From a virus, in IMG/VR virus record IMGVR_UViG_3300028800_000069, positions 18,728 through 82,727 of that record: a stretch of DNA of 64,000 bases, one strand, 5' to 3'. Below the pieces are notes generated by a model. It worked only from the letters and a program-made list of their open reading frames with translations, had not been told where the DNA came from and did no database searches. This document shows, in pieces, positions 1 to 64,000 of this stretch; position 1 is the first letter of the stretch; the number at the start of each line of letters is the position of its first letter. Made by a program: the position numbers and the translations under genes.

Positions 1-2
1 AG

Positions 3-2219
3 TACACGATTTTCTGGTGGAATTTTGGTGTGCGTATCTGGCACTTGTATTCCACGGATTTAGCCGAGCGCGTAATTCAGGCTGGAACGATTTCATTGAA
101 GAAGATGGCCGAGTTTTCCATGGCGTCGATTGCGGCGCGTCACTTCCAGTTGTTGATTGATAAGACCCTGCAGCAGACGTTTGATTTAGAATCCCCACTG
201 ACTCAGAACCAGATTGAGTACGCTGCGTTTGACGTGCGTTTCCCACACGCGATGCGGCAGGCGCAAGTCAACATTATGACTGCGGACCAACTCCTTACCA
301 CGGCTCAGATTGAAAATGATGCACTACCTACATTCGCAGACATGCCCATTAACGGGCAGAATCTGGACGACGACCGTTGGAAGCTGCGTATTCAACACGT
401 GATGGAGCGGCGTGCAGGCGAGCTAAAGACACTCGATGAAGGATTCATCCCAATAGTCGGTAAGAAGAACGAGCAGATTGATGAAGCAGAGATAGAGCGT
501 CGATATAAGCACTGGCAGGAAGACTTCCAGTTACCTACGCAACTAGAGACTGATCTTGCAGCACAGAAACGCTTAGAAAAAGACAAGACAAAGAAGGCAG
601 CACTAGGTGCTCTTTTGAAGGCAGAGGAAAAGAAGCGTGCTGAAGAAAAAGCCAAAGCACGCTCTGCTCACTCAGAATTAAGCAAGAAGCGCACTGAATG
701 GAAGAAGCTGCTGGAGAAGTGTGAAGGCGAAGCCTATATAAACTATGGCTCACGCGATCAACTATTAGCAGCGCTGCAACAGATGCCGGGAATGCGAACG
801 ATCAAGGATACGACCGATGATACGTTGCTTCGGTACAATGATCGTCCACTCATTCAGACTCTAAGGAAATTCAATAAGGGAAAGAAAGACACAGGAACAT
901 ACGGACTGCAGTGGACCCAACGATGGATTACCAAGCCTTTGTCTAAAGAAGGCTGGAGGCATCCAGTAGATGGCCGTCTGCATTGTGAGTTCAATCAGCT
1001 AGAAGCTGAAACTGGACGCACCTCTTCATCCAAGCCTAACGCACAGAACTTGCCGAAGGACGATGAAGTTCGTGCCTGTTTCATTTGCGATCCACCTAAT
1101 CCTTTGGTTCGCGTCTCGGTGTGCTGCGATTCAGACACATACCTTGTGAACAGCAAGTACACCTGCACAAAGTGTAAAGAGTACTGCGAGACCAAAGACG
1201 AAGAGATGTGCATCGTCACCTGCGACATGTCTGGAGCAGAACTCCGCATCATTGCAGAGCTAGCCAATGCCACGTCGTGGATCAACGCATTCAACAGAGG
1301 GTGGGACGTTCACTCGGTATCTACAGAAATATTAGAGCCGCAGAAATGGCCTGCACTTGCGTGTGTTGGTGGAGAAACACACTTCGACAAGGAAAAGAAC
1401 AAAGAAGTAGTTCTTCCTCCGTGCGCCTATTACGAGAAGGATGCAAATGGAGAACCTAAAAGACAGAAGTGCAAATGCCCCGGACACGTTGAGCTTCGAC
1501 AAAAAACTAAGTCTATCAACTTCTTGCTTTGTTACGGTGGAGGACCAGCGGCTCTGGCCGATGACCTTGGCATTACCGTAGATGCGGCAAAGGAATTGAT
1601 GCGGCAGCACGAAGCTGCATTCCCTGATGTGTGGTCTTACCTTGAACGTAGCGGTAAGCTGGCAAAGGCTATGCGAGAAGCTAGGGACATGTTCGGCAGA
1701 CGCCGTGCGTTCCCCGTGCCTACTCGTGAGATGGCCAAGGAATGGTGGAAGGATGAACACGAAGAGTCTCTGGAGTTAACAGAGGATGAGCAGAAAGCAA
1801 ACATCTTCAGGTTCAAATCCACGCAACTGCGCGAGCCAAACAAAGAAGAATTAAAACAGCTAACGCACAGGAACCCTACCGAGAAAGAAATCGACAGGGC
1901 CTTGTATGCTCTGGCAGGAAGCGTAGAACGCCGAGGAAAGAACCACTGTATCCAAGGAACAAACGCCTCTATCATCAAACGTGCTATGGGCTGTGGCTTC
2001 GACAAGGACGGAAAGCCCTATCTCTGGCACACGTTGATACAGTACCGTGCCAAGGTACAGAACATGGTGCACGATGAGTTGGTCATTGGCTGTCCGAAGA
2101 GATTCGGTAAGTTAGTGGCAGAACTTATTGCAGATGCGTTCAAGCGTGCGGCGGCAGAAGTCATGCATCTTGTGACAATGGAAGCTGACTACCATATAGC
2201 AAATCGTTGGATCAAATAA
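3..2219 (+). CDS. Family A DNA polymerase (5' end outside window)
   Basis: Replicative DNA polymerase of the Pol I family. The frame is open to the window edge, so the true start is upstream; the first internal start-like codon is GTG at 30. Counting from that codon, an exonuclease III-type motif (YAAFDV) lies near residue 64, polymerase motif A (DMSGAELR) at 399-406, motif B at about 490-502 (R490, K492, Y502) and motif C (VHDELV) at about 680-685. A charged coiled-coil insert covers about 150-230. Two cysteine clusters flank motif A, at about 350-395 and 462-487; this is unusual for the family and looks zinc-binding. Heads the replication module and is followed at 10 bp by a small gene. Confidence 0.95.
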   Translation, partial: YTIFWWNFGVRIWHLYSTDLAERVIQAGTISLKKMAEFSMASIAARHFQLLIDKTLQQTFDLESPLTQNQIEYAAFDVRFPHAMRQAQVNIMTADQLLTTAQIENDALPTFADMPINGQNLDDDRWKLRIQHVMERRAGELKTLDEGFIPIVGKKNEQIDEAEIERRYKHWQEDFQLPTQLETDLAAQKRLEKDKTKKAALGALLKAEEKKRAEEKAKARSAHSELSKKRTEWKKLLEKCEGEAYINYGSRDQLLAALQQMPGMRTIKDTTDDTLLRYNDRPLIQTLRKFNKGKKDTGTYGLQWTQRWITKPLSKEGWRHPVDGRLHCEFNQLEAETGRTSSSKPNAQNLPKDDEVRACFICDPPNPLVRVSVCCDSDTYLVNSKYTCTKCKEYCETKDEEMCIVTCDMSGAELRIIAELANATSWINAFNRGWDVHSVSTEILEPQKWPALACVGGETHFDKEKNKEVVLPPCAYYEKDANGEPKRQKCKCPGHVELRQKTKSINFLLCYGGGPAALADDLGITVDAAKELMRQHEAAFPDVWSYLERSGKLAKAMREARDMFGRRRAFPVPTREMAKEWWKDEHEESLELTEDEQKANIFRFKSTQLREPNKEELKQLTHRNPTEKEIDRALYALAGSVERRGKNHCIQGTNASIIKRAMGCGFDKDGKPYLWHTLIQYRAKVQNMVHDELVIGCPKRFGKLVAELIADAFKRAAAEVMHLVTMEADYHIANRWIK

Positions 2220-2228
2220 GGAGACTCA

Positions 2229-2435
2229 ATGCCACAAGCAAGTGATGAACTACGTGCGAAGTTCCCCGGTCATGATCAAGAAGCGTTCGATGTAATTGAC
2301 GTTAACTTCTCGACCAGCCGGGGAGGTATAATCTTCCCAAAGAAACTTGGGTATAAGATGACTGAGCGTGAAGGTGACGCAATAGATTACCTGTGTGATG
2401 AATGGGACTACGCCTATTCTCCACAGGCGGTGTAG
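2229..2435 (+). CDS. Small hypothetical protein
   Basis: 68 aa, not recognised. ATG follows AAGGAGACTCA, which is the common start context in this genome. It lies 10 bp after the polymerase gene and ends 2 bp before the next start, so it is co-transcribed. Acidic soluble protein with no clear motif. Confidence 0.6.
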   Translation: MPQASDELRAKFPGHDQEAFDVIDVNFSTSRGGIIFPKKLGYKMTEREGDAIDYLCDEWDYAYSPQAV

Positions 2436-2437
2436 AC

Positions 2438-2623
2438 ATGGCATACCTAAATTGTCCGTTTTGTCCCGGCCAAGCGGTTCCTGCAAGCACTCAGGACTCT
2501 ATGCTGCAATTTGGAATGGGCCTTACTAAACTCCGCTGCATTGCCAGCGGACATTTTTCTTACGTGGAGACTGAGGAGATTTATGGAAAAAGACAAAAGC
2601 CTAGCAATAACTTATCTCAGTAA
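2438..2623 (+). CDS. Small zinc-ribbon-like protein
   Basis: 61 aa. A longer reading is open from 2402, but the ATG at 2438 lies directly after the upstream stop and gives a product beginning MAYLNCPFCPGQ. A C-x2-C pair near the N-terminus and a later Cys/His pair suggest a zinc ribbon, as in many small phage proteins. Overlaps the next gene by 41 bp. Function unknown. Confidence 0.6.
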   Translation: MAYLNCPFCPGQAVPASTQDSMLQFGMGLTKLRCIASGHFSYVETEEIYGKRQKPSNNLSQ

Positions 2624-2987
2624 AGAACTGATCGCTGAGGGTCTTAATGAGATGGCTAAGATTTGCCGAGCAGAGGCCGATAAGTGGTATCACGAGCCAC
2701 TTACAGGTGCTCCGTTATCTCTGAACCATGGGGAACGCTTTGCTCTCATGCACAGCGAAATATCTGAAGCCATGGAAGCACACCGAAAAGACTTGGTGTC
2801 AGATCATATCCTTGAGTTCAAAGGTGTGGAAGAAGAACTAGCAGACGCATTGATCCGTATCTTCGACTACTGCGGCGACAACAACCTAAGAATCGGTGAG
2901 GCATTTGTTGCGAAGTTACAATACAACCGCAACAGACAGGACCACACGAACGCTGCACGACTGTCTCAAGGAGGTAAAAAGTTTTGA
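2583..2987 (+). CDS. MazG-like nucleotide pyrophosphohydrolase
   Basis: 134 aa. Start chosen at ATG 2583 after GAGGAGATTT; an upstream in-frame start at 2511 would intrude deeply into the preceding gene. The helical body has the metal-binding pattern of MazG/all-alpha NTP pyrophosphatases: ExxE at residues 59-62 and ExxxD at 84-88. These enzymes hydrolyse (d)NTPs to monophosphates; in phages they are thought to tune nucleotide or alarmone pools. Sits between the polymerase and RNase H genes; its stop overlaps the RNase H start. Confidence 0.75.
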   Translation: MEKDKSLAITYLSKELIAEGLNEMAKICRAEADKWYHEPLTGAPLSLNHGERFALMHSEISEAMEAHRKDLVSDHILEFKGVEEELADALIRIFDYCGDNNLRIGEAFVAKLQYNRNRQDHTNAARLSQGGKKF

Positions 2988-3433
2988 TCACAGCATACAC
3001 AGACGGAGCAAGTAGAGTCAGTAAACCGGGGATGACTGCCTGTGCATGGGCATTGAATCTCCCCGGTGGTAGGGTCTCCAAAGGTTATTTCCTAGGCCCT
3101 GAGCCACACACAAATAACTATGCAGAGTACCAAGGGTTGCTGCGTCTACTCAGGCACCTGTACGAGAAGCAGTACACAGATGTGCTGATTCATTGTGACT
3201 CAATGCTTGTAGTCGAGCAGGTGAACGGGCGCTGGGATGTAAAGCACAAAGAGTTGCTTCCATACGTTAACGAAGCGTATGGTTTGCTCACGCAAGGCCA
3301 TCACAGGCTTATCCATGTGCGCGGCCATGGTAAGAATGCAAATGCCACGGACAACGAAGGCAACGACTACGTGGACAAGCTTTGCAATCAGGTTCTGGAT
3401 CAACAGGAGGTATTGGATGCTGGAAAAGTTTAA
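2984..3433 (+). CDS. Ribonuclease HI
   Basis: 149 aa. Uses a TTG start overlapping the MazG-like stop, with AAGGAGG well placed upstream. The RNase H fold is supported by D7 (TDGAS), E48 (NNYAEYQ), D72 (HCDSM) and D131 (GNDYVDKL), with H115 in the position of the catalytic histidine loop. It would cleave RNA in RNA-DNA hybrids, for example primers or R-loops, which fits its place beside the polymerase. Length is normal for a single-domain enzyme. Confidence 0.88.
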   Translation: MITAYTDGASRVSKPGMTACAWALNLPGGRVSKGYFLGPEPHTNNYAEYQGLLRLLRHLYEKQYTDVLIHCDSMLVVEQVNGRWDVKHKELLPYVNEAYGLLTQGHHRLIHVRGHGKNANATDNEGNDYVDKLCNQVLDQQEVLDAGKV

Positions 3434-3599
3434 GATGTGGCTACGCTGCGAATGGCTGGTATTCGTAAGAGACTACAAGGATGCCACCAGTACGTGCTGG
3501 AAGTGTGGACGCTATGGAGCATCTGTGTGCAGCCTAGTGTACCCCAAGCGATTGTGTGACCCATGCGCAGCAGCGGTGTGTCGAAGGGCGGGACTATGA
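3417..3599 (+). CDS. Small zinc-finger protein
   Basis: 60 aa. ATG 3417 follows CAGGAGGTATTGG and overlaps the end of the RNase H gene. Two Cys pairs (CWKC and CDPC) about 23 residues apart suggest one zinc-binding site. Function unknown. Confidence 0.6.
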   Translation: MLEKFKMWLRCEWLVFVRDYKDATSTCWKCGRYGASVCSLVYPKRLCDPCAAAVCRRAGL

Positions 3600-3877
3600 T
3601 TTTCATACTAGCAGAAGATCACATGCAAGCTACATGGTTAGCCAATACACTGCGTCTAGAAAAAAAGTCATGGGTGTACCTTACACGTGTAGTGCAGCTA
3701 ATGGGTATAAGAGATGCTGTGATTTTGCGCTGGGGTAATTATTACAGGGCCGAAGAGTTTGTATGGATAATGAACACCATAGAGTATAACGGTCTGACAC
3801 TGCTCGATGTTGATGACGACTGGATGAGACGAAGGGAGCAACATGGCAAAGCGACTGACGAAGCGCACAGCAGTTGA
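3596..3877 (+). CDS. Hypothetical phage protein
   Basis: 93 aa, starting MIFILAEDHMQATWLA. The ATG at 3596 overlaps the upstream stop by 4 bp (ATGA), typical of translational coupling. The mix of hydrophobic strands and amphipathic helices suggests a small globular protein, but no motif was recognised. Confidence 0.55.
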   Translation: MIFILAEDHMQATWLANTLRLEKKSWVYLTRVVQLMGIRDAVILRWGNYYRAEEFVWIMNTIEYNGLTLLDVDDDWMRRREQHGKATDEAHSS

Positions 3878-4118
3878 GGCTCCTAAGCCTCTCCCTGCAC
3901 GCGGCAAAGAGGAAGAGCCAGAGACAACGCTTGGCAAAGGCCCAGAGTCTGTTGCCGGGAAATTTGAGCCGCTAATAGGCTGGTGTGCTAATTGCGAGAA
4001 GTACCCAGCCAACTCCGAGTTCGATTACCTGTGCTACAACTGTCACAAGGATGCAGAGGGATTAGAGTACGACGAGGAAACTAAGCTCTGGATCAAGAAA
4101 GCAAAAAGGAGAAAGTAA
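3843..4118 (+). CDS. Zinc-ribbon protein with basic termini
   Basis: 91 aa. A Lys/Arg/Glu-rich N-terminal tail precedes a C-x2-C...C-x2-C ribbon (CANC and CYNC, residues about 48-68) and a very basic C-terminus. This composition suits nucleic-acid binding, but the function is unknown. Overlaps its neighbours on both sides (35 bp and 1 bp). Confidence 0.6.
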   Translation: MAKRLTKRTAVEAPKPLPARGKEEEPETTLGKGPESVAGKFEPLIGWCANCEKYPANSEFDYLCYNCHKDAEGLEYDEETKLWIKKAKRRK

Positions 4119-4606
4119 TGTGGACTAAAAAAGAATGGAGAGCAATTCATTTCGTTGAAGGACAGACCATTAAGGAGTTCTTAAAGCAGTTCAAAAACTT
4201 CACTGGAGAAGAGACTATAGTGTGGAGTGCTATAGGTGGTATTTTTAGGTCTGCCATTAGTACTCCCGGTCCAGATGGTAAGGTGCACTGCTACTTAACA
4301 GTGGTACCAAAGGAGAAAGGCCAAGAGAAAGGCCAAGGGCCAGAGGTTGACACTACCGTGTTTCCTCCTGACCAGTTTCAGAAACAAGAGAAGGGTGAGT
4401 GTGCCACAAGTAAGACCACGGAAACACTCAGACCGCCACTCACCGAGTTCGAGCAGGAACTACGCAAGCTCATCAACAGCTACTCCATGGAGAATCACAG
4501 CAACACTCCAGACAACATCCTAGCGGAGTACCTATGCTCATGCTTGGATGTGTTCGGAAGGGCAACTATGCAGCGTGAGCGCTGGTATGGAAGGAGGGTA
4601 TTCTGA
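4118..4606 (+). CDS. Hypothetical protein
   Basis: 162 aa, start overlapping the upstream stop (TAATG). The N-terminal half has alternating strands and a Lys/Gln/Gly-rich middle suggests a linker; the C-terminal helix bears two cysteines. Not recognised. Probably the last but one gene of the leftmost transcription unit. Confidence 0.55.
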   Translation: MWTKKEWRAIHFVEGQTIKEFLKQFKNFTGEETIVWSAIGGIFRSAISTPGPDGKVHCYLTVVPKEKGQEKGQGPEVDTTVFPPDQFQKQEKGECATSKTTETLRPPLTEFEQELRKLINSYSMENHSNTPDNILAEYLCSCLDVFGRATMQRERWYGRRVF

Positions 4607-4773
4607 TGACTGACCCAATTGTCGAAGCACTGCTGGGTTTAGTAGAGACAATGCGAAAACTCACAGCGTTTATTGAGAGCATCAACCAAAGGCTTTACAA
4701 AGTAGAGGACAAGTTGGCACCACGCATACCCACCGCATCAGAAAGCAACGCACGTTTCAATCGAGAGAACTAA
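4606..4773 (+). CDS. Small coiled-coil protein
   Basis: 55 aa, ATG overlapping the preceding stop (TGATG) with AAGGAGGGT upstream. The sequence is a single amphipathic helix with heptad-like spacing, compatible with a small coiled coil. It is followed within 20 bp by a terminator hairpin, so it closes the operon. Confidence 0.55.
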   Translation: MTDPIVEALLGLVETMRKLTAFIESINQRLYKVEDKLAPRIPTASESNARFNREN

Positions 4774-4790
4774 ACACATGCCTCACATCG

Positions 4791-4821
4791 GCCCCGCGCC
4801 TTTGGTGGGGCATTTTTTTTT
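4791..4821 (+). terminator. Rho-independent terminator
   Basis: GCCCC at 4791-4795 pairs with GGGGC at 4807-4811 and is followed by nine T at 4813-4821. It lies 17 bp after the last gene of the polymerase operon. Confidence 0.75.
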
Positions 4822-4969
4822 GGCCCAAACGGCCTCTGGCTCGCGCCACGTTTCTGCCGTAAGGCTTCCCGAATTTTTCCAACGGCTCCCGCACAAACCC
4901 GTGGCAGTTTGCATGAAACGTTCCTAAGCGGATCGCCGCGCCGGGGCAGGACGCCCTGCGAATCGCAAT

Positions 4970-4984
4970 GTTACAAGCTGTAAC
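4970..4984. repeat. Palindrome GTTACA-N3-TGTAAC, copy 1
   Basis: Perfect 6-bp arms around AGC. The same arms recur at 5706-5720 and a near copy at 5692-5704, always with a 3-bp centre. Such a repeated palindrome in a non-coding region is a plausible operator for a dimeric regulator. Confidence 0.5.
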
Positions 4985-5069
4985 GTACAGCTACGTATCA
5001 CAATGAGATTTCCCTGCAAATGCAATGGGTTAGCTACGCAGTGGTCCTGCCATCTTGTTGTAAACAAAA

Positions 5070-5220
5070 GGAAAGTTACCGTCCTAGCACATTTCCTAAC
5101 TTTCCCGTACCTCAGGGCCGGGACGTTACCGTACGGGAACACCCTAGCGAGAGCGCCAGGGTCATGTCGGGGACAGGGCCGTGCGTGTGGTACACGCCTC
5201 CGCGTAGTCACCCCCACGCG
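5070..5220 (+). ncRNA. Candidate structured RNA segment
   Basis: Several clean helices occur in about 150 nt: 5070-5077 with 5098-5105 (8 bp), 5102-5110 with 5131-5139 (9 bp, overlapping and so alternative to the first), 5141-5145 with 5158-5162 (5 bp), 5183-5188 with 5192-5197 (6 bp) and 5201-5205 with 5216-5220 (5 bp). No coding signal is evident. Strand is assumed to follow the flanking genes. Confidence 0.4.
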
Positions 5221-5466
5221 CTGGAAAGGGTGGTCCGTTTAGGGGGTATCTCCGGGTCCGTTCTGCCCATAGATTCGCCTGACCTTCGCTGTGTCGATCA
5301 GCACACACCGCTAGGCATTCGCTACTGTCAAGCTGACCACCCCATGGCATTCGCTATGCATTCGCCCTGCGTGCCCTATGCTCAGGTACTCACGGCGTAC
5401 GCCATACGCTTTCCCTTCGCTGCCGCTGCCGCTGGTGTCGAGGCAGGAGAGAGCAGAGCACAGGGT

Positions 5467-5532
5467 ATTCGCCACGCATTCGCTATGTCATTGACAACAC
5501 AGGATCGAGGCATTCGCCACGCATTCGCTATG
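5467..5532. repeat. 21-bp direct repeat, period 45
   Basis: The 21-mer ATTCGCCACGCATTCGCTATG is exact at 5467-5487 and 5512-5532. Shorter relatives (GCATTCGCTATG, GCATTCGCTACTG) lie at 5314 and 5347, and the 13-mer GCATTCGCCACGC recurs inverted at 5993-6005. Could be protein-binding iterons or remnants of duplication. Confidence 0.6.
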
Positions 5533-5691
5533 CAATGGTTGAGCGAGTGGCCAAGCGCATCCGAGGACATTGCTGTGGACAGGGGCGGGGAACCTGATCC
5601 CTAGCGAATACTTAGCGAACGCATTGCGGTGAGCGTAGCTAACGCCTAGGGGAATGAATAAGATAGAGCGAAGGAAAGGCAAAGCTATGTG

Positions 5692-5720
5692 CTACAACCT
5701 GTAGTGTTACACCATGTAAC
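5692..5720. repeat. Palindromes, copies 2 and 3
   Basis: CTACA-ACC-TGTAG at 5692-5704 and GTTACA-CCA-TGTAAC at 5706-5720 sit 1 bp apart. Both share the 3-bp centre and the TGTA half-site with the copy at 4970. The paired arrangement resembles a double operator. Confidence 0.5.
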
Positions 5721-6247
5721 AAAGCAAGGCAAGGGCTGGGCATGTGCTAAGAGAATACCGTTTCAATATGATAGATAGGGTTCTGCCTTGCAATCCTGAA
5801 CTGGCTCGAAGCATGGCAAAGGTACGGCTGGGAACGGTGAAGGAACAATGCTACCGCATGGTATCTGCCTGTCTTCTCCTTCTATCAGTCACTCCGACTC
5901 ATGCGCGAGAATGCGAACGTACAGCGTACGCTTTGTGCTGGTGCTGGTGCTGGTGCATTGCCGATTCGAGAACAGAGAACGGCATAGCAGACGCGTGGCG
6001 AATGCAGGATCGATTCCTAGGCGGTTTCCCTGCCGCTGGCTGCGTGATTTATCCTCCTGTGACAGTCAGAGCCTCCGCGCCGGGTTCGAGCGTAGAATCG
6101 ACGCCTAGCAGGCACATAGATAATGAGAAATGCGTGTAAGTTCTACGCAGTCAGTGATATAGCACCAACGTGCAGAACACATGGCACTAAAGTTGTAATC
6201 AGGCAAACTTTATTTCCTTTGTTTGCAACACTTTGGCACTGAAGTGC

Positions 6248-6298
6248 TATGCTTTCGCACTTTCGTGCTGTTTTCGTACATGCCCCCTGTGCTATGCT
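6248..6298 (+). promoter_or_regulatory. Candidate tandem extended -10 promoters
   Basis: The 10-mer GTGCTATGCT occurs at 6244-6253 and 6289-6298, each giving TG-C-TATGCT, a match to an extended -10. No good -35 is seen. The second would start transcription near 6305, where the RNA-like helices begin. Confidence 0.3.
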
Positions 6299-6304
6299 GG
6301 CTTC

Positions 6305-6860
6305 AGTCGCCGGAGTCCTCCACCGGACGGGCGATCAGCAGAGCCGATAAGTTAAGAGGCCGAGCGAGTCGGAAGTTGGCAGGAGAGCCCCTAGCGGGAC
6401 AGTCCAGCGACAGGCTACGAAGTACAGGGGCGCAGCAGCCCTATATCCCAATCTGCTAGGCAATCGCAGAGCACGCAGCGAAGCGACTGGAAAGCACGCC
6501 GTAGGGTAAGGCAATCGAGGGTAACTTAGAATGCCGAGGCATACGACGGGCGACAAACATCGACTGACCCCAGCCGCACACACGCAGCGCAAGCCGAGTG
6601 ATAGAGACCGAAGCGAATGAATGTAAGGGTGAAGCAACTAGCGTAGCCGTTCTAATCCGTACTGACGGGCAATTAACGGTGATCGAGGCGCTGGACAAAC
6701 CGCACCCTTATATGACGGTGAACCATTCGCAATAGGCAAGCCGAAGCCGTACCAGTCAAGGGAACGAAGCTAAGCACACCGCCATCTCGTGAGAGATCGT
6801 AGGACGCCTAGCGAACAGAGCCTCCCACTGCTACGTTAAACCAACACCTCTGTTAAAGCC
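6305..6860 (+). ncRNA. Candidate large structured non-coding RNA
   Basis: About 550 nt with no plausible gene but many helices: 6307-6311/6330-6334 enclosing 6315-6318/6325-6328; 6387-6392/6426-6431 (6 bp); 6452-6456/6466-6470 (5 bp); 6624-6631/6703-6710 (8 bp) enclosing 6646-6651/6675-6680, which encloses 6657-6660/6665-6668; 6784-6788/6793-6797 closed by a GTGA (GNRA) tetraloop; 6814-6820/6848-6854 (7 bp). The nested helices, tetraloop and purine-rich joins resemble the large ornate phage RNAs (GOLLD or ROOL types). Class assignment is inference; it may be new. It lies immediately before the small-gene cluster. Confidence 0.6.
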
Positions 6861-6933
6861 GCAAAGAGTGAACCTGCAAAGAGTGAATCGGTCTAGCAAA
6901 CCGCGAGTGACCCATGCAGCGAGTGACCCATGC
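6861..6933 (+). repeat. Two short tandem repeats
   Basis: GCAAAGAGTGAA is repeated at 6861-6872 and 6876-6887 (period 15). GCGAGTGACCCATGC is repeated at 6903-6917 and 6919-6933 (period 16). Both share GAGTGA. They lie between the RNA-like region and the first gene of the next operon. Confidence 0.6.
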
Positions 6934-7048
6934 GCACATCTTGAGAAAATGTACAGCACACACGGGGCCTTCACAATCTGAGTCTGATGACGCAGGGTTG
7001 GCTGCAATCGAGTGTGCTGTGCCGTTTAGTCAAGACACGGAGGACACC

Positions 7049-7252
7049 ATGCGTCTAAACAACTTCGCAACGTTGCAACGTGGAGACCGCATCAAAGTGA
7101 AAATGTATCGCGCTGATAGTCAGGTAATGACTGTCACAGGAGAGCCATTCGAGAGTAATACCTTGGTGCCTGTCATAGATGAAGCAGGCAAGCAGTACAG
7201 CGTTTACTTCCGCGACGTTCTCAAGTTCGAGTACCCCAAAGATCAATTCTAA
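7049..7252 (+). CDS. Small hypothetical protein
   Basis: 67 aa. ATG 7049 follows CGGAGGACACC, matching the start context used throughout the next 6 kb; the upstream extension to 6914 crosses tandem repeats and was rejected. Basic, strand-rich protein with no known motif. First gene of the accessory small-gene cluster. Confidence 0.65.
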   Translation: MRLNNFATLQRGDRIKVKMYRADSQVMTVTGEPFESNTLVPVIDEAGKQYSVYFRDVLKFEYPKDQF

Positions 7253-7262
7253 GGAGACCGCC

Positions 7263-7526
7263 ATGAAGTCCGAAGCACAGCGCAGCACAATAACAACGTC
7301 AGCGCACAACGTATGGTCAGTGGCGGTGCATCATTACCTGACCGAAAAAGAATACCTCACGCTAACGTTGGGGCATGTGAAGGCTACACACGCATCCTTC
7401 AGGACATCAGGACAAGCGCTTGGTTGGATCAAAAGATTAGCCAAGAGTGAACCCGGAGGAGACGCATCCTTCAACATAGTGTGCTGGGCAGAGGCAGAGC
7501 AACCTTGGGACATATACTTCGAGTAA
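7263..7526 (+). CDS. Hypothetical protein
   Basis: 87 aa, ATG 7263 after AAGGAGACCGCC. Contains several histidines and tryptophans and no transmembrane segment. Not recognised. Spaced 10 bp from its upstream neighbour. Confidence 0.6.
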   Translation: MKSEAQRSTITTSAHNVWSVAVHHYLTEKEYLTLTLGHVKATHASFRTSGQALGWIKRLAKSEPGGDASFNIVCWAEAEQPWDIYFE

Positions 7527-7537
7527 AGGAGACCACC

Positions 7538-7753
7538 ATGTATGACACGCTAGAAAAACGCCTGACCGCTGCTGGCCAGCGCACCACGAAGTTACAGCTT
7601 GCCTTTGATGCGCTGGAGTTCGCTAACGGACACGTGGGCGCTGCTAAGGACATCATCGCCAAACGTGGTATCCGCATCAGCGCACGAACATGGAACAAGG
7701 CAATCACCGCTCGCCTCTGCCATCTCACCGCAGCCGAACGCTGCCCACGCTAA
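7538..7753 (+). CDS. Small helical protein
   Basis: 71 aa, ATG 7538 after AAAGGAGACCACC. Almost entirely helical and basic; residues about 30-60 could form a helix-turn-helix-like pair, but this is only a visual impression. Between its stop and the next gene (7754-7870) there is an isolated AAGGAGACCGCC with no start codon, possibly a decayed gene start. Confidence 0.6.
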   Translation: MYDTLEKRLTAAGQRTTKLQLAFDALEFANGHVGAAKDIIAKRGIRISARTWNKAITARLCHLTAAERCPR

Positions 7754-7870
7754 GGAGACCGCCCCTACACATACCAGTGGTGGCTATAGAAACATAGCCG
7801 CAGCATTACAAGTCAAGGGTTTGAAATAACAGTGCATTCACTTAGAATCCAATCCCAAGAGGAGAAGATC

Positions 7871-8080
7871 ATGTTTAGCAAAAAGCATTACGAGTTTCTG
7901 GCCGCATTCATTGCGTATGAGCGAAGCGTTTCCACTGGTAACAACTGGGACGCTGACCAGCAGCGCACGGCAACTATCGACGGACTTGCACGGCTATTAG
8001 CAAGGCGTTTAGAGCAGAACAATACCAAGTTCAATCGTGAGCGTTTCCTCGAAGCATGCGACGTACCGGAGGTGCTGTAA
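7871..8080 (+). CDS. Small hypothetical protein
   Basis: 69 aa, ATG 7871 after GAGGAGAAGATC. Helical, with an Arg-rich segment. Its TAA overlaps the ATG of the next gene, suggesting coupling. Not recognised. Confidence 0.6.
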   Translation: MFSKKHYEFLAAFIAYERSVSTGNNWDADQQRTATIDGLARLLARRLEQNNTKFNRERFLEACDVPEVL

Positions 8081-8319
8081 TGACTAGCGCAGACCTTAAC
8101 AACAGAGCAAAGGCAATTGCTAAGCTACTAACAGATGCAAAACCCTTCAGCGTAGTGCGTCACCAGCGCTTCGGCAATGAGCAGGCCGCAAGCGTAACAG
8201 GTGGCACACTGAGACGCGGACAAATCGTAACTTTGCATCCCATGTGCGGCACTGAACGGTACATCCGCAAAGCAATCGCTCAGGACATCGCAGAGCAAGA
8301 GTGCGAGCCGTTAGTCTAA
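8080..8319 (+). CDS. Hypothetical protein
   Basis: 79 aa; TAATG overlap with the upstream gene and CGGAGGTGCTGT before the start. A helical N-terminus is followed by strands with a single Cys near residue 57. No family recognised. Confidence 0.6.
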   Translation: MTSADLNNRAKAIAKLLTDAKPFSVVRHQRFGNEQAASVTGGTLRRGQIVTLHPMCGTERYIRKAIAQDIAEQECEPLV

Positions 8320-8354
8320 CGCCCACAGCCGCGCTACATGCGCAGGAGAATCCA

Positions 8355-8576
8355 ATGCTTTCACTTTCGCAGATGACCCCAGTAGCTTACATAACAGATG
8401 GCGCAATCGTTTGCCTCGCATGCGGTGACAAGGCTGGTCTACCAGTCAAGGACCAACTCATCGCCTACAACCTTGAATCCGACTTCTATGAGGATGGATT
8501 GAACTGTGACGAATGTGGCAAGGAACTGGTTGAGCCGTACGTTGAGGATGAACCCGAAGCAGAAGACGAGGTATAA
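8355..8576 (+). CDS. Zinc-ribbon protein with acidic tail
   Basis: 73 aa, ATG 8355 after CAGGAGAATCCA. Two C-x2-C pairs (CLAC and CDEC, about 30 residues apart) suggest a zinc ribbon, followed by a strongly acidic C-terminus of Glu and Asp. Could mimic nucleic acid or bind a host protein; function unknown. Confidence 0.65.
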   Translation: MLSLSQMTPVAYITDGAIVCLACGDKAGLPVKDQLIAYNLESDFYEDGLNCDECGKELVEPYVEDEPEAEDEV

Positions 8577-8580
8577 TCGC

Positions 8581-8601
8581 GCAGGGCCTTGAGTGCCCTG
8601 C
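8581..8601 (+). other. Intercistronic 7-bp hairpin
   Basis: GCAGGGC at 8581-8587 pairs perfectly with GCCCTGC at 8595-8601 around a 7-nt loop. There is no T-run, so it is more likely a processing or stability element than a terminator. Confidence 0.5.
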
Positions 8602-8710
8602 ACAGCACAGACATAAAGACCGCAAGGATAACCGCCAAGCGATACCATTGGATAACACTTGGTGAGTCTGCGCTGTGTAGGCTACTCAACTTTCACCGGA
8701 GGATACCATC

Positions 8711-8980
8711 ATGGATAACGTTGACGACATCATCGACTACGAAGACGGTAAACAGACGCACGAAGAGACCATCGCAATGTTTCAAAGCATGATCAATAGT
8801 GGCATGGCGTGGAAACTGCAAGGCAGCTATGGCCGCGAAGCAATGTCCCTAATCGAGTCTGGGCAATGCATCCTCGGTGAAGTAGGGCACCACGACTACT
8901 ACGGCAACTACGTGCCAAGCCGTTATGAGGTGAAGGCCGGGACCAAAGGCAGTGTTGAGTATGCCGCTGCACGCAACTAA
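8711..8980 (+). CDS. Conserved small phage protein
   Basis: 89 aa, ATG 8711 after CGGAGGATACCATC. The acidic N-terminus is followed by a Gly/Tyr-rich segment (SGMAWKLQGSYGR ... HHDYYGNYVPSR). I recall this motif from small proteins of many unrelated phages, which suggests a conserved early protein of unknown function; no search was possible. Confidence 0.7.
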   Translation: MDNVDDIIDYEDGKQTHEETIAMFQSMINSGMAWKLQGSYGREAMSLIESGQCILGEVGHHDYYGNYVPSRYEVKAGTKGSVEYAAARN

Positions 8981-9031
8981 CGTTCGCAGCCTAACGTTCG
9001 CAGCCGCGCACAGCGCACAGGAGCACACCAT

Positions 9032-9229
9032 ATGATGGGAGCAAGCTATAAAACCAAAAAGGCCCTGAAGGAATCCGTAGGGCAATCGCTACGCTACGTT
9101 GAAACGTCCATGTTCGGGGAAGAGTACAAAGCGAACGGAACATTCTGCGTAGTCGGACCTAGCCCACTACAGCGCAAGTGGTTTGCTGAAGTGACCATGA
9201 AAGATGGCCTGATCGCAAAGGTAAGCTAA
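9032..9229 (+). CDS. Small hypothetical protein
   Basis: 65 aa. ATG 9032 is followed directly by a second ATG at 9035; AGGAGCACACCAT precedes. Beta-rich sequence with the block TFCVVGPSPLQRKWFAEVTM, likely a small beta domain. Function unknown. Confidence 0.6.
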   Translation: MMGASYKTKKALKESVGQSLRYVETSMFGEEYKANGTFCVVGPSPLQRKWFAEVTMKDGLIAKVS

Positions 9230-9256
9230 TAGCGCACACGCGCAATGGAGACTACC

Positions 9257-9802
9257 ATGCCACGTATCCCGAAGCACACTGTAGTAGACACAGACTGCAC
9301 CAAGGCAGGCAGCGGCAACCTAGCACCCAAGGGTGCAAAGGTAGTCACGCTGAACCTGACAGGTCACACTGGCTCAATCAAGGCACGGCAGCGCATAGAG
9401 CAGACCATTGCTCTGGTCACAGCGCAGGCATTGTTAGACGCTGGGTATTCTCTAGGCGTGAACGATGGCGAGGAGACCACGATACACCACAGTCGAGACA
9501 TCGCAGCCATACAGAAAGCACTGTTCACTACGGATGAAGATTGGCTCCTTGTATACAAGCACGAAGCTGGTCACATCTACAGCGACGCAGACGGCGCACA
9601 GCATGAAGACAACCGTGCCGACTACTGGGTACGCTTTGTGTACGGCAATGATGGCTGGGACGTAATCAGCGACTACACCGTGCATCTTGAGCCTGTAATC
9701 GGGGAAGGCACCATAGTGCAGAAACTGATTGACCACGCTGAAGAGTATGGCGTGGTGCCTGACCTGACGTACCGCAATCACAAGCTGACCGTGACCGTGT
9801 AA
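9257..9802 (+). CDS. Hypothetical protein
   Basis: 181 aa. ATG 9257 is chosen because TGGAGACTACC precedes it in the standard context; an in-frame ATG at 9245 overlaps that ribosome site. Soluble alpha/beta protein with an acidic, Tyr/Trp-rich middle (residues about 90-140). No catalytic motif seen. Confidence 0.65.
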   Translation: MPRIPKHTVVDTDCTKAGSGNLAPKGAKVVTLNLTGHTGSIKARQRIEQTIALVTAQALLDAGYSLGVNDGEETTIHHSRDIAAIQKALFTTDEDWLLVYKHEAGHIYSDADGAQHEDNRADYWVRFVYGNDGWDVISDYTVHLEPVIGEGTIVQKLIDHAEEYGVVPDLTYRNHKLTVTV

Positions 9803-9867
9803 GCACTCAGCGCATGAACCTGTACGCCATGCGCTGGAATGTTCGCACCTCATCGAAGGAGCACACC

Positions 9868-10515
9868 ATGACCAGCAACAAGCGCACCATCGCCCTATCG
9901 GAATTGGCATTAGAAATAGCCTATAAGCTGCACTCAAACCATGGGCAGGCGTGGGAGTTTGTTAAGCCTACCGAAGACGTGTACAGCGTTTACCTACGCA
10001 ACGGCAGCGGTGCACGCATCTACCTGCAATTCGACAGCAGCAAAGGCTATGACCTGAACGACCGCGTACTGGTCACTGGTCACATGCACCTTGGCAAGAA
10101 TGGATCGTACGTTGAAGTGTACGACCGTGGGGCGGATGGCACAGGCTGGACCAAAGTATCAGCACCGCGTATTACCTCCGCATTGTCCCGTGGCCCTATG
10201 GCAATCGCAAAGGATATTGCCAAGCGGTTCCTTCCCGAGTACCTTCGCGTATTCGCACTGGCACAGGCCAAAGTACAGGCCGATGCAGACTATGATGCCG
10301 CTATCACAGCGAACCTGCAGCGCTTGGCAAAGGTCGCTGGTGTGAAACTGCCATCAGCACAGCAGTACTACAACGAAGTGAACAAGTCATTCCACTTCAG
10401 CGTAGGACAGCGGTACTACGATGTGACGGCGAGCGCTAAGGATTGCTCTATGAAGATGAGCAGCCTGAGCATTGAGCAGGCTGAACACATCATCAAGTAT
10501 CTACGTGGCAAATAA
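9868..10515 (+). CDS. Hypothetical protein
   Basis: 215 aa, ATG 9868 after GAAGGAGCACACC. Largest protein of the accessory cluster. The N-terminal part (about 1-90) looks like a beta domain and the remainder is helical with a Lys/Arg-rich stretch. Not recognised. Confidence 0.65.
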   Translation: MTSNKRTIALSELALEIAYKLHSNHGQAWEFVKPTEDVYSVYLRNGSGARIYLQFDSSKGYDLNDRVLVTGHMHLGKNGSYVEVYDRGADGTGWTKVSAPRITSALSRGPMAIAKDIAKRFLPEYLRVFALAQAKVQADADYDAAITANLQRLAKVAGVKLPSAQQYYNEVNKSFHFSVGQRYYDVTASAKDCSMKMSSLSIEQAEHIIKYLRGK

Positions 10516-10521
10516 GCACGG

Positions 10522-10609
10522 CGAGGCTAAGGTGCCTCGTAGTGCACACAGTGCTGGCATGTCGTGTATATGCGGCCACAGTGCCAAGCGTACACTCCAC
10601 AGTGTGCAC
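10522..10609 (+). ncRNA. Structured leader between genes
   Basis: CGAGGC 10522-10527 pairs with GCCTCG 10534-10539 (6 bp). GTGCACAC 10542-10549 pairs with GTGTGCAC 10602-10609 (8 bp) and encloses TGGCA 10554-10558 with TGCCA 10582-10586 (5 bp). It fills the 132-bp gap before the next small gene and may control it. Confidence 0.4.
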
Positions 10610-10647
10610 CACGAAGCACCTAACTCGACTTCTAAGGAGATCACACC

Positions 10648-10797
10648 ATGCAAGCATTCGATTACTACCAGAAGTATCAGCGCACACCGCTTGGCAGTAC
10701 CGTGGCCACTCGCAAGGCATCAGCGCAGGACATTCGCCAAGCAACGGGCAGCGATGCCGTAGACTTCCACATCGAACAAGCAACCGCAAAGGAGTAA
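10648..10797 (+). CDS. Small hypothetical protein
   Basis: 49 aa, ATG 10648 after AAGGAGATCACACC. Begins MQAFDYYQKYQRTPLG. Helical, neutral; not recognised. The next gene follows after 3 bp. Confidence 0.55.
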   Translation: MQAFDYYQKYQRTPLGSTVATRKASAQDIRQATGSDAVDFHIEQATAKE

Positions 10798-10800
10798 GCC

Positions 10801-10899
10801 ATGAACCTGAACCCGTTGCTCACCGAAGCACTGTACGAACTTGGCCCACTGGTAGGATGGATCGTTCTGTGCGTCGTAGTCTTTGCGTACCTGAGCTAA
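10801..10899 (+). CDS. Tiny single-span membrane protein
   Basis: 32 aa. AAAGGAGTAAGCC precedes ATG 10801. The second half is one transmembrane helix (VGWIVLCVVVFAYL). Could insert in the host inner membrane; function unknown. Confidence 0.55.
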   Translation: MNLNPLLTEALYELGPLVGWIVLCVVVFAYLS

Positions 10900-10909
10900 G
10901 GAGACCTTT

Positions 10910-11059
10910 ATGCCGTGGTGCTATCAAGGATTGCTGAGCCGTGCTGATGCAAGGCGCTGGGGTCACTACTGGACAACTCTAGGCTGGTCTGTTAGACTGC
11001 AACGGACACGTCGAGGCAACTACCATACCTTTTTGAAGTTCCCTAGGAGGGCACAATGA
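10910..11059 (+). CDS. Small basic protein
   Basis: 49 aa, ATG 10910 after AAGGAGACCTTT. Rich in Arg and Trp, with a basic middle (VRLQRTRRG). Its TGA overlaps the ATG of the next gene. Possibly nucleic-acid binding. Confidence 0.5.
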   Translation: MPWCYQGLLSRADARRWGHYWTTLGWSVRLQRTRRGNYHTFLKFPRRAQ

Positions 11060-11241
11060 TGGACTACAAAGACAACATTCAAGCACGCGCTGAGGAGATC
11101 GCATGGAATGATTACGACTGCGACTTCTACGACTTGTCTGACGAGTTGCAAGACAAGGTGTACGCATTAGCCACAGACGGTTATGTAGACAGCATGGCCG
11201 CTCGCGCTGATTACCTGAACGACATTGCAAAGGAGAACTGA
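11056..11241 (+). CDS. Small acidic protein
   Basis: 61 aa, ATG 11056 (second ATG at 11059) with AGGAGGGCACA upstream and ATGA overlap with the preceding gene. Strongly acidic helical protein rich in Asp and Tyr. Not recognised; an acidic DNA-mimic role is only speculation. Confidence 0.6.
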   Translation: MMDYKDNIQARAEEIAWNDYDCDFYDLSDELQDKVYALATDGYVDSMAARADYLNDIAKEN

Positions 11242-11243
11242 CC

Positions 11244-11420
11244 ATGGAATACGCAGAGGGCACACTTGAGAAGTTGCACGCACTGCGAAGGCTTGCTCTG
11301 TACAACTTGCCTTTGTACTGGGCGTTGACTCTTGCAATAGACTTCTTATTGCACGTGCCACAGAACAAGGTGGACGAGGACATCGAACGAGTACGCACTG
11401 TCCACGGCTGGAGGAGCTAA
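11244..11420 (+). CDS. Small amphipathic helical protein
   Basis: 58 aa, ATG 11244 after AAAGGAGAACTGACC. A hydrophobic middle (NLPLYWALTLAIDFLL) could be a membrane-associated helix. Unknown function. Followed by a structured untranslated stretch. Confidence 0.55.
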   Translation: MEYAEGTLEKLHALRRLALYNLPLYWALTLAIDFLLHVPQNKVDEDIERVRTVHGWRS

Positions 11421-11430
11421 GTTAGTAACT

Positions 11431-11590
11431 GAGCAGAGAGCACATCGCTGTGTCCTCTGCTCTACTCTCTTAAAGTTCATGTCAGTGGACTGGCGCAGGT
11501 TCGAGTCCTGCCCTGTCAAGAGTAGTTGTGTGGGCCTGACAGCCTGCGCAGCGAAGACAGTGTGTGGAAGCCAAAGGAGAGTAGAGCAGA
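11431..11590 (+). ncRNA. Structured RNA with alternative stems and a T-arm mimic
   Basis: A 14-bp perfect helix joins 11456-11469 to 11577-11590. Its 5' strand also pairs upstream: 11431-11438 with 11455-11462 (8 bp), so the two folds exclude each other. Inside lie 11481-11485/11490-11494, a tRNA T-arm look-alike (GCAGG-TTCGAGT-CCTGC, 11495-11511), 11513-11518/11537-11542 and an alternative 11493-11499/11543-11549 (7 bp). No complete tRNA could be folded. The 3' strand contains AAAGGAGAG, so a ribosome site could be hidden or exposed. Confidence 0.5.
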
Positions 11591-11617
11591 TGGCACAGAT
11601 ATTACAAAGGAGACAAC

Positions 11618-11830
11618 ATGACGCCACAAGCCGCGAAGTCTATCATCTTCAAAGCGCTGAAAGACCTAGGCCACAATCCATTTCAATACAAACTGACTGC
11701 TCGCACAATTGACTTCAGCGACTTAGCACGCTCTGCTTGCGTGTTTGTGCGAGTGCAAGGATGGGAACCACATCCTGACTGGTTATTACTGAAGGCAGAA
11801 GCGAAGCGACACGGGTTCTGCATCGAATAA
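11618..11830 (+). CDS. Small hypothetical protein
   Basis: 70 aa, ATG 11618 after AAAGGAGACAAC. Alpha/beta mix, begins MTPQAAKSIIFKALKDLGHN. Lies 27 bp after the structured RNA, which could regulate it. Not recognised. Confidence 0.6.
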   Translation: MTPQAAKSIIFKALKDLGHNPFQYKLTARTIDFSDLARSACVFVRVQGWEPHPDWLLLKAEAKRHGFCIE

Positions 11831-11840
11831 GGAGCACACC

Positions 11841-12023
11841 ATGCATTACATTGCATTTCTAGACCATCCAAACCGACGCGTGGAAGTAGAAGGGGAAACC
11901 TTCTTAGCAGCACAGCATCAGGCAGCTATGTTGCTAAGCACGCGCAGAGAGCATGACATCTACCTGATAGAGACTCCGCAACGCTACACCATTGCAGAGT
12001 TCGAAGCAGACACGGAGGAGTGA
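11841..12023 (+). CDS. Small hypothetical protein
   Basis: 60 aa, ATG 11841 after AAGGAGCACACC. Strand-helix-strand pattern (HYIAFLDHPNRRVEVEG) with an acidic end. Function unknown. Confidence 0.6.
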   Translation: MHYIAFLDHPNRRVEVEGETFLAAQHQAAMLLSTRREHDIYLIETPQRYTIAEFEADTEE

Positions 12024-12026
12024 ACC

Positions 12027-12257
12027 ATGACGCGCAACCGAGACGTAGCGCATCGCAATGACTATGACTGCTACTGCTACCACCTCCTTTGCACTGCTGC
12101 TCAGGAACTGGTACGGTATACCGCGCTGGGATATGACTGCTTCCTGTTTTCGGAGACCTATGGACGAGACAGGCAGACAGTCTACTATCTAGCGCACAAG
12201 AAGCTCAATAAGCCTACGCGCACACAGCGTGGCGCTAGTTTAGGGAGGGCAGCATGA
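12027..12257 (+). CDS. Small Tyr/Cys-rich protein
   Basis: 76 aa, ATG 12027 after GGAGGAGTGAACC. Rich in Tyr and Cys near the N-terminus (DYDCYCYHLLC) with a basic C-terminus. Overlaps the next gene by 4 bp. No known domain. Confidence 0.55.
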   Translation: MTRNRDVAHRNDYDCYCYHLLCTAAQELVRYTALGYDCFLFSETYGRDRQTVYYLAHKKLNKPTRTQRGASLGRAA

Positions 12258-12475
12258 GCACTGCATCAAAAGTAGCAGCGCACAAAGCAAAGCACCCAGA
12301 GCTATACTGTTTGCAACATGGATGCCTGTGGCGTATACCTGAAGATGTTTTGTTCTGTCCGCGACATAGGAATCGCCGCAAAGAAGCACCGTACATTGCA
12401 CAAGCACGGCAGATTGCCACGATGTACAACACACTCGCACAGGCTGAAGCGCGGCCTGACTTGGAGGAACAATGA
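12254..12475 (+). CDS. Small zinc-finger-like protein
   Basis: 73 aa, ATGA overlap with upstream gene and GGGAGGGCAGC before the start. Cys and His residues at CLQHGC and FCPRH suggest a zinc site of about 20 residues. Helical C-terminus. Unknown role. Confidence 0.6.
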   Translation: MSTASKVAAHKAKHPELYCLQHGCLWRIPEDVLFCPRHRNRRKEAPYIAQARQIATMYNTLAQAEARPDLEEQ

Positions 12476-13233
12476 CTGAATGGTGGGAAGACTACGACAA
12501 CGACCCAGATTACTTTGATGGGAAACGTGCTCCGGTAGAGGGCGAAGTACATAACGGGTTCCCTGATGAAGAAACAGAAATGGATGTTGACTACCCTGAC
12601 CCCGAAGTTGAGGACGCCGAGAACAACCACGGCCAACCACCAGAGCCAGCCTCCGAATACTACGAGAACATTACACCAAAGCGTTGCAGCGATGCCTGCG
12701 ATGTATGGGTGTATGAGTATGCAGGCTGTTGGTACAATTACAACACAGGCATCGCGCATACTTGTGGCTACGATCCTGAAGTGGAAGACCATCGTAATGA
12801 CTACATGCCAACAATGGAATACGTTCTGGGGAAACCCAAGGAGAACACAATGAACAACGTTAAGGTAATTCAACGCCCCACTCGCGGCATCTCTGCGCAG
12901 TCCCTGAAGATTGGGGAGTTCGCACGCATCTCTGAACCCACTGGCGACTCGCATATCGGAGACATCGTACTCAAGACGCGCACGAACGTGGTGAACATCA
13001 CGAACCCGAATGTGGTGTGGGATTCACCGTTCTCTTCTCCGTTTGTCGAGCGCTTGAACACTGGTGATACATTGCAAATAACCGTTGGCCTGACGACCGA
13101 CTTCGAAACGCGCATCCGTGACATTGCCAAGAACAACAACAAGATTCTGGCAATCAAGGAAGTGCGCGAAGCAACCAACTGGGGATTGAAGGAGTCGAAG
13201 GAGTACGTTGAATCTCTGATGTTGCAGTTCTAA
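12472..13233 (+). CDS. Acidic protein with L7/L12-like C-terminal domain
   Basis: 253 aa. The N-terminal 120 residues are acidic and Tyr/Trp-rich. The C-terminus (about 215-250) reads like the ribosomal L7/L12 C-terminal domain: KILAIKEVREAT then WGLKESKEYVESL. That domain recruits translation factors in ribosomes; in phages its role is unknown. An in-frame ATG at 12850 has a strong ribosome site (AAGGAGAACACA), so a separate 127-aa protein carrying only the C-terminal part is likely made as well. The gene may be a fusion of two former genes that lost an intervening stop. Confidence 0.7.
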   Translation: MTEWWEDYDNDPDYFDGKRAPVEGEVHNGFPDEETEMDVDYPDPEVEDAENNHGQPPEPASEYYENITPKRCSDACDVWVYEYAGCWYNYNTGIAHTCGYDPEVEDHRNDYMPTMEYVLGKPKENTMNNVKVIQRPTRGISAQSLKIGEFARISEPTGDSHIGDIVLKTRTNVVNITNPNVVWDSPFSSPFVERLNTGDTLQITVGLTTDFETRIRDIAKNNNKILAIKEVREATNWGLKESKEYVESLMLQF

Positions 13234-13243
13234 GGAGACCACT

Positions 13244-13534
13244 ATGACCAGCGCTGATTATTCCACCATACCGAGTTCAGCGCTGGTTGCGCTGGCTCAA
13301 CTGATCCTAACCCGTGCTAAGCTTTCTCTACCATGCACAACACGTGAGCAGGCTTTACGCGTGATCCAAGGTGTAAAGCCTGCACCTCCCCGTCGTTCTC
13401 CACTCAACATCAAGACTCATGTGCCTACGTGCTTCGTGTGCCACAAGCCAATGCCTAACGGTTCGCTGTGCGATTCGCTAGGCCGCGTGCATATCAACTG
13501 CCAAGGAGATCGCAATGAAACCCGCAAAGCATGA
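13244..13534 (+). CDS. Hypothetical protein with zinc-ribbon C-terminus
   Basis: 96 aa, ATG 13244 after AAGGAGACCACT. N-terminal helix, Pro-rich linker, then CFVCHKP ... LCDS ... INC, a likely zinc ribbon (residues about 62-88). Overlaps the start of the next gene by 20 bp. Confidence 0.6.
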   Translation: MTSADYSTIPSSALVALAQLILTRAKLSLPCTTREQALRVIQGVKPAPPRRSPLNIKTHVPTCFVCHKPMPNGSLCDSLGRVHINCQGDRNETRKA

Positions 13535-14075
13535 AATTCGATGCGCCTCACATCTAGTACCTATGCTCAATCCAAAGCGTGCAAAGTTCACGGCCAAGCA
13601 GGTTGTAAGGATGATACGTGAGCGCAAGCTGGAGTTTGATGCAATCGCGTGCCGTGGTATCTCTGGTCTGTTGATTGCTCCGATTGTGGCGATGCGTCTG
13701 AACAAAACTCTCATCGTAGTTCGCAAGGGTGAGAAGACGCATAGCTGCTACGAAGTAGAGGGAGACCACGGAGCTAAGCGTTACCTCATCCTAGATGACT
13801 TCATTGACTGTGGAGATACAGTCAGAGCGATCACAGAGCAAATCTTTGTAGTGAACCAAGGTGCTCGCTGTGTGGGTTTCATTGCCTATAAGCGCTTGTC
13901 CTTTGATACAGACGAGCCATTTGAAAGACAGATGGATCGAGCGTGGTGGGACCAAGAGACCACGGACATTAACAGGTTCTTTCCCGAAGAGTACGTTGCA
14001 CGATTGGAGGAGGGGTTCGAAAGTTTAGCCTTAGCACTGGCCGATAAAGTCAAAAGAAATTGGAGGCATTTATGA
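13515..14075 (+). CDS. Phosphoribosyltransferase-like protein
   Basis: 186 aa, ATG 13515 after CAAGGAGATCGCA. Contains the PRPP-binding signature of type I PRTases (RYLILDDFIDCGDTV, residues about 89-103): hydrophobics, two acidic residues, then Gly-Asp-Thr. Upstream, a Gly-containing loop after a strand (AIACRGISGLL) fits the fold. These enzymes move a phosphoribosyl group between PRPP and a base in nucleotide salvage; the substrate cannot be told from sequence. Confidence 0.65.
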   Translation: MKPAKHEIRCASHLVPMLNPKRAKFTAKQVVRMIRERKLEFDAIACRGISGLLIAPIVAMRLNKTLIVVRKGEKTHSCYEVEGDHGAKRYLILDDFIDCGDTVRAITEQIFVVNQGARCVGFIAYKRLSFDTDEPFERQMDRAWWDQETTDINRFFPEEYVARLEEGFESLALALADKVKRNWRHL

Positions 14076-14623
14076 CTTGGTTAATCAAAGCTACTCGCAG
14101 AGGAAACGCTACAGACACACAGACATTTGTAGCTATGGACGGCACAGCACCATGTGAAACAAGACAGCAGGCAGTGAAGCGCGTAGCAGACTTCAACGCG
14201 TACAACGAGTTTTGGACCTACGAACTGGTGGAGCACGTGACTCAAGAAAAGGAGAGCACTGTAATACGAGATTGGGTAAAAGGTTGGAACTGGGGTTTGA
14301 CTGGGCCGAACACTCCCTCTACACCTACTGTGGGAATGGCATGTGCCGTACACGACCATAACAAAGCAATGGACAATTGGAAGCAGGGACAGCCATTTCC
14401 CAAGTCTCCTACTTGGTTTGACTACTACATTCCCATCGCATGTGGCACAGACACTGTGGCGATTGCTGTGGGGCCTGACCGCGAGGCGACAGCAGATTTT
14501 ATTGTCAAAGCATGCGTCATGGAGCAGGAACTGGCGATTGCAAAGGAACGCATTGCGGCATTGGAGCGCACCCTGCAAAGTCTCAAGGACGTTGTAGTAG
14601 ATCGCATCAAGGAGGTGTTATGA
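14072..14623 (+). CDS. Hypothetical protein with C-terminal coiled coil
   Basis: 183 aa. ATG 14072 follows TTGGAGGCATTT; an upstream ATG at 14060 covers that site. The first 120 residues are Trp/Thr-rich and globular; the last 40 form an amphipathic helix with coiled-coil periodicity. Overlaps neighbours by 4 bp on both sides. Confidence 0.6.
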   Translation: MTWLIKATRRGNATDTQTFVAMDGTAPCETRQQAVKRVADFNAYNEFWTYELVEHVTQEKESTVIRDWVKGWNWGLTGPNTPSTPTVGMACAVHDHNKAMDNWKQGQPFPKSPTWFDYYIPIACGTDTVAIAVGPDREATADFIVKACVMEQELAIAKERIAALERTLQSLKDVVVDRIKEVL

Positions 14624-14799
14624 CACTTCTGCACACTTGCATTCTGATCCTAGTTGCCGTAGCTACCTTGGTGGTGGGCTTTGCATTCGGTTTGTGCATC
14701 ACTGCCAAGCGAGCCGATGAGGCAATGTCTCGCGCAATGGGGAAGTACGATGAAGACCACAACGATCCTAACAACAGTGGCACATTCGATCCGAAGTAA
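14620..14799 (+). CDS. Small single-span membrane protein
   Basis: 59 aa, ATG 14620 after AAGGAGGTGTT. One N-terminal membrane helix (ILILVAVATLVVGFAFGL) then a short acidic cytoplasmic tail. Unknown function. Confidence 0.6.
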   Translation: MTLLHTCILILVAVATLVVGFAFGLCITAKRADEAMSRAMGKYDEDHNDPNNSGTFDPK

Positions 14800-14815
14800 T
14801 TTCAAAGGAGACATA

Positions 14816-15445
14816 ATGAAGAGTTACATCGTCGTGTTCCTCATGTTTATCGTGTCCTCGCTTTGCTGGGGACAGAACATTGTGCACCCGTACGTTGCTG
14901 CTGGAGCCGTGCTGAATGGCTCTGGACAAGACAACATAGGTGGCTCTGGAGTCACAGGGATCATCGTGGATGCACCACACCTCTTCTCATACAGCGAAGC
15001 AGGGTATGAGACCGGAGGCAAGACCAACGACAACGCGAATGTGAGTCACAAAGGCCACGACCGATTCCTAGCGAACGAGACCTTGTTTCGCAAAGGTGAT
15101 TGGTACGCAGGTGCAGGGATCGACTGGTTGAAGCTATACACTCCTGCCTACACTAAGAGCCATGTGCACCCTCGCGTGACTGTGGGCCGAGAGTTCCATG
15201 GAGGCTATGTTAACAAAGTGCTCATCTCGTACGTGCATCCCGGCACCGATTGGCAAAACGGAGTGCAGGGAGTAGAGGCACAGGCGTGGTGGACTTTCAA
15301 TCACGTATTCTTTCGCATGACGGCTGGTGGGTACATCGACCATGATACGCTCACTGACCGCAACAACAAGCCAATGACAGCCGTGCAGCTATCACGCCAC
15401 AGCTTGACAAGCAAAGCGCAGTTTCTGATCGGATACCGATTCTAA
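14816..15445 (+). CDS. Secreted outer-membrane beta-barrel-like protein
   Basis: 209 aa, ATG 14816 after AAAGGAGACATA. A Sec signal peptide ends near residue 19 (SSLCWGQ). The mature part has repeated amphipathic strands rich in Gly, Tyr and Trp and ends in GYRF; a C-terminal Phe is the usual recognition residue for outer-membrane barrels. The phage may therefore place a protein in the host outer membrane, for example for superinfection exclusion. It has no detectable similarity to tail genes by eye. Supports a Gram-negative host. Confidence 0.65.
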   Translation: MKSYIVVFLMFIVSSLCWGQNIVHPYVAAGAVLNGSGQDNIGGSGVTGIIVDAPHLFSYSEAGYETGGKTNDNANVSHKGHDRFLANETLFRKGDWYAGAGIDWLKLYTPAYTKSHVHPRVTVGREFHGGYVNKVLISYVHPGTDWQNGVQGVEAQAWWTFNHVFFRMTAGGYIDHDTLTDRNNKPMTAVQLSRHSLTSKAQFLIGYRF

Positions 15446-15456
15446 AGGGAGAAACT

Positions 15457-15570
15457 ATGAAACCAGTAACGCACAAAGCAAAGAAGGCCGCTAAGAAGTT
15501 GTTCAAGAAGCTTCCACACACAACCCGTCCTTTCTCCTCGGAAGATTACAAGAACCTTCCCAAGGAGTAA
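15457..15570 (+). CDS. Very small basic protein
   Basis: 37 aa, ATG 15457 after AAAGGGAGAAACT. Lys-rich helix (KAKKAAKKLFKKL) followed by a short tail. Possibly nucleic-acid or membrane binding; unknown. Confidence 0.5.
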   Translation: MKPVTHKAKKAAKKLFKKLPHTTRPFSSEDYKNLPKE

Positions 15571-15580
15571 ACTAGTAACA

Positions 15581-15600
15581 GCGCAGGTTATGCCCTGCGC
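15581..15600 (+). other. Intercistronic 7-bp hairpin
   Basis: GCGCAGG 15581-15587 pairs with CCTGCGC 15594-15600 around a 6-nt loop. No T-run follows. Similar in style to the hairpin at 8581. Confidence 0.5.
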
Positions 15601-15709
15601 GAACTGTCATGCCTCGTTTAACTACTGGTAGAGGGACCACCACTTGGCAGTTCGCGGAGGGCATCATGCATGGCTTTCCTTTAAAAAATTCGGAAGAGTT
15701 CGCAAGCAG

Positions 15710-15907
15710 ATGCACAAAGCCAAACGTAAGTTTACTACAGAGCAGGCTGCTAGAGAGTTCCCAGCGCACGGCATACGCTCCGTGTACCTGTGTCCTTTCT
15801 GCTGCATGTATCACATCTCTACGCACGAACATACACCGCGCCATGAACAAGAGCGCTGGTGGATAATCTGGAACAAAGAAATAGGAGAACAACAACATGC
15901 CGTTTAA
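15710..15907 (+). CDS. Small Zn-ribbon protein, possible -1 frameshift
   Basis: The frame from ATG 15710 encodes 65 aa with YLCPFCCMYHISTH, a Cys/His cluster known from many small phage proteins. This ATG has a poor ribosome site. A much better one (CGGAGGGCATC) precedes ATG 15666 in the +1 register, whose frame reaches TTTAAAA at 15680-15686 in the correct phase for -1 slippage into the zinc-ribbon frame. A TTG at 15644 in the same frame is another option. Either programmed frameshifting, a homopolymer indel or a weak start explains the arrangement. Overlaps the ligase gene by 11 bp. Confidence 0.6.
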   Translation: MHKAKRKFTTEQAAREFPAHGIRSVYLCPFCCMYHISTHEHTPRHEQERWWIIWNKEIGEQQHAV

Positions 15908-16811
15908 ACCAATGCTCGCGCCCAACGAAACACCAGACTTCAGTACATTGCGGTTCCCGTTGCTCTCTTCTACAAAGCTGGATGGAATACGCGCTACGTT
16001 GCAAGGTGGACAGCTTCTTAGCAGAAGCCTGAAGCCAATTCCTAACCGCTATGTGCAGGAGCGCTTCACTAACCTAGGACTGCCCGAAGGTCTGGACGGA
16101 GAGTTAATCTGTGGCAATCCGTTTGACGACCCATACAAGCGCACGCACAGCATTGTGATGAGCGACGATAAGCCTCTGGACTTCTACGGAGACACAGTGC
16201 GCTGGCGCATCTTCGACAAGTATGATAAGGACATGGGATTCCGTGACCGTCACAACACGGCTCGCGTAGCAGTGCTAGACAATCCCAGTCCGTATGTAGT
16301 CATAGTCCCCCATGTAGTCCTAAACAGCGTAGAAGAGCTAGAAGCATTCGAACGCAATACGCTGGCACTGGGCTACGAAGGTGTCATGCTTCGTAGCATG
16401 GATGGTCCGTACAAACAAGGGCGTAGCACACTCAACCAAGGTTGGCTCCTGAAGGTAAAGCGCTATCAGGAAGCAGAAGCGCTAATCATGGACACGTACG
16501 CAGAGATGGAGAACACCAATGAAGAGTTCACGAACGAACTGGGTCGCACGGCTCGCTCATCTGCAAAAGCTGGGAAAGTTGCAAAGGCTCAGCTTGGTGG
16601 ATTCCACGTCATCGGCCAAGGTGCCTTCTACAACGGCATCGACTTCGATGTGCCAAACTCCAGCATCACGCATGAAGATCGCAAAACGCTATGGGAAAAG
16701 CGTGACGATCTGAAAGGCAAACTGCTGGTTTATAAGTTCTTTCCATGTGGATCAGACGTAAGGCCGAGGCATCCAGTGTTCAAATGGTTCCGCGACAGGA
16801 GGGATGTATGA
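15897..16811 (+). CDS. ATP-dependent DNA ligase
   Basis: 304 aa. Nucleotidyltransferase motif I is TKLDGIRA with K27 as the adenylated lysine; motif III-like DGELI lies near residue 70, motif IV EGVMLRS near 163 and motif V LLKVKRY near 185. The C-terminal third fits the OB domain. Size matches the compact T7-type ligases. It seals nicks in DNA during replication and repair. ATG 15897 follows AGGAGAACAAC and overlaps the upstream gene. Confidence 0.9.
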   Translation: MPFKPMLAPNETPDFSTLRFPLLSSTKLDGIRATLQGGQLLSRSLKPIPNRYVQERFTNLGLPEGLDGELICGNPFDDPYKRTHSIVMSDDKPLDFYGDTVRWRIFDKYDKDMGFRDRHNTARVAVLDNPSPYVVIVPHVVLNSVEELEAFERNTLALGYEGVMLRSMDGPYKQGRSTLNQGWLLKVKRYQEAEALIMDTYAEMENTNEEFTNELGRTARSSAKAGKVAKAQLGGFHVIGQGAFYNGIDFDVPNSSITHEDRKTLWEKRDDLKGKLLVYKFFPCGSDVRPRHPVFKWFRDRRDV

Positions 16812-17167
16812 GCGAAGATTGCCATAGTTCTGAAAACGTTCCGCGTATACAAGCGCAATGCGCTGAGTGCGGTTTTCTATTCGACCTGTGCAAAGGCACA
16901 GATTGTCCTGCCTGTCACCACACTGGTGTCAGGTGGGCGCGGCTGGTGAATGAAGATGAAGAGGTAGCCTGCGGATTGATTGCGCAGCAACGCATGCGTC
17001 GAAGGTTAGATGCGTGGGCGAATGAAGAGGAGATGCGCAGGGCAATGCGTAGCTTTTCGCAAGGCATCCAGTACAGCAACGAGACTGGGCTACCCTTGTC
17101 AAAGGATGAACGCAAGAGCATTGATGAGTGTGAAGCCATCTATGCGTTGAAAGACGAAAGGCCATGA
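16808..17167 (+). CDS. Zinc-finger protein with helical tail
   Basis: 119 aa, ATG 16808 after AGGAGGGATGT, overlapping the ligase stop. C-x2-C (CAEC) and C-x2-C (CPAC) about 15 residues apart form a likely zinc ribbon at 18-37; the rest is Arg/Glu-rich helix. Could bind nucleic acid; unknown. Confidence 0.6.
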   Translation: MSEDCHSSENVPRIQAQCAECGFLFDLCKGTDCPACHHTGVRWARLVNEDEEVACGLIAQQRMRRRLDAWANEEEMRRAMRSFSQGIQYSNETGLPLSKDERKSIDECEAIYALKDERP

Positions 17168-17535
17168 AACACGCATGGATACTGGCGATTCTCACTACCA
17201 CGTGCTTTGCTCAGGACTTCTGGACAAAGGAACGCAAGGTGGAGACCACTGGATTAGTGGCCGCTACCTTGGTGGACGGCTACACGACTCAAACATTGCT
17301 CCATCGCGGAGCGTACGAATTGAATCCTGTAGCACGTCCACTGGTAACCCATGGAACAGCAGGGCAGGTTGCAGCAGACGTGCTGGGCGTTAGCTTAGCG
17401 CTGGGCGTGCAGTATGCCTTGCATCGCACAGGTCACACCAAAGCCGCACGCTGGGCAGGCCGCATAGCTCTGGCAGCGGAGTGGGCAAACGTTGGTAGGA
17501 ACATCTACTACGTGAAGAAAGGACCAAGCCAATGA
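17164..17535 (+). CDS. Membrane protein with signal peptide
   Basis: 123 aa, ATGA overlap with the upstream gene. N-terminal signal peptide (ILAILTTTCFAQ) followed by two or three hydrophobic helices. The segment AYELNPVARPLV recalls a bacterial membrane family (DUF5658-like) from memory; treat that as tentative. Function unknown. Confidence 0.55.
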   Translation: MKHAWILAILTTTCFAQDFWTKERKVETTGLVAATLVDGYTTQTLLHRGAYELNPVARPLVTHGTAGQVAADVLGVSLALGVQYALHRTGHTKAARWAGRIALAAEWANVGRNIYYVKKGPSQ

Positions 17536-17627
17536 ACCGCTACGAGAAACTAGACCTTATCACGGGAATATTCTACATCGTGGTGTGGATAGTCATTGTG
17601 TACTTACACGCAGGAGGACCACGGTGA
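17532..17627 (+). CDS. Tiny membrane protein
   Basis: 31 aa, ATG overlapping the upstream TGA. One membrane helix (ITGIFYIVVWIVIVYL). It ends inside the ribosome site and GTG start of the next gene. Existence inferred from coupling and composition. Confidence 0.45.
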   Translation: MNRYEKLDLITGIFYIVVWIVIVYLHAGGPR

Positions 17628-17842
17628 GAGTTAACCCAAAAGAAGAGTGGGTCAATGAACGGATGAAGCGATTGACTGCGCGTCCGTTCTGCCCCAAGTG
17701 CTTCCTCTTCTTAGAGGAGCATAACAACAGCGCGTGTGACATGCGTTATGAGGAGGACTTACCATGTGTGTCGTGTGTACCGAAGCAGCCATCGCTGGAG
17801 TCGCTGTGCTTGTTGGTTGGAGACTCTGGCTTCACCGTGTGA
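17624..17842 (+). CDS. Small Cys-rich zinc protein
   Basis: 72 aa, GTG 17624 with AGGAGGACCAC upstream. Cys pairs CPKC and CVSC about 30 residues apart suggest a zinc site. The last 26 codons overlap another small gene in a different frame, so the C-terminus may be a by-product. Unknown function. Confidence 0.5.
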   Translation: MRVNPKEEWVNERMKRLTARPFCPKCFLFLEEHNNSACDMRYEEDLPCVSCVPKQPSLESLCLLVGDSGFTV

Positions 17843-17904
17843 TTAACATTCCCAGTCAACTTAACCGAGCATTGGAGGCAACGTGGAAAACCTGTTTGAA
17901 GTAA
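17764..17904 (+). CDS. Tiny membrane protein (overlapping)
   Basis: 46 aa. ATG 17764 follows GAGGAGGACTTACC, one of the strongest ribosome sites in the area. One membrane helix (AAIAGVAVLVGWRLWLH) then a short amphipathic tail. It overlaps the preceding gene by 79 bp and the RtcB gene by 22 bp, each in another frame. Confidence 0.45.
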   Translation: MCVVCTEAAIAGVAVLVGWRLWLHRVINIPSQLNRALEATWKTCLK

Positions 17905-19127
17905 TCGATGCAGGCAACGGAAAGATTGTGAAGGCGTGGAAGCGTGGTGTACCTTTCGAAGAGGGAGCCATAGAGCAACTGAAGAAGACCGCACAGATGC
18001 CGTTTGTGTTCCGCCACGTAGCAGCCATGCCAGATACGCACATAGGTGTGGGAGCCACGATTGGAACTGTGCTTCCGACCAAAGGAGCATGTATACCATC
18101 AGCCGTGGGAGTGGATTTAGGCTGTGGAATGATCGCACAGCGCTACACTTTCACACGCAAAGAACTGGAAGCCGTAGGACTTGCCAAGATTCGTGCCGCG
18201 ATTGAGGCGGCAGTACCGTGCGGACGAACCAACAACGGTGGGCCGGGAGATCGCGGAGCATGGGGCAACGTGCCTCAAAACATAGTAGATGTATGGGCAC
18301 GAGAGTTCAACGATGCGTACGAAATTATGTGTGCAAAGCATCCCGGCATGAAAGCACGCAACACATACAACCAGCTTGGCACACTTGGTACAGGAAACCA
18401 CTTCATCGAACTGTCCGAGGATGAGCAGGGGCGCGTGTGGCTAGTGCTGCATTCTGGATCACGAGGGCTGGGCAATAAGATCGGAGTGTATTTCACTGAT
18501 GTTGCCAAGCAGTTGTGTGCTAAATGGTTCATCACTCTGCCTGACCCTGACCTTGCGTATCTGCCTGTAGACACGCAGGAGTTTAAGGACTACAAAGATG
18601 CTGTGCAGTTGGCGCAGAGGTTTGCATGGCAGAATCGTTTGCTGATGGTAGATCGCATTCAGCACGTGCTGTCGGATGTAATGCATGAAGTTCAAGGAGT
18701 GCAGTGGGGAGCGATTGAAGAAGTCCACTGCCATCACAACTACATTTCATGGGAGAGACACTTTGGCGAAAACATCATGGTCACTCGCAAAGGTGCAGTT
18801 CGCGTGCAGGCTGGAGAGCTTGGCATTATCCCCGGCTCTATGGGAGCACGGACCTACATCGTTGAAGGCTTGGGAAATCGTGAATCATTCTGCACGTGTT
18901 CTCATGGAGCAGGCCGAGCTATGGGACGCAAGCAAGCTGAGCGGACCTTCACTGTTGCTGAGCATGCCGCTGCGACCGCAGGTATTGAGTGTGATAAGAC
19001 AGCGGATACGCTTGACGAAACCCCAGCTTGCTACAAGTCAATCGAAGCGGTAATGGCAGCGCAGGCAGACATCGTAAAACCTGTGCACATACTCAAACAG
19101 TTCCTTAACGTGAAAGGAAAGAAATAA
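17883..19127 (+). CDS. rtcB: RtcB-type RNA ligase
   Basis: 414 aa, GTG start at 17883 with TTGGAGGCAAC upstream. RtcB joins 2',3'-cyclic phosphate or 3'-phosphate ends to 5'-OH RNA ends using GTP and manganese. Signature residues are present: D78 and C81 (VGVDLGCG), H173 (GTGNHFIE), H190 (LHSGSRG), the HCHHNY cluster near 282-287, GSMGA near 318-322 and H341 (CSHGAGRAMGR), the guanylylated histidine. Slightly shorter than bacterial RtcB. With the second RNA ligase at 38671 and the phage tRNAs it suggests repair of RNA cut by host nucleases. Confidence 0.92.
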   Translation: MENLFEVIDAGNGKIVKAWKRGVPFEEGAIEQLKKTAQMPFVFRHVAAMPDTHIGVGATIGTVLPTKGACIPSAVGVDLGCGMIAQRYTFTRKELEAVGLAKIRAAIEAAVPCGRTNNGGPGDRGAWGNVPQNIVDVWAREFNDAYEIMCAKHPGMKARNTYNQLGTLGTGNHFIELSEDEQGRVWLVLHSGSRGLGNKIGVYFTDVAKQLCAKWFITLPDPDLAYLPVDTQEFKDYKDAVQLAQRFAWQNRLLMVDRIQHVLSDVMHEVQGVQWGAIEEVHCHHNYISWERHFGENIMVTRKGAVRVQAGELGIIPGSMGARTYIVEGLGNRESFCTCSHGAGRAMGRKQAERTFTVAEHAAATAGIECDKTADTLDETPACYKSIEAVMAAQADIVKPVHILKQFLNVKGKK

Positions 19128-19128
19128 C

Positions 19129-19338
19129 ATGGCAAAACCAGCAGGCGTTACCTCGAAGCTGAAGAAAAACGACAACAAGCACCCACGCGTGCGTGAAGAG
19201 TGGATGAAAGCAAAGAAGCTTGGAAGACCAAAGCAAGTCTTTGCTGACACCCGCGTGTCTCCTGAAGAGTTCTTCCTGATGAGTGATGCAGAAATCCTAG
19301 CATTGCCCAAGCCATGGTGGGAGAAGGTGTCGCAATGA
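19129..19338 (+). CDS. Small basic protein
   Basis: 69 aa, ATG one base after the RtcB stop. Lys-rich N-terminal half (KKNDNKHPRVREEWMKAKK) and a short helical end. Possibly nucleic-acid binding; not recognised. Confidence 0.55.
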   Translation: MAKPAGVTSKLKKNDNKHPRVREEWMKAKKLGRPKQVFADTRVSPEEFFLMSDAEILALPKPWWEKVSQ

Positions 19339-19508
19339 GTAAAGGCTGCGGCAAACTCGACAACAACGGCAGGGCGGTTAGTGGTTCCGCTTTGCCGTGC
19401 GGAACGCGTTTAACGTATGGTGTGGGCAAAGAGCCGCGCCGGACAGACGTGCACTTATGCAAAGAGTGCTCAAAGGAGGAGCCATGTACGAATACAAACT
19501 CGCAATAG
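19335..19508 (+). CDS. Small Cys-rich zinc protein
   Basis: 57 aa, start overlapping the preceding stop. Cys residues at SKGCGK, LPCGT, LCKEC and EPC look like a zinc ribbon over 50 residues. Unknown function. Confidence 0.55.
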   Translation: MSKGCGKLDNNGRAVSGSALPCGTRLTYGVGKEPRRTDVHLCKECSKEEPCTNTNSQ

Positions 19509-19615
19509 ATGATGAGGACTACTTCCCTACTCCTGAAGATGAGCCTGAAGATGAGTGGTGGGAGGAAGAGGAAGACACCTATGACTTCCCCGAGAACTGG
19601 GAGATGGACGAGTGA
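19484..19615 (+). CDS. Small highly acidic protein
   Basis: 43 aa, ATG 19484 after AAAGGAGGAGCC. Half of the residues are Asp or Glu (EDEWWEEEEDTYDF). This resembles acidic DNA-mimic proteins, but no family is claimed. Confidence 0.5.
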   Translation: MYEYKLAIDDEDYFPTPEDEPEDEWWEEEEDTYDFPENWEMDE

Positions 19616-19625
19616 GAGGCTTAAT

Positions 19626-20024
19626 ATGGCGAAGTGTAATACAGTAGACAGGGGGTTCTCCGTGGCGTTTGCTACGGCACAGCTAAGCGATGCGCCACGC
19701 GCAGGTTTGAAGATGGGAGCCGCGTTGTATAGTGGTTCCCGTCTTCTGTCTGTAGGAGCAAACCTGTACGGTCGCAGCCATCCGGCATCAGAGCAGTCGA
19801 ATGCATTCTGGCGCAGTACGCATTGCGAACACGTAGCGCTGTTGAAACGGCAGCACTACGACAACCCTAGCGGACTTACGCTGTACGTAGCACGTAGGCG
19901 CAAGGATGGCAGCATAGGCAGTTCAAGGCCCTGCAAGAATTGTGTAGACCTGTGCAGGCTGGCAGGAGTATCACGCGTGTGGTTTTATGATTCGTATGGC
20001 AACCGAGAGGAGATTGCACTGTGA
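19626..20024 (+). CDS. Cytidine/dCMP deaminase family protein
   Basis: 132 aa from ATG 19626. The zinc-dependent deaminase signature is complete: H66-C67-E68 (THCEHVALLK) and P102-C103-x2-C106 (RPCKNC). The fold's first strands (KMGAALYSGSRLLSVGAN) are also visible. Such phage enzymes deaminate dCMP or cytidine to feed thymidylate synthesis, or modify bases; which one cannot be told. A poor ribosome site makes the exact start uncertain. Confidence 0.8.
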   Translation: MAKCNTVDRGFSVAFATAQLSDAPRAGLKMGAALYSGSRLLSVGANLYGRSHPASEQSNAFWRSTHCEHVALLKRQHYDNPSGLTLYVARRRKDGSIGSSRPCKNCVDLCRLAGVSRVWFYDSYGNREEIAL

Positions 20025-20344
20025 CCAAAGCAGAAGTATATGAAGCATGCCTGCACGCAACATTGTCCTTCAAAGGACTGCCGGAAGAGGAGATTAACTC
20101 TGGTCAATGCTTTGATTGGGCAACGATTGTGTTCGATCTAATCGAAGGCTCCAAGATTGCAGGCCACAACGTGAATGGCTGTGGGCATTGCTGGGTAGAG
20201 TACAAGGGACTGTGCTTCGACGCAGAGGTTCCACGAGGGGTCAAGGACTGGAAGACTCTGCCGTTCTGGAAGCGCATACGCAAAGAAGCTGGTGAAGAGG
20301 AATGGCAGGTTGCTGTGAAGCGCACTGCGTACTGTTGCAAGTAG
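20021..20344 (+). CDS. Hypothetical protein, possible Cys-His hydrolase
   Basis: 107 aa, GTG 20021 overlapping the deaminase stop. GQCFDWATIVF near residue 28 and GHCWVEYKGLCFDAE near 56-70 give a Cys ... His ... Asp order like papain or transglutaminase-type hydrolases. The similarity is only in the pattern of residues. Followed by a promoter and a homing endonuclease gene. Confidence 0.5.
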   Translation: MTKAEVYEACLHATLSFKGLPEEEINSGQCFDWATIVFDLIEGSKIAGHNVNGCGHCWVEYKGLCFDAEVPRGVKDWKTLPFWKRIRKEAGEEEWQVAVKRTAYCCK

Positions 20345-20363
20345 GGCAAATTTGTGATACAAT
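20335..20363 (+). promoter_or_regulatory. Sigma-70-like promoter
   Basis: TTGCAA at 20335-20340, 17-bp spacer, TACAAT at 20358-20363 preceded by TG (extended -10). Lies 25 bp before the HNH gene and overlaps the end of the upstream gene, so the mobile gene probably has its own promoter. Confidence 0.55.
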
Positions 20364-20387
20364 ACTTAGGGTTGAAAGAGTCTTCAA

Positions 20388-20870
20388 ATGAGAGAACTGC
20401 CGCTAACCAAAGGCTACACAGCAATCTTAGATGACCGAGACTTTGCTGTTGTTTCCCAATACAAATGGCAAGCCCATGTTGCACCGAATACTGTGTATGC
20501 CTATCGCAGCATTTATGACGCAGGAAAACGAAAAAAGATGTATTTGCATCGCTTCTTGTTGGGCATAGAAGACCCAAAGGTAGAAGTAGATCATAAAGAT
20601 CGCAATGGTCTGAACTGCCGCCGTTACAATCTTAGGCCGAGCACCAAGGCTGACAACACCCACAATACCCGAGCACACAAAGATAGTTCTTCAGGTTTCA
20701 AAGGAGTATCGCGTAATCATGGCAAATGGATTGTCCAGATACGAGGTAAATGCATAGGCAGGTTTACTAATGCCTATGATGCAGCGCGTGCCTATGATGT
20801 GGCAGCACTGAAGTTCTTTGGGGAGTTTGCCAAAACCAACGTAATGCTTGGACTTCTGGAGGTACAATGA
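20388..20870 (+). CDS. HNH homing endonuclease with AP2 domain
   Basis: 160 aa, ATG 20388. The HNH core is LHRFLLGI ... VEVDHKDRNGLNCRRYNLRPST (residues about 52-85): the histidine of VDH and the downstream Asn and Arg fit the metal site. An AP2-type DNA-binding domain follows (SSGFKGVSRNHGKWIVQI ... GRFTNAYDAARAYD, about 100-150). Free-standing HNH-AP2 genes are mobile elements in phages. It has its own promoter and is inserted between two otherwise unrelated genes. No intron boundary was seen. Confidence 0.88.
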   Translation: MRELPLTKGYTAILDDRDFAVVSQYKWQAHVAPNTVYAYRSIYDAGKRKKMYLHRFLLGIEDPKVEVDHKDRNGLNCRRYNLRPSTKADNTHNTRAHKDSSSGFKGVSRNHGKWIVQIRGKCIGRFTNAYDAARAYDVAALKFFGEFAKTNVMLGLLEVQ

Positions 20871-21106
20871 AAGTAGTGAACGTACAAGCGACATTCCCAC
20901 AATTGAAAGGCGGCAACTCTGGTCAAAAAGGGCGCGGAGAAGGATGCAACGTCACTTCCGCCACAAGAGCCGCTATTGCAGACCTGTTCAAACATATTAA
21001 AGTCCGCAAGACATTCACCGAATTCACCGCCAAGTTTCAGGTGCGAGATTTAGAAGAAGAGCAGGCAGCAGAGCCACAATCCAAGGACGGAATCGGAGGA
21101 TACTAA
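20867..21106 (+). CDS. Small hypothetical protein
   Basis: 79 aa, ATG 20867 after CTGGAGGTACA. A Gly/Lys-rich stretch (GGNSGQKGRGEG) precedes a helical end. Likely nucleic-acid related but not recognised. Ends directly before the GTG start of the ParB-like gene. Confidence 0.55.
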   Translation: MKVVNVQATFPQLKGGNSGQKGRGEGCNVTSATRAAIADLFKHIKVRKTFTEFTAKFQVRDLEEEQAAEPQSKDGIGGY

Positions 21107-22438
21107 GTGATTCTAAAGTTGAAAGACATTCTGCCCAATCCTTTTCGTGATCTGAAGGCCAACCCGCTGATCGAAGCGAAGGTCGTCAGTTTGGTGGACT
21201 CAATCAATCTCACAGGGTTCTGGGACAACGTGGTCGTACGGAAGAACGCGGAGGGGAAGTATGAGTGTGCCTACGGGCACCACCGCATAGCCGCTGCGCT
21301 CCGCGCTGGTCTCGTTGAAGCTGACTTCATCGTAAAGAAATTAGACGATGCAGCAATGATTCAGATCATGGATAACGAGAACCGAGAAACTTACGGCTCT
21401 ACGCCTGCATCACTCATCGAGTCAGTAAAAGCGATTGTAAAGGCACTGGCCGCTGGGAATATACCTGCATTTGTAGTTGATCCAAAGACTCGCAAAGACC
21501 TAACTTACTACGCTCCGTCTTTTGTTCCGGGGACATCATCCCCACCGAGTGGGGATCATCCCTATACAGCTTTATGTATCTCTGTGTTCTTAGGTAGAGC
21601 GCGAAAAGGTGGGAAAGAAGCACACAAAGGTGTAGTGGCTGCTTTGGATGCCTTGTACTTAAAAGAACGCGGTCGATTCAACGATTCGTTGTTGGTCACC
21701 AAAGATAAGACAGGTACAAAGGTTCCTATCACCACCAATGAATTGCTAAGAATCACAAGTGACATAAAGCGCGACGTTGAACACACAGACAAACGCGCAG
21801 TAGAGTCTAAGCAAACGGCAGCGGAGTTCGACAAACAGCAACGCGCTATTCAAGCACAGCTAAAAGCAGTAGAGGCTGAGGCTGAGGCAGCACGTAAGAA
21901 GCTGGTGTCAGACCTTGCCAAGGCAAAAGTTGAGGAGAACAAACCAAAGGTTGAAGCTATCAAAGAGCGGATAAAGGAGAAGGAAGACCGCGCTGTTGAA
22001 AAGAAGCTAGACCTAGAAGTACGCGCTGCGGAACTCGACAAGAAAGTTGAGCAACGCAAAGCACAAGAGGCCGAGCAGAAAAAAGAAGACGCGTACCTTG
22101 CTATCAAAAGAGAGGCAGAGCGTATCCTTCACAAGCTAGAAGGAGACACAGCCACTACAAAAGAAGCACTGGTAGCAGAGATCAAATCTCTGAGCCGTCT
22201 AGCACTGAACAACACCGACCGTGAGCGTTTGCGGCAGGCTGCGCTAACGTACGGCACATGGTACTGTGAATGGGCTGCACAGCAGTTCCTGCCTCCTTTC
22301 GCACCCACCAAGCGCCTAGACGAGTATCGCAGCAGAGAAGCAGCAACCCGTCGAGCAGCAGAAGCGAAGGCCGAAAGGGAACGAGAGAAAGCCGAGCGTA
22401 AAGCCGCAAAGGAGAAGAATGCTAAATCTAAGAAGTGA
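21107..22438 (+). CDS. ParB/Srx-type nuclease-domain protein
   Basis: 443 aa, GTG 21107. The N-terminal 100 residues are a ParB N-terminal-like domain: LPNPFRD then GHHRIAAALRAG, the box-II motif that binds and hydrolyses nucleotides in ParB/Sulfiredoxin folds. Residues about 240-330 and 405-443 are long Lys/Glu/Ala-rich coiled coils. In phages such proteins act as nucleases, adapters or DNA organisers; the role here is unknown. Not paired with a ParA. Confidence 0.75.
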   Translation: MILKLKDILPNPFRDLKANPLIEAKVVSLVDSINLTGFWDNVVVRKNAEGKYECAYGHHRIAAALRAGLVEADFIVKKLDDAAMIQIMDNENRETYGSTPASLIESVKAIVKALAAGNIPAFVVDPKTRKDLTYYAPSFVPGTSSPPSGDHPYTALCISVFLGRARKGGKEAHKGVVAALDALYLKERGRFNDSLLVTKDKTGTKVPITTNELLRITSDIKRDVEHTDKRAVESKQTAAEFDKQQRAIQAQLKAVEAEAEAARKKLVSDLAKAKVEENKPKVEAIKERIKEKEDRAVEKKLDLEVRAAELDKKVEQRKAQEAEQKKEDAYLAIKREAERILHKLEGDTATTKEALVAEIKSLSRLALNNTDRERLRQAALTYGTWYCEWAAQQFLPPFAPTKRLDEYRSREAATRRAAEAKAEREREKAERKAAKEKNAKSKK

Positions 22439-22865
22439 AAGCATCAGCAACGAACGCGTAAATGAGGATGTGGTCGGTAGCTTCTGTGGCCAGCGTATAG
22501 TCACGATTGACGCATTAGGTGCTGACGCAGACGAGGTGGCAGACCTGCACCTCAGGCTTATGGCAAGCTCTGGTACTAGTTTCCCGGCAGAGGTTTTACC
22601 GGGAGAAGAGGTGTGCGCAGACGGAATCATCAGACGCACTACGACAGCAGAGGCTGTAGGCTACGACACTTACCACAACCAAGAACAAATAGAGACCGGA
22701 CAGAAGCGCGTATCCATAGCAGACGCACGGAAAGCCGCAAAGGATGGAGCAGTGGTTTACTTCCGACCAAACCGTGCCACGCTTGAAGTATATACTGTGG
22801 GAACAGAACTGCCTTGCTTGACTACTGAACCGGAGCCGTACGCTTTGATTAAAGAAGGTGATTGA
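22419..22865 (+). CDS. Hypothetical protein
   Basis: 148 aa, ATG 22419 after AAGGAGAAGA, overlapping the ParB-like gene by 20 bp. Acidic alpha/beta protein with a Thr-rich middle; no catalytic motif seen. Next start overlaps its stop. Confidence 0.55.
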   Translation: MLNLRSESISNERVNEDVVGSFCGQRIVTIDALGADADEVADLHLRLMASSGTSFPAEVLPGEEVCADGIIRRTTTAEAVGYDTYHNQEQIETGQKRVSIADARKAAKDGAVVYFRPNRATLEVYTVGTELPCLTTEPEPYALIKEGD

Positions 22866-23062
22866 TGCTCAGCCTAAAGGAGGAGCAGTCCGCTATGCGA
22901 GAGCGATGGGCTGATCCTGCCTATCGCTGGGAGCATGACTCAGAACTAAGAAAACGTTTTGTAAAGGAGTTCCGTGACAGACACGAACCGCAGGTACCTA
23001 GCAGCATGCAGAGCACAGGCCGCGAAGCTGAAGAAGGAACACGAGAAAAAGGAGAAGGATAA
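22865..23062 (+). CDS. Small charged helical protein
   Basis: 65 aa, ATG 22865 overlapping the preceding TGA; a TTG one codon earlier is also possible. Rich in Arg and Glu, helical. Unknown. Confidence 0.5.
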   Translation: MLSLKEEQSAMRERWADPAYRWEHDSELRKRFVKEFRDRHEPQVPSSMQSTGREAEEGTREKGEG

Positions 23063-23254
23063 ATGCCTAGGCAAAAGCGCTACCTGATCGAACGTAACTG
23101 TGGTGGAGAATGGTTTCCATCTTTTAATTTTGACCACAGAAAAAGTGGGCCAACTTTTAAAACCCGTGCAGCTGCACAGCGCGGGTTAAAGAAGTACTGC
23201 AGCAAAGGGATAAAGTATCGTATCGTGCCTTATGCTAAAGGAGAATCAAAGTAA
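23063..23254 (+). CDS. Small basic protein
   Basis: 63 aa, ATG 23063 after AAAAAGGAGAAGGATAA. Basic, with Cys and aromatic residues (NCGGEWFPSFNF). Possibly nucleic-acid binding. Directly precedes the nuclease gene. Confidence 0.55.
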   Translation: MPRQKRYLIERNCGGEWFPSFNFDHRKSGPTFKTRAAAQRGLKKYCSKGIKYRIVPYAKGESK

Positions 23255-24793
23255 GTGAGTTTTGCTGATCTGATTGCGAAGAAGTCCGGCGCGGGGTCCG
23301 ATGAAGAGTCGTACCCCGAAGCCGAGCTACCCCAACGCTCTGGAGGGCTAGAAGCATTCATCCAGAAGTTTGGGCATGTGTCGGAAGAGTACAAGTTCTA
23401 CAACGATGAAGTCACGCTGCGTTTTAACAAAGACGAATGGCGCTGGTATCGCGTAGCAGAACTGGGTAACCTAATACCTCTGAACGGTGTGACCAATACT
23501 GTAGGCATCATCGACAAGTCTCACATGCTAACACCATGGGCAGCGAAGATGATGGCGCAGAAGTTGCTGCGCATTATGCCTACGGAAATGGTAGAGGGCA
23601 TCATACGTATTAAGGCCCTGACATTCGAAGAGTTCACCACCATTGTTCTAGAAGCCAAGGGAGCACACAAAGAAAAGCTAGATGAAGCTGGGGACATAGG
23701 TCACATGGCGCATGCGTGCCTTGAAGACTCTATCAACCACGCTATGCAGAACGATCCAGAAAGGATTGTACGCTCCTTAATAAACATACCTGCCGATGTG
23801 CAAGCAGCCAACGCGGCTGGCAGTGGCTTCAACTGGATGCAGAAGCACAACGTGCGCTGGTTAGAGACGGAATCTAAAATCTATTCCCGTGAGCACGGTT
23901 ATGCTGGTACAATGGATGGATTAGCAATTTGTGATTCTTGCAACGACAAGGCGTGCTGCCCTGAGGTATTCAAAGATCGACTCAGCCTCATCGATTGGAA
24001 ATCGTCGAACTACTTGAAAATCGAGTACCTGTTTCAGACAGCCAGCTACAAACACGCTAAGATGGAAGAGCACCCTGAGTTGAATATTCTCGACACATGG
24101 ATTCTCCGTCTTGGGAAGAGTGATGAGGAAGCTGGTAAGTTTGAGCCATGGCACATGACTCCTAAAGACTACGAGGAAGACTTCCAAGGGTTCTTGGCAT
24201 GTCTATCACTCACTCGCTTGGTGGACAGCGTAGAAGAGCGCATGAAGTCTCAGAAGAGCACTATACGCGCTGTGAAGAAAGAGCAGAAGGCAACGGCTAA
24301 GGCAATCGCCAAGGAACAAGAGAAGCTACAGAAGGCGATTGACAAAGCGGCTGCAAAGGTAGCAAAGGAAGCAGAGAAGCAACGTATCAAAGCAGAGGCC
24401 AAAGCAGAGCGCGAGCGGCTGAAAGCTGAGAAGAAACTTGGCAAAATAATGCCAGTGACCACAGCGGTTGCAAAGATGTTGGACGTGGCTGTTGACACTG
24501 CTGATTTGCCCGAAGGAATATTACCACGCGTTGATGACGTGGTGTTTATAGGAGGAGCAACATGTACGTCTACATTAAATCCGAAACCGGACTCTATACC
24601 GTTGGTTTCTACACTCCCGCCTCCAGTTGGGGAGACCCAGCCTTCATCTCTGAGTCCGACCACACCAGTGCAAAGGACGCAGCAGACAGAGTCCACTACC
24701 TTAACGGCGGAGATTAACACGCAACACGGACCCGGATTTTACATCGAGTCAGAAGAGCCATCAGCATTACCGTTTGCTTTACCCATGGAATAG
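23255..24793 (+). CDS. PD-(D/E)XK (RecB/Cas4-like) nuclease
   Basis: 512 aa, GTG 23255 after AAAGGAGAATCAAA. Active-site motifs of the PD-(D/E)XK fold: YAGTMDGLA near residue 217 (the G-x-x-D strand), LIDWKSSN near 246 (D-x-K) and QTASYKHA near 265, a RecB-type motif III. Cys residues at CDSCNDKACC may bind zinc or iron-sulfur. A Lys/Glu/Ala coiled coil covers about 330-395. The last 77 residues are Ser/Thr/Pro-rich and overprint a separate small gene in another frame. Likely resects DNA for recombination with the adjacent Cys-containing protein. Confidence 0.78.
   Translation: MSFADLIAKKSGAGSDEESYPEAELPQRSGGLEAFIQKFGHVSEEYKFYNDEVTLRFNKDEWRWYRVAELGNLIPLNGVTNTVGIIDKSHMLTPWAAKMMAQKLLRIMPTEMVEGIIRIKALTFEEFTTIVLEAKGAHKEKLDEAGDIGHMAHACLEDSINHAMQNDPERIVRSLINIPADVQAANAAGSGFNWMQKHNVRWLETESKIYSREHGYAGTMDGLAICDSCNDKACCPEVFKDRLSLIDWKSSNYLKIEYLFQTASYKHAKMEEHPELNILDTWILRLGKSDEEAGKFEPWHMTPKDYEEDFQGFLACLSLTRLVDSVEERMKSQKSTIRAVKKEQKATAKAIAKEQEKLQKAIDKAAAKVAKEAEKQRIKAEAKAERERLKAEKKLGKIMPVTTAVAKMLDVAVDTADLPEGILPRVDDVVFIGGATCTSTLNPKPDSIPLVSTLPPPVGETQPSSLSPTTPVQRTQQTESTTLTAEINTQHGPGFYIESEEPSALPFALPME
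24562..24717 (+). CDS. Nested small protein inside nuclease gene
   Basis: 51 aa in a different frame from the nuclease. ATG 24562 follows AGGAGGAGCAAC, a strong ribosome site. Its product (YIKSETGLYTVGFYTP ... HTSAKDAADRVHYLNGGD) looks like a folded small protein and recalls widespread short phage proteins ending in VHYLNGG. The overlying nuclease tail is low complexity, so this frame is probably the conserved one. Confidence 0.65.
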   Translation: MYVYIKSETGLYTVGFYTPASSWGDPAFISESDHTSAKDAADRVHYLNGGD

Positions 24794-24807
24794 GAGAACT
24801 AATAACA

Positions 24808-25767
24808 ATGCCTGAAGAAACAAATCAACCACAGCAGTTGACCGTGCTTAACCGCGCTCCACAAGAACTGGTCGTGGCACAGCGTGTCAATGCGTTAGCG
24901 AAGTTGTTCCAGTTAAAGCCGAAGACATTGGAGCTAGTCTCTAAGTCCACACGCCAAGAAGGTGCTGAGCCGGGAACGTTCCGCGTTACCTCTACGAATG
25001 AAAAGTTCAAAGAGCTACGCGCTGTGATCCTGTTCGAACCTTTGGAACAGCGCGAGAAGTATCGCAAGGGAGAGTACACGAAGGATTCTAAGGAATGCTT
25101 CTCTCTCGATAATGTACAGCCTCACCCTAAGGCACGTACTCCATTTGCACTGTACTGTGCAAACTGCCCCATGGGAGACAACGTGAACTGGCCGAAGTAT
25201 CGTGAAGCAAAGGCAAAGGGGATTAGTGGAGAAGCACTCTCCGCGTATCTGCCTCCTTGCCGTAAGTTCTGGCACTTGTTCATCGCGTCACGTGAGACGC
25301 AGCGTCCGTACTACTTCAATGTTAAGGGCGGAAGTGTGAAGCCCTTTGAAGATGCTATGCAAAACGTAGCGGACCTGTTCCAAATGATTATCCAAAACAT
25401 GAAAGCAGAGAACAAGACGCATGCCGCAAAGGGCGAGCCGCAAGTTCCTCTTCCAACAAGCATTGGAGACATCATCTGGCACATCAGCTTCACGATGTAC
25501 GCGTGGCAGCAGAACGGTGGTCAGTTTAAGCTGGGCATGAAAGACTTTAAGGTGATGTCTGAAGAAGACCGCAAGGACTTCGGTAAGATCATCGAAGATG
25601 TCAAGGCACGCCGCGAAGCTGGCCAACTGCAAACTCAAGAGGCGAGCGAGGCAGAAGAAGAAGCTGCCGTAGTAAGTGAACCAGCAGCCGGAAGCATTCC
25701 GGTCGCACAAGTCACCTCGGTCACGACCAACGAAGTTGCCGAGAAAAACAAGCAGATTCAAATCTAA
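24808..25767 (+). CDS. Putative ssDNA-binding/recombination protein
   Basis: 319 aa, ATG 24808 after AGGAGAACTAATAAC. The central region has CFSLDNVQPHP, then CANCP and PPC, spaced as in a family of phage proteins often found beside exonucleases and thought to bind single-stranded DNA with a zinc site. The C-terminal 60 residues are acidic and flexible, as in SSB proteins. Position right after the PD-(D/E)XK nuclease agrees. The assignment rests on context and a remembered Cys pattern and could be wrong. Confidence 0.5.
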   Translation: MPEETNQPQQLTVLNRAPQELVVAQRVNALAKLFQLKPKTLELVSKSTRQEGAEPGTFRVTSTNEKFKELRAVILFEPLEQREKYRKGEYTKDSKECFSLDNVQPHPKARTPFALYCANCPMGDNVNWPKYREAKAKGISGEALSAYLPPCRKFWHLFIASRETQRPYYFNVKGGSVKPFEDAMQNVADLFQMIIQNMKAENKTHAAKGEPQVPLPTSIGDIIWHISFTMYAWQQNGGQFKLGMKDFKVMSEEDRKDFGKIIEDVKARREAGQLQTQEASEAEEEAAVVSEPAAGSIPVAQVTSVTTNEVAEKNKQIQI

Positions 25768-25824
25768 GTTGTCGGACTAAAGTCCGGCTGGTGGAGGAAC
25801 GCATGGCATTAGCTGTGCGCTCCC

Positions 25825-25934
25825 CGGAGATCGACTCAGGGTCTCCGAAGTAACAGAGCCTAAAGATGCCTGTACATAGATATGTAACGCACACAGGGCG
25901 CGGTGGAACACTCTGTTACTTTGAAGGCCCTGAG
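25825..25934 (+). ncRNA. Structured leader with possible pseudoknot
   Basis: CGGAGA 25825-25830 pairs with TCTCCG 25842-25847 (6 bp). Its loop carries CTCAGGG 25835-25841, complementary to CCCTGAG 25928-25934 (7 bp). Adjacent AAGTAACAGAG 25848-25858 pairs with CTCTGTTACTT 25911-25921 (11 bp). Hairpin, stacked long helix and loop-to-tail pairing fit a pseudoknotted RNA. It ends 35 nt before the start of the next small gene, so a riboswitch-like or standalone RNA role is possible. Confidence 0.55.
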
Positions 25935-25968
25935 CCTTGAACCAAAACAAATTACAAAGGAGAACACA

Positions 25969-26166
25969 ATGCAATCACGCACACCTGAAGGCAAGCACAC
26001 CAAGCGGTTCATCATCTTAGTCGCGGGATCGGACAAGCAATACGTTCGCTCTGGAAACGATGGGCTTAGAGGGTTTTTTGCCACGAAGGAAGAGGCTCAG
26101 GCCGCTCTGGAACCATCCAAGGGTTTGACCAGCACAGGTTTGACCTACAAAGTTCGACAGAAGTAA
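25969..26166 (+). CDS. Small basic protein
   Basis: 65 aa, ATG 25969 after AAAGGAGAACACA. Basic alpha/beta protein with FFATKEEAQAAL near the middle, which resembles small SPOR- or AP2-like folds only superficially. It lies between two structured RNA stretches. Confidence 0.55.
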   Translation: MQSRTPEGKHTKRFIILVAGSDKQYVRSGNDGLRGFFATKEEAQAALEPSKGLTSTGLTYKVRQK

Positions 26167-26212
26167 GTCACCAAGTTACACACGTCAAAGAATGATTGCA
26201 GCATTGCAACAC

Positions 26213-26240
26213 CTCGGTTCGAATCCGAGCAGGTCCACCA
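26213..26240 (+). other. tRNA 3'-end segment, possible attachment site
   Basis: A perfect T-arm (CTCGG-TTCGAAT-CCGAG, 26213-26229), seven acceptor bases (26230-26236), a discriminator A and an encoded CCA (26238-26240). No matching 5' acceptor (ideal GGACCTG) lies within tRNA distance, so this is not a complete tRNA. Phage attP sites often copy the 3' end of a host tRNA gene; a tRNA remnant is the alternative. Confidence 0.45.
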
Positions 26241-26241
26241 A

Positions 26242-26375
26242 GGGACATACATGCTGTGTACAGGCATGACACTCAAGAGCGGCGGCTGGTTAACTCAGAC
26301 CGTGCAGCGTATCAGCGAAGAACTGGACCGCAGAGTGTAAGCTGGGGAACGGCATCCCTACTGTATGTATGCCCC
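26242..26375 (+). ncRNA. Candidate structured RNA after tRNA-like end
   Basis: 26242-26252 pairs with 26365-26375 (11 bp with one A-C mismatch). Inside, 26269-26274 pairs with 26333-26338 (6 bp) and 26279-26282 with 26327-26330 (4 bp). The whole 26167-26639 stretch has no convincing gene; AACGAT/ATCGTT (26476-26490) and CCCCGG/CCGGGG (26560-26577) hairpins follow. Confidence 0.4.
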
Positions 26376-26639
26376 TCGGTGGGCCTGATACTGGTTATCG
26401 ACTGCGATGGACTGAGATCATTTTCGTGTCGGATTCTGCCTCGCCACGTTACGGAGAGTCAAAACCAAAAATGCTAACGATAACATCGTTTCTGCACCCA
26501 TGAAGGCTATGGGCGCTGCTGCTGGTCGCTAAAGCAGTAGTGCAGTCTCACCACGCGGACCCCGGCTCAGTCCGGGGCCACCCGCAGTGGGAAAGTGTGG
26601 GGAGCAATACCAACGTCTGGAGAATTAGAGGAACATTAA

Positions 26640-27704
26640 ATGGGTAAATTTATCACCAAGTTTGTGGGTACACTGTTTTTACTTGTAGCTAGTTGTTTTG
26701 GGCAAACGCAGGCTCCGCTGCTGGTAAACGGAGCAACGAATCCAACCGCCATACCGGATAACGCAGCATACAGTTTAGTTTTCAGAATGCTGGCTGCTCC
26801 GCTACAGACTCCTACTAGCACAAGAATAGGTTTAGTAGGATTGACTACTCCTGCTGATGTAACTGCGCTCACAAATAGCATGGGTTCATTTGCGACACAA
26901 GCGTTTAGTCAGCAGCCACCGGATCAACTAGCGCTAGGTCAACAGTACCTATCACAGCTTCAGGTGTCCATGACCGCCACAGGTATTGGACAGTTGCAAA
27001 CTTTTGTGCAGGCACAAAAATCACGCGCAGCAGAATGGGGAATGTTCTCTAAGGGCTGCACAGGTGGAGTGTATACTCTTTACACCTACACCTATGCATT
27101 TTCTGACGACTACGGAGATTCTAATTCTGATTGGGATTTCTATGGTGACGGAATAGGCGTAGGTACGTGCAACTGTAGCGTAACTGCCACTGGCTCATCT
27201 TTAACCATCGACTCCAACGTCACACATGGTGTTGTAAGAGGAAGTACAACCTATGTTGAAAAAATCATGGCCAATGGAGGCACCTCGCTGTTTGCTGGCA
27301 CAGGTGCAATAACAACAGAGTATTTCAGCTACTATTTCTACACGGGTTGCGTAGGGTCAGTTGTAGTTACGTGGTCGATACAAAATGAGTTTGCGTACAC
27401 TAAGTTTGCCAACGTTGGTCTTAGGCTTGGCGGTGGATGCCAAGTAGTACTTGGTTCTCCTGTCTGTACCTATTCTGTGACACCTATCTGTACAAACACT
27501 AACAGTCCTGACTGGAGATACCCCGGAGGGCCTATACCTGATGCATGGATACGTGACTATGATTTTCTTGCTTGGAGATCAGTAGGTGTGTGCACAAGAG
27601 TTGTTTTTGGAAGTACACACAGCACTTGGCTATGCATTAACTCAGTAGTTGGTACGATAGGCACCGGAGATTTGACACCGGGCATTTGTACGTACAACCC
27701 GTAA
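26640..27704 (+). CDS. Secreted Cys-rich protein
   Basis: 354 aa, ATG 26640. Signal peptide ends near residue 22 (LFLLVASCFGQ). The mature protein is rich in Ser, Thr, Gly and Tyr with about a dozen cysteines, suggesting disulfide bonds outside the cytoplasm. It resembles host-type exported proteins more than virion proteins and may be a lysogenic-conversion or accessory gene. Base composition is a little more AT-rich than its neighbours. Followed by a strong hairpin. No family recognised. Confidence 0.65.
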   Translation: MGKFITKFVGTLFLLVASCFGQTQAPLLVNGATNPTAIPDNAAYSLVFRMLAAPLQTPTSTRIGLVGLTTPADVTALTNSMGSFATQAFSQQPPDQLALGQQYLSQLQVSMTATGIGQLQTFVQAQKSRAAEWGMFSKGCTGGVYTLYTYTYAFSDDYGDSNSDWDFYGDGIGVGTCNCSVTATGSSLTIDSNVTHGVVRGSTTYVEKIMANGGTSLFAGTGAITTEYFSYYFYTGCVGSVVVTWSIQNEFAYTKFANVGLRLGGGCQVVLGSPVCTYSVTPICTNTNSPDWRYPGGPIPDAWIRDYDFLAWRSVGVCTRVVFGSTHSTWLCINSVVGTIGTGDLTPGICTYNP

Positions 27705-27712
27705 ACGAGAGT

Positions 27713-27738
27713 GGGAGGGACAGAACATCGTCCCTTCC
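27713..27738 (+). terminator. Probable terminator-type hairpin
   Basis: GGGAGGGAC 27713-27721 pairs with GTCCCTTCC 27730-27738 (9 bp, one G-T) around an 8-nt loop, 8 bp after the secreted-protein gene. Only a weak T-rich tail follows (TATTAT). Confidence 0.45.
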
Positions 27739-27782
27739 TATTATGCAAGGAGAGACAGTGCCATATTTCAAAGGAGAACATC

Positions 27783-27980
27783 ATGAATAGACTTACCGCA
27801 TTAAGCAAGCTGGCAAATGCATACCATGATCAGTTAGCGCAACACGGATGCATGAGCGAAGCTGTAGCAATACTTGAAGAGAAATTTGGTTACATCCGTC
27901 GTAGCCTTACACTGCAAGACCTGAAGCCACAACCAAAGAACGCAGAGGGGCTGAACCCTGTCGGACCAAAGTTTTTCTAA
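27783..27980 (+). CDS. Small hypothetical protein
   Basis: 65 aa, ATG 27783 after AAAGGAGAACATC. Helical, starting MNRLTALSKLANAYHDQL; Pro-rich end. First of a run of small genes separated by leader repeats. Confidence 0.55.
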   Translation: MNRLTALSKLANAYHDQLAQHGCMSEAVAILEEKFGYIRRSLTLQDLKPQPKNAEGLNPVGPKFF

Positions 27981-27983
27981 GCA

Positions 27984-28011
27984 GACACGCGGTTAACGAG
28001 ACCACCAGTCA
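27984..28011 (+). repeat. Intercistronic leader repeat, copy 1
   Basis: Core GCGGTTAACGAGACCACC within a 28-bp unit between a stop and the next ribosome site. GGTT and GACC can pair around AACGA. Related copies at 28245, 28304, 28788 and 28999. Confidence 0.6.
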
Positions 28012-28025
28012 CAAAAAGGGGGAAT

Positions 28026-28247
28026 ATGAAAGCACTTGAGGCGAACAGAGAAGCAATCCGAAAGCGGTGTCTCGCTGTGGCTACTAAGTTCCCTGGCCTG
28101 TCCACGGCTGGTTTCTTCGCGGAGGTGTGGTGGGCGTTCTACCCGAGAGTGGATGAGGTAGACATCAAAGCCGAAGCCCTGCGAATGGTGCGTTACGGGG
28201 AACTGGTGTATACGGTCGATTACACGGTTGAACTACCGAAACAGTGA
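28026..28247 (+). CDS. Small hypothetical protein
   Basis: 73 aa, ATG 28026 after AAGGGGGAAT. Two helices then strands (GELVYTVDYTVEL), reminiscent of a small winged-helix layout but without clear signature. Its stop codon lies inside leader repeat copy 2. Confidence 0.55.
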   Translation: MKALEANREAIRKRCLAVATKFPGLSTAGFFAEVWWAFYPRVDEVDIKAEALRMVRYGELVYTVDYTVELPKQ

Positions 28248-28266
28248 CACGCGGTTCACGGCACCA
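28245..28266 (+). repeat. Leader repeat, copy 2 (shortened)
   Basis: TGACACGCGGTTCACGGCAC at its left end matches the repeat; the right part has diverged (TACGGCGAG). The TGA at its start is the stop codon of the preceding gene. Confidence 0.5.
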
Positions 28267-28303
28267 TACGGCGAGATTGGCCGTAGCGATACAGAACAAA
28301 CGT

Positions 28304-28332
28304 TGACACGCGGTTAACGAGACCACCAGTCA
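28304..28332 (+). repeat. Leader repeat, copy 3
   Basis: Identical to copy 1 over 28 bp and running into AAGGAGAAT. Followed by 45 bp without a gene and then CACTGGTCAAAGGAGG, which resembles the end of copy 4, before the next start. Confidence 0.6.
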
Positions 28333-28377
28333 AGGAGAATTGTCGGGTACGAGATCAACACTGGTCAAAGGAGGTAT

Positions 28378-28584
28378 ATGCGAGAACTTATATGGCAGTT
28401 GCGTCTGTGGTGGAACGACATTTGCCCTAAGCATGGCCCGTTCTTCTCTTACTACTGCTCCCGATGCGACGCAGAAGAACATACGCAAAAGAAATTCGAA
28501 CGTGTGCAAAGACGAAAACGCAGAACCGAGATGTTCGACAGCTACAACACCAGTCAAAAGGAGAATCTGGGGAGAAGACAATGA
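28378..28584 (+). CDS. Small zinc-finger basic protein
   Basis: 68 aa, ATG 28378 after AAAGGAGGTAT. CPKH ... YYCSRC forms a probable zinc site; the C-terminal half is very Arg/Lys-rich. Likely nucleic-acid binding. ATGA overlap with the next gene. Confidence 0.55.
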   Translation: MRELIWQLRLWWNDICPKHGPFFSYYCSRCDAEEHTQKKFERVQRRKRRTEMFDSYNTSQKENLGRRQ

Positions 28585-28790
28585 GCAGCACGCCAACACT
28601 AGATAAATTTAACCTTCACCCCCTTGGTGGGCGTTGCACTTGCATCACCCACCCCTACAGTAAGTGCAGCACATGTGAGGCGATTAAAAATCTGCAAGCA
28701 AGGTGGGCGCGGCTATCGCCTGAAAATAGACAAAGGGCAATGGCCGAGCATGACGCAATGTACGCAACATCGAATCAGGACGGACGCTGA
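28581..28790 (+). CDS. Small zinc-binding protein
   Basis: 69 aa, ATG overlapping the upstream TGA. RCTCITHPYSKCSTC gives a compact Cys/His cluster; the rest is helical. Its TGA is the first three bases of leader repeat copy 4. Confidence 0.55.
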   Translation: MSSTPTLDKFNLHPLGGRCTCITHPYSKCSTCEAIKNLQARWARLSPENRQRAMAEHDAMYATSNQDGR

Positions 28791-28816
28791 CCAGCGGTTC
28801 ACGACACCACTGGTCA
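28788..28816 (+). repeat. Leader repeat, copy 4
   Basis: TGACCAG 28788-28794 and CTGGTCA 28810-28816 form a perfect 7-bp stem around the core CGGTTCACGACACCA. Compensating changes relative to copies 1 and 3 strengthen the stem. Leads straight into AAAGGAG. Confidence 0.6.
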
Positions 28817-28830
28817 AAGGAGAAATTTTA

Positions 28831-29001
28831 ATGTGTGATTGCGACGTGTACATTGACATTCTGAAGGATTGTCGAGATGCACTCAAGCTACTGCGAGAAT
28901 GCTTCGGCGACGATGGTAACCTCTCGGAACAATATCAGGACCAACTGTCCTTCGCTCTTGAAAAAGCAGACGCAGCTATCGCAACGGAAGACAAAGCCTG
29001 A
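28831..29001 (+). CDS. Small acidic helical protein
   Basis: 56 aa, ATG 28831 after AAAGGAGAAATTTTA. Acidic, with four cysteines in the first 30 residues. Stop codon lies in leader repeat copy 5. Unknown function. Confidence 0.55.
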   Translation: MCDCDVYIDILKDCRDALKLLRECFGDDGNLSEQYQDQLSFALEKADAAIATEDKA

Positions 29002-29026
29002 CTAGCGGTCTGCTCAACCACCAGAT
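28999..29026 (+). repeat. Leader repeat, copy 5 (diverged)
   Basis: TGACTAGCGGTCTGCTCAAC then CACCAGATAAGA; keeps the TGAC start, GCGGT and ACCACCAG elements. Followed by GAGGGGC and a start codon. Confidence 0.5.
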
Positions 29027-29039
29027 AAGAGGGGCATAA

Positions 29040-29141
29040 ATGAAACAACGCTACAAACAAGTGAAGATGCTGCACGTGAGCCTAGGGAGCCATGTGCGGC
29101 ACCTAATGGACATTTGGTTTGTCCTTACAGGGAGAGTGTGA
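29040..29141 (+). CDS. Tiny hypothetical protein
   Basis: 33 aa, ATG 29040 after GAGGGGCATAA. Basic N-terminus then a hydrophobic stretch (LMDIWFVLTG). TGA overlaps the next ATG. Existence inferred from the ribosome site and coupling. Confidence 0.45.
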   Translation: MKQRYKQVKMLHVSLGSHVRHLMDIWFVLTGRV

Positions 29142-29875
29142 TGCATGAGCAGAGCATAGTGGGCGAGGCGATTGCTGGGCGTTCTGCACAGGTGCGTAAG
29201 CAGCTTCTACGCATGGCGTTCAGCATGAACATCTCGACTTTCGATATGATCGAACTTTTAGCAGAAGCACAGGAAAACAACTACGCTTCCCAATGGGGAT
29301 TCTCCAGTCTGCTAGACTACGGTGCCGAGGAGCTAGGGCTGAAGAAACGTAAGACTCAGTACCTGACACGTATTGGAAAAGTAACGAAGGCCGTAGGGCT
29401 GACGCGTAGTCAGTACGAACCATCTGGTGTATCGAAACTACGAGAGATATGCGACTCCTTGGACCCAGAGTCAACGTACTGGAATCCTGACACGCACGCC
29501 AATGAGGACATGGCCGAGCACATCGTCCGGCTCATACTAGACTCAGACAAGATGACCGTGGAGCAAATCAAAGAAGAGGTTCTGCGATTGCAAGGCAGAC
29601 TCGGAGCAGACCGCCCAGTCCATCGCACCACAACGTACCCACGCTCTGTGTGGGAGAACGTCATTAAGCCTGCACGAGAACTTGCACGGCATCTGCTAGG
29701 CAGTTCCGGCAGGGATGCAGATGGTAATGCAAAAGAGTATAGTGACGGAGCGTGCGATGAGGTTATATGTGCCGCATTCCTAGCAGATTTGAACAACGCG
29801 GAAGACCCCGGAGATGTAGCTGCTTCACAAGAGACACCACAAGCACCACCAATTCTACCAATGGAGAGTATATGA
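29141..29875 (+). CDS. Hypothetical protein, possible DNA-binding
   Basis: 244 aa. ATG 29141 (MHEQSIVGEA) follows AGGGAGAGTGTG and overlaps the previous stop; an earlier in-frame start at 29114 lies inside that gene. Mostly helical, with a Lys/Arg patch (ELGLKKRKTQYLTRIGK, about 65-80) that could be a helix-turn-helix. The C-terminus is acidic and Pro-rich. Not recognised. Confidence 0.6.
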   Translation: MHEQSIVGEAIAGRSAQVRKQLLRMAFSMNISTFDMIELLAEAQENNYASQWGFSSLLDYGAEELGLKKRKTQYLTRIGKVTKAVGLTRSQYEPSGVSKLREICDSLDPESTYWNPDTHANEDMAEHIVRLILDSDKMTVEQIKEEVLRLQGRLGADRPVHRTTTYPRSVWENVIKPARELARHLLGSSGRDADGNAKEYSDGACDEVICAAFLADLNNAEDPGDVAASQETPQAPPILPMESI

Positions 29876-30375
29876 CACTAAAGCAGCACGACAAGCACTT
29901 GCTAAGAGGACAGTATCTGGAAGAGATGACTTCAAACGGTAGTATTCTTGATGCTGCTGGACCAACTCCCGATGGTCTGGGTACTTGGGAAGGTGGTCCT
30001 GTTGCATTAAAGGGAAGCCCTCGCTGGGTTGCTGAGAAGTCGCACAGCAGCCGCACAGGTAATGCCAAGAACACGCCGGGGATCGACTATGCCACGAAGA
30101 TCACGCACCGTCAGGACGCGGACTTCAGTGAAGTTCGTGTCATAGAGAACGGTGATGTGATGCTGTACAATGTCAAGACAGATGCGTGGGACATCAAAGG
30201 TGACACTGTGGACATTCCACACTACATCGATGAGAACGACAAAGAATGGGCATTCAACTTCGAGACAGCAGAGTGGGACGTTCCAGTTGAAGAACTCAAC
30301 CAAAACGAAGAGGTAGGTGTTGTGGAAGTTGAACGCCTAGACTCAGGTGACGACATTGCTTCAGCGATTGCCTGA
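29872..30375 (+). CDS. Hypothetical acidic protein
   Basis: 167 aa, ATGA overlap with the upstream gene. Gly/Pro-rich middle and acidic C-terminal third with repeated Trp-Asp pairs. No domain recognised. Ends 12 bp before an HNH gene. Confidence 0.55.
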   Translation: MTLKQHDKHLLRGQYLEEMTSNGSILDAAGPTPDGLGTWEGGPVALKGSPRWVAEKSHSSRTGNAKNTPGIDYATKITHRQDADFSEVRVIENGDVMLYNVKTDAWDIKGDTVDIPHYIDENDKEWAFNFETAEWDVPVEELNQNEEVGVVEVERLDSGDDIASAIA

Positions 30376-30387
30376 TAAGGAGAACGC

Positions 30388-30915
30388 ATGAAAAGAGGCT
30401 TTGATTTACTAGGAAAACGTTTTGGTCGTTTAGTGATCACTGCCGAACTAAGTCACCCTGTGGGTGTAATGTGCCACAGGGTGTGGGTTGCAGTGTGTGA
30501 TTGCGGAGAGTACACCAAAGTGTTGTCTGGAAACTTACGTGGGGGTCACATAAAAAGCTGTGGGTGCCTTGGTGCAGAGCTAAGAAAGAAACGACCATAC
30601 GAAGCGATATACAACAGACTAGTTAGAGCATCTGTGCGTACGCAAGGTAAACCTCTTCTGTATGAAGATTTCCTACCATTCACAAAGGTTGTAGAGTGTC
30701 ATTACTGTGGTGCAGAAGTAATGTGGACAAAACACTTCAAAACATGCAGAGGTTCGTCTAGGTACAACCTTGACCGCAAAGACAACGCAAAAGGGTATAC
30801 CAAAGAAAACTTGATAGTATGTTGCAGGTTGTGTAACTTTACCAAAGGAGACCGCTTTACCTACATGCAGTTTGTTGAGATAGGAAAAGTGATAAGGTCT
30901 TTCCGTGAGTCTTAG
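30388..30915 (+). CDS. HNH endonuclease (mobile)
   Basis: 175 aa, ATG 30388 after AAGGAGAACGC. N-terminal GKRFGRLVITAE and CDCG ... SCGCL resemble the DNA-binding modules of phage homing endonucleases. The catalytic part has CHYCGAEV, then NLDRKDNAKGYTKENLIVCC and CNFTKGD, an HNH-type zinc finger with Asp-Arg in place of the first His. Probably a free-standing homing endonuclease. Overlaps the next HNH gene by 11 bp, so two endonuclease genes lie in tandem. Confidence 0.8.
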   Translation: MKRGFDLLGKRFGRLVITAELSHPVGVMCHRVWVAVCDCGEYTKVLSGNLRGGHIKSCGCLGAELRKKRPYEAIYNRLVRASVRTQGKPLLYEDFLPFTKVVECHYCGAEVMWTKHFKTCRGSSRYNLDRKDNAKGYTKENLIVCCRLCNFTKGDRFTYMQFVEIGKVIRSFRES

Positions 30916-31192
30916 ACTACCTATAGAAGAGTACACAGCACTTTGTAAAGCTGTTTTGCAACGAGATGGGCATAGATGCCGTAGCTGTGGAATGCGCTCA
31001 GGGCTTCACTGCCATCATGTTGTTTTCAGAAGCCAAGGAGGAGAAGACACTATGGAAAACCTTTGCACTTTGTGCTCAAGTTGTCACTCTGGTGTCCACA
31101 CAGCAGTAAAGAACGGGGAGTATGGCTTGGTGATTACCATGGACATAAACGGGTTTACGTTCAGGCGTGCAGCTTGGTGGAGACCCCAATGA
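30905..31192 (+). CDS. HNH endonuclease
   Basis: 95 aa, GTG 30905. Compact HNH: CRSCG, LHCHHVVFRSQGG, MENLCTLCSSCHSGVH. Histidines of CHH, the Asn of ENL and the terminal His make the metal site and the four cysteines a zinc site. It resembles stand-alone HNH nucleases used near phage packaging genes or as homing enzymes. Confidence 0.82.
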   Translation: MSLRLPIEEYTALCKAVLQRDGHRCRSCGMRSGLHCHHVVFRSQGGEDTMENLCTLCSSCHSGVHTAVKNGEYGLVITMDINGFTFRRAAWWRPQ

Positions 31193-31210
31193 GCTACGAG
31201 GAGAATGTCA

Positions 31211-31804
31211 ATGCGAAGGAACTATTTCCTATTCGTGCTCTTGCTTTTGCTCTGCTGCAATGCCGAAGCGAAAAGGAAGCATTACAAGTCATTAAGTATT
31301 TTGCAACCAAGCCATCAATCCCTGCTCCTTCAGAACGAGACGATCAACAAGATGGGGCTGGAGCGCATTGGAGATGAGCGTAGACTTTCATATTTGGTAG
31401 AGACGGAAAGACTCGTAGCCCTCCCCATAACCGATGCGGTGAAAATCGCGCCAAGTCTTCCGTCTAACAGACGCTATGCGCTTCCCTTGGTCACCTCCTT
31501 CCTTGGGAAGCTAGCGTCTGAGTACTACGCAGAGTTCCACCAGCCCTTAATGGTGGACTCCGCTGTGCGACCGATGACAGTTCAGAAGAAGCTACGCAGA
31601 CGCAATGCGAGTGCCGCGCCTGTGCAAGGAGAGACAGCCAGCAGTCATATGGCAGGGTGTACAATAGACCTGTCCAGACGAATGACCAAACGTCAGACGC
31701 GGTGGATTGAATGGAGACTCGCGTACTACGTACTGCAGCAGTCAGTGCTGGTTGAGGAAGAAAGACATTGCTTTCACATCATGGTGACCAAGGAGATTGA
31801 ATAA
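31211..31804 (+). CDS. Secreted M15-like peptidase (DUF5715-like)
   Basis: 197 aa. Start at ATG 31211 because GAGGAGAATGTCA is correctly spaced; ATG 31205 is too close to it. Signal peptide ends near residue 20 (LLLLCCNAEA). Mature domain has AAPVQGETASSHMAGCTIDL (about 135-154) with His and Asp, and EEERHCFHIM near 180-189, the zinc-ligand order of M15/LAS peptidases that cut peptidoglycan cross-links. I recall this form as DUF5715. Could act in lysis or in wall remodelling from the periplasm. Confidence 0.7.
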   Translation: MRRNYFLFVLLLLLCCNAEAKRKHYKSLSILQPSHQSLLLQNETINKMGLERIGDERRLSYLVETERLVALPITDAVKIAPSLPSNRRYALPLVTSFLGKLASEYYAEFHQPLMVDSAVRPMTVQKKLRRRNASAAPVQGETASSHMAGCTIDLSRRMTKRQTRWIEWRLAYYVLQQSVLVEEERHCFHIMVTKEIE

Positions 31805-32457
31805 TGGAATTGCCCGGATTAGCAAAGGCATTGTATGGCATGACCAGAGCAGAGGCCATTACCGAAGGAATCTGCATCGACTGCAAGAAGACTGCGACGT
31901 GGTATAGCCCAGCAGGTGCCAAGGAGTACCGCATCTCTGGACTATGCGAACCATGCTTTGACAAAATCACAGGAGGACCGGACGAAGTGGACAGGAGAGG
32001 TAGTGACACTACAGGAACCATACGAGGAGACCACGCTCTGTTTGCAGAAGCGTACCTTAGACAAACAGGCATGGATGACCAGTGGCAGGTAGTCGTAGCA
32101 GACGATAAGACGCTGATGCTGGACTATGACAACAGGCCCTACGATGGTACTCTACCAGAGCAGTTCTACAGCACACTGGGAATCTTTGACCAAGTAGTAG
32201 GCAGTGATAATTACTTTACACACACTGCTTCCAAAGGCGGCAACACACACGTTGTGATTAATATGAGCGTTGCTCTGACAATCGCTGAGCGTATCGCGTG
32301 GCAAGCTGCATTTGGTTCAGACCCCAAGCGAGAAGCTTTGCACTTGCTAAGCGTATCACGTGACGAACTGAACCCTATCCTGCTATACATGCGCAAGCCT
32401 GAGCCACAGAAACTGCTAGGAGACGGCAATGCCGATAGACAACCTGACCAAAGTTAA
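31804..32457 (+). CDS. Hypothetical protein with zinc-ribbon N-terminus
   Basis: 217 aa, ATG overlapping the preceding TAA. CIDCKKT ... GLCEPC (residues about 24-50) is a probable zinc ribbon. The rest is alpha/beta with no recognised catalytic motif. Overlaps the next gene by 29 bp. Confidence 0.55.
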   Translation: MELPGLAKALYGMTRAEAITEGICIDCKKTATWYSPAGAKEYRISGLCEPCFDKITGGPDEVDRRGSDTTGTIRGDHALFAEAYLRQTGMDDQWQVVVADDKTLMLDYDNRPYDGTLPEQFYSTLGIFDQVVGSDNYFTHTASKGGNTHVVINMSVALTIAERIAWQAAFGSDPKREALHLLSVSRDELNPILLYMRKPEPQKLLGDGNADRQPDQS

Positions 32458-32851
32458 CGCCTACGGACAGCCTATCAATGTGTCTATAGTCGTACGCGCT
32501 CTGATAGGAGCCATGAGGGACCACGAGGTTCCTGCGTACGCACGCATGCACGAGGCTCAGCGAGTGTCGTGGCACATGTGCGCAGTTATGTGCAACACAG
32601 TAGAGTTCAATCCTGATGAACTGCCAAACTACCCGTTCATCAAAGAGACCGTAGGTGGAGTGCCGCTGGTAGTAGACAACAAACTATGGCCGAGCACCAT
32701 CGTGTTCCACAATGCAGAGGGCAAAGCAGTGGCTCGTATTCAGGGCTTAGCAGTGCCTGTAGGTTTTGATGACTACCCAGCAATATGGAACAGCAAAGAC
32801 CAAGCAGAGTACGAGAAACGCATCATAGACGAGGGATGGAAATTCGAGTAA
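32429..32851 (+). CDS. Hypothetical protein
   Basis: 140 aa, ATG 32429 after AGGAGACGGCA. Globular alpha/beta, with WHMCAVMC in the middle and an acidic C-terminus. Not recognised. Confidence 0.55.
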   Translation: MPIDNLTKVNAYGQPINVSIVVRALIGAMRDHEVPAYARMHEAQRVSWHMCAVMCNTVEFNPDELPNYPFIKETVGGVPLVVDNKLWPSTIVFHNAEGKAVARIQGLAVPVGFDDYPAIWNSKDQAEYEKRIIDEGWKFE

Positions 32852-32865
32852 CCCAAAGGAGACCT

Positions 32866-33297
32866 ATGATTTCTAACACGAAGTCCACAAGCATTGAATC
32901 TTACGCCATAACCAAGACTACCAATCTAGATAAAGACCTGCTGCTAATAGAAACAGCAGCAGAGAAGGTACCTACGTTCACTGTGGACGAGCTAAGGCAG
33001 GACATACTGGACGCTAACCCGTCTCTAAAAGGTAAAGATGAGATCGGAGCACGTGTTAAAGATGCACAGCGCATCCACGGTTCTGTACAGAAGACAGGGA
33101 TCAAACGAGAGAGTAAATGCAGCGGAAGAAAAGCATTTGAGTGGTCCTTTGTGCTGCCAATAGGGCGCACAGATGCACGCCGCGCGTATTGGGAAGAACG
33201 TGCGGCAGGGTTGGAAGCTGATTATCAACAGGCGCGGAGAAAGTTGTACCGCGACGCAGCTAAAGCTGGATTCCCAATAGTAACGTTAGAAACCTAA
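32866..33297 (+). CDS. Hypothetical protein
   Basis: 143 aa, ATG 32866 after AAAGGAGACCT. Helical, with a basic section (KTGIKRESKCSGRK) and Ala/Arg-rich C-terminus. May bind nucleic acid. Lies upstream of the SF2 helicase gene. Confidence 0.55.
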   Translation: MISNTKSTSIESYAITKTTNLDKDLLLIETAAEKVPTFTVDELRQDILDANPSLKGKDEIGARVKDAQRIHGSVQKTGIKRESKCSGRKAFEWSFVLPIGRTDARRAYWEERAAGLEADYQQARRKLYRDAAKAGFPIVTLET

Positions 33298-33307
33298 GGA
33301 GAACACT

Positions 33308-35155
33308 GTGCTAGAGCTACGACCAAGACAAATCGAATGCCTTGACTCTATTCGCAACGAGTACTTGGCTGGAACCTACCAGCAACTCGTCGTAGCCGCT
33401 ACAGGTATCGGTAAGGCGGTGATCCTTGCGAACATCAGACGCTACATGCTGGACCTTCTCCCCGGCAAGATGCTGGTGTTCGCACACCGCGACGAACTGG
33501 TAAAGCAACTGATTGAAACACTGCGTGAGTGGAACCCCGATTGGAAGATCGGCAAGGAGATGGCAAATGAATACGCTGATGTTGATTGTGACATCGTGGT
33601 TAGTTGCAATGCTAGTATTGGTCGTGACGGGGCTGCTCGTCTCGGTAGGTTTGGTGGTTTTGATTGCGTCGTTTGTGATGAAGCGCATCACTCTATTGCG
33701 TCAACGTATCTTAACGTATTCGAGCAAACGGGGGTATTAAAACCTGACTCTACGCGCCTGCTGGTCGGATTCACAGCAACGCCCAAGCGCAAGAACCTGA
33801 CGCGCAACCAGAAGAAGCAGTTGACCGTTCTGGACGACGAAGAGCTTCTGTCTCTGAAGTCGGTGTACAAGAAGATAGTATTCAACTACCCAATCCGCAA
33901 GGCAATCAAAGAGGGCTGGCTAGTTCCTCTACATGGTTTTCGGTTGAAGACTAAAGTAGACCTGAGCAACATCAAGACCACTGCTGGGGATTACCAGCAG
34001 GATGAGCTAGAGACCACGGTTAACACTCCTGAGCGCAACTACGCGGTAGTCAATGCGTGGCGCAAGGACTGCGAGAATCGCCAAACGGTGGTGTTCTGCG
34101 TGCAGATTCAGCACGCTAAGGACATGGCCGAGGCGTTCCGCGCCATGGGAGTAAATGCGCAGGCGATATGGGGAGTTGACCCGGAGCGTGCAACGAAGTT
34201 AGCCAAGCATAAAGCAAAAGAGATTACTGTGCTATGCAATGCACAACTGTTGACGGAGGGTTATGATGACTGGCGAGTCTCATGCATTGTCGATGCAGCA
34301 CCAACTAAAAGCCCTAGCAAATACACTCAGTGCATCGGTCGAGGTACACGCCTTCAGGCAAGCACAGGAAACCTTCTTGAAGCAATTCAACGAGGGCTTA
34401 GGTTGGAAAAGCAAGATTGCATTATCGTGGATGTTGTCGATAACAACCGCCGCTGCTCCCTCGTCACCTTGCCTAGTCTTCTCGGACTCAACCCTGAGAT
34501 GGACCTGCAGGGTAAGTCTGTCACAGCGGTTGCTGATAAGATGGAAGAGTTGCAAGAGAAGTATCCAACGATTGATCTTTCGCAACTGACGGACATCACC
34601 AAGGTAGATGCCTACATCGAGAGCCTTGATTTGTTCGCTGCACCGTACACGGAAGAAGTAGAGAAGTTCTCTAAGCTTACGTGGATGGGATGTAGCGATG
34701 GGTCATACGTACTTCAGATTCCTGAAAGCAAAACTCTGAAGGATGCCAAAGCGTTCTCTAGATTCAAACACGAGAGGCTTAACATTACTGCAAACGATCT
34801 GGATGAGTACGTATTGTCCATTTCCTCCACCAGCGTTGAGGACAAGCAGCTAGGCATATACAACACACTTCAAGAGGCGTTTACATCAGCCGATGAAGTC
34901 ATGCAAAGGTGCCGTCCAGACCGTATGAAACTGGTGACGCGAGAGGCAGAGTGGCATACATACCCTGCCACGGACCCTGCAAAGAAATTGCTAAGGTCAC
35001 TAAGCAAGAATACACCTGTGTTATACTGTCTGTGTCCTAACCCAACTCATAAGACGCTCCCAGCGATGTGTCCTGTATGCAGACTTCAGACAGGCATAAC
35101 CGCTGGCCAAGCAAGCGTAGCGATCAACCTTCTTCAAGCGAGGAGAAAACGATGA
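33308..35155 (+). CDS. SF2 DEAH-type helicase
   Basis: 615 aa, GTG 33308 after AAGGAGAACACT. Motif I is ATGIGKA (31-37); motif II is CDEAHH near 121-126; motif III GFTATP near 153-158; motif VI QCIGRGTRL near 338-346. The residue after the Walker lysine is Ala37 instead of Thr or Ser, which normally holds magnesium, so ATPase activity could be altered. C-terminal 200 residues are family-specific, with CLCPNP and CPVC near the end forming a zinc site. Likely a DNA branch-migrating or repair helicase like UvsW-type phage enzymes. Confidence 0.85.
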   Translation: MLELRPRQIECLDSIRNEYLAGTYQQLVVAATGIGKAVILANIRRYMLDLLPGKMLVFAHRDELVKQLIETLREWNPDWKIGKEMANEYADVDCDIVVSCNASIGRDGAARLGRFGGFDCVVCDEAHHSIASTYLNVFEQTGVLKPDSTRLLVGFTATPKRKNLTRNQKKQLTVLDDEELLSLKSVYKKIVFNYPIRKAIKEGWLVPLHGFRLKTKVDLSNIKTTAGDYQQDELETTVNTPERNYAVVNAWRKDCENRQTVVFCVQIQHAKDMAEAFRAMGVNAQAIWGVDPERATKLAKHKAKEITVLCNAQLLTEGYDDWRVSCIVDAAPTKSPSKYTQCIGRGTRLQASTGNLLEAIQRGLRLEKQDCIIVDVVDNNRRCSLVTLPSLLGLNPEMDLQGKSVTAVADKMEELQEKYPTIDLSQLTDITKVDAYIESLDLFAAPYTEEVEKFSKLTWMGCSDGSYVLQIPESKTLKDAKAFSRFKHERLNITANDLDEYVLSISSTSVEDKQLGIYNTLQEAFTSADEVMQRCRPDRMKLVTREAEWHTYPATDPAKKLLRSLSKNTPVLYCLCPNPTHKTLPAMCPVCRLQTGITAGQASVAINLLQARRKR

Positions 35156-35547
35156 AACCGTTTAGCAAGATGGAAGCAATTGGATTGAAGAAGCCCGTGG
35201 TAACACGCGGCGGTAAGCCTGTGGCTATCATTGGAGAAGCGCAAGCAGACATAGACCAGCCTATCATCGGCCTTATACAGGACAGCGATGAAGTAGATAC
35301 ATGGTCCTCTGATGGTAAGTACTTCACCCACCATAATGCCGGAGATTCTGTGAATGACCTGCGCATGGCTTCTGAAAAGAAAGAAGGCTGGGTGGCATTT
35401 GGAGCAGTGGCTAAGTACAGTGGCAGACATGGCCTTGTAGGATTCAGTACTCATTTATTTAACACAAAACTAGAAGCTGAGTCTTCCTTCACCTCCGCAA
35501 ATGGCATAGCACCTGCAGGTACGCAGAAGATCAGTTGGGAGGAGTAA
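35152..35547 (+). CDS. Hypothetical protein
   Basis: 131 aa, ATG 35152 after GAGGAGAAAAC, overlapping the helicase stop. Contains a Gly-rich beta segment (VVTRGGKPVAIIG) and a Thr/His stretch. Not recognised. Confidence 0.55.
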   Translation: MKPFSKMEAIGLKKPVVTRGGKPVAIIGEAQADIDQPIIGLIQDSDEVDTWSSDGKYFTHHNAGDSVNDLRMASEKKEGWVAFGAVAKYSGRHGLVGFSTHLFNTKLEAESSFTSANGIAPAGTQKISWEE

Positions 35548-35852
35548 TGGCAATTCCACAGATTAACGAAGCGCAACTGACTAGGCTGAAAGCATACGCC
35601 AGCGGCCTAGGAGCATTCTCTCAGGTTGTCCCGGTCGAAGAGAAGGATGGCAAGGAGAACTATGAAACGTACATGGAGACCGTCAGGGACACTGATCAAT
35701 TAGTGATCCTAGGACTGGTCAAGGACATCACCGAGCAGTGCAGCGTGAAGGTCGGACAACTCTTCACTATGACAGGGCGGTGGTTCAGAATCTACGAAAT
35801 CACCGAGGTAGGCAAAGCGTTGTTCCAAGGACCAGACAGAACGGTACAATAA
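35547..35852 (+). CDS. Hypothetical protein
   Basis: 101 aa, TAATG overlap and TTGGGAGGAG upstream. N-terminal helix, acidic middle, then strands (FTMTGRWFRIYEITEVG). Not recognised. Confidence 0.55.
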   Translation: MAIPQINEAQLTRLKAYASGLGAFSQVVPVEEKDGKENYETYMETVRDTDQLVILGLVKDITEQCSVKVGQLFTMTGRWFRIYEITEVGKALFQGPDRTVQ

Positions 35853-35865
35853 AAGGAGAGCACCA

Positions 35866-36063
35866 ATGGCTCTAGAAAGAGTAAATTGCCCTACGTGCCA
35901 AGGTTCAGGCAACAAGAGAAAAAGACCAGCACAGCCACGACGCAAAGTGAAATGTAACTATGGCCACATACACATTGCGCCTGCTCGCAAAGCCTATGTT
36001 TCAGTATGCAGAACGTGCGGCGGTGATGGCTGGGTACTGGAGCACAACTTTGGGAGACAATAA
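35866..36063 (+). CDS. DnaJ-type zinc-finger small protein
   Basis: 65 aa, ATG 35866 after AAAGGAGAGCACCA. Two CxxC knuckles with Gly following (CPTCQGSG and CRTCGGDG) as in the DnaJ central domain, separated by a basic loop. Possibly a small RNA- or protein-binding adaptor. Ends directly before the primase-helicase start. Confidence 0.65.
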   Translation: MALERVNCPTCQGSGNKRKRPAQPRRKVKCNYGHIHIAPARKAYVSVCRTCGGDGWVLEHNFGRQ

Positions 36064-38145
36064 ATGAGCAAGGCAATACCGTTAGAACTGAGCAAGAGCG
36101 CTGCAATGGCGTTTATCATCTCACAGGGATGGAACCACGGGGACTTAACCGGGGGTCAAATCCCTGTAGAGATATGCCCCTTCTGTAAAAAGGGCGAGTT
36201 CAAATTCTACGTTGCATGCTGTGATCCCGAAGAGTCTACACGCGATGGCCTTTTCTTTTGTCACCACGGCTCCTGTCAGAAGACCGGAAACCTACGTACT
36301 CTCCAAGAGCATCTGGGTGTTAGAATTGCAGGCGTGGACTCTCGCAGGGAGTGGGCTGGGCACGGCTCAAAGGACGAGCCAGAGAAGTTGCCCGATGCGG
36401 ACATGTGTCACGCAAATCTTCTTAGTGACGCTGATGCCATGGACTATCTTCTGAACGTCCGTGGGTTCTCCAAGGAGATTATTGAAAAGCAGAAACTGGG
36501 GTTAGTAGCACAGCGATTCTTCCGAGAGGCTGGTAACGTCAAAGCCTTGGTCACTCCTTATCTAGTGAACGGAAACGTAGTGTACGCAAAGTTCCGTACC
36601 CTCCCACCCTCCCCCAAGGACTTCACATCCACTACAGGATGGGATGCTCCGTTGTACAACGGCGAGGTGCTGAACGAAGACATTCACGACGTAGTGTTCG
36701 TTGAAGGAGAGTTCAATACCATCACACTGCTGAGTTATGGAGTGCACAACGTAGTAGGTGTGCCGGGAGCCAACGTAAAGAAGGCAGCGTGGATCGAAAC
36801 TCTGGACAAACTAGGGGACGGCCTGAAGAAGTACATCATGTATGATGATGACAAAGTAGGACGCAAGTCATCTCAGGAGATCGCGTCACGCATAGGCATT
36901 GAGAAATGCTGGAAGATGACTCTGCCATACTTCGAGGTAACTGTTCCTCTTGATGAGTGCAAGCTGTGCAACGACGAAGGTTACACAATCAAGGACGGCA
37001 CCGACAAGCATGTTGTCTGCTTACACAAACGTCAAGGCAAAGACATCAACGAGTGGTTTCAGAAAGGTGGCGGCACACTAGAAGGTTTTGAGATAATGAA
37101 GAAGCATGCCGTGCTCTTCGATGTAACAGGTGTGACGCCTACCAAGGACGCCTTGCAGCAACTGATGGATGAGCTAGACGGCAAGACAGACTTGGCCCCT
37201 ACGTACATCACTCCGTGGAAGGACTTAAACAAACTCGTTGGGTTCGAAGACGGAGACGTTATTGACTTTGTGGCTCCTGAGAAGATTGGCAAGACAACAC
37301 TAGGACTTAATCTTCTGGATCACATGGTTGAGGCGTACGGAGAAGACGGCCTAGTAGTGTGCTTGGAGATGACACAGGCGCGTCTAGCACGCAAGTGGGT
37401 GGCAAAGGTTACAAGTTTTGAGGATACCATCACAGAGCCGGGAACACCTGAGTCGAAAGCTAAGTTGATTGAGTTGAAAGCCGCTTGCATAAAGGCAAAG
37501 GAAATTCAACAGAAGAGAAGTGCTGATTTGTACTTCGCGTACCCCATGCAATGGCAGGAAGACCCAGATTCAATCTTCAAACTAATCAAGGACTGTATCA
37601 GGCGCTATGGTGTGAAGTGGGTGATGTTCGACAACCTGCACAAGTTCTGCGATGAGTCTCTAAAGCATCAGGGGCACCGCACGATCTACTTGTCTCAACT
37701 AAGCAAAAGATTTGCCTCCATCGCAAAGGACTATAAAATCAAGATGGTACGCATCCTGCAGCCTAAGAGGATTGAGAAAGGTGCAACGATCAGTACGAAC
37801 GACGTGGACGGCAGCAGCCAAGTGGCTAAGGACTGTGATTGTATGATCACAGGCTGGCGTAGGGCTATTGGAGAGCAGACCAAGAGTGCATACGAAGATG
37901 CATCTGAGGATTTCTCTTCTACCAACGTGTCATTCGAACCTAAGATGCGCCTCACTGTAGGGTTATCGCGTTACTCAAGTGGAGGCTCCTGCTACGTATA
38001 CTACGACGGAGCTAGGTCACAAGTGCGAGACTACACCGAAGAGATGAAGGGTAAGATTAACGCTAACCTTCAAAACTTCAACGCAGTAATTCCCATGGAG
38101 AACGGACCATCAGTCCCAGTAGCCACAGCAAACATTCCAATCTAA
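36064..38145 (+). CDS. Primase-helicase
   Basis: 693 aa, ATG 36064. Domain order matches T7 gp4-type enzymes: zinc-binding domain (C38, C41, C66 or H67, C71), TOPRIM primase (VVFVEGE near 209-215 and MYDDDKVG near 258-265), then RecA-like helicase with Walker A APEKIGKTT near 403-411 and Walker B WVMFDN near 520. It would unwind the fork and lay primers for the family A polymerase at the start of the window. A Cys cluster (CKLCNDEG ... HVVC) near 300-320 is an extra zinc-like insert. Confidence 0.88.
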   Translation: MSKAIPLELSKSAAMAFIISQGWNHGDLTGGQIPVEICPFCKKGEFKFYVACCDPEESTRDGLFFCHHGSCQKTGNLRTLQEHLGVRIAGVDSRREWAGHGSKDEPEKLPDADMCHANLLSDADAMDYLLNVRGFSKEIIEKQKLGLVAQRFFREAGNVKALVTPYLVNGNVVYAKFRTLPPSPKDFTSTTGWDAPLYNGEVLNEDIHDVVFVEGEFNTITLLSYGVHNVVGVPGANVKKAAWIETLDKLGDGLKKYIMYDDDKVGRKSSQEIASRIGIEKCWKMTLPYFEVTVPLDECKLCNDEGYTIKDGTDKHVVCLHKRQGKDINEWFQKGGGTLEGFEIMKKHAVLFDVTGVTPTKDALQQLMDELDGKTDLAPTYITPWKDLNKLVGFEDGDVIDFVAPEKIGKTTLGLNLLDHMVEAYGEDGLVVCLEMTQARLARKWVAKVTSFEDTITEPGTPESKAKLIELKAACIKAKEIQQKRSADLYFAYPMQWQEDPDSIFKLIKDCIRRYGVKWVMFDNLHKFCDESLKHQGHRTIYLSQLSKRFASIAKDYKIKMVRILQPKRIEKGATISTNDVDGSSQVAKDCDCMITGWRRAIGEQTKSAYEDASEDFSSTNVSFEPKMRLTVGLSRYSSGGSCYVYYDGARSQVRDYTEEMKGKINANLQNFNAVIPMENGPSVPVATANIPI

Positions 38146-38154
38146 AGGAGACCC

Positions 38155-38340
38155 ATGAACAAAGTGTTTGACCAATACGTCACACATCTACAGAGGCTCT
38201 ATAAAAAGAAGCCAAGCGAGTCTGTTAACAAAGGCATAGCCTACTACACAGCAGCCGCTGAGACGTTAGAGGCGCTGATCAATGCTCCTACCCCGGCGTG
38301 GGTTGGGCTGAAGTTCGAACATCCCCTACGCACACGCTAA
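38155..38340 (+). CDS. Small basic helical protein
   Basis: 61 aa, ATG 38155 after AAAGGAGACCC. Helical and Lys-rich, with YYTAAAETLEALI. Followed at 5 bp by a GC-rich hairpin. Unknown function. Confidence 0.55.
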   Translation: MNKVFDQYVTHLQRLYKKKPSESVNKGIAYYTAAAETLEALINAPTPAWVGLKFEHPLRTR

Positions 38341-38344
38341 GAAT

Positions 38345-38367
38345 TGCCCCGGTGAAATTCCGGGGCA
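38345..38367 (+). terminator. GC-rich hairpin, possible terminator
   Basis: TGCCCCGG 38345-38352 pairs with CCGGGGCA 38360-38367 (8 bp) around TGAAATT. The following CCATTTCTATTTC is only moderately T-rich, so partial termination or attenuation is likely. Confidence 0.5.
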
Positions 38368-38391
38368 CCATTTCTATTTCTGGAGACAAAC

Positions 38392-38664
38392 ATGATTCAG
38401 CAAAACAGTGTATTTATTGATCCTGAAAACTGTGGGTCCAGCGTTGGATACTACATATCCATAAGTGAATACAAACCCAAGGACAAGTCCCCGGAATACT
38501 CTCTGTCATCCACTGTGGTGATGGCAGACTGCTCGCACAAGATTGACTGGAATTTCAGCGCTGGGGACATCGACAAGATTGACGCAGCAATTCACATGCT
38601 TCAGGAGTTTCGCAAGAAGTTCTTAGAGACCGAAAAGCTGATAGCAAAACTAAACAAGAAGTGA
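38392..38664 (+). CDS. Hypothetical protein
   Basis: 90 aa, ATG 38392 after CTGGAGACAAAC. Beta-rich first half, helical second half (AAIHMLQEFRKKFLETEKLIAKL). First gene after the hairpin, leading into the RNA ligase. Confidence 0.55.
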   Translation: MIQQNSVFIDPENCGSSVGYYISISEYKPKDKSPEYSLSSTVVMADCSHKIDWNFSAGDIDKIDAAIHMLQEFRKKFLETEKLIAKLNKK

Positions 38665-38670
38665 GGACTT

Positions 38671-39816
38671 ATGAGCAACAGCACGCATCGAGTTAATGTA
38701 GTTCGCATCGAAGAGATTCTGCCTCACCCAAACGCCGACACGCTGGGCATTGTGTACATCGGAGGCTACCAGTGTGTGGTGAAGAAGGACGCGTACAAGG
38801 TTGGAGATTTGGCGATCTACGTTCAACCTGATACAATCGTTCCTGCCGTCAAGCAGTTTGCTTTTCTGTGGGACGACCGAGAGTTCCCCGGTGGAGTCCC
38901 TGAGCGTAAGCGTAGGGTCACCGTACGGAAGTTCCGCAAGGAATGGAGCGAGGGACTGTTAATGCCCATCCTAGAGTTCTTGGACCCGTACAACCCAAAG
39001 ATTCACCCGTTGGATTGGGCTGAGGGCGACGACGTGGCGGAACTGCTGGGCTTCACGCACTACGAAGAGCCAGAGCCTGCGCAGAACACGCAGCAGCACG
39101 GTAAGCAATACAAGGGCTGGCCGAAGTCGCTACGAGGGTGGTTCTACTTCATCCTTGCCAAACTGTACATCTACCGCCCTGCGGTTTATGGAGCGGACTG
39201 CACCAAAGCACCTAAGCAGTTCGCCCCTATTTATGATGTGGAAGGGTTCAAAAATTACCCACGCACATTCGCAGAGGGAGAGGAAGTTGTAGTCACGGAG
39301 AAAATCCATGGCAGCAACGCGCGGTACATGTTCGACGGCGAGAAGATGCACGTGGGTTCCAAGAACCTGTGGAAGTCCGAGAAGTCAACGTGCATCTGGC
39401 GCAGGGCGTTGAGGGAGTTGCCTTGGATTGAAGAGATGTGCAGAGCATACCCTAACATCACCTTCTACGGAGAAGTTACCCCTACACAGAAGGGCTATGC
39501 ATACGGTTGTGCAGAAAGAGAAGTAAGACTCTTTATATTCGATATGCTTCTTCCTGACGGTAGGTGGGAGGACAAGCAATGGTTCACTAGATGGACTACA
39601 GAGCCAAGCCGAGTGGTACCTGTGCTGTACTCAGGTCCGTATGACGAAGCAAAGATCAAGGCGCTGGTAGAAGGGCCGTCTGCTGTGCCGGGAGCTAAGC
39701 ACATCCGAGAGGGCATTGTAATTAGCTCAGCAGTAGAACGCACAGTGCGCGGCCTAGGTCGAGCGCAGCTTAAACTGAAGTCCATGAAATTTCTTGAAAA
39801 GGATGGTAAAGAATAA
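38671..39816 (+). CDS. RNA ligase, DraRnl (Rnl5)-like
   Basis: 381 aa, ATG 38671. Nucleotidyltransferase motif I is TEKIHGSN with K211 as the adenylated lysine; motif III FYGEV near 267, motif IV EGIVIS near 350 and motif V LKLKS near 369 follow in order. An N-terminal OB-like domain (VVRIEEILPHPNADTL ... VKKDAYKVGDLAIYV) precedes the catalytic domain, as in the Deinococcus DRB0094 ligase family. Such ligases seal 3'-OH/5'-phosphate RNA nicks, a chemistry different from RtcB. Both types in one phage point to broad RNA repair. Confidence 0.85.
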   Translation: MSNSTHRVNVVRIEEILPHPNADTLGIVYIGGYQCVVKKDAYKVGDLAIYVQPDTIVPAVKQFAFLWDDREFPGGVPERKRRVTVRKFRKEWSEGLLMPILEFLDPYNPKIHPLDWAEGDDVAELLGFTHYEEPEPAQNTQQHGKQYKGWPKSLRGWFYFILAKLYIYRPAVYGADCTKAPKQFAPIYDVEGFKNYPRTFAEGEEVVVTEKIHGSNARYMFDGEKMHVGSKNLWKSEKSTCIWRRALRELPWIEEMCRAYPNITFYGEVTPTQKGYAYGCAEREVRLFIFDMLLPDGRWEDKQWFTRWTTEPSRVVPVLYSGPYDEAKIKALVEGPSAVPGAKHIREGIVISSAVERTVRGLGRAQLKLKSMKFLEKDGKE

Positions 39817-40019
39817 TGGCAAACCAATCAGTACGTCTCTGGTCCGTAAAGTACGAAGCCCGTGGGACGCGCACGGTAAATCAATACCAATGCTTGTGGA
39901 TACTAGGGGACGACTCTGAAGTAGTATCACGAAAAGCCAAACGGTTCCTAAAGAAAGATGGAGGAATTAACATTCGCATAACAACCGTGGAACAGCACGG
40001 CACAGTGGATGTGTTCTAG
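39816..40019 (+). CDS. Small basic protein
   Basis: 67 aa, TAATG overlap with the ligase gene. Strand-rich, with SRKAKRFLKKDGG. Its TAG overlaps the GTG start of the RuvC-like gene, so it is tightly coupled. Unknown. Confidence 0.55.
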   Translation: MANQSVRLWSVKYEARGTRTVNQYQCLWILGDDSEVVSRKAKRFLKKDGGINIRITTVEQHGTVDVF

Positions 40020-40498
40020 TGATCTACATTGGAATCGATCCGGGCTTGAGCGGAGCGGTGGGGGTGTTGATACCTAATGAGGGTGTAATGGTGTATGACA
40101 CTCCTACTGCCGTCGTTGAAGGTGAGAAAACAAAACGCAGGTATCTCTTTGGGTCTATGGCAGCATTGTTGAGGCCATATATTGGTAAAGATGTACTGGC
40201 AGTGCTGGAGAACGTTCATTCGATGCCGAAACAGGGAGTGGCATCATCATTCTGCTTCGGTGAAGGAAAAGGCGTGTGGGAAGGTATTCTAGCTGCGTTC
40301 GAAATACCTACAGAGCTAGTATCCCCACAGCGCTGGAAGAAAGAGATAATGGCAGACCAAGGAAAAGAAAAGAGCGCAGCCAGATTCAAGGCGATGGCTC
40401 TGTTCCCGTCCTTGGCAGATCAATTGAAACTGGTGAAGCATGACGGCAGAGCGGAAGCTTTGCTAATGGCAGTGTACGGACAACGATTGAGAAAGTGA
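40019..40498 (+). CDS. RuvC-like Holliday junction resolvase
   Basis: 159 aa, GTG 40019. RNase H-fold nuclease: D7 (GIDPGLSGA), E64 (AVLENVH), and the C-terminal acidic pair D142 and E146 (HDGRAEALLMA). Q/K-rich PKQGVASSFCFG is the typical second block of phage RuvC proteins. It would resolve branched DNA before packaging, working with RecA encoded 1.2 kb downstream. Confidence 0.88.
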   Translation: MIYIGIDPGLSGAVGVLIPNEGVMVYDTPTAVVEGEKTKRRYLFGSMAALLRPYIGKDVLAVLENVHSMPKQGVASSFCFGEGKGVWEGILAAFEIPTELVSPQRWKKEIMADQGKEKSAARFKAMALFPSLADQLKLVKHDGRAEALLMAVYGQRLRK

Positions 40499-40502
40499 GA
40501 AA

Positions 40503-40931
40503 ATGACGATCAGTGAAGTAGCGAAAAAGCACAGTTACATAGAAGAGTTTAACTGCGTAGTAGCTTTGTACTCTGTGTTGAAGGCCAATAACATGTCGCT
40601 GCGCGTGAAGCAAGTGATGTATAGAGCAGACGAGGTGGCTGCGGAGCCTATTGACTTCATTAGCGATGTAGAAGTAAAAGTTAAGCGAGCCGTAGGTCAG
40701 AGGTTCTACGATATATTCCTTCGCGCCGTCTACAATGAAAACACGGAGATACTTTCAGAGACATTACGCGAAGCACTCGGCAGAACGTTCGCTGAATATG
40801 GCTTGGGTCCGTCCGGTGCGTATGCAAGGCTTTACTACAAGATTAAAAACGATCAAGTCCGTAGCTACATGAAAGGTGTGACCAATGGAGTCTTCAGAGC
40901 AGACGACACAGAACCTGACCAATTCGATTGA
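40503..40931 (+). CDS. Hypothetical helical protein
   Basis: 142 aa, ATG 40503 after GTGAGAAA, a weak ribosome site. Entirely helical, with a Tyr/Lys-rich C-terminus. Overlaps the next gene by 47 bp. Not recognised. Confidence 0.55.
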   Translation: MTISEVAKKHSYIEEFNCVVALYSVLKANNMSLRVKQVMYRADEVAAEPIDFISDVEVKVKRAVGQRFYDIFLRAVYNENTEILSETLREALGRTFAEYGLGPSGAYARLYYKIKNDQVRSYMKGVTNGVFRADDTEPDQFD

Positions 40932-41406
40932 AGAAGTAGTTGCACCTGTGCCACCTGAGGCACCTCCACAGCACTTTACACGCAAGCAGATTGGGCAGCT
41001 ACGCAGGCAGTGGATAACCACCACCCACGGCACCGTACGCGCATGCGGTCACCTAGCGAAGTTCTCCAAGGACCACGATCCAAAGAATAACTGCATTCAT
41101 TGCTGGACAGCCTACTTCATGTCGAAGGATAAAGACGGAAATCCTTACGTCGATCTAGACCTGATTCACGCTGTGCTAACCACTAAGGGTGGCAAGGCAC
41201 TTGTTGCAATGAGAGGCACGAAGTTCACAAAGATGTTCCACGGGTTCCTTTCTTCACAATTACTCCCTGCACTCGCAGCGGAAATCAACAGCAAGCCTCA
41301 GGACGAGGCCCCAGCAACTATCGTAGGAGGCACCTTTGGAACAGACCAAGAACTCGTACAGACCGGAGTATCAGGTCTACCAGACAGCGAAGGATCGCTG
41401 CACTAA
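40885..41406 (+). CDS. Hypothetical protein; 3' end overlapped by HNH gene
   Basis: 173 aa, ATG 40885. A Pro/Glu linker is followed by RACGHLAKF ... CIHC, a possible zinc site, and a helical core up to about residue 135. The last 24 residues coincide with the start of the endonuclease gene in another frame and look unlike the rest, so the original C-terminus may have been replaced when the mobile gene arrived. Confidence 0.55.
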   Translation: MESSEQTTQNLTNSIEEVVAPVPPEAPPQHFTRKQIGQLRRQWITTTHGTVRACGHLAKFSKDHDPKNNCIHCWTAYFMSKDKDGNPYVDLDLIHAVLTTKGGKALVAMRGTKFTKMFHGFLSSQLLPALAAEINSKPQDEAPATIVGGTFGTDQELVQTGVSGLPDSEGSLH

Positions 41407-41794
41407 TCCACATAGTCAACGTTGGGCTTCTCATGGTGGGCGTGGCATAAAGTTCTTGTTCAACTCCTTCACAGAGTTCATTGCAGAACTTGGACCGCGC
41501 CCTACATCGGAGCACTCACTGGACAGGGAAGATAACGACGGTAACTACGAACCGGGAAACGTGCGATGGGCGACTAGAAGCCAACAACAGAAGAACAAAA
41601 GAGCCTACGGCAAAGGTTATGGTTGGCACGAAGCCTCTGGTTTGTGGTACGCAAGAACATGTAGGAACGGAAAAGAAACATGGCTAGGTACTTTCAAAAC
41701 AAAGAGAGAAGCCAAAGCTGCACGGGAAAGGGCTGTGGATGAGCAACGCAGAAAAGTTCAAGCAAATAGAAAGACTAAGCAAACAACTAGATGA
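41336..41794 (+). CDS. HNH-like homing endonuclease with AP2-like end
   Basis: 152 aa. TTG start at 41336 with TAGGAGGCACC upstream, the best site available. N-terminal pattern (YQTAKDRCTNPHSQRW ... GGRGIKFL ... SLDREDNDGNYEPGNVRW) matches a common phage HNH-type endonuclease with D-R-x-D-N-x-G-N-Y-x-P-x-N. The C-terminal 60 residues (GWHEASGLWYARTC ... LGTFKTKREAKAARERA) are AP2-like. It overlaps the genes on both sides, including the first 56 bp of recA, so it is embedded at the recA locus. Confidence 0.8.
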   Translation: MEQTKNSYRPEYQVYQTAKDRCTNPHSQRWASHGGRGIKFLFNSFTEFIAELGPRPTSEHSLDREDNDGNYEPGNVRWATRSQQQKNKRAYGKGYGWHEASGLWYARTCRNGKETWLGTFKTKREAKAARERAVDEQRRKVQANRKTKQTTR

Positions 41795-42890
41795 GCAGCA
41801 CTCAATCAAGAATTTAGGGCGAGAAGTGAAGAACTCTCTAGTGCGTTTGGGAGATAAGCCTGTACTTAGGGTACCATGTATACAGACTGAACTGCCCACA
41901 CTAGACTATGATGTCCTACAATATGGGGGAATCCCACGTGGGCGCATTGTGGAGATATTTGGACCCGAGTCCTCTGGTAAAACCACCACAGCACTGTACA
42001 TAACAGGTCAAGAACAGCGCACTGGAGGCATAGCAGCCTACATTGACGCAGAGCATAAACTAGAACCTTCCTATGCACAGGTGCTGGGAGTTAACATTGA
42101 CGACTTAGTTTTCAACCAGCCTAACAGCGGTGAAGAAGCCTTGGACACTGTGGATAAATTGGTAGAGTCTGGTGCTATCACTTTGGCAGTTATTGATTCT
42201 GCCGCTGCTTTAGTTCCAGAGGCCGAGCTTGCTGGTGACATTGGTGACCAGCACATGGGACTGCAAGCAAGAATGTTCTCCCAAGCCTTACGCATTCTAA
42301 CAGGCAAAGCCGCTCGCAACGGGGTGACTTTGATTTGGTTGAATCAAATTCGTGAGAAGATTGGTGTGATGTACGGCAATCCAGAAACTACTCCCGGTGG
42401 ACGCGCCCTGAAGTTCTACTCCAGCGTGCGCTTGAGCATCAGCCGGAAAGAAGCGATCTGGGAAGGCACCAAGGAAAATATTATTGGGCACAGCATTGAT
42501 CTGCGATGTGTTAAAAATGGAGGCGGAATTCCGTTCCGGCGCACACAGATTAATCTCATCTACCCCGGCAAAGGTCGTCAACCGGGATTCGACAAAGTAG
42601 ACAACATGATTGAGTTCGCGGCTGGGCGCAACCTGTTCGACATGAAAGGAAGTTGGTACTGGCTTGACCTTGGCAATGTGCAGATGAAAGAAGAAAAAGG
42701 CAAGCAAGTACCAGTGCTAAAGGACGGCAAGCCCGTGCCTATGGGTCCAGAAAAAATCGCTAACGGAATGGAGAACCTGAAGTCATTTCTAAGCACCAGA
42801 CCGGATGTGATTGAGCTACTACAAAAACGAGTAGCAGCACTGATCAAGAAAGAAGAGGAGCAACCAGTTGGGCAGGTGACCAATGTCTAG
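41739..42890 (+). CDS. recA: RecA-like recombinase
   Basis: 383 aa, ATG 41739. Walker A is GPESSGKTT (75-83, K81); AVIDSAAALVPEAEL near 150-164 contains Walker B and loop L1; NQIREKIGVMYGNPETTPGGRALKFY near 205-230 is the RecA L2 block. Close in size to cellular RecA. It would drive strand exchange on DNA resected by the nuclease at 23255. The start overlaps the upstream HNH gene and no strong ribosome site is seen, so translation may be coupled. Confidence 0.9.
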   Translation: MSNAEKFKQIERLSKQLDEQHSIKNLGREVKNSLVRLGDKPVLRVPCIQTELPTLDYDVLQYGGIPRGRIVEIFGPESSGKTTTALYITGQEQRTGGIAAYIDAEHKLEPSYAQVLGVNIDDLVFNQPNSGEEALDTVDKLVESGAITLAVIDSAAALVPEAELAGDIGDQHMGLQARMFSQALRILTGKAARNGVTLIWLNQIREKIGVMYGNPETTPGGRALKFYSSVRLSISRKEAIWEGTKENIIGHSIDLRCVKNGGGIPFRRTQINLIYPGKGRQPGFDKVDNMIEFAAGRNLFDMKGSWYWLDLGNVQMKEEKGKQVPVLKDGKPVPMGPEKIANGMENLKSFLSTRPDVIELLQKRVAALIKKEEEQPVGQVTNV

Positions 42891-43461
42891 CCATCGCGGT
42901 TCACTTTACACGTACTCAGGTAAGATCGCCTTCCCCGGTGGAGCACCTTCTCTACTCGACACAGCTATATCGTTGTCGAGGGAAGGCCGCTTCGCTGGGG
43001 CCGGACGTAGGTTCTTCTCAGTAGCCTTACACTGCTTTGTCGTAGCTGATCTTCTGCCTTCACATCTGAAGTTCGACGGATTGTTTCACGACAACCCAGA
43101 GGTGATCACAGGGGACACGCCGAAGCCTGCTAAGACTGCAGAGATAGAAGCGTTCGAAGAGGACTTGTCTATTGCTGCGTACGCCTCGCACGGCATTACA
43201 CCGCCTAACGAACTGCAACATGCTACAGTGAAGCTCGCAGACCGTATGGCAATGCGTGGTGAGGTATATACCGTAGGCAACGTGGCACTGCAAGAATTCT
43301 ACGAGCCGTGCCCTGAAGCCGAGGAGTTGATTTTCAAGTACGTAAAGGAGTATACTTACGAAGACATGCTGGAGGCGAGCGGTCGAGTGCCGATGGAGTT
43401 TATGAGGAGGTTTCGACAGTACAAACAACAACTAGCACCAGAGAGATTTGTGAAATATTAA
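42883..43461 (+). CDS. HD-domain 5'-deoxynucleotidase-like (YfbR type)
   Basis: 192 aa, ATG overlapping the recA end. GRFAGAGRRFFSVALH (H50), FDGLFHDNPEV (H69, D70, E73) and GD78 reproduce the H...HD...E...D pattern of YfbR-like phosphohydrolases, which strip phosphate from dNMPs. Likely part of nucleotide-pool control, opposite to the dNMP kinase at 50879. Confidence 0.8.
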   Translation: MSSHRGSLYTYSGKIAFPGGAPSLLDTAISLSREGRFAGAGRRFFSVALHCFVVADLLPSHLKFDGLFHDNPEVITGDTPKPAKTAEIEAFEEDLSIAAYASHGITPPNELQHATVKLADRMAMRGEVYTVGNVALQEFYEPCPEAEELIFKYVKEYTYEDMLEASGRVPMEFMRRFRQYKQQLAPERFVKY

Positions 43462-43479
43462 AATCCTAAGGAGACAATA

Positions 43480-43992
43480 ATGTGCGCTGCAAACAATTTA
43501 CCAAGCAAGACACCCACAACTTCAACCAAGCCCTCGACAAGTACGACCAAGGAGCCGAAGTGGTTAACGATGAAGAAACAGAACAAGTCTTCAGCCGGAA
43601 AGACCGCAAAGCCTATCGCTCCGAAGTCCTCAGAAAGCAGCGCACAGAAGCCTCAGCAAGAAACACGAAACGCAAAGCGAGCACGCTGGGCTAAGAAGTC
43701 GAAGCCCGTGGCAAAGGCTCCGGTGAACCGTGGTCCTGTCCGTGAGTACATCTCTGTGTGCTGCAATGTAGGAGCTACGAAGCCTCGTGCAGGGGCAAAG
43801 GAAGCAGCTAAAGACCCAGAGACAGGTAAGGTCAAGGACAAGTCCAAGGGTCTAGGTCACTGGCGCTGCACTGGTTGCCGCAAGGCTTGCAAGGTGAAGT
43901 CTCAGGCACCAGCACCTAAGTCGGTAGTTATTGCCAGCGTACCTTTGTTCGTTCCTAATCAAAGCGTGGAGGTGACCGTTGCGACTACTTAA
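43480..43992 (+). CDS. Basic protein with zinc-ribbon C-terminus
   Basis: 170 aa, ATG 43480 after AAGGAGACAATA. The N-terminal 85 residues are low-complexity Thr, Ser, Lys and Pro; the C-terminal part has SVCCNVG ... WRCTGCRKACKV, a convincing zinc ribbon. The first 70 codons overlap a second frame that begins with GTG at 43482, so one frame may be dispensable there. An internal ATG at 43570 could start the conserved part. Confidence 0.6.
   Translation: MCAANNLPSKTPTTSTKPSTSTTKEPKWLTMKKQNKSSAGKTAKPIAPKSSESSAQKPQQETRNAKRARWAKKSKPVAKAPVNRGPVREYISVCCNVGATKPRAGAKEAAKDPETGKVKDKSKGLGHWRCTGCRKACKVKSQAPAPKSVVIASVPLFVPNQSVEVTVATT
43482..43694 (+). CDS. Overlapping small protein (alternative frame)
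   Basis: 70 aa, GTG 43482, 2 bp after the ATG of the longer gene and using the same AAGGAG. Product (FTKQDTHNFNQALDKYDQGAE ... SRKDRKAYRSEVLRKQ) has normal composition for a helical protein, unlike the low-complexity frame it overlaps. Either or both may be made. Confidence 0.4.
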   Translation: MRCKQFTKQDTHNFNQALDKYDQGAEVVNDEETEQVFSRKDRKAYRSEVLRKQRTEASARNTKRKASTLG

Positions 43993-44389
43993 GCAATTCG
44001 TTGTGGACTACCTAATCGGGGTAGCCCTAGTGGCTCTTATTTGCCTGCTGTCTATTTTCTCGCACGGTGCCGTAGGCAAACAGCATGTGAACTCTATTGG
44101 CACTCCAATGTACATGGACAACCCGTTCACGTATAAGGCTGGAGCGATCATCGCTGTGGCATACGTAGCAAACGGCAAAGGACTCGCCGTGCGAGTGCAG
44201 CCGATTGGAACCTATGGTCTGTTCACCGAGGACATTCTGTTTTGTGGTACGCCTACGGAGTCGTTCTTGAACATGACTAATCCTATGGTGTTGACCTACC
44301 GCACCAGAGCGAACAAAATGATTGACTACGTAGGGTGTCACGATTTGATTAGCGTGTACTCTCTCAAACCCAAGGAGAAGTTACAGTGA
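43979..44389 (+). CDS. Membrane-anchored protein
   Basis: 136 aa, TTG 43979 after GTGGAGGTGACCG. One N-terminal membrane helix (YLIGVALVALICLLSIF), then a beta-rich domain of about 100 residues facing the periplasm. Near the lysis genes, but no lytic motif. Unknown function. Confidence 0.55.
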   Translation: MRLLKQFVVDYLIGVALVALICLLSIFSHGAVGKQHVNSIGTPMYMDNPFTYKAGAIIAVAYVANGKGLAVRVQPIGTYGLFTEDILFCGTPTESFLNMTNPMVLTYRTRANKMIDYVGCHDLISVYSLKPKEKLQ

Positions 44390-44532
44390 CATTCTTCAAC
44401 CACTTGTACAAAAACCACGAGAGAGAAGAGCTAATACGCACTGTTGACTCTATGATCTCGATCTTGCTGCAGTTGACTACCCTAGGTGTGCAGGTATTCG
44501 GACTGTGGTGGATCATGCATCACCCTCACTAA
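44386..44532 (+). CDS. Small membrane protein, possible holin
   Basis: 48 aa, GTG 44386 overlapping the previous TGA, with AAGGAGAAGTTACA upstream. A charged N-terminal part is followed by one membrane helix (ILLQLTTLGVQVFGLWWIM). Size, topology and place before a cell-wall enzyme gene suit a holin or pinholin; this is contextual. Confidence 0.5.
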   Translation: MTFFNHLYKNHEREELIRTVDSMISILLQLTTLGVQVFGLWWIMHHPH

Positions 44533-44540
44533 GGAGAACT

Positions 44541-44915
44541 ATGAATTGGAAGTACGAACAGAAGACAGGAAAGCTGTACGATCCGCAAGGCAACTTCGTA
44601 GCGAAGGGCTATGCAGGCGGCAACTGTGGGAAGAACCCTGAGGGCATTAACAACGCTGACATGCAAGGCGTGAAAAGTGTAGGTCCACTTCCGGTAGGTG
44701 TTTACACTCGCGGAGCAGTGGTGTTACAGTCGCACCTCGGACCCTTTGCCATTCCTCTGGTACCTGACAAGGACAATGACATGCTTGGACGTGGTGGATT
44801 TTTTATGCACGGGGACACTACACCTTCTGGCAATGCCTCGGAGGGATGCATCATCATGCTACGTGCCATACGTGAGTTGTTCTACAAATCAACTGATCCA
44901 CTGGAGGTGGTATGA
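44541..44915 (+). CDS. L,D-transpeptidase-like protein (DUF2778/Tlde1-like)
   Basis: 124 aa, ATG 44541 after AAGGAGAACT. WKYEQKTGKLYD start, GPLPVGVYT, GRGGFFMHGD and ASEGCI near 100-105 form the block of Tlde1/DUF2778 proteins, where the Cys of SxGC and the preceding His make the active site. These act on peptidoglycan peptides. No signal peptide, so export would need a holin or other route. Likely part of host lysis. Confidence 0.65.
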   Translation: MNWKYEQKTGKLYDPQGNFVAKGYAGGNCGKNPEGINNADMQGVKSVGPLPVGVYTRGAVVLQSHLGPFAIPLVPDKDNDMLGRGGFFMHGDTTPSGNASEGCIIMLRAIRELFYKSTDPLEVV

Positions 44916-45166
44916 TCGTAAAGCACATCGGAGCAGATGGAAGAGTACGACGGCAGTTCGAAAGTATTCACTCCATTTACCAACACGACCACAACCATAT
45001 TGTGACCGTGAATCGAGTACAAGCAGCAATCGAACCTGTAGACACTTCTAATGCGTTGCCCACAGCTTACATGCGCAACTGGAGTTTTGAATATCCAGTA
45101 GCCATCATTCATTTAGCAGAGGGCGAATCAGTGGAGAGGGTAGAGGATGAACCTACACGGGCTTAA
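44912..45166 (+). CDS. Hypothetical protein
   Basis: 84 aa, ATG 44912 after TGGAGGTGGT and overlapping the preceding stop. His-rich N-terminal third (HSIYQHDHNHIV), then a beta-rich segment. Not recognised. Confidence 0.5.
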   Translation: MIVKHIGADGRVRRQFESIHSIYQHDHNHIVTVNRVQAAIEPVDTSNALPTAYMRNWSFEYPVAIIHLAEGESVERVEDEPTRA

Positions 45167-45305
45167 CTGGGGACAAATCATTGGGTGGTCTGGAGTCATT
45201 CAAAGCGCAGGCGCGGCAATCGGCTACGCTTGCGTTAAGGACTTTCGCCACGCTCTCTACTTCGCCTTCGCGGCGGGAATTACCGTATGTGTTATTTGGA
45301 GGTGA
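45147..45305 (+). CDS. Small membrane protein
   Basis: 52 aa, ATG 45147 after GAGAGGGTAGAGG. Two hydrophobic segments (IIGWSGVIQSAGAAIGYA and ALYFAFAAGITVCVIW) with a basic turn between them, a hairpin topology seen in small holins. Its TGA lies just before the next ATG. Confidence 0.5.
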   Translation: MNLHGLNWGQIIGWSGVIQSAGAAIGYACVKDFRHALYFAFAAGITVCVIWR

Positions 45306-45306
45306 C

Positions 45307-45477
45307 ATGCTTTCTGAATTAAAACTCAACCTATATCGCAGTGACATACCATCCATCGGAGAAGACCTTAGGGAATTGGTACGACAGTTGGCACAGGAGT
45401 TGTACAGAGAGAGATATGGTAGGAGAGATAACGAAAATTACCGAGACTGGCTAGAGGCCAATGGTCCGGGGAGGTGA
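45307..45477 (+). CDS. Small charged protein
   Basis: 56 aa, ATG 45307 after TGGAGGTGAC. Helical, rich in Arg, Glu and Leu. Unknown. Confidence 0.5.
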   Translation: MLSELKLNLYRSDIPSIGEDLRELVRQLAQELYRERYGRRDNENYRDWLEANGPGR

Positions 45478-45478
45478 C

Positions 45479-45802
45479 ATGTTAGGAGAACCGACTGGAG
45501 ACTACAAAGTGCTCAAGGCCGATGACGTTGGCACGCGCTTAACTCATATGATGGAGTTGCAGGATGTTTGGAGCACATGCTATGCTATTCTCACACGTGG
45601 CGGATACCACAGTGAGCTAGAGCAGGTAAGAGCCGCACAACTAGACGTAGCCTTGGACCTGTTGCAACATCACCTTGAGGCAGAGTACAGCGGGACATCA
45701 TACGCCAAGATAATCAATGACCTGCCCAAAGACCCAAAGGAGATTCCTGATGATAAGAACCATCCTCCTGACGACTTCACTACTCACCGCGACACTATTT
45801 AG
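45479..45802 (+). CDS. Hypothetical helical protein
   Basis: 107 aa. ATG 45479 after GGGGAGGTGAC; an upstream ATG at 45461 overlaps the previous gene. Helical with an acidic Pro/Asp-rich C-terminus that overlaps the lysozyme-like gene by 53 bp. Not recognised. Confidence 0.55.
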   Translation: MLGEPTGDYKVLKADDVGTRLTHMMELQDVWSTCYAILTRGGYHSELEQVRAAQLDVALDLLQHHLEAEYSGTSYAKIINDLPKDPKEIPDDKNHPPDDFTTHRDTI

Positions 45803-46241
45803 TTTCGCACAGTCTCAGGATAAGGTCGAAGCGTTTGCGCACGCAATAGCACGTACGGAAGGCTACTATGTTAAGGGAACTATCCCAAACAGACTGAGCA
45901 ATCCGGGCGATCTAACGGTAATGATTCACGGTGAGAAGTACCCCGGACAAGTAGGTACGTATAAGCGTGGTGGATTGATATACGTAAAGTTCCGCAACAG
46001 CGCAGCAGGCTACGCGGCGTTGTACCATCAGATAGACAAGATGTTGATCGGAGAATCAAAGTTCTACAAGCAGGAAATGACCCTGCTGCAGGTTGGGAAA
46101 TTGTACGCAGTAAACTCCCGGTTGTGGGCGAAGAATCTATCGAGGAATCTCGGGGTTTCGCCTAACACGACTCTGGAGGAGTATTTTGAGCTACCGCCCC
46201 GAGTAAAATTTAGTGTGCCCAAAGGAGGGCCTACATTATGA
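45750..46241 (+). CDS. Secreted lysozyme-like endolysin
   Basis: 163 aa, ATG 45750 after AAAGGAGATTCCTG. Signal peptide ends near residue 20 (LTATLFSFAQ). AIARTEGYYVKGTIPNRLSN then PGDL is the N-terminal block of a phage lysozyme-like family in which the Glu of RTEG is catalytic and NPGNL/NPGDL binds the sugar chain. A Sec-exported lysozyme fits a holin-controlled or pin-type lysis. Confidence 0.7.
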   Translation: MIRTILLTTSLLTATLFSFAQSQDKVEAFAHAIARTEGYYVKGTIPNRLSNPGDLTVMIHGEKYPGQVGTYKRGGLIYVKFRNSAAGYAALYHQIDKMLIGESKFYKQEMTLLQVGKLYAVNSRLWAKNLSRNLGVSPNTTLEEYFELPPRVKFSVPKGGPTL

Positions 46242-46822
46242 AGATCGGCATTGACGTTGACGATATCTGCGCAGATTTCCAAAGTTCATACGTACGTCTG
46301 CTGTTCAAATTGTTCGGTAGGCCACCTGTGGGAACTGCCCCTATTGACTGGGAAGGTTCCAACCTTCAATTGAGCGCAGATGAGACAGTTCGTTCGTGGA
46401 AGGAAGTTTCTAAGATAAAAGACTTTTGGTCTAACCTAGCACCTCTGCCTTCTTTCGATGCGGAAACTGTACAACTACTGAAGCTGGTTGTTCTTAGACA
46501 TGATGTATTCTTTATAACAAATCGCTTCGATACACCGGGAGCCAGTCCCATGAAGCAGACAAAGTACTGGTTCAATGTACACGCGGATATCCTAGCGCCA
46601 AACGTACTCATAGCCAAGGACAAAGGCCCCATGGCTACAGTGCTGCAGCTAGACGCGTTCCTTGATGACCGCCCAAAGAACTGCCTTGACGTTCTGGCGG
46701 CACGGCCAAGTGCACGGGTATACCTTGGAGATTCGTCCCATAATAAAACCTTCAACGATCCACGCATTCCCCGCGTGAAAGACCTGAAGGAATTCCTGTA
46801 CTTGATTTTGGAGGCAAACTGA
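46238..46822 (+). CDS. HAD-family 5'-nucleotidase-like
   Basis: 194 aa, ATG 46238 after AAAGGAGGGCCTACATT, overlapping the previous stop. IGIDVDDICADF carries the catalytic DxDD pair (D6, D8); FFITNRFDTPG is motif II and AFLDDRPKNC the acidic motif IV. Matches phage 5'(3')-deoxyribonucleotidases of the NT5C type. Removes phosphate from nucleotides. Confidence 0.75.
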   Translation: MKIGIDVDDICADFQSSYVRLLFKLFGRPPVGTAPIDWEGSNLQLSADETVRSWKEVSKIKDFWSNLAPLPSFDAETVQLLKLVVLRHDVFFITNRFDTPGASPMKQTKYWFNVHADILAPNVLIAKDKGPMATVLQLDAFLDDRPKNCLDVLAARPSARVYLGDSSHNKTFNDPRIPRVKDLKEFLYLILEAN

Positions 46823-47298
46823 TGATGTCACCTGAAGAAGCTTATAAGTATGACAGCACATTCCGCCAAGCAGTAGATCAGATGCGTGCACTGCTTGGCT
46901 ACTATGAGATCACCCCGGCAGAACTTCGGCAGGCCGCAATGCTGGCGTCCACAATGCACGAAGCAGAGCGCATCAGGCCGTTGCTCATAAAGTATGACAA
47001 AAATGTAGCACTATTTCCCTCAATGTTCGGTGGTGACTCTGGGCGCTTCCCTAGCGATAAACCTAACCCTCCCAGCAATGGTCCTTATTGCATCTGCGGA
47101 GCAAAAGGCCCAGACTACAAGCATAGTGCTACGTGTAAGCACTACAACTGGAAGCCTACATCGTTCACGGAGCATGTGTTTGGCAAAGTGCAGGGCATCA
47201 AAGATTACGAGTTCCGCGTATGCAAGCGTTGTGGTCTGAGCGACATATACATCGGGGACAGTAAAGACGCCTGCAAAGGCACAATCAAACTGCGATAA
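46822..47298 (+). CDS. Hypothetical protein with zinc motifs
   Basis: 158 aa, ATG 46822 (second ATG at 46825), overlapping the previous stop. Helical first half; second half has CICGAKG ... ATCKHYNW and VCKRCG, one or two zinc sites. No family recognised. Confidence 0.55.
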   Translation: MMSPEEAYKYDSTFRQAVDQMRALLGYYEITPAELRQAAMLASTMHEAERIRPLLIKYDKNVALFPSMFGGDSGRFPSDKPNPPSNGPYCICGAKGPDYKHSATCKHYNWKPTSFTEHVFGKVQGIKDYEFRVCKRCGLSDIYIGDSKDACKGTIKLR

Positions 47299-47308
47299 GG
47301 AGAACACC

Positions 47309-48379
47309 ATGGCACTCTTCGGCACTGCACCAAAACGTGTACTAGACCTTACCAAGCGCAATCCAATTCTTGATCCTATGCTGAAGAAGATGTCTACTCG
47401 CCTAGTGGGCCAAGAGTATGCCTCGCAGGTGCTGGTGGATATGGTCGCTGTGCACCTATCAGGACTAGGCGCTCCCGGTAGGCCAGCAGGCAACGCGCTA
47501 TTGTTAGGCCCTACAGGGTCCGGCAAGACGCACGCTGTGGAAGTGCTATGCGAGGGTCTGGTGGGAGACCCTAAGGGCATGCTTAAGATAGACTGCGCAG
47601 AGTTTCAGCACAGCCACGAGATCGCTAAGTTAGTTGGCTCACCTCCGGGCTATCTGGGACACAGGGAAACTCCTCCACTCTTGACTCAGAAGCGGTTGGA
47701 CGATTTGCACAAAGACCGCATGCCACTTAGCGTGGTTCTGTTCGATGAGATTGAGAAGGCTTCGGACGCGCTGTGGCAGTTGCTGCTGGGCGTGCTCGAC
47801 AAGGCTACGCTCACTCTCGGAGATAATAGTGTAACCAACTTCGAGAAGTGCATCATCATCATGACTTCTAACCTTGGCGCTAAGCAGATGCAAGTCAAAC
47901 GCTTTGGGTTCAGCACAACCGATGCGGTGGAGATCGTGGATGACAGTAGGCTGGACGATGTAGCCAAGCAAGCTGCCAAGAAGCACTTCACGGCAGAGTT
48001 CATGAATCGTCTGGATCACGTGGTGACCTTCAAGACTCTGACCAAGGAGCAGATTGCTCAGATCATGGAGATTGAGCTAGGCATTATCCAGCAGATGTTC
48101 TGGACTAAGGCCAAGTTCCTTTATCAGCTTACCCCGGCAGCGAAGTTCACGTTGTTGGAGGAAGGCTACAGTCAGGAATACGGTGCGCGAGACCTAAAGC
48201 GTGCCATTGAACGACGTGTACGTCTACCGTTAGCTGGCCTAGTGTCATCGGGGCAAATCGCACCGGGAGATGCTTTGGTCATCGACCAGATCAATCCCAA
48301 GGACGAGAAGTTTGAGTTTTCGATTCAGAGCTTGGCATCAACCAAAATCACATTCAAGGACGTGGAGAACATTCTATGA
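47309..48379 (+). CDS. Clp-type AAA+ ATPase (single module)
   Basis: 356 aa, ATG 47309 after AAGGAGAACACC. Walker A GPTGSGKT (67-74), GSPPGYLGH near 110-118 (pore-loop block of ClpA/ClpB D2), Walker B VVLFDE (142-147), TSNLGA near 192, FMNRLDHVV near 231 and YGARDLKRAIERR in the small domain. It is equivalent to the second ATPase module alone, with no N-domain or D1. No partner ClpP gene is seen. Might remodel phage or host proteins during replication. Confidence 0.8.
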   Translation: MALFGTAPKRVLDLTKRNPILDPMLKKMSTRLVGQEYASQVLVDMVAVHLSGLGAPGRPAGNALLLGPTGSGKTHAVEVLCEGLVGDPKGMLKIDCAEFQHSHEIAKLVGSPPGYLGHRETPPLLTQKRLDDLHKDRMPLSVVLFDEIEKASDALWQLLLGVLDKATLTLGDNSVTNFEKCIIIMTSNLGAKQMQVKRFGFSTTDAVEIVDDSRLDDVAKQAAKKHFTAEFMNRLDHVVTFKTLTKEQIAQIMEIELGIIQQMFWTKAKFLYQLTPAAKFTLLEEGYSQEYGARDLKRAIERRVRLPLAGLVSSGQIAPGDALVIDQINPKDEKFEFSIQSLASTKITFKDVENIL

Positions 48380-48810
48380 AATACATTATCGAGTTCAAGT
48401 TAACAAACGGCGGTTGGTTGCGTTCCAGTAACGGCCTAAAGACCGTTAAGGATGCAGCAGGGCACCATGGAACGTACGAGTTTGATAGCCTGAAAAGCGC
48501 AAAGAAAGAAATTGCCGCGCAGACAGACGGGCTTGAATACCGTGCTGTTCTTGTAGAAGTAGAAGAGGCAATTGCTACGTCTATCGCCGCGCCCATTGGT
48601 ATCGATCCTCTTTTCAAAGGCCATACACTAAGCGCTGTGGGCCAGAACAAAGCAGTAGAGATCGCAGAGTTGTTCACTCAGCTAATCGTGGGTTTGGACA
48701 GCATTTGTCCAAAGGGACGCGAATTCTCTATTGTCCGCACCAAGCTGGAAGAGGCTTCATTCTACGCTAAGAAGTCCCTCATCAGTTCCAAAGCAAACCT
48801 AGAGCAGTAA
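48376..48810 (+). CDS. Acb2/Tad1 hook-domain-like protein (anti-defence)
   Basis: 144 aa, ATG 48376 overlapping the AAA+ stop. N-terminal 60 residues are a separate beta-rich domain. The C-terminal part (about 80-140) has VGQNKAVEIAELFTQLIVGL, then a Gly-Arg-Glu and FSIVRTKLEEASFYAKKSL, matching the R-E-x-S-x-x-x-T-K-L-E-E-A pattern of the Acb2/Tad1 hook family. Acb2 binds cyclic nucleotides of CBASS and Tad1 binds Thoeris signals, blocking host suicide. Assignment is from remembered family pattern; the ligand is unknown. Last gene of the rightward unit. Confidence 0.65.
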   Translation: MKYIIEFKLTNGGWLRSSNGLKTVKDAAGHHGTYEFDSLKSAKKEIAAQTDGLEYRAVLVEVEEAIATSIAAPIGIDPLFKGHTLSAVGQNKAVEIAELFTQLIVGLDSICPKGREFSIVRTKLEEASFYAKKSLISSKANLEQ

Positions 48811-48832
48811 AGTTCTTAGAGCAAAAAAATTG

Positions 48833-48869
48833 CCCCACCGATTCCCGAAAGGGAGTTGGTGGGGTTTTT
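48833..48869. terminator. Bidirectional terminator
   Basis: CCCCACC 48833-48839 pairs with GGTGGGG 48858-48864, with an inner TCCC-GAAA-GGGA hairpin. T-run at 48865-48869 serves the + strand and the A-run at 48824-48830 serves the - strand. Sits between convergent modules. Confidence 0.85.
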
Positions 48870-48876
48870 CTTGTTT

Positions 48877-49251
48877 CTAGCTAACTTCTGGCGCTGACGA
48901 TACGTTGCCTGCGGCTGTGGTAATGCTAGTGCTGGACACCGTGAGATTCACAGTGAGCACTGCATAGATTCCAGAACCTGTAATTGCGGTGACCACACCT
49001 TTTACCGTGATGTCGTCCCCGGCTGCTCCGTAGGCATTGCCATACGTACGTGCAGCGTGACTTGCGTCTGCTGACTGCTCTACTGCATTGCAATCGTTCG
49101 CTTGGATGTTGAAGGTGCCAGTATCGAGCGGAGCTTGGCACGTCACCGTAGCGAGCGAGCCGGACCCAGAGACTGAAACTACCTTAGCGATGATAGACAC
49201 GTGAGCGTTGACAGCTACCGTGCCGCCGTTCTTGTTGATGCCTGTTGCCAT
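48877..49251 (-). CDS. Structural-type beta protein
   Basis: 124 aa, start at 49251 with GAGGATTCAAC upstream. Rich in Val, Ser, Thr and Ala with repeated short strands and almost no charge, typical of virion decoration or tail proteins. No family recognised. Last gene before the bidirectional terminator, downstream of two tRNAs. Confidence 0.6.
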   Translation of the reverse strand: MATGINKNGGTVAVNAHVSIIAKVVSVSGSGSLATVTCQAPLDTGTFNIQANDCNAVEQSADASHAARTYGNAYGAAGDDITVKGVVTAITGSGIYAVLTVNLTVSSTSITTAAGNVSSAPEVS

Positions 49252-49273
49252 GTTGAATCCTCTTTCGAAAGTT

Positions 49274-49344
49274 TGGCGCGGACGGAAGGAGTCGAACCTT
49301 CACTCAGGGTTTTGGAGACCCCTCGGCACTCGGTGCGCGTCCGC
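49274..49344 (-). tRNA. tRNA-Trp (CCA anticodon), reduced D-arm
   Basis: Acceptor GCGGACG/CGTCCGC (7 bp), anticodon stem GGGGT/ACCCT with loop CTCCAAA, T-arm GAAGG-TTCGACT-CCTTC, discriminator G73 (correct for bacterial tRNA-Trp) and encoded CCA. The D-arm is only GCAC-CGA-GTGC with a 3-nt loop lacking the usual GG. Total 71 nt with CCA. Its first base follows directly after the CCA of tRNA-His. Confidence 0.8.
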
Positions 49345-49424
49345 TGGGGTGACGAGTGGGAGTTGAACCCACCAGACGACAGCTTCACAGGCTGCGGCAA
49401 CGTCCCCAGAGTTGCCATCGTCAC
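49345..49424 (-). tRNA. tRNA-His (GTG anticodon)
   Basis: Acceptor GTGACGA/TCGTCAC, D-arm GCAAC/GTTGC with GGGG in the loop, anticodon stem GCAGC/GCTGT around CTGTGAA, T-arm GTGGG-TTCAACT-CCCAC, discriminator C73 and encoded CCA. C73 is the His identity element. The base at -1 is T, not the expected G, so G-1 would have to be added or supplied by processing. Confidence 0.85.
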
Positions 49425-49451
49425 AGTCAATCTCATTTTGATACGTTTACT

Positions 49452-49552
49452 GATTCTAAAGGAGTTACAAACCCGTGCCATAGCAGTGGGTGGATGGTCC
49501 CACAATTCGTTCAGCACGGGCTTAGAATAACGTTATTCTAACCTTTAGAATC
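49452..49552 (-). ncRNA. Three-way-junction RNA or terminator element
   Basis: Closing stem GATTCTAAAGG/CCTTTAGAATC (49452-49462 with 49542-49552, 11 bp). Arm 1 is a perfect 20-bp palindrome TTAGAATAACGTTATTCTAA at 49522-49541. Arm 2 is CCCGTGC/GCACGGG (49472-49478 with 49514-49520) enclosing GTGGG/CCCAC (49486-49490 with 49499-49503). It overlaps the stop region of the next leftward gene and precedes tRNA-His. Confidence 0.5.
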
Positions 49553-50285
49553 CTGTATAGGTCTTGATAATCTGCCTACCTATGAACCCTACGACCATTC
49601 CGGCATAGAACCAGTGCCGTTTGCCTTTACGGGCGTCCGCTTTGACGACAGCTATCTGATCGGTGCATACCTTGGCATCGAGCGTGGCCTGCGTCTGGAG
49701 ACCTGCTACGCGGTCGTTTAGGGTGCTGACTTGCTGACCCTCGGCCTTGAGCAGGGACTGGGCGTTGGTCAGTTCCTCGTTCTTCGCTTCTAGTTGCTTT
49801 GTGAGGACAGGAGCCTTCTCCAATTCAATGACCGTAGCGCGTGCGCCCTCTGCCGGAAGAGTAACACCTGTTGGAGCAACCGCTGCGCCAGCCTCAGGGA
49901 CCAACACGTTCCACCGTTGTGTGAGTTCCGTTGGAGTCATCGTACGATCTGCCGCTTGCTGTTTGGTCAGTGCTGATACGAGTTGAACCTGTAGCGCCTG
50001 AAGCTGTGCATCGCGTGCTTCGATCTTGGCTGCCAGTGCTTCGTACTCGGCCTTGTCCTGTGCAACCTGCTTTGCCAACGCATCGTTCTTCTCTTGCTGA
50101 ACCGCAGCAGCCACTTTCGACTGCTCAAGGTTAGCGTGGTCGTGATTAGAAATAAGCGTATCGATCTTTCCAATGCCGAACCACAGCACTAGCCCAGCCA
50201 CAACGGCAAGAACTAAACGCTCATGCCGCTGCAGCCAAGACAGTTCTGATTTTAGTACTGCTTCTACTTTTTCAACTGAGTCCAT
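49545..50285 (-). CDS. Membrane-anchored coiled-coil protein (spanin-like)
   Basis: 246 aa, start at 50285 with TAAGGAGTACCA upstream. One membrane helix near residues 26-44 (LVLAVVAGLVLWFGIGK), a long Ala/Gln/Glu coiled coil (50-115), a middle domain and a second coil, then a C-terminal hydrophobic segment (WFYAGMVVGFIG). Resembles Rz-type spanins or other envelope-spanning phage proteins; the second membrane segment is unusual for Rz. Confidence 0.55.
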   Translation of the reverse strand: MDSVEKVEAVLKSELSWLQRHERLVLAVVAGLVLWFGIGKIDTLISNHDHANLEQSKVAAAVQQEKNDALAKQVAQDKAEYEALAAKIEARDAQLQALQVQLVSALTKQQAADRTMTPTELTQRWNVLVPEAGAAVAPTGVTLPAEGARATVIELEKAPVLTKQLEAKNEELTNAQSLLKAEGQQVSTLNDRVAGLQTQATLDAKVCTDQIAVVKADARKGKRHWFYAGMVVGFIGRQIIKTYTGF

Positions 50286-50294
50286 TGGTACTCC

Positions 50295-50726
50295 TTAGTA
50301 TTTATCCTCTCGCCTGTTCAGCCTGACAATCACTACAGTCACCCAGACAAATGGAACGTAGGTCAAACTGTACTCTCCTGCGTATATCAGTAGGTCACCG
50401 GGGCTGTACACTGAACCTGCATCGATCCAGTCGGCTAGGAAGTTTAGATGGGTTTTGGAAGTCATGATGACATGTGTGTCGTCTAGATACCCAGCATCCA
50501 ATGCTTCGAGTTTGAACGTGGCTTCTTCCACCACATCTGCGTCTTTACTTTGCGTACCTTTTTCCAATTCCAAAGCGTACTGTGCGACTTCGTAGCTGCT
50601 GATCAGTACTGGGAAGCGATCTTGGTTTGCGTTGAGGACTGCTTGGTTAAGCCCGATGCCGATACCGAGGCACAACAGAGGCAAAGCAACAATCCATAGG
50701 GCTGTCTTACGTAGGAAACTGAACAT
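50295..50726 (-). CDS. Membrane protein, DUF5317-like
   Basis: 143 aa, start at 50726. Two membrane segments, at the N-terminus (ALWIVALPLLCLGIGIGL) and C-terminus (FVWVTVVIVRL), around a soluble region with NQDRFPVL, THLNFLADWIDAG and SPGDLLIYAG. This layout recalls DUF5317 membrane proteins, from memory. Function unknown. Confidence 0.55.
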   Translation of the reverse strand: MFSFLRKTALWIVALPLLCLGIGIGLNQAVLNANQDRFPVLISSYEVAQYALELEKGTQSKDADVVEEATFKLEALDAGYLDDTHVIMTSKTHLNFLADWIDAGSVYSPGDLLIYAGEYSLTYVPFVWVTVVIVRLNRREDKY

Positions 50727-50740
50727 GTGATAATCCTAGG

Positions 50741-50769
50741 AATCCGCTCAGTCCTGAGCATTACGGATT
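50741..50769. other. Nested hairpin in intergenic gap
   Basis: AATCCG 50741-50746 pairs with CGGATT 50764-50769 and encloses CTCAG-TC-CTGAG. A related CTGAG-TC-CTCAG lies about 30 bp further on. Possible regulatory or processing element between leftward genes. Confidence 0.35.
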
Positions 50770-50819
50770 CGGCGCGGTCTCATTGCTGAGTCCTCAGTTC
50801 CGCGTCTTACAAAATGTAA

Positions 50820-50848
50820 AGCCCACGCGTCCTGATCTGGCGTGGGCT
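50820..50848 (-). terminator. Leftward terminator-type hairpin
   Basis: AGCCCACGC 50820-50828 pairs with GCGTGGGCT 50840-50848 (9 bp). On the - strand it is followed by TTTACATTTT. Lies 30 bp after the dNMP kinase stop. Confidence 0.65.
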
Positions 50849-50878
50849 GAAGGTAGATTCGAATTGTCTCAGGTACCT

Positions 50879-51601
50879 TTACTGCAACTTGTTACATCCG
50901 AACGGAAAGTTAGTCAGCAGTTCATCGAACGCTGTGACCGCTCCCGTTTTGAACTCTTCCAGTGTGCTGTTGTTTTCAAGGATGATGCTCCATTCCTCAG
51001 GCGACACATCTGCAAGGGCCGTTTCCGAAGCGTGCGTGCTTGGCGGTAAGCCATCACGATCTACTCGGACTGTTTCTCCGTACTGCTGCACCCATGCCAT
51101 CTCGTTAGGGAAGCGCATGTCTGTGATCAGAGCAATCTGCGGCTTCTCCAGTTCGATGCGCTGAGCGAGTTGTCGAACCCAGTACTGCTCATCTATGCTA
51201 CGACGGTACTCGGTCCCCCACCACTGATACAGCGTACGATGCTTTCCGTAAGGGTACTGTGGAGACACTTCTGGGTTCTCCTCCAGCACTACCCAGTCCG
51301 GCAGTTCAATAAAGTTCTCGTTCGCCTGCACAAGGTGAGTTGGGCGATTTACAAGGAGAAAGCTCATTGCTCCACCAGAGCGCTTGAGTGCTGCGTTTAC
51401 CTCGTCACGCAAAGCATCTGCAAAGGAGTACTTGCGAATGTCGTAGCGTCCGTCTGGTAAGTACGTAGAGCGTGGATCAAACTTCACAGTGTCATCTGTA
51501 AGTCTGATAAGTCCACGTTGCTTAATGATTTCCGCCACGGCTGTATCCTTGCCGCTTCTGGCTCGAAATCCAAAGCCTATTACAACTGAGTCGATAGCCA
51601 T
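50879..51601 (-). CDS. Deoxynucleoside monophosphate kinase
   Basis: 240 aa, start at 51601 overlapping the upstream stop (TAATG). P-loop GFRARSGKDT (11-20, K18), QWWGTEYRRS near 126-135 and ITDMRFPNE near 159-167 match the phage dNMP kinases of the T4 gp1/T5 dmk kind, which phosphorylate dNMPs to dNDPs for DNA synthesis. It sits in the leftward module next to the A1-like gene, as in T5-related layouts. Confidence 0.82.
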   Translation of the reverse strand: MAIDSVVIGFGFRARSGKDTAVAEIIKQRGLIRLTDDTVKFDPRSTYLPDGRYDIRKYSFADALRDEVNAALKRSGGAMSFLLVNRPTHLVQANENFIELPDWVVLEENPEVSPQYPYGKHRTLYQWWGTEYRRSIDEQYWVRQLAQRIELEKPQIALITDMRFPNEMAWVQQYGETVRVDRDGLPPSTHASETALADVSPEEWSIILENNSTLEEFKTGAVTAFDELLTNFPFGCNKLQ

Positions 51602-51774
51602 TACCCTAGCGTGACCTTTCCCAGTGCCTTTAGCTTTGCGTTGAGTTCTTCTTTGGTTAAGCCGTATGTTCCCCGTTCAAACAGTGCTACTCCGGGGACT
51701 ACGACCTTACCGAGTCCATAGGTGTAAGCTCTAGCAGACTCGGTGCGAATGATGTATTCCTGTTGTTCGCTCAT
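51601..51774 (-). CDS. Small hypothetical protein
   Basis: 57 aa. Start at 51774 (MSEQQEY) since AATGGAGAGC precedes it; a start three codons earlier would overlap this site. Gly/Val/Lys-rich alpha/beta. Overlaps genes on both sides by 1-4 bp. Confidence 0.55.
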   Translation of the reverse strand: MSEQQEYIIRTESARAYTYGLGKVVVPGVALFERGTYGLTKEELNAKLKALGKVTLG

Positions 51775-53399
51775 GCTCTCCATTTTCCATTGTACATCGT
51801 TACTATGGCCCGTTGCCCTGAAGGGTACGTGACGGTGTGTGAATGCGACCAGCTACTAGGACCATGGCAATAATCCCATTTCAGCTTTGTGCTGGTTCCT
51901 GCTACGTACAAGCCATTCCAGATTCCTGCGCTGTGCGTGTGCGCTGTGTTGGCGCGTCTACCTACTTTTTGCAGGTTCTGTGGTGTGCCACGTGCTCCAC
52001 TTGGGCCTAGGTGGCCATGCATTCCGCATTCGATTTTACCATTGCAGATGACGAATGATTCATCAGTGCGCAGGAACTGAATCGACTTCGGGCAGTTGAA
52101 CTTTTGCATTGCCCACTCTAGCATGTGGAACCGTTCATCCCCACGCTCTAAAGCTTCGTACGTGGCATCTTGTGCCTGTAGGAAGAAGCGAGCGTTCATT
52201 GGGTCTAATCGGTAGTCATGCTCTTGCAGCCAGCGCGTGATCCAGTTGTCGTGATTCGAGTCCACAACAACAGTCTTGCACCATGGCCGCTCATACGTGG
52301 CAACTTTACTTACAGTCTGTCTGACTTCATCAGCAACCGAGGACAGTCCGCGTAGGTACGCCTTGTACTTCGCATGACAGTTCTTCGCTTCGTGGTGGTT
52401 AACTGATACGCCTTCCATGACATCGTGCAGGAACTGTGTGCTGGGCCTCAATGCATCCAGCATCTCCTGAGACAATGCCTCTACGTTCGGGTCTAGCATG
52501 GTAGCGTGTAAATCTCCCCATGTAATAGACTCAATTTTATTCCCGGTGGTTACTTTTCCGTTCTTCACCAATACGTCTAGGTCTTGTAACTCGCAGTCTT
52601 CATGCGCTGCACCTACTTGGCGTACGAACCAGTTTCCATCGTGGTTGACTTCTACTACAAGGCAGGCGTATGCATGGTGATGCTCAGCCTTTAGTCCAGC
52701 CTTCTTTTGAATGTAATTCTTCAGTGTGCAGGCACCTGTAGTATAGTTTAACTTGGTGCCCTCGCCTTGCATAGTTGCAACTGACCGCATTGCCAATTTG
52801 ACATGCGGGAAGATTGCAGATTTGCGATGCGAGTACGTCTCCAGACCAGAGAGAGGATCGTCCGAGGTGGGCATGATATTCATTTCGCCACACCAGACCA
52901 GACCTTCACCAAGTTCAATGCGATCATCGGAAATGAAAGGTTTGATGAGCGGATCGTACCATAGTTCTTTCTCTACTGGTTTTGCTTTGCCTTTCTTCAC
53001 AGCCAGTTCACCGTAATGGTTCTGGTTGTAAGAGAAGGTTCCTACCATGATCTTCGCGTCATAGTGCTCAGCCAACGCTGTGAGATTACGCCAAAAAGGT
53101 TTATTCACATACGTATTATTCTGAGCCGCAGTCAAGATGTACCGTTCGACGTGGTTCTTGGTTGGAAGTTTTGCTTGCTCCTCTACGATGCCTTTTACGG
53201 AGCCAGCCGCGAGCGGTCTCTTAATGCCGCCCATCTTTTCGATGTGGTGATGAACAGTGCCGCGAGCCAAGCCCATTTCCTGAGCAATAGCAGCGACATT
53301 GCCACCGTGTTTGGAGTAGAGTTCCGCGATGCGCTCACGCTGTAGTTCTGCGTGATTCTTACGTTCAGCGTGTGCGACGTGTTGTTCTACCTGTCCCAT
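51771..53399 (-). CDS. A1-like metallophosphoesterase with HTH
   Basis: 542 aa. ATG 53399 is preferred because GAGGAACCA precedes it; the frame is open to a GTG at 53420. N-terminal 60 residues include a helix-turn-helix (GGNVAAIAQEMGLARGTVHHHIEKMG). The remainder has calcineurin-like metallophosphoesterase motifs: GDLHA near 298, VVVDSNHDNW near 391-400 and AHTHS near 502. T5 protein A1, needed for second-step DNA transfer and host DNA breakdown, is of this type. Driven by a strong promoter directly upstream. Confidence 0.7.
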   Translation of the reverse strand: MGQVEQHVAHAERKNHAELQRERIAELYSKHGGNVAAIAQEMGLARGTVHHHIEKMGGIKRPLAAGSVKGIVEEQAKLPTKNHVERYILTAAQNNTYVNKPFWRNLTALAEHYDAKIMVGTFSYNQNHYGELAVKKGKAKPVEKELWYDPLIKPFISDDRIELGEGLVWCGEMNIMPTSDDPLSGLETYSHRKSAIFPHVKLAMRSVATMQGEGTKLNYTTGACTLKNYIQKKAGLKAEHHHAYACLVVEVNHDGNWFVRQVGAAHEDCELQDLDVLVKNGKVTTGNKIESITWGDLHATMLDPNVEALSQEMLDALRPSTQFLHDVMEGVSVNHHEAKNCHAKYKAYLRGLSSVADEVRQTVSKVATYERPWCKTVVVDSNHDNWITRWLQEHDYRLDPMNARFFLQAQDATYEALERGDERFHMLEWAMQKFNCPKSIQFLRTDESFVICNGKIECGMHGHLGPSGARGTPQNLQKVGRRANTAHTHSAGIWNGLYVAGTSTKLKWDYCHGPSSWSHSHTVTYPSGQRAIVTMYNGKWRA

Positions 53400-53426
53400 T
53401 GGTTCCTCATTGAGTTCCACGTATTT

Positions 53427-53455
53427 AGTATACCACGAGTTGGGTTTGGTGTCAA
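53427..53455 (-). promoter_or_regulatory. Sigma-70 promoter
   Basis: On the - strand TTGACA (53455-53450), 17-bp spacer, TATACT (53432-53427). Perfect -35 and near-perfect -10, 28 bp before the A1-like start. Suggests early or constitutive host-polymerase transcription of A1-like, dNMP kinase and tRNAs. Confidence 0.85.
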
Positions 53456-53459
53456 CCTA

Positions 53460-53813
53460 CTACTTCTTGGCTGTTCTTCGGCGGGGCCTTGGGAAGCACC
53501 CTGTGTTTGCTTTGCAGTATCCTGTCATCTCTGCTTGGGACAGGGCCATGCCTGTTAGGGTGTCGGATACCTTGCCTAGCAGTTCTATTTGCCTGTCCCC
53601 TTGCGTTTGCAAGGTCTGTAGGCAGTTGGTACGCTGTGTTACTAGTTCTTGGTGGATCAGCTTCTGTTCATCTTTCAATGCAATCCACTCTTTTCTTGCG
53701 CGACGAAAAGGCCACATAAATACTCCTAGGAGGCCAGTGATTACGATTCCCACTACGGTTTTAAGTGCCAGCGGGGTTAGTTGTGTCAGTAGCGAGTCGG
53801 CTACGAAATGCAT
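53460..53813 (-). CDS. Membrane protein, holin-like
   Basis: 117 aa, start at 53813 after CAGGGAGTACCGCA. One membrane helix near residues 17-34 (LKTVVGIVITGLLGVFMW), then a coiled coil and a basic C-terminus. Could be a class III-type holin or other membrane accessory. Confidence 0.55.
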   Translation of the reverse strand: MHFVADSLLTQLTPLALKTVVGIVITGLLGVFMWPFRRARKEWIALKDEQKLIHQELVTQRTNCLQTLQTQGDRQIELLGKVSDTLTGMALSQAEMTGYCKANTGCFPRPRRRTAKK

Positions 53814-53852
53814 TGCGGTACTCCCTGAGAATAAAAATACGTAGCCTACTGA

Positions 53853-55547
53853 CTACGTTTCAAATATACAAACTGGCATTGCACCAAAGTTAGTCTGGGC
53901 TGTAACGGCTGATATGGAAGAGTTCAGCGTACCTGCAACAGTAGGAGTGTACTGGAAGCACCGCTTCACATTTCCAGAACTGTTTAAGGCAACCTCGGTA
54001 GAGGCGTTTAGAGTAATCGCAGCAAATGTAGGAACAGTACTGTTGCTTGCCCAACTGTACCAGTACCACCCCGGCTGAAGTACGACTGCTGGGCTGATAA
54101 CGTTTGTCCGTCCACCTGTTGACTGCCCAGTTGATGTGTTAAAAGTAGAGCTTACTAAAAGAGTTCCGGCCTGTGCTCCGGTACACGAGTAGATACCGTA
54201 TGTGACTTGGGTAGCTCCTGACACTGTGACCACTTCTATGGACATGTGTCCGATAGATATAGGGACGCTAACGTAAAACAGCATGCCAAAAGCTAATGTA
54301 GCACTGGCAGGAGCCGCATTCGTCGTTGTGAACGCTGCAGGAGATGGACCTGCACCTATACCACCTGTGATATATGGCTGTATGCCCCCTGCAAAGTTAG
54401 GATTCAACATGCTGGTGACGTATGCTGTCGTGGCTAACTTCGTGGAGTTGTCTCCAGCCGTTTGCGTAGTAGCTGTAGTGGTGTTAGCAATGGCTCCAGC
54501 TGTGATGTCTCCGTAGGCAGGCTGTGAGGCTGTGAACACTCCCGTAGTAGAGTCATAGCTGCGCAACCAGTTAGAGGCAATTGCTGCTTTAGTCTGGGGC
54601 AACTGAGGAGTTCCTGAGATATCCGCATAGGCAATCTGTGCCCATGCAGGAGCGGCAGACACTGGTCCTGCTGCTCCGGTCTGACTCAGGTACATCTTGG
54701 TAGTAGTTGAGTTTCCAGCTAGGCGAGTGGCTACGCCGGATGCTCCACCGTAGATAGTGTCTCCTAGAGTAGTCATCACTGTAGTTGGGATGTACGCCAA
54801 AGATGGTATATCCGCTGCTACTAAAGAACGGAACGTAGGTGCTGCTGCTGCGCCTGTAGTTGGTCCGGCCAGTACAACGTTGGCTGCTTGTGTAGAGAGT
54901 GCAAACGTAAGTGAAGGTGTGGTCGTAGCGGTTGCTACGCTAGTTGTAAAGAGTGGACTAAGCGCACCTGCGCTAAATGATGTGACTGTTCCGCTTCCAA
55001 ATCCAGAAATGGCTGAAGCAAGTACCACTGCTCCTGTACCCGTGGTACCGTTAGACAGGTCCGAGGCTGCTGGTTGTGATGCAGTGAATGTTCCTGTCGA
55101 TGCGTCATAGTTACGAAGCCAGTTAGAAGCTACAGCCGCCTTGGTCGCAGCTAGTAACATTTGGGCCGATACGTTACCAGAGCCATCGCTCTGCCAAGTT
55201 ACATTCGTCTTGCCTGCAGATGCTGCTGGAGTAGTGTCATTGAAGTTAGGATTTGCAATGGTCGAGCTATTGACCTTTACCGTAGAGGCACTGGCTGTAG
55301 AAAAATACGCCGATATGTTTCCGTTGATGTCGAACTGAAATGACACTAGAGTATTGCCTACAGGGGCTACTGGCAGTGTGCTGCTTAGGTTAGGAGAAGC
55401 TACAAGTGTTCCGTTAACATTGATAGAAGAACCAGCGCCAAACGCTTGGTCTAGAATCTCCATGTTTTCAGCTAATACTTCGTCCATCCCAAACAGGGAC
55501 AAACCTAGGTTGGTAGTGAAACGTTGATTGGGATATGTATTAGCCAT
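53853..55547 (-). CDS. Tail fibre/tip protein with internal repeats
   Basis: 564 aa. ATG 55547 (MANTYPNQRF) follows GAAGGAGTTTCT; the longer frame from 55646 overlaps the next gene. Low-charge Ser, Thr, Ala and Gly-rich beta protein. A module of about 30 residues (ASNWLRNYDASTGTFTASQP) is duplicated with small changes near 145-170 and 335-360. DNSTKLATTAYV near 395 is typical of phage tail fibres. Ends in a jelly-roll-like tip (GWYWYSWASNSTVPTFAAI). Confidence 0.72.
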   Translation of the reverse strand: MANTYPNQRFTTNLGLSLFGMDEVLAENMEILDQAFGAGSSINVNGTLVASPNLSSTLPVAPVGNTLVSFQFDINGNISAYFSTASASTVKVNSSTIANPNFNDTTPAASAGKTNVTWQSDGSGNVSAQMLLAATKAAVASNWLRNYDASTGTFTASQPAASDLSNGTTGTGAVVLASAISGFGSGTVTSFSAGALSPLFTTSVATATTTPSLTFALSTQAANVVLAGPTTGAAAAPTFRSLVAADIPSLAYIPTTVMTTLGDTIYGGASGVATRLAGNSTTTKMYLSQTGAAGPVSAAPAWAQIAYADISGTPQLPQTKAAIASNWLRSYDSTTGVFTASQPAYGDITAGAIANTTTATTQTAGDNSTKLATTAYVTSMLNPNFAGGIQPYITGGIGAGPSPAAFTTTNAAPASATLAFGMLFYVSVPISIGHMSIEVVTVSGATQVTYGIYSCTGAQAGTLLVSSTFNTSTGQSTGGRTNVISPAVVLQPGWYWYSWASNSTVPTFAAITLNASTEVALNSSGNVKRCFQYTPTVAGTLNSSISAVTAQTNFGAMPVCIFET

Positions 55548-55573
55548 AGAAACTCCTTCGACATGCCTGTATT

Positions 55574-56224
55574 CTAAAACGTTGAAAGTGCCGCTCTCAT
55601 CCATGTGTTGGTTGCAACACAAACATAGATGAAACTGCTGTCCCACATAACCTGTCCTTGTATTCCAAGTGCAGAGGAACTGGCAGGTGTACCTTGTTGC
55701 ATCATGTCAGAGAGCAGATGACCTGTGCCAATAGGTTTTAGTGTGTTGTCATTGTTGTCTAACTTTACACCGTTTGCTCCACTGCCGTGCGTTATCTGTA
55801 CATCTTGTGAAGAACCTGTACGCAGTATCAAGGGGCCGGACGATGCACTTACTTCTATGCCGTGTATGACCGAGCCGCCTTGTATGTTGTCATTTATTCC
55901 TGATGTTAAAGAAAAGGCGTGTTGTGGATTGGCTGTAAAGCTAGGTGCCAGAAGTAACAGGTTGCCACCTATATTGCTGCCTCCACCTGCGTCTGCTTGC
56001 ATTGACAAGTACCCGTTAGGTGCATCCAGTATTAAAACACTAAAAGGAGACGTTTGGTTGGGTAACAAAGGAAGGTAGAAAGAACTTGGGTTTCCATTTG
56101 TAATGTTCAGTGTAGGCCCTGCTGGTGTAGCTGCTGTGGTCTGTAAAGTTCCGTCTTGAAACTTAATACCAGCGGTCGATGTGTACACCGAGGTTCCGCC
56201 CATGTTGATGTTGTCGGTAGGCAT
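55574..56224 (-). CDS. Tail fibre-associated structural protein
   Basis: 216 aa, start at 56224. Begins with GGTSVYTSTAGIKFQDGTLQ and ends GQVMWDSSFIYVCVATNTWM, patterns seen at the termini of phage tail-fibre repeats. Rich in Gly, Ser and Asn. Probably part of the fibre with its neighbour at 53853. Confidence 0.65.
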   Translation of the reverse strand: MPTDNINMGGTSVYTSTAGIKFQDGTLQTTAATPAGPTLNITNGNPSSFYLPLLPNQTSPFSVLILDAPNGYLSMQADAGGGSNIGGNLLLLAPSFTANPQHAFSLTSGINDNIQGGSVIHGIEVSASSGPLILRTGSSQDVQITHGSGANGVKLDNNDNTLKPIGTGHLLSDMMQQGTPASSSALGIQGQVMWDSSFIYVCVATNTWMRAALSTF

Positions 56225-56235
56225 TTTTTTTATCC

Positions 56236-56850
56236 TTAAGGCATTTGTACTACACGTGCGTTTATATCATAGTGGAACGCGTTGGCGGTGAAAGCCGTGG
56301 ATACCGTCAACGTCGTACCTGCCTTTACCGATATAGGGTATGTCTCCATTTGTATTTGCTGTACGTCTCCAACCATGTCAAAGGTTATTACATTGTTGTC
56401 AGGTGGATGTGACTGATCGGTCCACGATACAGTGCACACTAGTTTATCTGTCGGTAGTCCATCACCAGCCGTTTCCATAGACACTGATATTTGAAAAAGT
56501 GAATCTGCATCGGCTGTTAGGGACACTGATTGCGGAGTGGATACGTCACTTACTTGCAGTCTGGATTGTATAATGGCTACTACAGACCCCGGAGTGTACC
56601 CTACCAGAAGAGAGTCCAGTATACAAAAGTTGTTAGCCAACGCTGCTGGCATCTCGTCTGTAGTTAATTGCAAGTTTGGTGTTTCTTTAGAAGGGTAATA
56701 CGGAGCAGGAGATGTTGTCACTACTTGCGTATTTCCTATCGAATCTTGAGTGTTCAGATTTGCTGGATTCAAAGCAGGCTGTGGGCCGTTTTGAAATCCT
56801 TCTGATGCGGCTTGAGCTTTAGCTAACTCAGCCGGGGATAGGAATCCCAT
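56236..56850 (-). CDS. Structural protein, probable tail
   Basis: 204 aa. Start at 56850 (MGFLSPAELAKAQ), since GGGGGAATT precedes it. Pro/Asn-rich N-terminal third, then a beta-sandwich-like domain. No family recognised; position among fibre genes suggests the virion. Confidence 0.6.
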   Translation of the reverse strand: MGFLSPAELAKAQAASEGFQNGPQPALNPANLNTQDSIGNTQVVTTSPAPYYPSKETPNLQLTTDEMPAALANNFCILDSLLVGYTPGSVVAIIQSRLQVSDVSTPQSVSLTADADSLFQISVSMETAGDGLPTDKLVCTVSWTDQSHPPDNNVITFDMVGDVQQIQMETYPISVKAGTTLTVSTAFTANAFHYDINARVVQMP

Positions 56851-56924
56851 AATTCCCCCATAGCAGGTTTCACCCTGCATCACACGCTGCTGGCCGTGAC
56901 TTTACTACTTACAGCAGTATAGCG

Positions 56925-56942
56925 CCAGCATCCATATGCTGG
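56925..56942. other. 7-bp hairpin in intergenic gap
   Basis: CCAGCAT 56925-56931 pairs with ATGCTGG 56936-56942 around CCAT. Lies in the 160-bp gap between leftward genes; a TATACT on the - strand (56915-56920) could be a -10 but no -35 fits. Confidence 0.4.
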
Positions 56943-57010
56943 TTCTAAGGATTATCTGTTCTGAGAACGATCTAGTCGTCTCCCCCGCTCTAAGGCGGTG
57001 TATGTATATT

Positions 57011-57472
57011 TTACGATGGTTCTTTTTGCAAAAAGCGTTCAAGAGGATTAGGCATTATTCTCTCAGTGTCTACATTTTCAGTTCCACGCATAATCAGATC
57101 GCGTAGCTCTTTCTTTGCCATTTCCTCGGCGTGCTCTAACTCATTCAAGCGCTTTCGTATTTCTTCCTTCATCTTGATGATGTTGTCTGCCGCCTCTTGC
57201 TTCTTGTTTTCTTCCTGCTCTATTGCTCTTCGGTCTTCGGCTTCTTCTCGTAACTGAGCAGCTTCTGCCTCTAGTCTTTCGGCCTTCCTTTTCTCTGCTT
57301 TGGCATCGGCTGCTTCTCGTGCCGTCTTTGCTTCGGCCTGTCGTAACTCTTCTTCTTGTCTAGCAGAGGCTATATCTTTCATAGCTTGTTCGTGGGCAGC
57401 GCGTCGTTCTTGTTCTCTTTCGTGTGCAACCTGTGCTAGGCGTTCCTGAATGTCTTGTAGTGTAGAATCCAT
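57011..57472 (-). CDS. Coiled-coil protein
   Basis: 153 aa, start at 57472 after CAGGAGACTCAGC. Almost wholly Glu, Lys, Ala and Arg in heptads, a single long coiled coil. Could be a scaffold, tail chaperone or fibre-assembly factor. Unknown. Confidence 0.6.
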   Translation of the reverse strand: MDSTLQDIQERLAQVAHEREQERRAAHEQAMKDIASARQEEELRQAEAKTAREAADAKAEKRKAERLEAEAAQLREEAEDRRAIEQEENKKQEAADNIIKMKEEIRKRLNELEHAEEMAKKELRDLIMRGTENVDTERIMPNPLERFLQKEPS

Positions 57473-57488
57473 GCTGAGTCTCCTGAGT

Positions 57489-57520
57489 AAAAAAAAATGT
57501 CTACGGAGGCTTTGACTCCG
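57489..57520 (-). terminator. Possible leftward terminator
   Basis: On the - strand CGGAG/CTCCG (57520-57516 with 57508-57504, 5 bp) is followed after 6 bp by nine T (57497-57489). Short stem, long T-run; lies between genes at 57549 and 57472. Confidence 0.45.
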
Positions 57521-57548
57521 CTTGCTATGAATTTCGCATAGTCTTGCT

Positions 57549-58325
57549 TTACATCAAGATTTTACCGACGATGTAACCAGCGCCTGTTGCTGCGCTGATG
57601 TTCAGTCTGTAGAACCTGAAGTTAGGAATGTTAACACCTGCCTCAGCAAGTGCTCCAGTCCCTGCGGCATTGTCGTCTCCCTGACCAGACTGCCACTCAT
57701 ACGTGTTGCCTGCTGCGCCTGCGGCTGTAATGGTTCCTACCGTAGCATACTCGCTATCCAAGTCCATGTTGGCTCCTTGGATTACGGCAGTGACACCTGT
57801 CAGAGTGCTTGGGAAGGTTGTGCTGTTTGCCAGCAAAGACAACGTTACGCTGATTGATCGACCACTAGCTGGTGCACCGACTGGTGCGGCTACTGGTGCG
57901 GAAGCGCCTGCGTTAGTCGCCAAGTTAGATACGATGGCAGCCGTAAGGTTGTTTGGAACCTCAGGCTGTGCGATTGTGACTTGTCCACCGTCTGGTGTGC
58001 TAGCCTGTGTAGTAGCAGAGACAGTGTACGTAACCGTGCACATCCCAGCATCCGTGCATAGCACTGACAGGATAGTTGCGTTTGTTACGTTGAAGTTCAC
58101 GCTGTTGGCGCATCCCACTACTGTAATCAAGGAGTTCACAGCCGGGACGTTTCCAGACACAATGCGAAACACCAAGGTACCTGTGGTACCTGCTGCACTG
58201 TTGCTCTGGACGTAACCGAACGTTGGACCTGTCTTATCGTTGAAGGAGCCGTATAGGTACTCAGGCGTGCCTAGGATAAGTGCTACAGGGGTGGGTTTAA
58301 AGGGTGTCTTTAGGTAGAAGCTCAT
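57549..58325 (-). CDS. Structural protein
   Basis: 258 aa, start at 58325 after AAGGAATTAAC. Val, Ala, Thr and Ser-rich beta protein with three Cys in the middle and a possible DNDA-type loop near the C-terminus. Resembles tail or decoration proteins in composition only. Confidence 0.6.
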   Translation of the reverse strand: MSFYLKTPFKPTPVALILGTPEYLYGSFNDKTGPTFGYVQSNSAAGTTGTLVFRIVSGNVPAVNSLITVVGCANSVNFNVTNATILSVLCTDAGMCTVTYTVSATTQASTPDGGQVTIAQPEVPNNLTAAIVSNLATNAGASAPVAAPVGAPASGRSISVTLSLLANSTTFPSTLTGVTAVIQGANMDLDSEYATVGTITAAGAAGNTYEWQSGQGDDNAAGTGALAEAGVNIPNFRFYRLNISAATGAGYIVGKILM

Positions 58326-58367
58326 GTTAATTCCTTCCCCGGCTTATTCGCCGGACCTTCAGGTTGT

Positions 58368-58387
58368 GGGGATGGGTGAGCATCCCC
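58368..58387. other. Intercistronic 7-bp hairpin
   Basis: GGGGATG 58368-58374 pairs with CATCCCC 58381-58387. It follows the stop of the giant gene on the - strand; a second hairpin CCGGC/GCCGG lies at 58339-58354. No T-run. Confidence 0.4.
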
Positions 58388-58394
58388 ATTGCAG

Positions 58395-61300
58395 TTATCG
58401 GATTTTACCGAGTGGTGCCTTCTTTTTCTTCTCACCAAGTTTTTCTAGAGGAGAGGCTTCAGGTTCGAACTCTTCTGGGTTGAACCTAACCGATTCATCG
58501 CGTAGCTGCGTGAGGTGTCCCCCTCCGGGGTTGTTCCTGTGCTCGAAGGCTGGGTTTTCTCTGAAGAGGTTCCCTTGGATTGACTTTGGTTCTGGGATTG
58601 CCCCTTTACCTCTGGCTTCTTCGATGCGGCTTCTAAGTTGCCCAGTACTGTGAGCAGTAGTTGGCGTACTTCTGCCGGAGACTTTTGGCTTGTTTTCGAT
58701 TGCTCCGAGTTTGCTGTCGAGTTGGTCAAGGTTGACTCCTAGTCCTTTGAGTAGGTCTCTAGTTTCGAGATCATTTTCTAACAGGTCTTTGAAGTCCTCA
58801 GAGTAGTGACGTACAATCTCCGGGTCTTCTACACCTTTCTCCGTAAGCGCTTGTGTGAATGACCAGATTGCGGCTTGCGCTTCTTCTGGTTCCCAACCAA
58901 GTGCTTCGGCTGCTGCACGAGTAGCTACGGACAGTGGGTGGTAGTTCTCTGGGCGAGAAAGCGCAGACTTGTCGATACCGCCGAACAGGCCCATCCAACT
59001 ATCGTTGGTTACGTTCTTCGTACCAGTGGATTCTCCACCTATCCATTTGCGTAAGTTCTCTGCGAAGGACGGTGCCTTGAACGCTGCGTTCTTAGTCAGG
59101 TCCGGCCACATCTGTTCTCCGTTGAGAGCTTTGATGATGTTTGGCACCTTGGCCTCCGGTAGAGTGAGATTCTTCAGTAGAAGATTCTCTGCTTTCCACT
59201 TTGTACCTGTAGGTGCGTAGTCCCAGTGCATTGAGGCACCTTTTTTCATGCCTCGTGCTCTTGGGCTTCCATCATCTTTCCACGCCTTGTCGGCTTCTTC
59301 ACCAAACTCTTTCCATTTGTCTATGGAGAAGTTAGGACGACCTGCGTCGTGCCATGCTTTCCAAAAACCAAGCGTCTCGCGTAGGTTCATTGCCACGGAC
59401 TGTTGCGGAGAACTTCCCGCCAGCACGCCCATGAACTTCTGCTTGTCGCTTTCTTTGAAATAGTCAGGTGCTTCTTCGTGCATTGCGTCGAATGCTGCAG
59501 TGCTACGGCTATACCACTTTCTAGAACCTTCGCCCTGTAGAGCGGCGTCGATGTACTCTTGCACCGTTGGAATGTTCTCCATGTTCTGGATAAATTTTTG
59601 GGTTCCAGCCGTACGGGGTTTTCCCGTAGCGGTAGTAGTGATACTTGCCTTCTCTTCTTCGGTCAAGTGCTTTTGTGCCAAGTCAGGTAGACTAGACTTC
59701 AGGTCTTCTACAGTCATCTTGCCAATCGACATAGGTGCTGCAGCGGCTGCGGAGCCTCCACTTACCGTGGGGTTTCCATTCTCATCGATGGGTGAACCTT
59801 TGTCGTTCAATATAGGAGCAAGACTACGTAAAGAGTTCTCCAAGTTTTCCTTGGAAGACTCTCCGTAAGGTATGACCTTGTATTCGCCTCCCGGCTTGCC
59901 TACTTCAATGAGAACTGCCCCACTTGATAGCTGTGGTGCCATCTTTTGAATGTAAGCTAACTGCTTGGCGTTTACTCCTGACTCTGGAATAGAGATTGAA
60001 ACCTCTCGGCCTCCCTTTCCTCCAGAGCGTGGTCGTACACGAATGTTTCCCTCGGCTACGAACTGCTCACGTGGCGGGTTCTTGTCGGTAGCTTTACCGC
60101 CCAGCATGATGTCGTGGTCTGTCCCCGTGTTAGCCACTCCTCTTCCATCCTTAAGAATGAAAGTGGTGTGTGCAGGGTCTCCACTAGACTCGCCATACTT
60201 CTTGATCAGAGCGTCACCTGTGGGTAACTTCTTTTCAGGTGCTCCGCCACTTACCGTTGGGTTCTTAGACTCTCCGGGGTACACTTCCATACCATTATCA
60301 TCGGCCCACCCATGCACAGCATTTTTTACCTGTTCATAGGTTCCTGTTTTGCTAAACACGGTTTTGAACCGTTGTTTAGGGTCACTAATTTCTAGTGTGG
60401 TTTCAGGTCTACCCAAAGCATCAGCCACTCTAAGCGCTTTAGCAATGGTTCCTGCTGGTGCCCCTGCATGAATGTCTATGCCAGCTTCTTCCGGTCCTGT
60501 AGTGAAGGCTCTGATGCCACCTGCCTCTTGGAATTTGTGGTAGTCTCCAGTAGGGTCATAATCAGAAAAGTCACCACTCTCGTCTTGGTACTTAGACAAT
60601 TCTTTGTCTGTATGGTTGTCCAGTATCTGGTTGAACAAGGAAGAGTGCGTGTAATCTTCGGCAGAAGGATCATAATCGTCGTAGGAGTGTACATTTCCCT
60701 CCGGTGTTACAATTATAGTTCCTTTGTCATTTATACTCTTCAGTTTTTCTCTAGCAGAAGGTTGTAACTCATGGGTGAAACCCTCTGGAGGTGCATTGTG
60801 TTCCTTTGTAGCTGTGCCTTCTTCTGGTTTGTACAGAGTTTGACTTCCAGCAGGTTGCTTTTTCTGTCCTTGGAAGCTATTGGGGTCACTAGCGTATGCC
60901 TCTGCTGCTTGCTTTGCTTCGGCTCTAGTTTCGTAATTCCCAAGATGCTCCTCATAGGAGAAAGTAGCTGCTGTGCCTTTGCGGTTAGCTGTGTCCCCTA
61001 TTGCCCTAAAACCTTCTGGAGACTTAACAACAAACCTCATAGCCCTAGCGTTCGGCTCTGCGGTAACCTCTGGGACAATCTCACCAAACTTATTGACACG
61101 ACCAGTTGTAGGCTTGTCACTTTTTTCACCTGTGCCACCAGTTTGTATTTCACCTTCACCGCCTAGGTGATAGATGCTCTTCTGGTTTGCGGCTTTGCCT
61201 GCTGCTATGGCTTCGTCGCGGTCGGTGTATAGCTTGGTAACATCGAGAACTGCTTTGCCAGTGTCTGGGTCTTTCCAAGTACCGACCGCGTGTCCTTCCT

Positions 61301-64000
61301 TGGACAACACATCGGCATTCTTCTTCTTGAACTCATCCAGACGTTCTGGTGTTAGCTTGTCAACTTGCTCTGTGCGATCAGGGTATGATCCCACGGAGTA
61401 CTTGTCGGTTCCATTTAGGTTTTTACCTTTGGAACTGAATGTTGATCCACCGCTCTTCTCGTGCTCTGCCAATTGTGTGTGTGTGTCTTTCAACTCTTGA
61501 GCACGCTTGGCAACATCAGAGATAGAAGCTTTGTCCCCTAGCTCCTTCTTTGCGTTTGCAAAGTGCTCAGTGTCCTTATCTGCAGCTTCCTTGGTTCCAA
61601 CGGTGTCAGGTGCTCCACCTGCTACTTTGGGATTGCCGAACTCATCCACAGGTCCACGGAGGCGTGGGAACATCTTGGCCGCTCGCTCTGCTCTACCTTT
61701 GGCTGAAGTGTCCGCTCCTTGAAACAGACCTTGCTTCTCGGTGGCTTCCGCTGCGCGTCCTAAGTTGATCTTCTCATCCTCTCCCATTTGCTCTGTGATG
61801 TCCTTGGCAAGCTGATCACGCTCAACACGGTGACGACGCTCGTCACGTGCTTTGAAATCGTACTCGTCAGGGTTCAAGCCGTGAGCCTTCGCTAATGTAC
61901 GAAGGTTCTCATCGCTCAGTTCATTTACCTTTTGCTCCACTGCTGGGTGGTATTGAGCCGCACTCTTTGCCGGTTCTCGTCCTTCTTCTCCTGCAGGTAC
62001 TACTTCTTCTTTCTTGGCGGCATAGCCAGTTGGCTCTTCTTTGGGAAGTGCCTTGGTCTCTGCACGGGTAGGCTCAGGGTTAGCTTGGCGTGACTGCTCT
62101 CCAACGTCCCCGGCTGCACCTTTTGCTTCTGGTGCGACTAGTTCGTTGCGACGTGCAATGACGGCATCCTTGGTAGCGTCAGTGCCTAGTTCTTTGCGTG
62201 CCTGCTCTGTAGCTTTGGCATACGCATCTGTATCAATACTTTTTTCCCCGCCTGTTCCGAACACAGACTCTTGGAAGGTTTTCTCATTGATGCCTTTTAG
62301 AACTCTACGCTCACCTTGACGGCGTTCCTCTTCTACTGGAACTTCCTCATGGCGTCGTTCGCCTGTACGTTTCTCCGCTGGGGCTTCAGGTGCTTTCTCT
62401 TCTGCCTTTGGTGCCTCGGGCTTCAGCGCCTCTTGTAGAAGTTTGTGTACGCGACCTTCAACCGTATCCTGAGTATCAACAACTTTTCCTTCCTTGGCCT
62501 TCAAGGCTCTGAGATCGGCTGCTGTTGCTACTTCAGGTTTAGGAGCCTCTACGGGCTTCTCTTCCGGCAGTTTGATCTTAGGAATTCCCTGCTTCTCTTC
62601 CGTAGCGGCTACTATATCAGCCAGTGCGGTTGAGCCAGTGGGAGGATTCTTCCCGGCTGATAGCAGCTTAGGAGTTCCCATGGTTCCCTGATCATTGGCT
62701 AATGCAATGCGACCGTACGAAGGCCGAGGTGCCTCGGTAGGCTCCTGCGGAATTGTAGTGGAAGCATGTGCTGGGCTAACGGATGGCTGTGGTGCTCCTA
62801 ACTTAGCTAACGGCGATGGAGAAGCTTCGATCTTCTCAGCAGGAACCTCTGCGACTGGCTCAGGTGCTGGCGTAGGTAGAACCTTGCCAACTGCTTTGCC
62901 AACTGCCGTGCCCACTCTCTGTGGGATCGTGGGTTGCGCTGCTTTCAACCGTGCTTCTCGCTCTGCGGCTAACTCGTGATGCGCTGACGCTTCGTCGTGC
63001 TCTGCTACAGCTTTATCGTACGCAGCCTTTACAGGTTTAGGTGCCTCAATGCCCTGCTCATGCGAGGCAACGTGTTGATCATACTTTGCCTTTGCTGTGT
63101 CCAGCTTGGATTTGGCTACCTCTCGATCCTTAGCTAGTGCTGCTGTGTTAGCTTCCGCCTGCTTTATTTCTGGAGTCTTGTTTAGGTCTGAGACCTTAGC
63201 GTTGACTCGCTCTTTGATTCCTTCCTTAAGTTTACCTGTACCTTTTTCAAATGCATACAGAGACGCAATCTGGGCCAGCGCTCCTCCGATATCTCCTTTT
63301 TCAGCTTGATCGGCAATAGACATGGCCAAGGGGCCTATGGCTGGTACATATTCTCCTAACGTGCCATGTAGGAACGAAGAAAGAGCATGCCCAACTGCTT
63401 CTGCTCCGTGTGTTTTCTTGTACTCTTCAAGTTCCGACACTGCAGCATCGTGCTCTGCTTGGCTGGGTGCCGTTATGTATTTAGCTACTAAAGTGTTGGC
63501 TTTTGGATCGGCCCACTTTGCTTCTAAAGGAGGATTTACAGCGTTTAAAAGCTGTTGCTTTGATGTGTCGGGTTTGTCTGGTATGAGTATAGGTGTCTTG
63601 GTGTTTACCAAGTCATTATACAGTCCTTTTCCAAACTGATAAATACCGTGGGCCATCTCTCCAGCTTTGTACCCTACGTGCTCTGGGGTAATACCTAGCT
63701 GTGCTGCTTCGGGAGATGCAGTGGTAGTCTGTCCTTTTGATGTTGCGGATTCTTCATCACCCATTACTCCGTGATAAAGTCCACGCACCCCTCGGGCTGC
63801 TTTCACCGCCAGTTGCTGCTCAGGAGGCAGTCCTCCGTTTTCATCAGCAGCCGTAAGCATATCTTTAGGTGCCGCAGGAGGTGCCACGGCTCCCTTCGGT
63901 GCTGCAGCAGGCTTTGATTGCTTCGCTGCTTTGAAGTCAAAGTCTGCTGGGAGTGTGTCAGGGGCACCAGCAACAGCGGCTGGCTGTGCGACTGGCTGTG
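58395..64000 (-). CDS. Giant polyvalent/internal virion protein (5' end outside window)
   Basis: At least 1868 codons; the frame is open to the window edge, with a GTG at 63887 as only one possible internal start. N-terminal 900 residues are Pro, Ala, Lys and Glu-rich with coiled coils. At least four linkers of the type NPxVxGG (near 61620, 60245, 59765 and 58680) separate what look like copied small domains. The C-terminal 350 residues form a Trp-rich helical domain (SPQQSVAMNLRETLGFWKAW and NDSWMGLFGG). Such multi-domain proteins are packaged and injected with DNA in several phages. No active site is recognised. Confidence 0.7.
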   Translation of the reverse strand, partial: QPVAQPAAVAGAPDTLPADFDFKAAKQSKPAAAPKGAVAPPAAPKDMLTAADENGGLPPEQQLAVKAARGVRGLYHGVMGDEESATSKGQTTTASPEAAQLGITPEHVGYKAGEMAHGIYQFGKGLYNDLVNTKTPILIPDKPDTSKQQLLNAVNPPLEAKWADPKANTLVAKYITAPSQAEHDAAVSELEEYKKTHGAEAVGHALSSFLHGTLGEYVPAIGPLAMSIADQAEKGDIGGALAQIASLYAFEKGTGKLKEGIKERVNAKVSDLNKTPEIKQAEANTAALAKDREVAKSKLDTAKAKYDQHVASHEQGIEAPKPVKAAYDKAVAEHDEASAHHELAAEREARLKAAQPTIPQRVGTAVGKAVGKVLPTPAPEPVAEVPAEKIEASPSPLAKLGAPQPSVSPAHASTTIPQEPTEAPRPSYGRIALANDQGTMGTPKLLSAGKNPPTGSTALADIVAATEEKQGIPKIKLPEEKPVEAPKPEVATAADLRALKAKEGKVVDTQDTVEGRVHKLLQEALKPEAPKAEEKAPEAPAEKRTGERRHEEVPVEEERRQGERRVLKGINEKTFQESVFGTGGEKSIDTDAYAKATEQARKELGTDATKDAVIARRNELVAPEAKGAAGDVGEQSRQANPEPTRAETKALPKEEPTGYAAKKEEVVPAGEEGREPAKSAAQYHPAVEQKVNELSDENLRTLAKAHGLNPDEYDFKARDERRHRVERDQLAKDITEQMGEDEKINLGRAAEATEKQGLFQGADTSAKGRAERAAKMFPRLRGPVDEFGNPKVAGGAPDTVGTKEAADKDTEHFANAKKELGDKASISDVAKRAQELKDTHTQLAEHEKSGGSTFSSKGKNLNGTDKYSVGSYPDRTEQVDKLTPERLDEFKKKNADVLSKEGHAVGTWKDPDTGKAVLDVTKLYTDRDEAIAAGKAANQKSIYHLGGEGEIQTGGTGEKSDKPTTGRVNKFGEIVPEVTAEPNARAMRFVVKSPEGFRAIGDTANRKGTAATFSYEEHLGNYETRAEAKQAAEAYASDPNSFQGQKKQPAGSQTLYKPEEGTATKEHNAPPEGFTHELQPSAREKLKSINDKGTIIVTPEGNVHSYDDYDPSAEDYTHSSLFNQILDNHTDKELSKYQDESGDFSDYDPTGDYHKFQEAGGIRAFTTGPEEAGIDIHAGAPAGTIAKALRVADALGRPETTLEISDPKQRFKTVFSKTGTYEQVKNAVHGWADDNGMEVYPGESKNPTVSGGAPEKKLPTGDALIKKYGESSGDPAHTTFILKDGRGVANTGTDHDIMLGGKATDKNPPREQFVAEGNIRVRPRSGGKGGREVSISIPESGVNAKQLAYIQKMAPQLSSGAVLIEVGKPGGEYKVIPYGESSKENLENSLRSLAPILNDKGSPIDENGNPTVSGGSAAAAAPMSIGKMTVEDLKSSLPDLAQKHLTEEEKASITTTATGKPRTAGTQKFIQNMENIPTVQEYIDAALQGEGSRKWYSRSTAAFDAMHEEAPDYFKESDKQKFMGVLAGSSPQQSVAMNLRETLGFWKAWHDAGRPNFSIDKWKEFGEEADKAWKDDGSPRARGMKKGASMHWDYAPTGTKWKAENLLLKNLTLPEAKVPNIIKALNGEQMWPDLTKNAAFKAPSFAENLRKWIGGESTGTKNVTNDSWMGLFGGIDKSALSRPENYHPLSVATRAAAEALGWEPEEAQAAIWSFTQALTEKGVEDPEIVRHYSEDFKDLLENDLETRDLLKGLGVNLDQLDSKLGAIENKPKVSGRSTPTTAHSTGQLRSRIEEARGKGAIPEPKSIQGNLFRENPAFEHRNNPGGGHLTQLRDESVRFNPEEFEPEASPLEKLGEKKKKAPLGKIR

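Follow-up and report, generated by a model that had tools for sequence, protein, structure and literature searches.

A large U-poor structured RNA in a gene-free region ahead of a phage operon

Few large structured RNAs are known from phages, and their functions are open. The HK022 put RNA is short. In T7 early mRNA, RNase III signals consist of a hairpin that has an internal loop and directly precedes the ribosome-binding site of a gene. Put RNA lies at the beginning of early phage transcripts and acts at early genes (PMC9378689). GOLLD and ROOL, both found in phages, are hundreds of nucleotides long, elaborately structured and of unknown function, and ROOL forms an RNA-only oligomeric nanocage (PMC12286853). 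OLE RNA is reported to be a bacterial RNA, large and ornate, with a length of about 600 nt (PMC9723947).

The RNA reported here, which adds one large phage RNA without an Rfam family, lies in a 64,000-nt part (hereafter the window) of an 82.7-kb virus record. It resembles GOLLD and ROOL in size, elaborate fold and phage origin, but differs from them in lacking an Rfam match, in being U-poor and in its position as an operon leader. The lack of an Rfam match also sets it apart from OLE, which is known from Gram-positive extremophiles and anaerobes and has protein partners. It has a promoter-like site on one side and a first gene on the other, and may, like put RNA, stand at the start of an early transcript; it is far longer, and the two are likened by position. 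Its 3' hairpin may similarly be compared with the T7 RNase III signals, in shape and place alone. Rfam covariance searches at gathering and relaxed (E<=10) thresholds matched no family to the window stretch; searches with the homologues gave no match either, including to GOLLD, ROOL, group I and group II introns and riboswitches. Judged from sequence, the RNA appears to constitute a new RNA family, unlike any catalogued one.

The features of the locus are listed in Table 1. The upstream operon is the DNA polymerase A operon, which ends at a terminator-like site; a sequence resembling this site also occurs in records L012 and L007. The 2.2 kb between it and position 7049 is without a convincing gene, and the structured RNA occupies the final third. 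A GGAGG ribosome-binding site (7039-7043) precedes the gene at 7049, which heads a series of small same-strand genes, and gene content suggests that this downstream operon belongs to the early class. From 6305 to 7049, a terminator scan of the + strand recognised no terminator-like site. The host of the phage is probably a member of the Acidobacteriota, since the closest named relatives of its polymerase belong to Tunturiibacter phages.

Table 1. Features of the RNA locus (positions in the window)
Feature	Position	Strand	Basis or remark
Intrinsic terminator-like site closing the DNA polymerase operon	4791..4820	+	7-pair stem, then T run
Promoter-like site TTTTCG-16-TATGCT, predicted start ~6305	6271..6298	+	read from sequence
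U-poor structured RNA body, 14% T	6305..6936	+	composition; consensus fold and covariation with L034
First hairpin in the RNA body	6306..6335	+	unvaried in L034 except one single change
5' hairpin GCC[GATAAGTTAAGA]GGC, conserved 12-nt loop	6343..6360	+	six records
Structured domain 1	6464..6601	+	pairs with compensatory changes
Structured domain 2, contains nested helices	6608..6736	+	compensatory changes 6638-6641/6691-6694, 6649-6654/6674-6677
Structured domain 3, contains GNRA hairpin 6784-6797	6748..6835	+	compensatory changes in closing helices and hairpin
3' arm, 6860-6862/6932-6934, 6874-6878/6915-6919, 6889-6892/6900-6903	6860..6934	+	alignment A3, pair counts
Long 3' hairpin, 6939-6944/7030-7035 and 6951-6961/7012-7022, proposed processing site	6939..7035	+	
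First gene following the RNA (67 aa), without a known family	7049..7252	+	ORF and Pfam scan

Homologues were sought through polymerase relatives in IMG/VR together with a conserved motif, and five related regions were obtained from five virus records: L034, L009, L012, L186 and L008, the last of them partial. The closest, L034, shares 66% identity with the window across 638 aligned positions; the other four can be aligned to the window only in part, and L012 and L186 have GTCAAAGG...AAACC and TAAAACACAG in common. Two further regions, in L017 and in the cultured acidobacterial phage Tunturi_4 (L201), show the same layout with no recognisable sequence similarity and are counted as positional analogues rather than proven homologues. 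In L017, a frame that by eye resembles an HNH endonuclease lies between the RNA and the hairpin.

The common layout runs from a gap after the DNA polymerase operon through a sigma70-type promoter and a U-poor RNA to a long hairpin, counted only where the region is complete, and a ribosome-binding site. Promoter-like sites were placed by eye. The window's own site has a weak -35 element and is absent from the promoter scan's list, its TATGCT lying at 6293-6298, but better matches occupy the same place in L009 (TTGACA-17-TAATAT), L008 (TTGACA-17-TACAGT) and L186 (TTGACA-17-CATACT). Across members, the U-poor RNA contains 10-19% T over about 220-770 nt, and the T fraction is lower in the leader (0.10-0.19) than upstream (0.17-0.30) in all seven complete cases. 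In the window, the low-T composition begins sharply at ~6303; over 556 nt the T content is 13.8%, and only 0.3% of window stretches of equal size are lower. The 5' hairpin follows the consensus GSC[RATAWGTNAAGA]GSC in the window and all five homologues (6/6), its stem being GCC/GGC or GGC/GCC. The RNA holds a constant position ahead of the operon, and its composition, promoter and end hairpins persist, but its sequence changes too fast for similarity searches to detect it. Tunturi_4, which is cultured on a laboratory host (Tunturiibacter empetritectus M8UP27), has a similar region, whose RNA would be expected to begin near L201 22546, so that direct testing is possible.

Wider searches gave little more. 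No match was found among public phages by sequence, and no homologue through two neighbouring genes; alignment of a downstream gene yielded no records beyond those already found. When viral contigs were scanned with a loose motif, most of the matches listed were chance hits; a tighter pattern gave six stretches, the one in L187 being due to chance. None of the six matches of a genome scan had a U-poor stretch downstream. A search with model R1 produced no clear further copy, its weak matches in L017 and L201 lying away from their leaders. Tunturi_3 (L202) has a gene-free region, but no U-poor leader was recognised before its first gene. The terms non-coding, intergenic, promoter and RNA-seq are absent from the main text of the article on the Tunturi phages (PMC11924767).

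Selection has preserved the base pairing of the RNA that this stretch encodes. This judgement rests on covariation among homologues, as the window alone could not tell: folded singly, 6305-6860 (556 nt) showed no excess stability over shuffled sequences (MFE z = +0.47), nor did 6303-6945 (z = +1.1). The consensus fold of the window and L034, in contrast, was more stable than every one of the 60 alignments shuffled for comparison (z = -4.3, against -2.0 on the opposite strand). In this alignment, 29 pairs changed on both sides, compared with 13.4±2.9 (at most 20) across 40 alignments that were shuffled and refolded, and with 14.7±2.6 when partners were dealt anew, the latter test being the weaker because the structure was derived from the same alignment. 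The main covariation is that of two sequences (window and L034), and that of the 3' arm is drawn from three. The L012/L008 pair also gave a stable consensus fold (z = -3.2) but does not decide the strand, since the opposite strand scores -2.9. That the helices arose by chance in a composition-biased gap with no conserved function agrees with the single-sequence folding, but this idea is largely refuted by the excess covariation, the strand preference, the repeated layout and the arm-swap test described below.

The original prediction of a large structured phage RNA is supported, with corrections. Its nested helices (6624-6710 enclosing 6646-6680, enclosing 6657-6668) reappear in the consensus as 6621-6628/6706-6713, 6647-6656/6672-6679 and 6657-6660/6665-6668, and its GNRA hairpin, ATCTC[GTGA]GAGAT in the window, reads ACGCT[GTGA]AGCGT in L034, the loop being kept while the stem has changed on both sides. 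The extent given, 6305-6860, was right at its start, which equals the predicted transcription start, and too short at its end, where the 3' arm and the long hairpin follow. The stretch was also correctly described as gene-free: ORFs tested in and around it had no Pfam match, 10 of the 13 indels in the window/L034 alignment are not multiples of three, and stops occur in all six frames (5-17 in the window, 6-10 in L034). Protein coding was rejected on these frame-breaking indels and stops and on the lack of a conserved reading frame. Absence of covariation, or the presence of conserved coding, had been named in advance as a refuting outcome; both were checked, and the new RNA, matched by no Rfam family, survived.

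The 3' arm carries repeated GAGTGAA / CGAGTGACCC internal loops, and GAGTGAAC / CGAGNGACCC internal loops are common to the window, L034 and L009. In L009 the CTGCA/TGCAG pairing of the arm is replaced by CTGTG/CACAG. The tip helix reads CGGT/ACCG or CGCC/GGCG, and in L034 it is a long stem. One helix of the arm is off by one column in the window, and the pair count scores it as unpaired. Model R1 detects the arm only in the three records used.

A long hairpin stands just ahead of the ribosome-binding site in 7/7 records, its foot about 3-16 nt upstream. Across the seven sequences, the hairpin's own arms pair at 100% and swapped arms at 43%, and the longest uninterrupted Watson-Crick stem at the site reaches at least 9 bp in 6/7, compared with 6/400 random windows. 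The sequences themselves vary, with CCAAGAGCATG in L009, CTAAGATCACG in L186 and GTACAGCACAC in the window and L012; as the arms pair fully though their sequences differ widely, pairing is what is kept. A hammerhead core was rejected by eye, the window's CTGATGA not being kept in L012, L009 or L186, and the 5' loop could pair with the hairpin foot, but over too short a length to count. The 15-mer CTGGYAACAGGAAAC occurs in the 3' hairpin of L009 (17762 +) and L186 (2589 -), and elsewhere within a longer identical stretch in L003 (5886 -) and L004 (5376 -).

The simplest reading is that the RNA is primarily a very long structured 5' leader, extending from ~6305 to 7035, because it occupies the interval from a promoter-like site to the first operon gene, in which no terminator was recognised; the original prediction missed this position. 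Our preferred model, to which we assign a probability of roughly 45%, adds cleavage at the hairpin and release of a compact RNA. The RNA would be transcribed early in infection as the 5' leader of a polycistronic transcript, and the long 3' hairpin would act as a cleavage signal comparable to the T7 early-mRNA RNase III sites. Cutting there would leave a short leader on the mRNA and release a compact U-poor RNA of ~630 nt, while U-poor composition and folding may shield the long untranslated stretch from termination and decay. Release is favoured by two analogies: the placement of the 3' hairpin, which is that of T7-type RNase III sites, and the four twister-P5 ribozymes found among the genes downstream in Tunturi_4 (24894-24951, 25817-25878, 28052-28109 and 29634-29694). 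The latter would show, by analogy, that transcript cutting of such a kind occurs in a related phage; in the window, no twister-P5 was detected at the gathering threshold. Against hairpin cleavage, perfect stems of 9-13 bp would be short by the standards of RNase III if the lower stem does not stack.

The main rival, possible but distinctly less probable than this model, is a cis-acting antitermination or elongation leader, in the manner of HK022 put RNA or of boxA in rRNA leaders. It accords with where the RNA lies in every member, after the promoter and before the operon, with the put RNA precedent at early phage genes (PMC9378689), with the protection from termination that a long untranslated leader needs and with the avoidance of intrinsic terminators by U-poor RNA. 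Set against it are the size difference, the window RNA being hundreds of nucleotides long, the frequency of downstream terminator-like sites, which are no commoner than in shuffles, and a by-eye look that established no boxA. While still attached to the mRNA, the RNA might also act by controlling translation.

A more ambitious version of cleavage and release, which we hold only tentatively, would make this a new class of large phage RNA: U-poor, cut from the early transcript, with a fast-changing body between fixed 5' and fixed 3' hairpins, and acting independently during infection of Acidobacteriota. Somewhat less likely still is a large RNA that stands free like GOLLD and ROOL and has a trans-acting function of its own. 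The RNA's size, its elaborate fold, its origin in a phage and its variable body are compatible with this; however, Rfam gave no match, no terminator or own 3' end was seen, and there is no tRNA island of the kind that often, not always, marks GOLLD, the nearest tRNA gene lying at 49274, >40 kb distant. The likeness to GOLLD and ROOL originally proposed therefore finds no support beyond size and phage context, the genomic position also being different. That the 2.2-kb gene-free region is a replication origin and the RNA a primer or by-product is improbable: the region does hold GTTACANNNTGTAAC-type inverted repeats and many CATTCG repeats upstream, but the covariation and the link to the ribosome-binding site point to a function at the RNA level.

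Several minor observations concern the surrounding sequence. The gap upstream of the RNA (window 4811-6300) is an insertion hot spot of endonuclease genes, with Endonuclease_7 family genes at L034 699-1151 and L186 8977-9450. Palindromes of the GTTACANNNTGTAAC type, possibly protein-binding or origin sites, lie upstream of the RNA in the window (5680-5730), L034 (about 390-420) and L012 (17530-17585). At its end, the protein encoded at window 12472-13233 carries a fragment of the ribosomal L7/L12 C-terminal domain. A permuted tmRNA gene with an unusual predicted tag, ANDNIVSAPMKAMGAAAGR, is present at window 26148-26623 (+), and Tunturi_3 carries another (L202 9213-9437, +).

Follow-up and report, generated by a model that had tools for sequence, protein, structure and literature searches.

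Does the gene at positions 48376–48810 (plus strand) encode a sponge for cyclic-nucleotide immune signals, and what is the domain that precedes its helical part? The window, i.e. the whole stretch of 64,000 nucleotides analysed here (positions 18,728–82,727 of record IMGVR_UViG_3300028800_000069, a virus contig of 82.7 kb), belongs to an uncultured T5-like phage. In the hexamers of Acb2 and Tad1, a central channel takes up cyclic trinucleotides, and pockets between protomers take up cyclic dinucleotides or gcADPR; the bound molecules are not degraded (PMC12043709).

The gene and its genome setting

The open reading frame, proposed in the original prediction, is a genuine gene of 144 codons, encoding an orphan N-terminal domain followed by an Acb2/Tad1 hairpin. 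At the local composition, a stop-free run of this length has a chance probability of about 8e-4. Using codon statistics trained on the larger genes of the same phage, we obtained coding scores of 0.33 bits per codon for the N-terminal half and 0.37 bits per codon for the C-terminal half, compared to −0.12 or lower in the five other frames, and codon usage is like that of other genes of the phage. Because one uninterrupted frame scores as coding across both halves, there is no sign of a fusion created by mis-assembly or frameshift.

The start codon is preceded at a distance of 8 nt by a Shine-Dalgarno-like GGAG (48364–48367, plus strand), and it overlaps, as ATGA (48376–48379, plus strand), the stop codon of the upstream gene, assigned by Pfam to a ClpB-type AAA+ ATPase (47309–48379, plus strand). 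A terminator-like hairpin of 15 pairs (9 G–C) with a T-rich tail (48832–48865, plus strand) follows 21 nt after the end of the gene. The gene closes a rightward block containing genes for DNA polymerase, a DnaB-type helicase, RecA, RNA ligase and deoxynucleotidase, and it faces a leftward block that includes a T5 A1-like DNA transfer protein. None of the known anti-defence genes is adjacent to it.

The T5 A1-like DNA transfer protein (51771–53420, minus strand) matches phrog_1745 (E 2e-171) and shows up to ~50% identity to proteins of Pseudanabaena, Rhodobacter and Dinoroseobacter phages. The protein encoded at 48877–49251 (minus strand) has conserved counterparts in both sister phages, L002 and L003, and a second similar open reading frame is found in the same genome (L026, 6117–6326, minus strand). 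The phage also encodes two RNA ligases, one of RtcB type (17883–19127, plus strand; Pfam E 1e-112) and another (38671–39816, plus strand; RNA_ligase/PHA02142), which together could mend tRNAs cleaved by nucleases of the host's defence.

The C-terminal hairpin

Residues 83–134 (48622–48777, plus strand) are clearly an Acb2/Tad1-type hairpin, as had been predicted from the helical pattern of the C-terminal domain. The search against the family profile, PF24729, gave 35.6 bits (E 1.1e-8), exceeding the curated gathering cut-off of 27, and all residues of the R.....TK.EEA core of the two-helix hairpin are present. The absence of a profile match, one half of the outcome named beforehand as speaking against the prediction, was therefore not observed. 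The signature second helix, REFSIVRTKLEEASFYAKK, spans residues 115–133 (48718–48774, plus strand). In the single-chain AlphaFold model, helices are formed by residues 87–110 and 115–136 with pLDDT values of 95–97. The best Foldseek match is PDB entry 9ptq (TM 0.81 of the target, rmsd 1.5), with E = 0.026 for the whole chain, of which the N-terminal half is modelled unreliably. The same entry, titled 'Acb2 homolog 43 in complex with 3'cADPR', is the match in a sequence search of solved structures (E 6e-4). A search of the PDB with a 19-sequence profile retrieved 9ptq at 1e-12 and T4 Acb2 (Vs.4) at 3.5e-4; against Tad1 chains this profile scores weakly (E 0.32), with the RE.....T..EEA helix aligned. 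The top matches in a viral fold library are mostly named as Acb2/Tad1 hairpin proteins.

Scans of IMG/VR yielded 80 loci and, from these, 71 distinct hairpins, nearly all of which are, judged by their reading frames, stand-alone proteins of ~70 amino acids with the start codon located just ahead of an LFxVHxLN segment. None of the 71 relatives deviates at R115, K123, E125, E126 or A127, and the 144-amino-acid protein has these residues too, along with T122 and K133 (97% of relatives) and, overall, 27 of 34 consensus positions. Since the stand-alone start segment and the core are both retained from about residue 75 onwards, the C-terminal part has everything a stand-alone relative has: residues 75–144 (48598–48807, plus strand; IDPLFKGHTLS..G start plus hairpin) constitute a complete stand-alone-type sponge module.

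In genome contigs beyond IMG/VR, only one distant hairpin member was found (Roseovarius mucosus). Gene product 102 of Mycobacterium phage BigBubba (L122, 617–814), recorded as a hypothetical protein, matches PF24729 with E 5e-16 and adjoins a gene for a ClpP-like protease; according to a paper on that phage, its genome encodes a protein that sequesters cyclic oligonucleotides. The 144-amino-acid protein itself matches phrog_1454, a family comprising many small phage proteins annotated with unknown function. Its link to an Acb2 homolog solved with 3'cADPR suggests that many phrog_1454 proteins are anti-Thoeris or anti-CBASS factors.

The N-terminal segment

The prediction of an N-terminal beta domain holds in so far as residues 1–74 (48376–48597, plus strand) form a distinct segment of 74 amino acids; its beta character is suggested only by a model of low confidence (pLDDT 48.5), folded from two sequences. 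This model places strands at residues 4–8, 14–18, 21–25 and 31–35, a helix at 39–49 and a further strand at 54–58, an order that is weakly predicted and renders a beta-rich fold plausible. We found no relative of residues 1–74 in (i) Pfam, PHROGs and PDB sequences, (ii) tblastn searches of phage records, (iii) a peptide-pattern scan of IMG/VR, and (iv) eight related phage contigs, and a fold search with the low-confidence model returned no meaningful match. We do not claim homology to the stretch that follows the hairpin in the L002 protein (BLAST E 0.22, shuffle p 0.007), because unrelated open reading frames score as high. Higher-scoring local matches in L026 look compositional.

Sister phages and fused forms

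Close relatives of the AAA+ gene (76–77% identity) were found only on contigs L002 and L003, and in both a hairpin gene lies 3' of the AAA+ gene with one or two small open reading frames in between. The L003 protein consists of the hairpin alone (75 aa), whereas the L002 protein (5034–5894; 286 aa) has an N-terminal hairpin followed by a C-terminal extension. Tunturiibacter phage Tunturi_5 encodes a protein 51% identical to residues 151–272 of the L002 protein, which hints faintly at an acidobacterial host. A second N-terminal fusion is encoded on L058 (880–1710), where ~200 residues (PGLWCHW..., EKFYHYVEWLEYLIEHFL...) without a Pfam match precede a C-terminal hairpin. A poorly resolved tree of 68 columns places the hairpin of the 144-amino-acid protein together with its counterparts from L002 and L003 and does not unite the three fused proteins. 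The simplest reading would be that other domains have been attached repeatedly to a stand-alone sponge.

In three phages the gene lies 3' of a gene for a ClpB-type AAA+ ATPase, which also bears on a different role for the hairpin, namely that it no longer binds immune signals and has been repurposed, for example to serve the fused domains or the neighbouring AAA+ ATPase as an adaptor or assembly module. The differing fusion partners and the PHROGs listing of family members without a function agree with such a role. We nevertheless regard it as improbable: all invariant core residues are kept, by its title, the nearest solved relative has an immune signal bound, and most relatives are free-standing and lack such an AAA+ neighbour.

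Proposed function

The 144-amino-acid protein is, in our assessment, probably a counter-defence sponge of the Acb2/Tad1 family in which 74 N-terminal residues were added to a complete module. Support comes from the homology of the hairpin, the preservation of the family core and the conserved position of the gene in the sister phages. As the conserved core is retained, the mode of action of Acb2 and Tad1 is the best inference for this protein as well. The C-terminal 70 residues would fold into the two-helix hairpin and assemble into hexamers as in Acb2 and Tad1, cyclic signalling nucleotides would be trapped at the hexamer interfaces, and CBASS or Thoeris effectors would consequently not be activated, so that the infected cell would not kill itself. 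We infer oligomerisation, ligand binding and immune evasion from the known family members; assembly of the usual kind might be changed or prevented by the N-terminal domain.

Most likely, the protein would bind a cADPR isomer, a cyclic tri- or dinucleotide, or both. For the cADPR isomer we rely on the title of 9ptq, the nearest solved relative, which names 3'cADPR; this match points to that Thoeris signal as a candidate. Conserved basic residues, e.g. K133, would presumably fit cyclic trinucleotides, as we assume from the structures of Tad1 and Acb2.

The N-terminal residues may enlarge a pocket, as the beta domain of Tad1 does, or have a function of their own. Our leading guess, weakly held and drawn by analogy to the Tad1 beta domain, is that they extend or cap the ligand pocket. 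We consider it rather unlikely that they represent a new ligand- or partner-binding module, turning the protein into a two-headed counter-defence factor and hairpin sponges into a chassis repeatedly given new domains; if this were true, the protein might, for example, bind a further type of signal or tether the sponge to a defence protein of the host. The three sister phages, with hairpin alone, with an N-terminal domain and with a C-terminal extension, provide a natural series suited to asking how added domains alter the ligand range of a sponge. The 144-amino-acid protein puts a probable hairpin sponge into a lineage of T5-like phages known from metagenomes.

Comparison with known Tad1 and Acb2 proteins

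We compared the protein to Tad1 from SBSphiJ7 and three homologs. Tad1 consists of an N-terminal antiparallel four-strand beta-sheet and two C-terminal helices (PMC12043709). Tad1 of SBSphiJ7 and of a C. botulinum prophage (PDB 7uav) resembles the 144-amino-acid protein in having an N-terminal domain followed by the hairpin, and both share the RE.....T..EEA helix; the hairpin families of the two proteins join in hhalign with 91%. Since Tad1 has a beta domain ahead of its hairpin (PMC12043709), this layout is not new, contrary to what had been suggested; the unusual feature is an N-terminal sequence without a detectable relative, Tad1 included.

The shared order of parts, the similar length (144 vs. 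120–142 aa; Tad1 layout in PMC12043709) and the weak strand prediction would suit a true Tad1 with a diverged beta-sheet domain as its N-terminal segment, the gcADPR pocket being formed jointly by this domain and the hairpin. The sequence comparison makes this quite unlikely. The Tad1 profile aligns to residues 1–73 with an hhalign probability of 0.3% over 16 columns, so that a Tad1-type N-terminal beta-sheet domain is not recognizable by sequence. The Tad1 motifs FNAPHxF and, at the C-terminus, REQ.G.EGTH are absent. The hairpin is nearer to stand-alone Acb2-like proteins, all of whose features are present from residue 75. As the N-terminal parts do not align and the Tad1 motifs are missing, the protein should not be called Tad1.

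Among its closest counterparts are stand-alone hairpin proteins of the phrog_1454 type in IMG/VR (e.g. L003, L008 and L034), which are 40–65% identical to the C-terminal module and share all of it, including the F..H.L...G start, but comprise ~70 amino acids and lack the N-terminal domain. Acb2 homolog 43 (9ptq) shares the two-helix hairpin and the REx.......TKLEEA.F.A.KA signature, with ~31% identity over 62 columns, but is 76 amino acids long and likewise has no N-terminal domain. T4 Acb2 (Vs.4, PDB 7uq2) has the signature second helix in common (profile E as given above) and carries a short N-terminal helix before its hairpin (PMC12043709), where the 144-amino-acid protein carries a domain of 74 residues.
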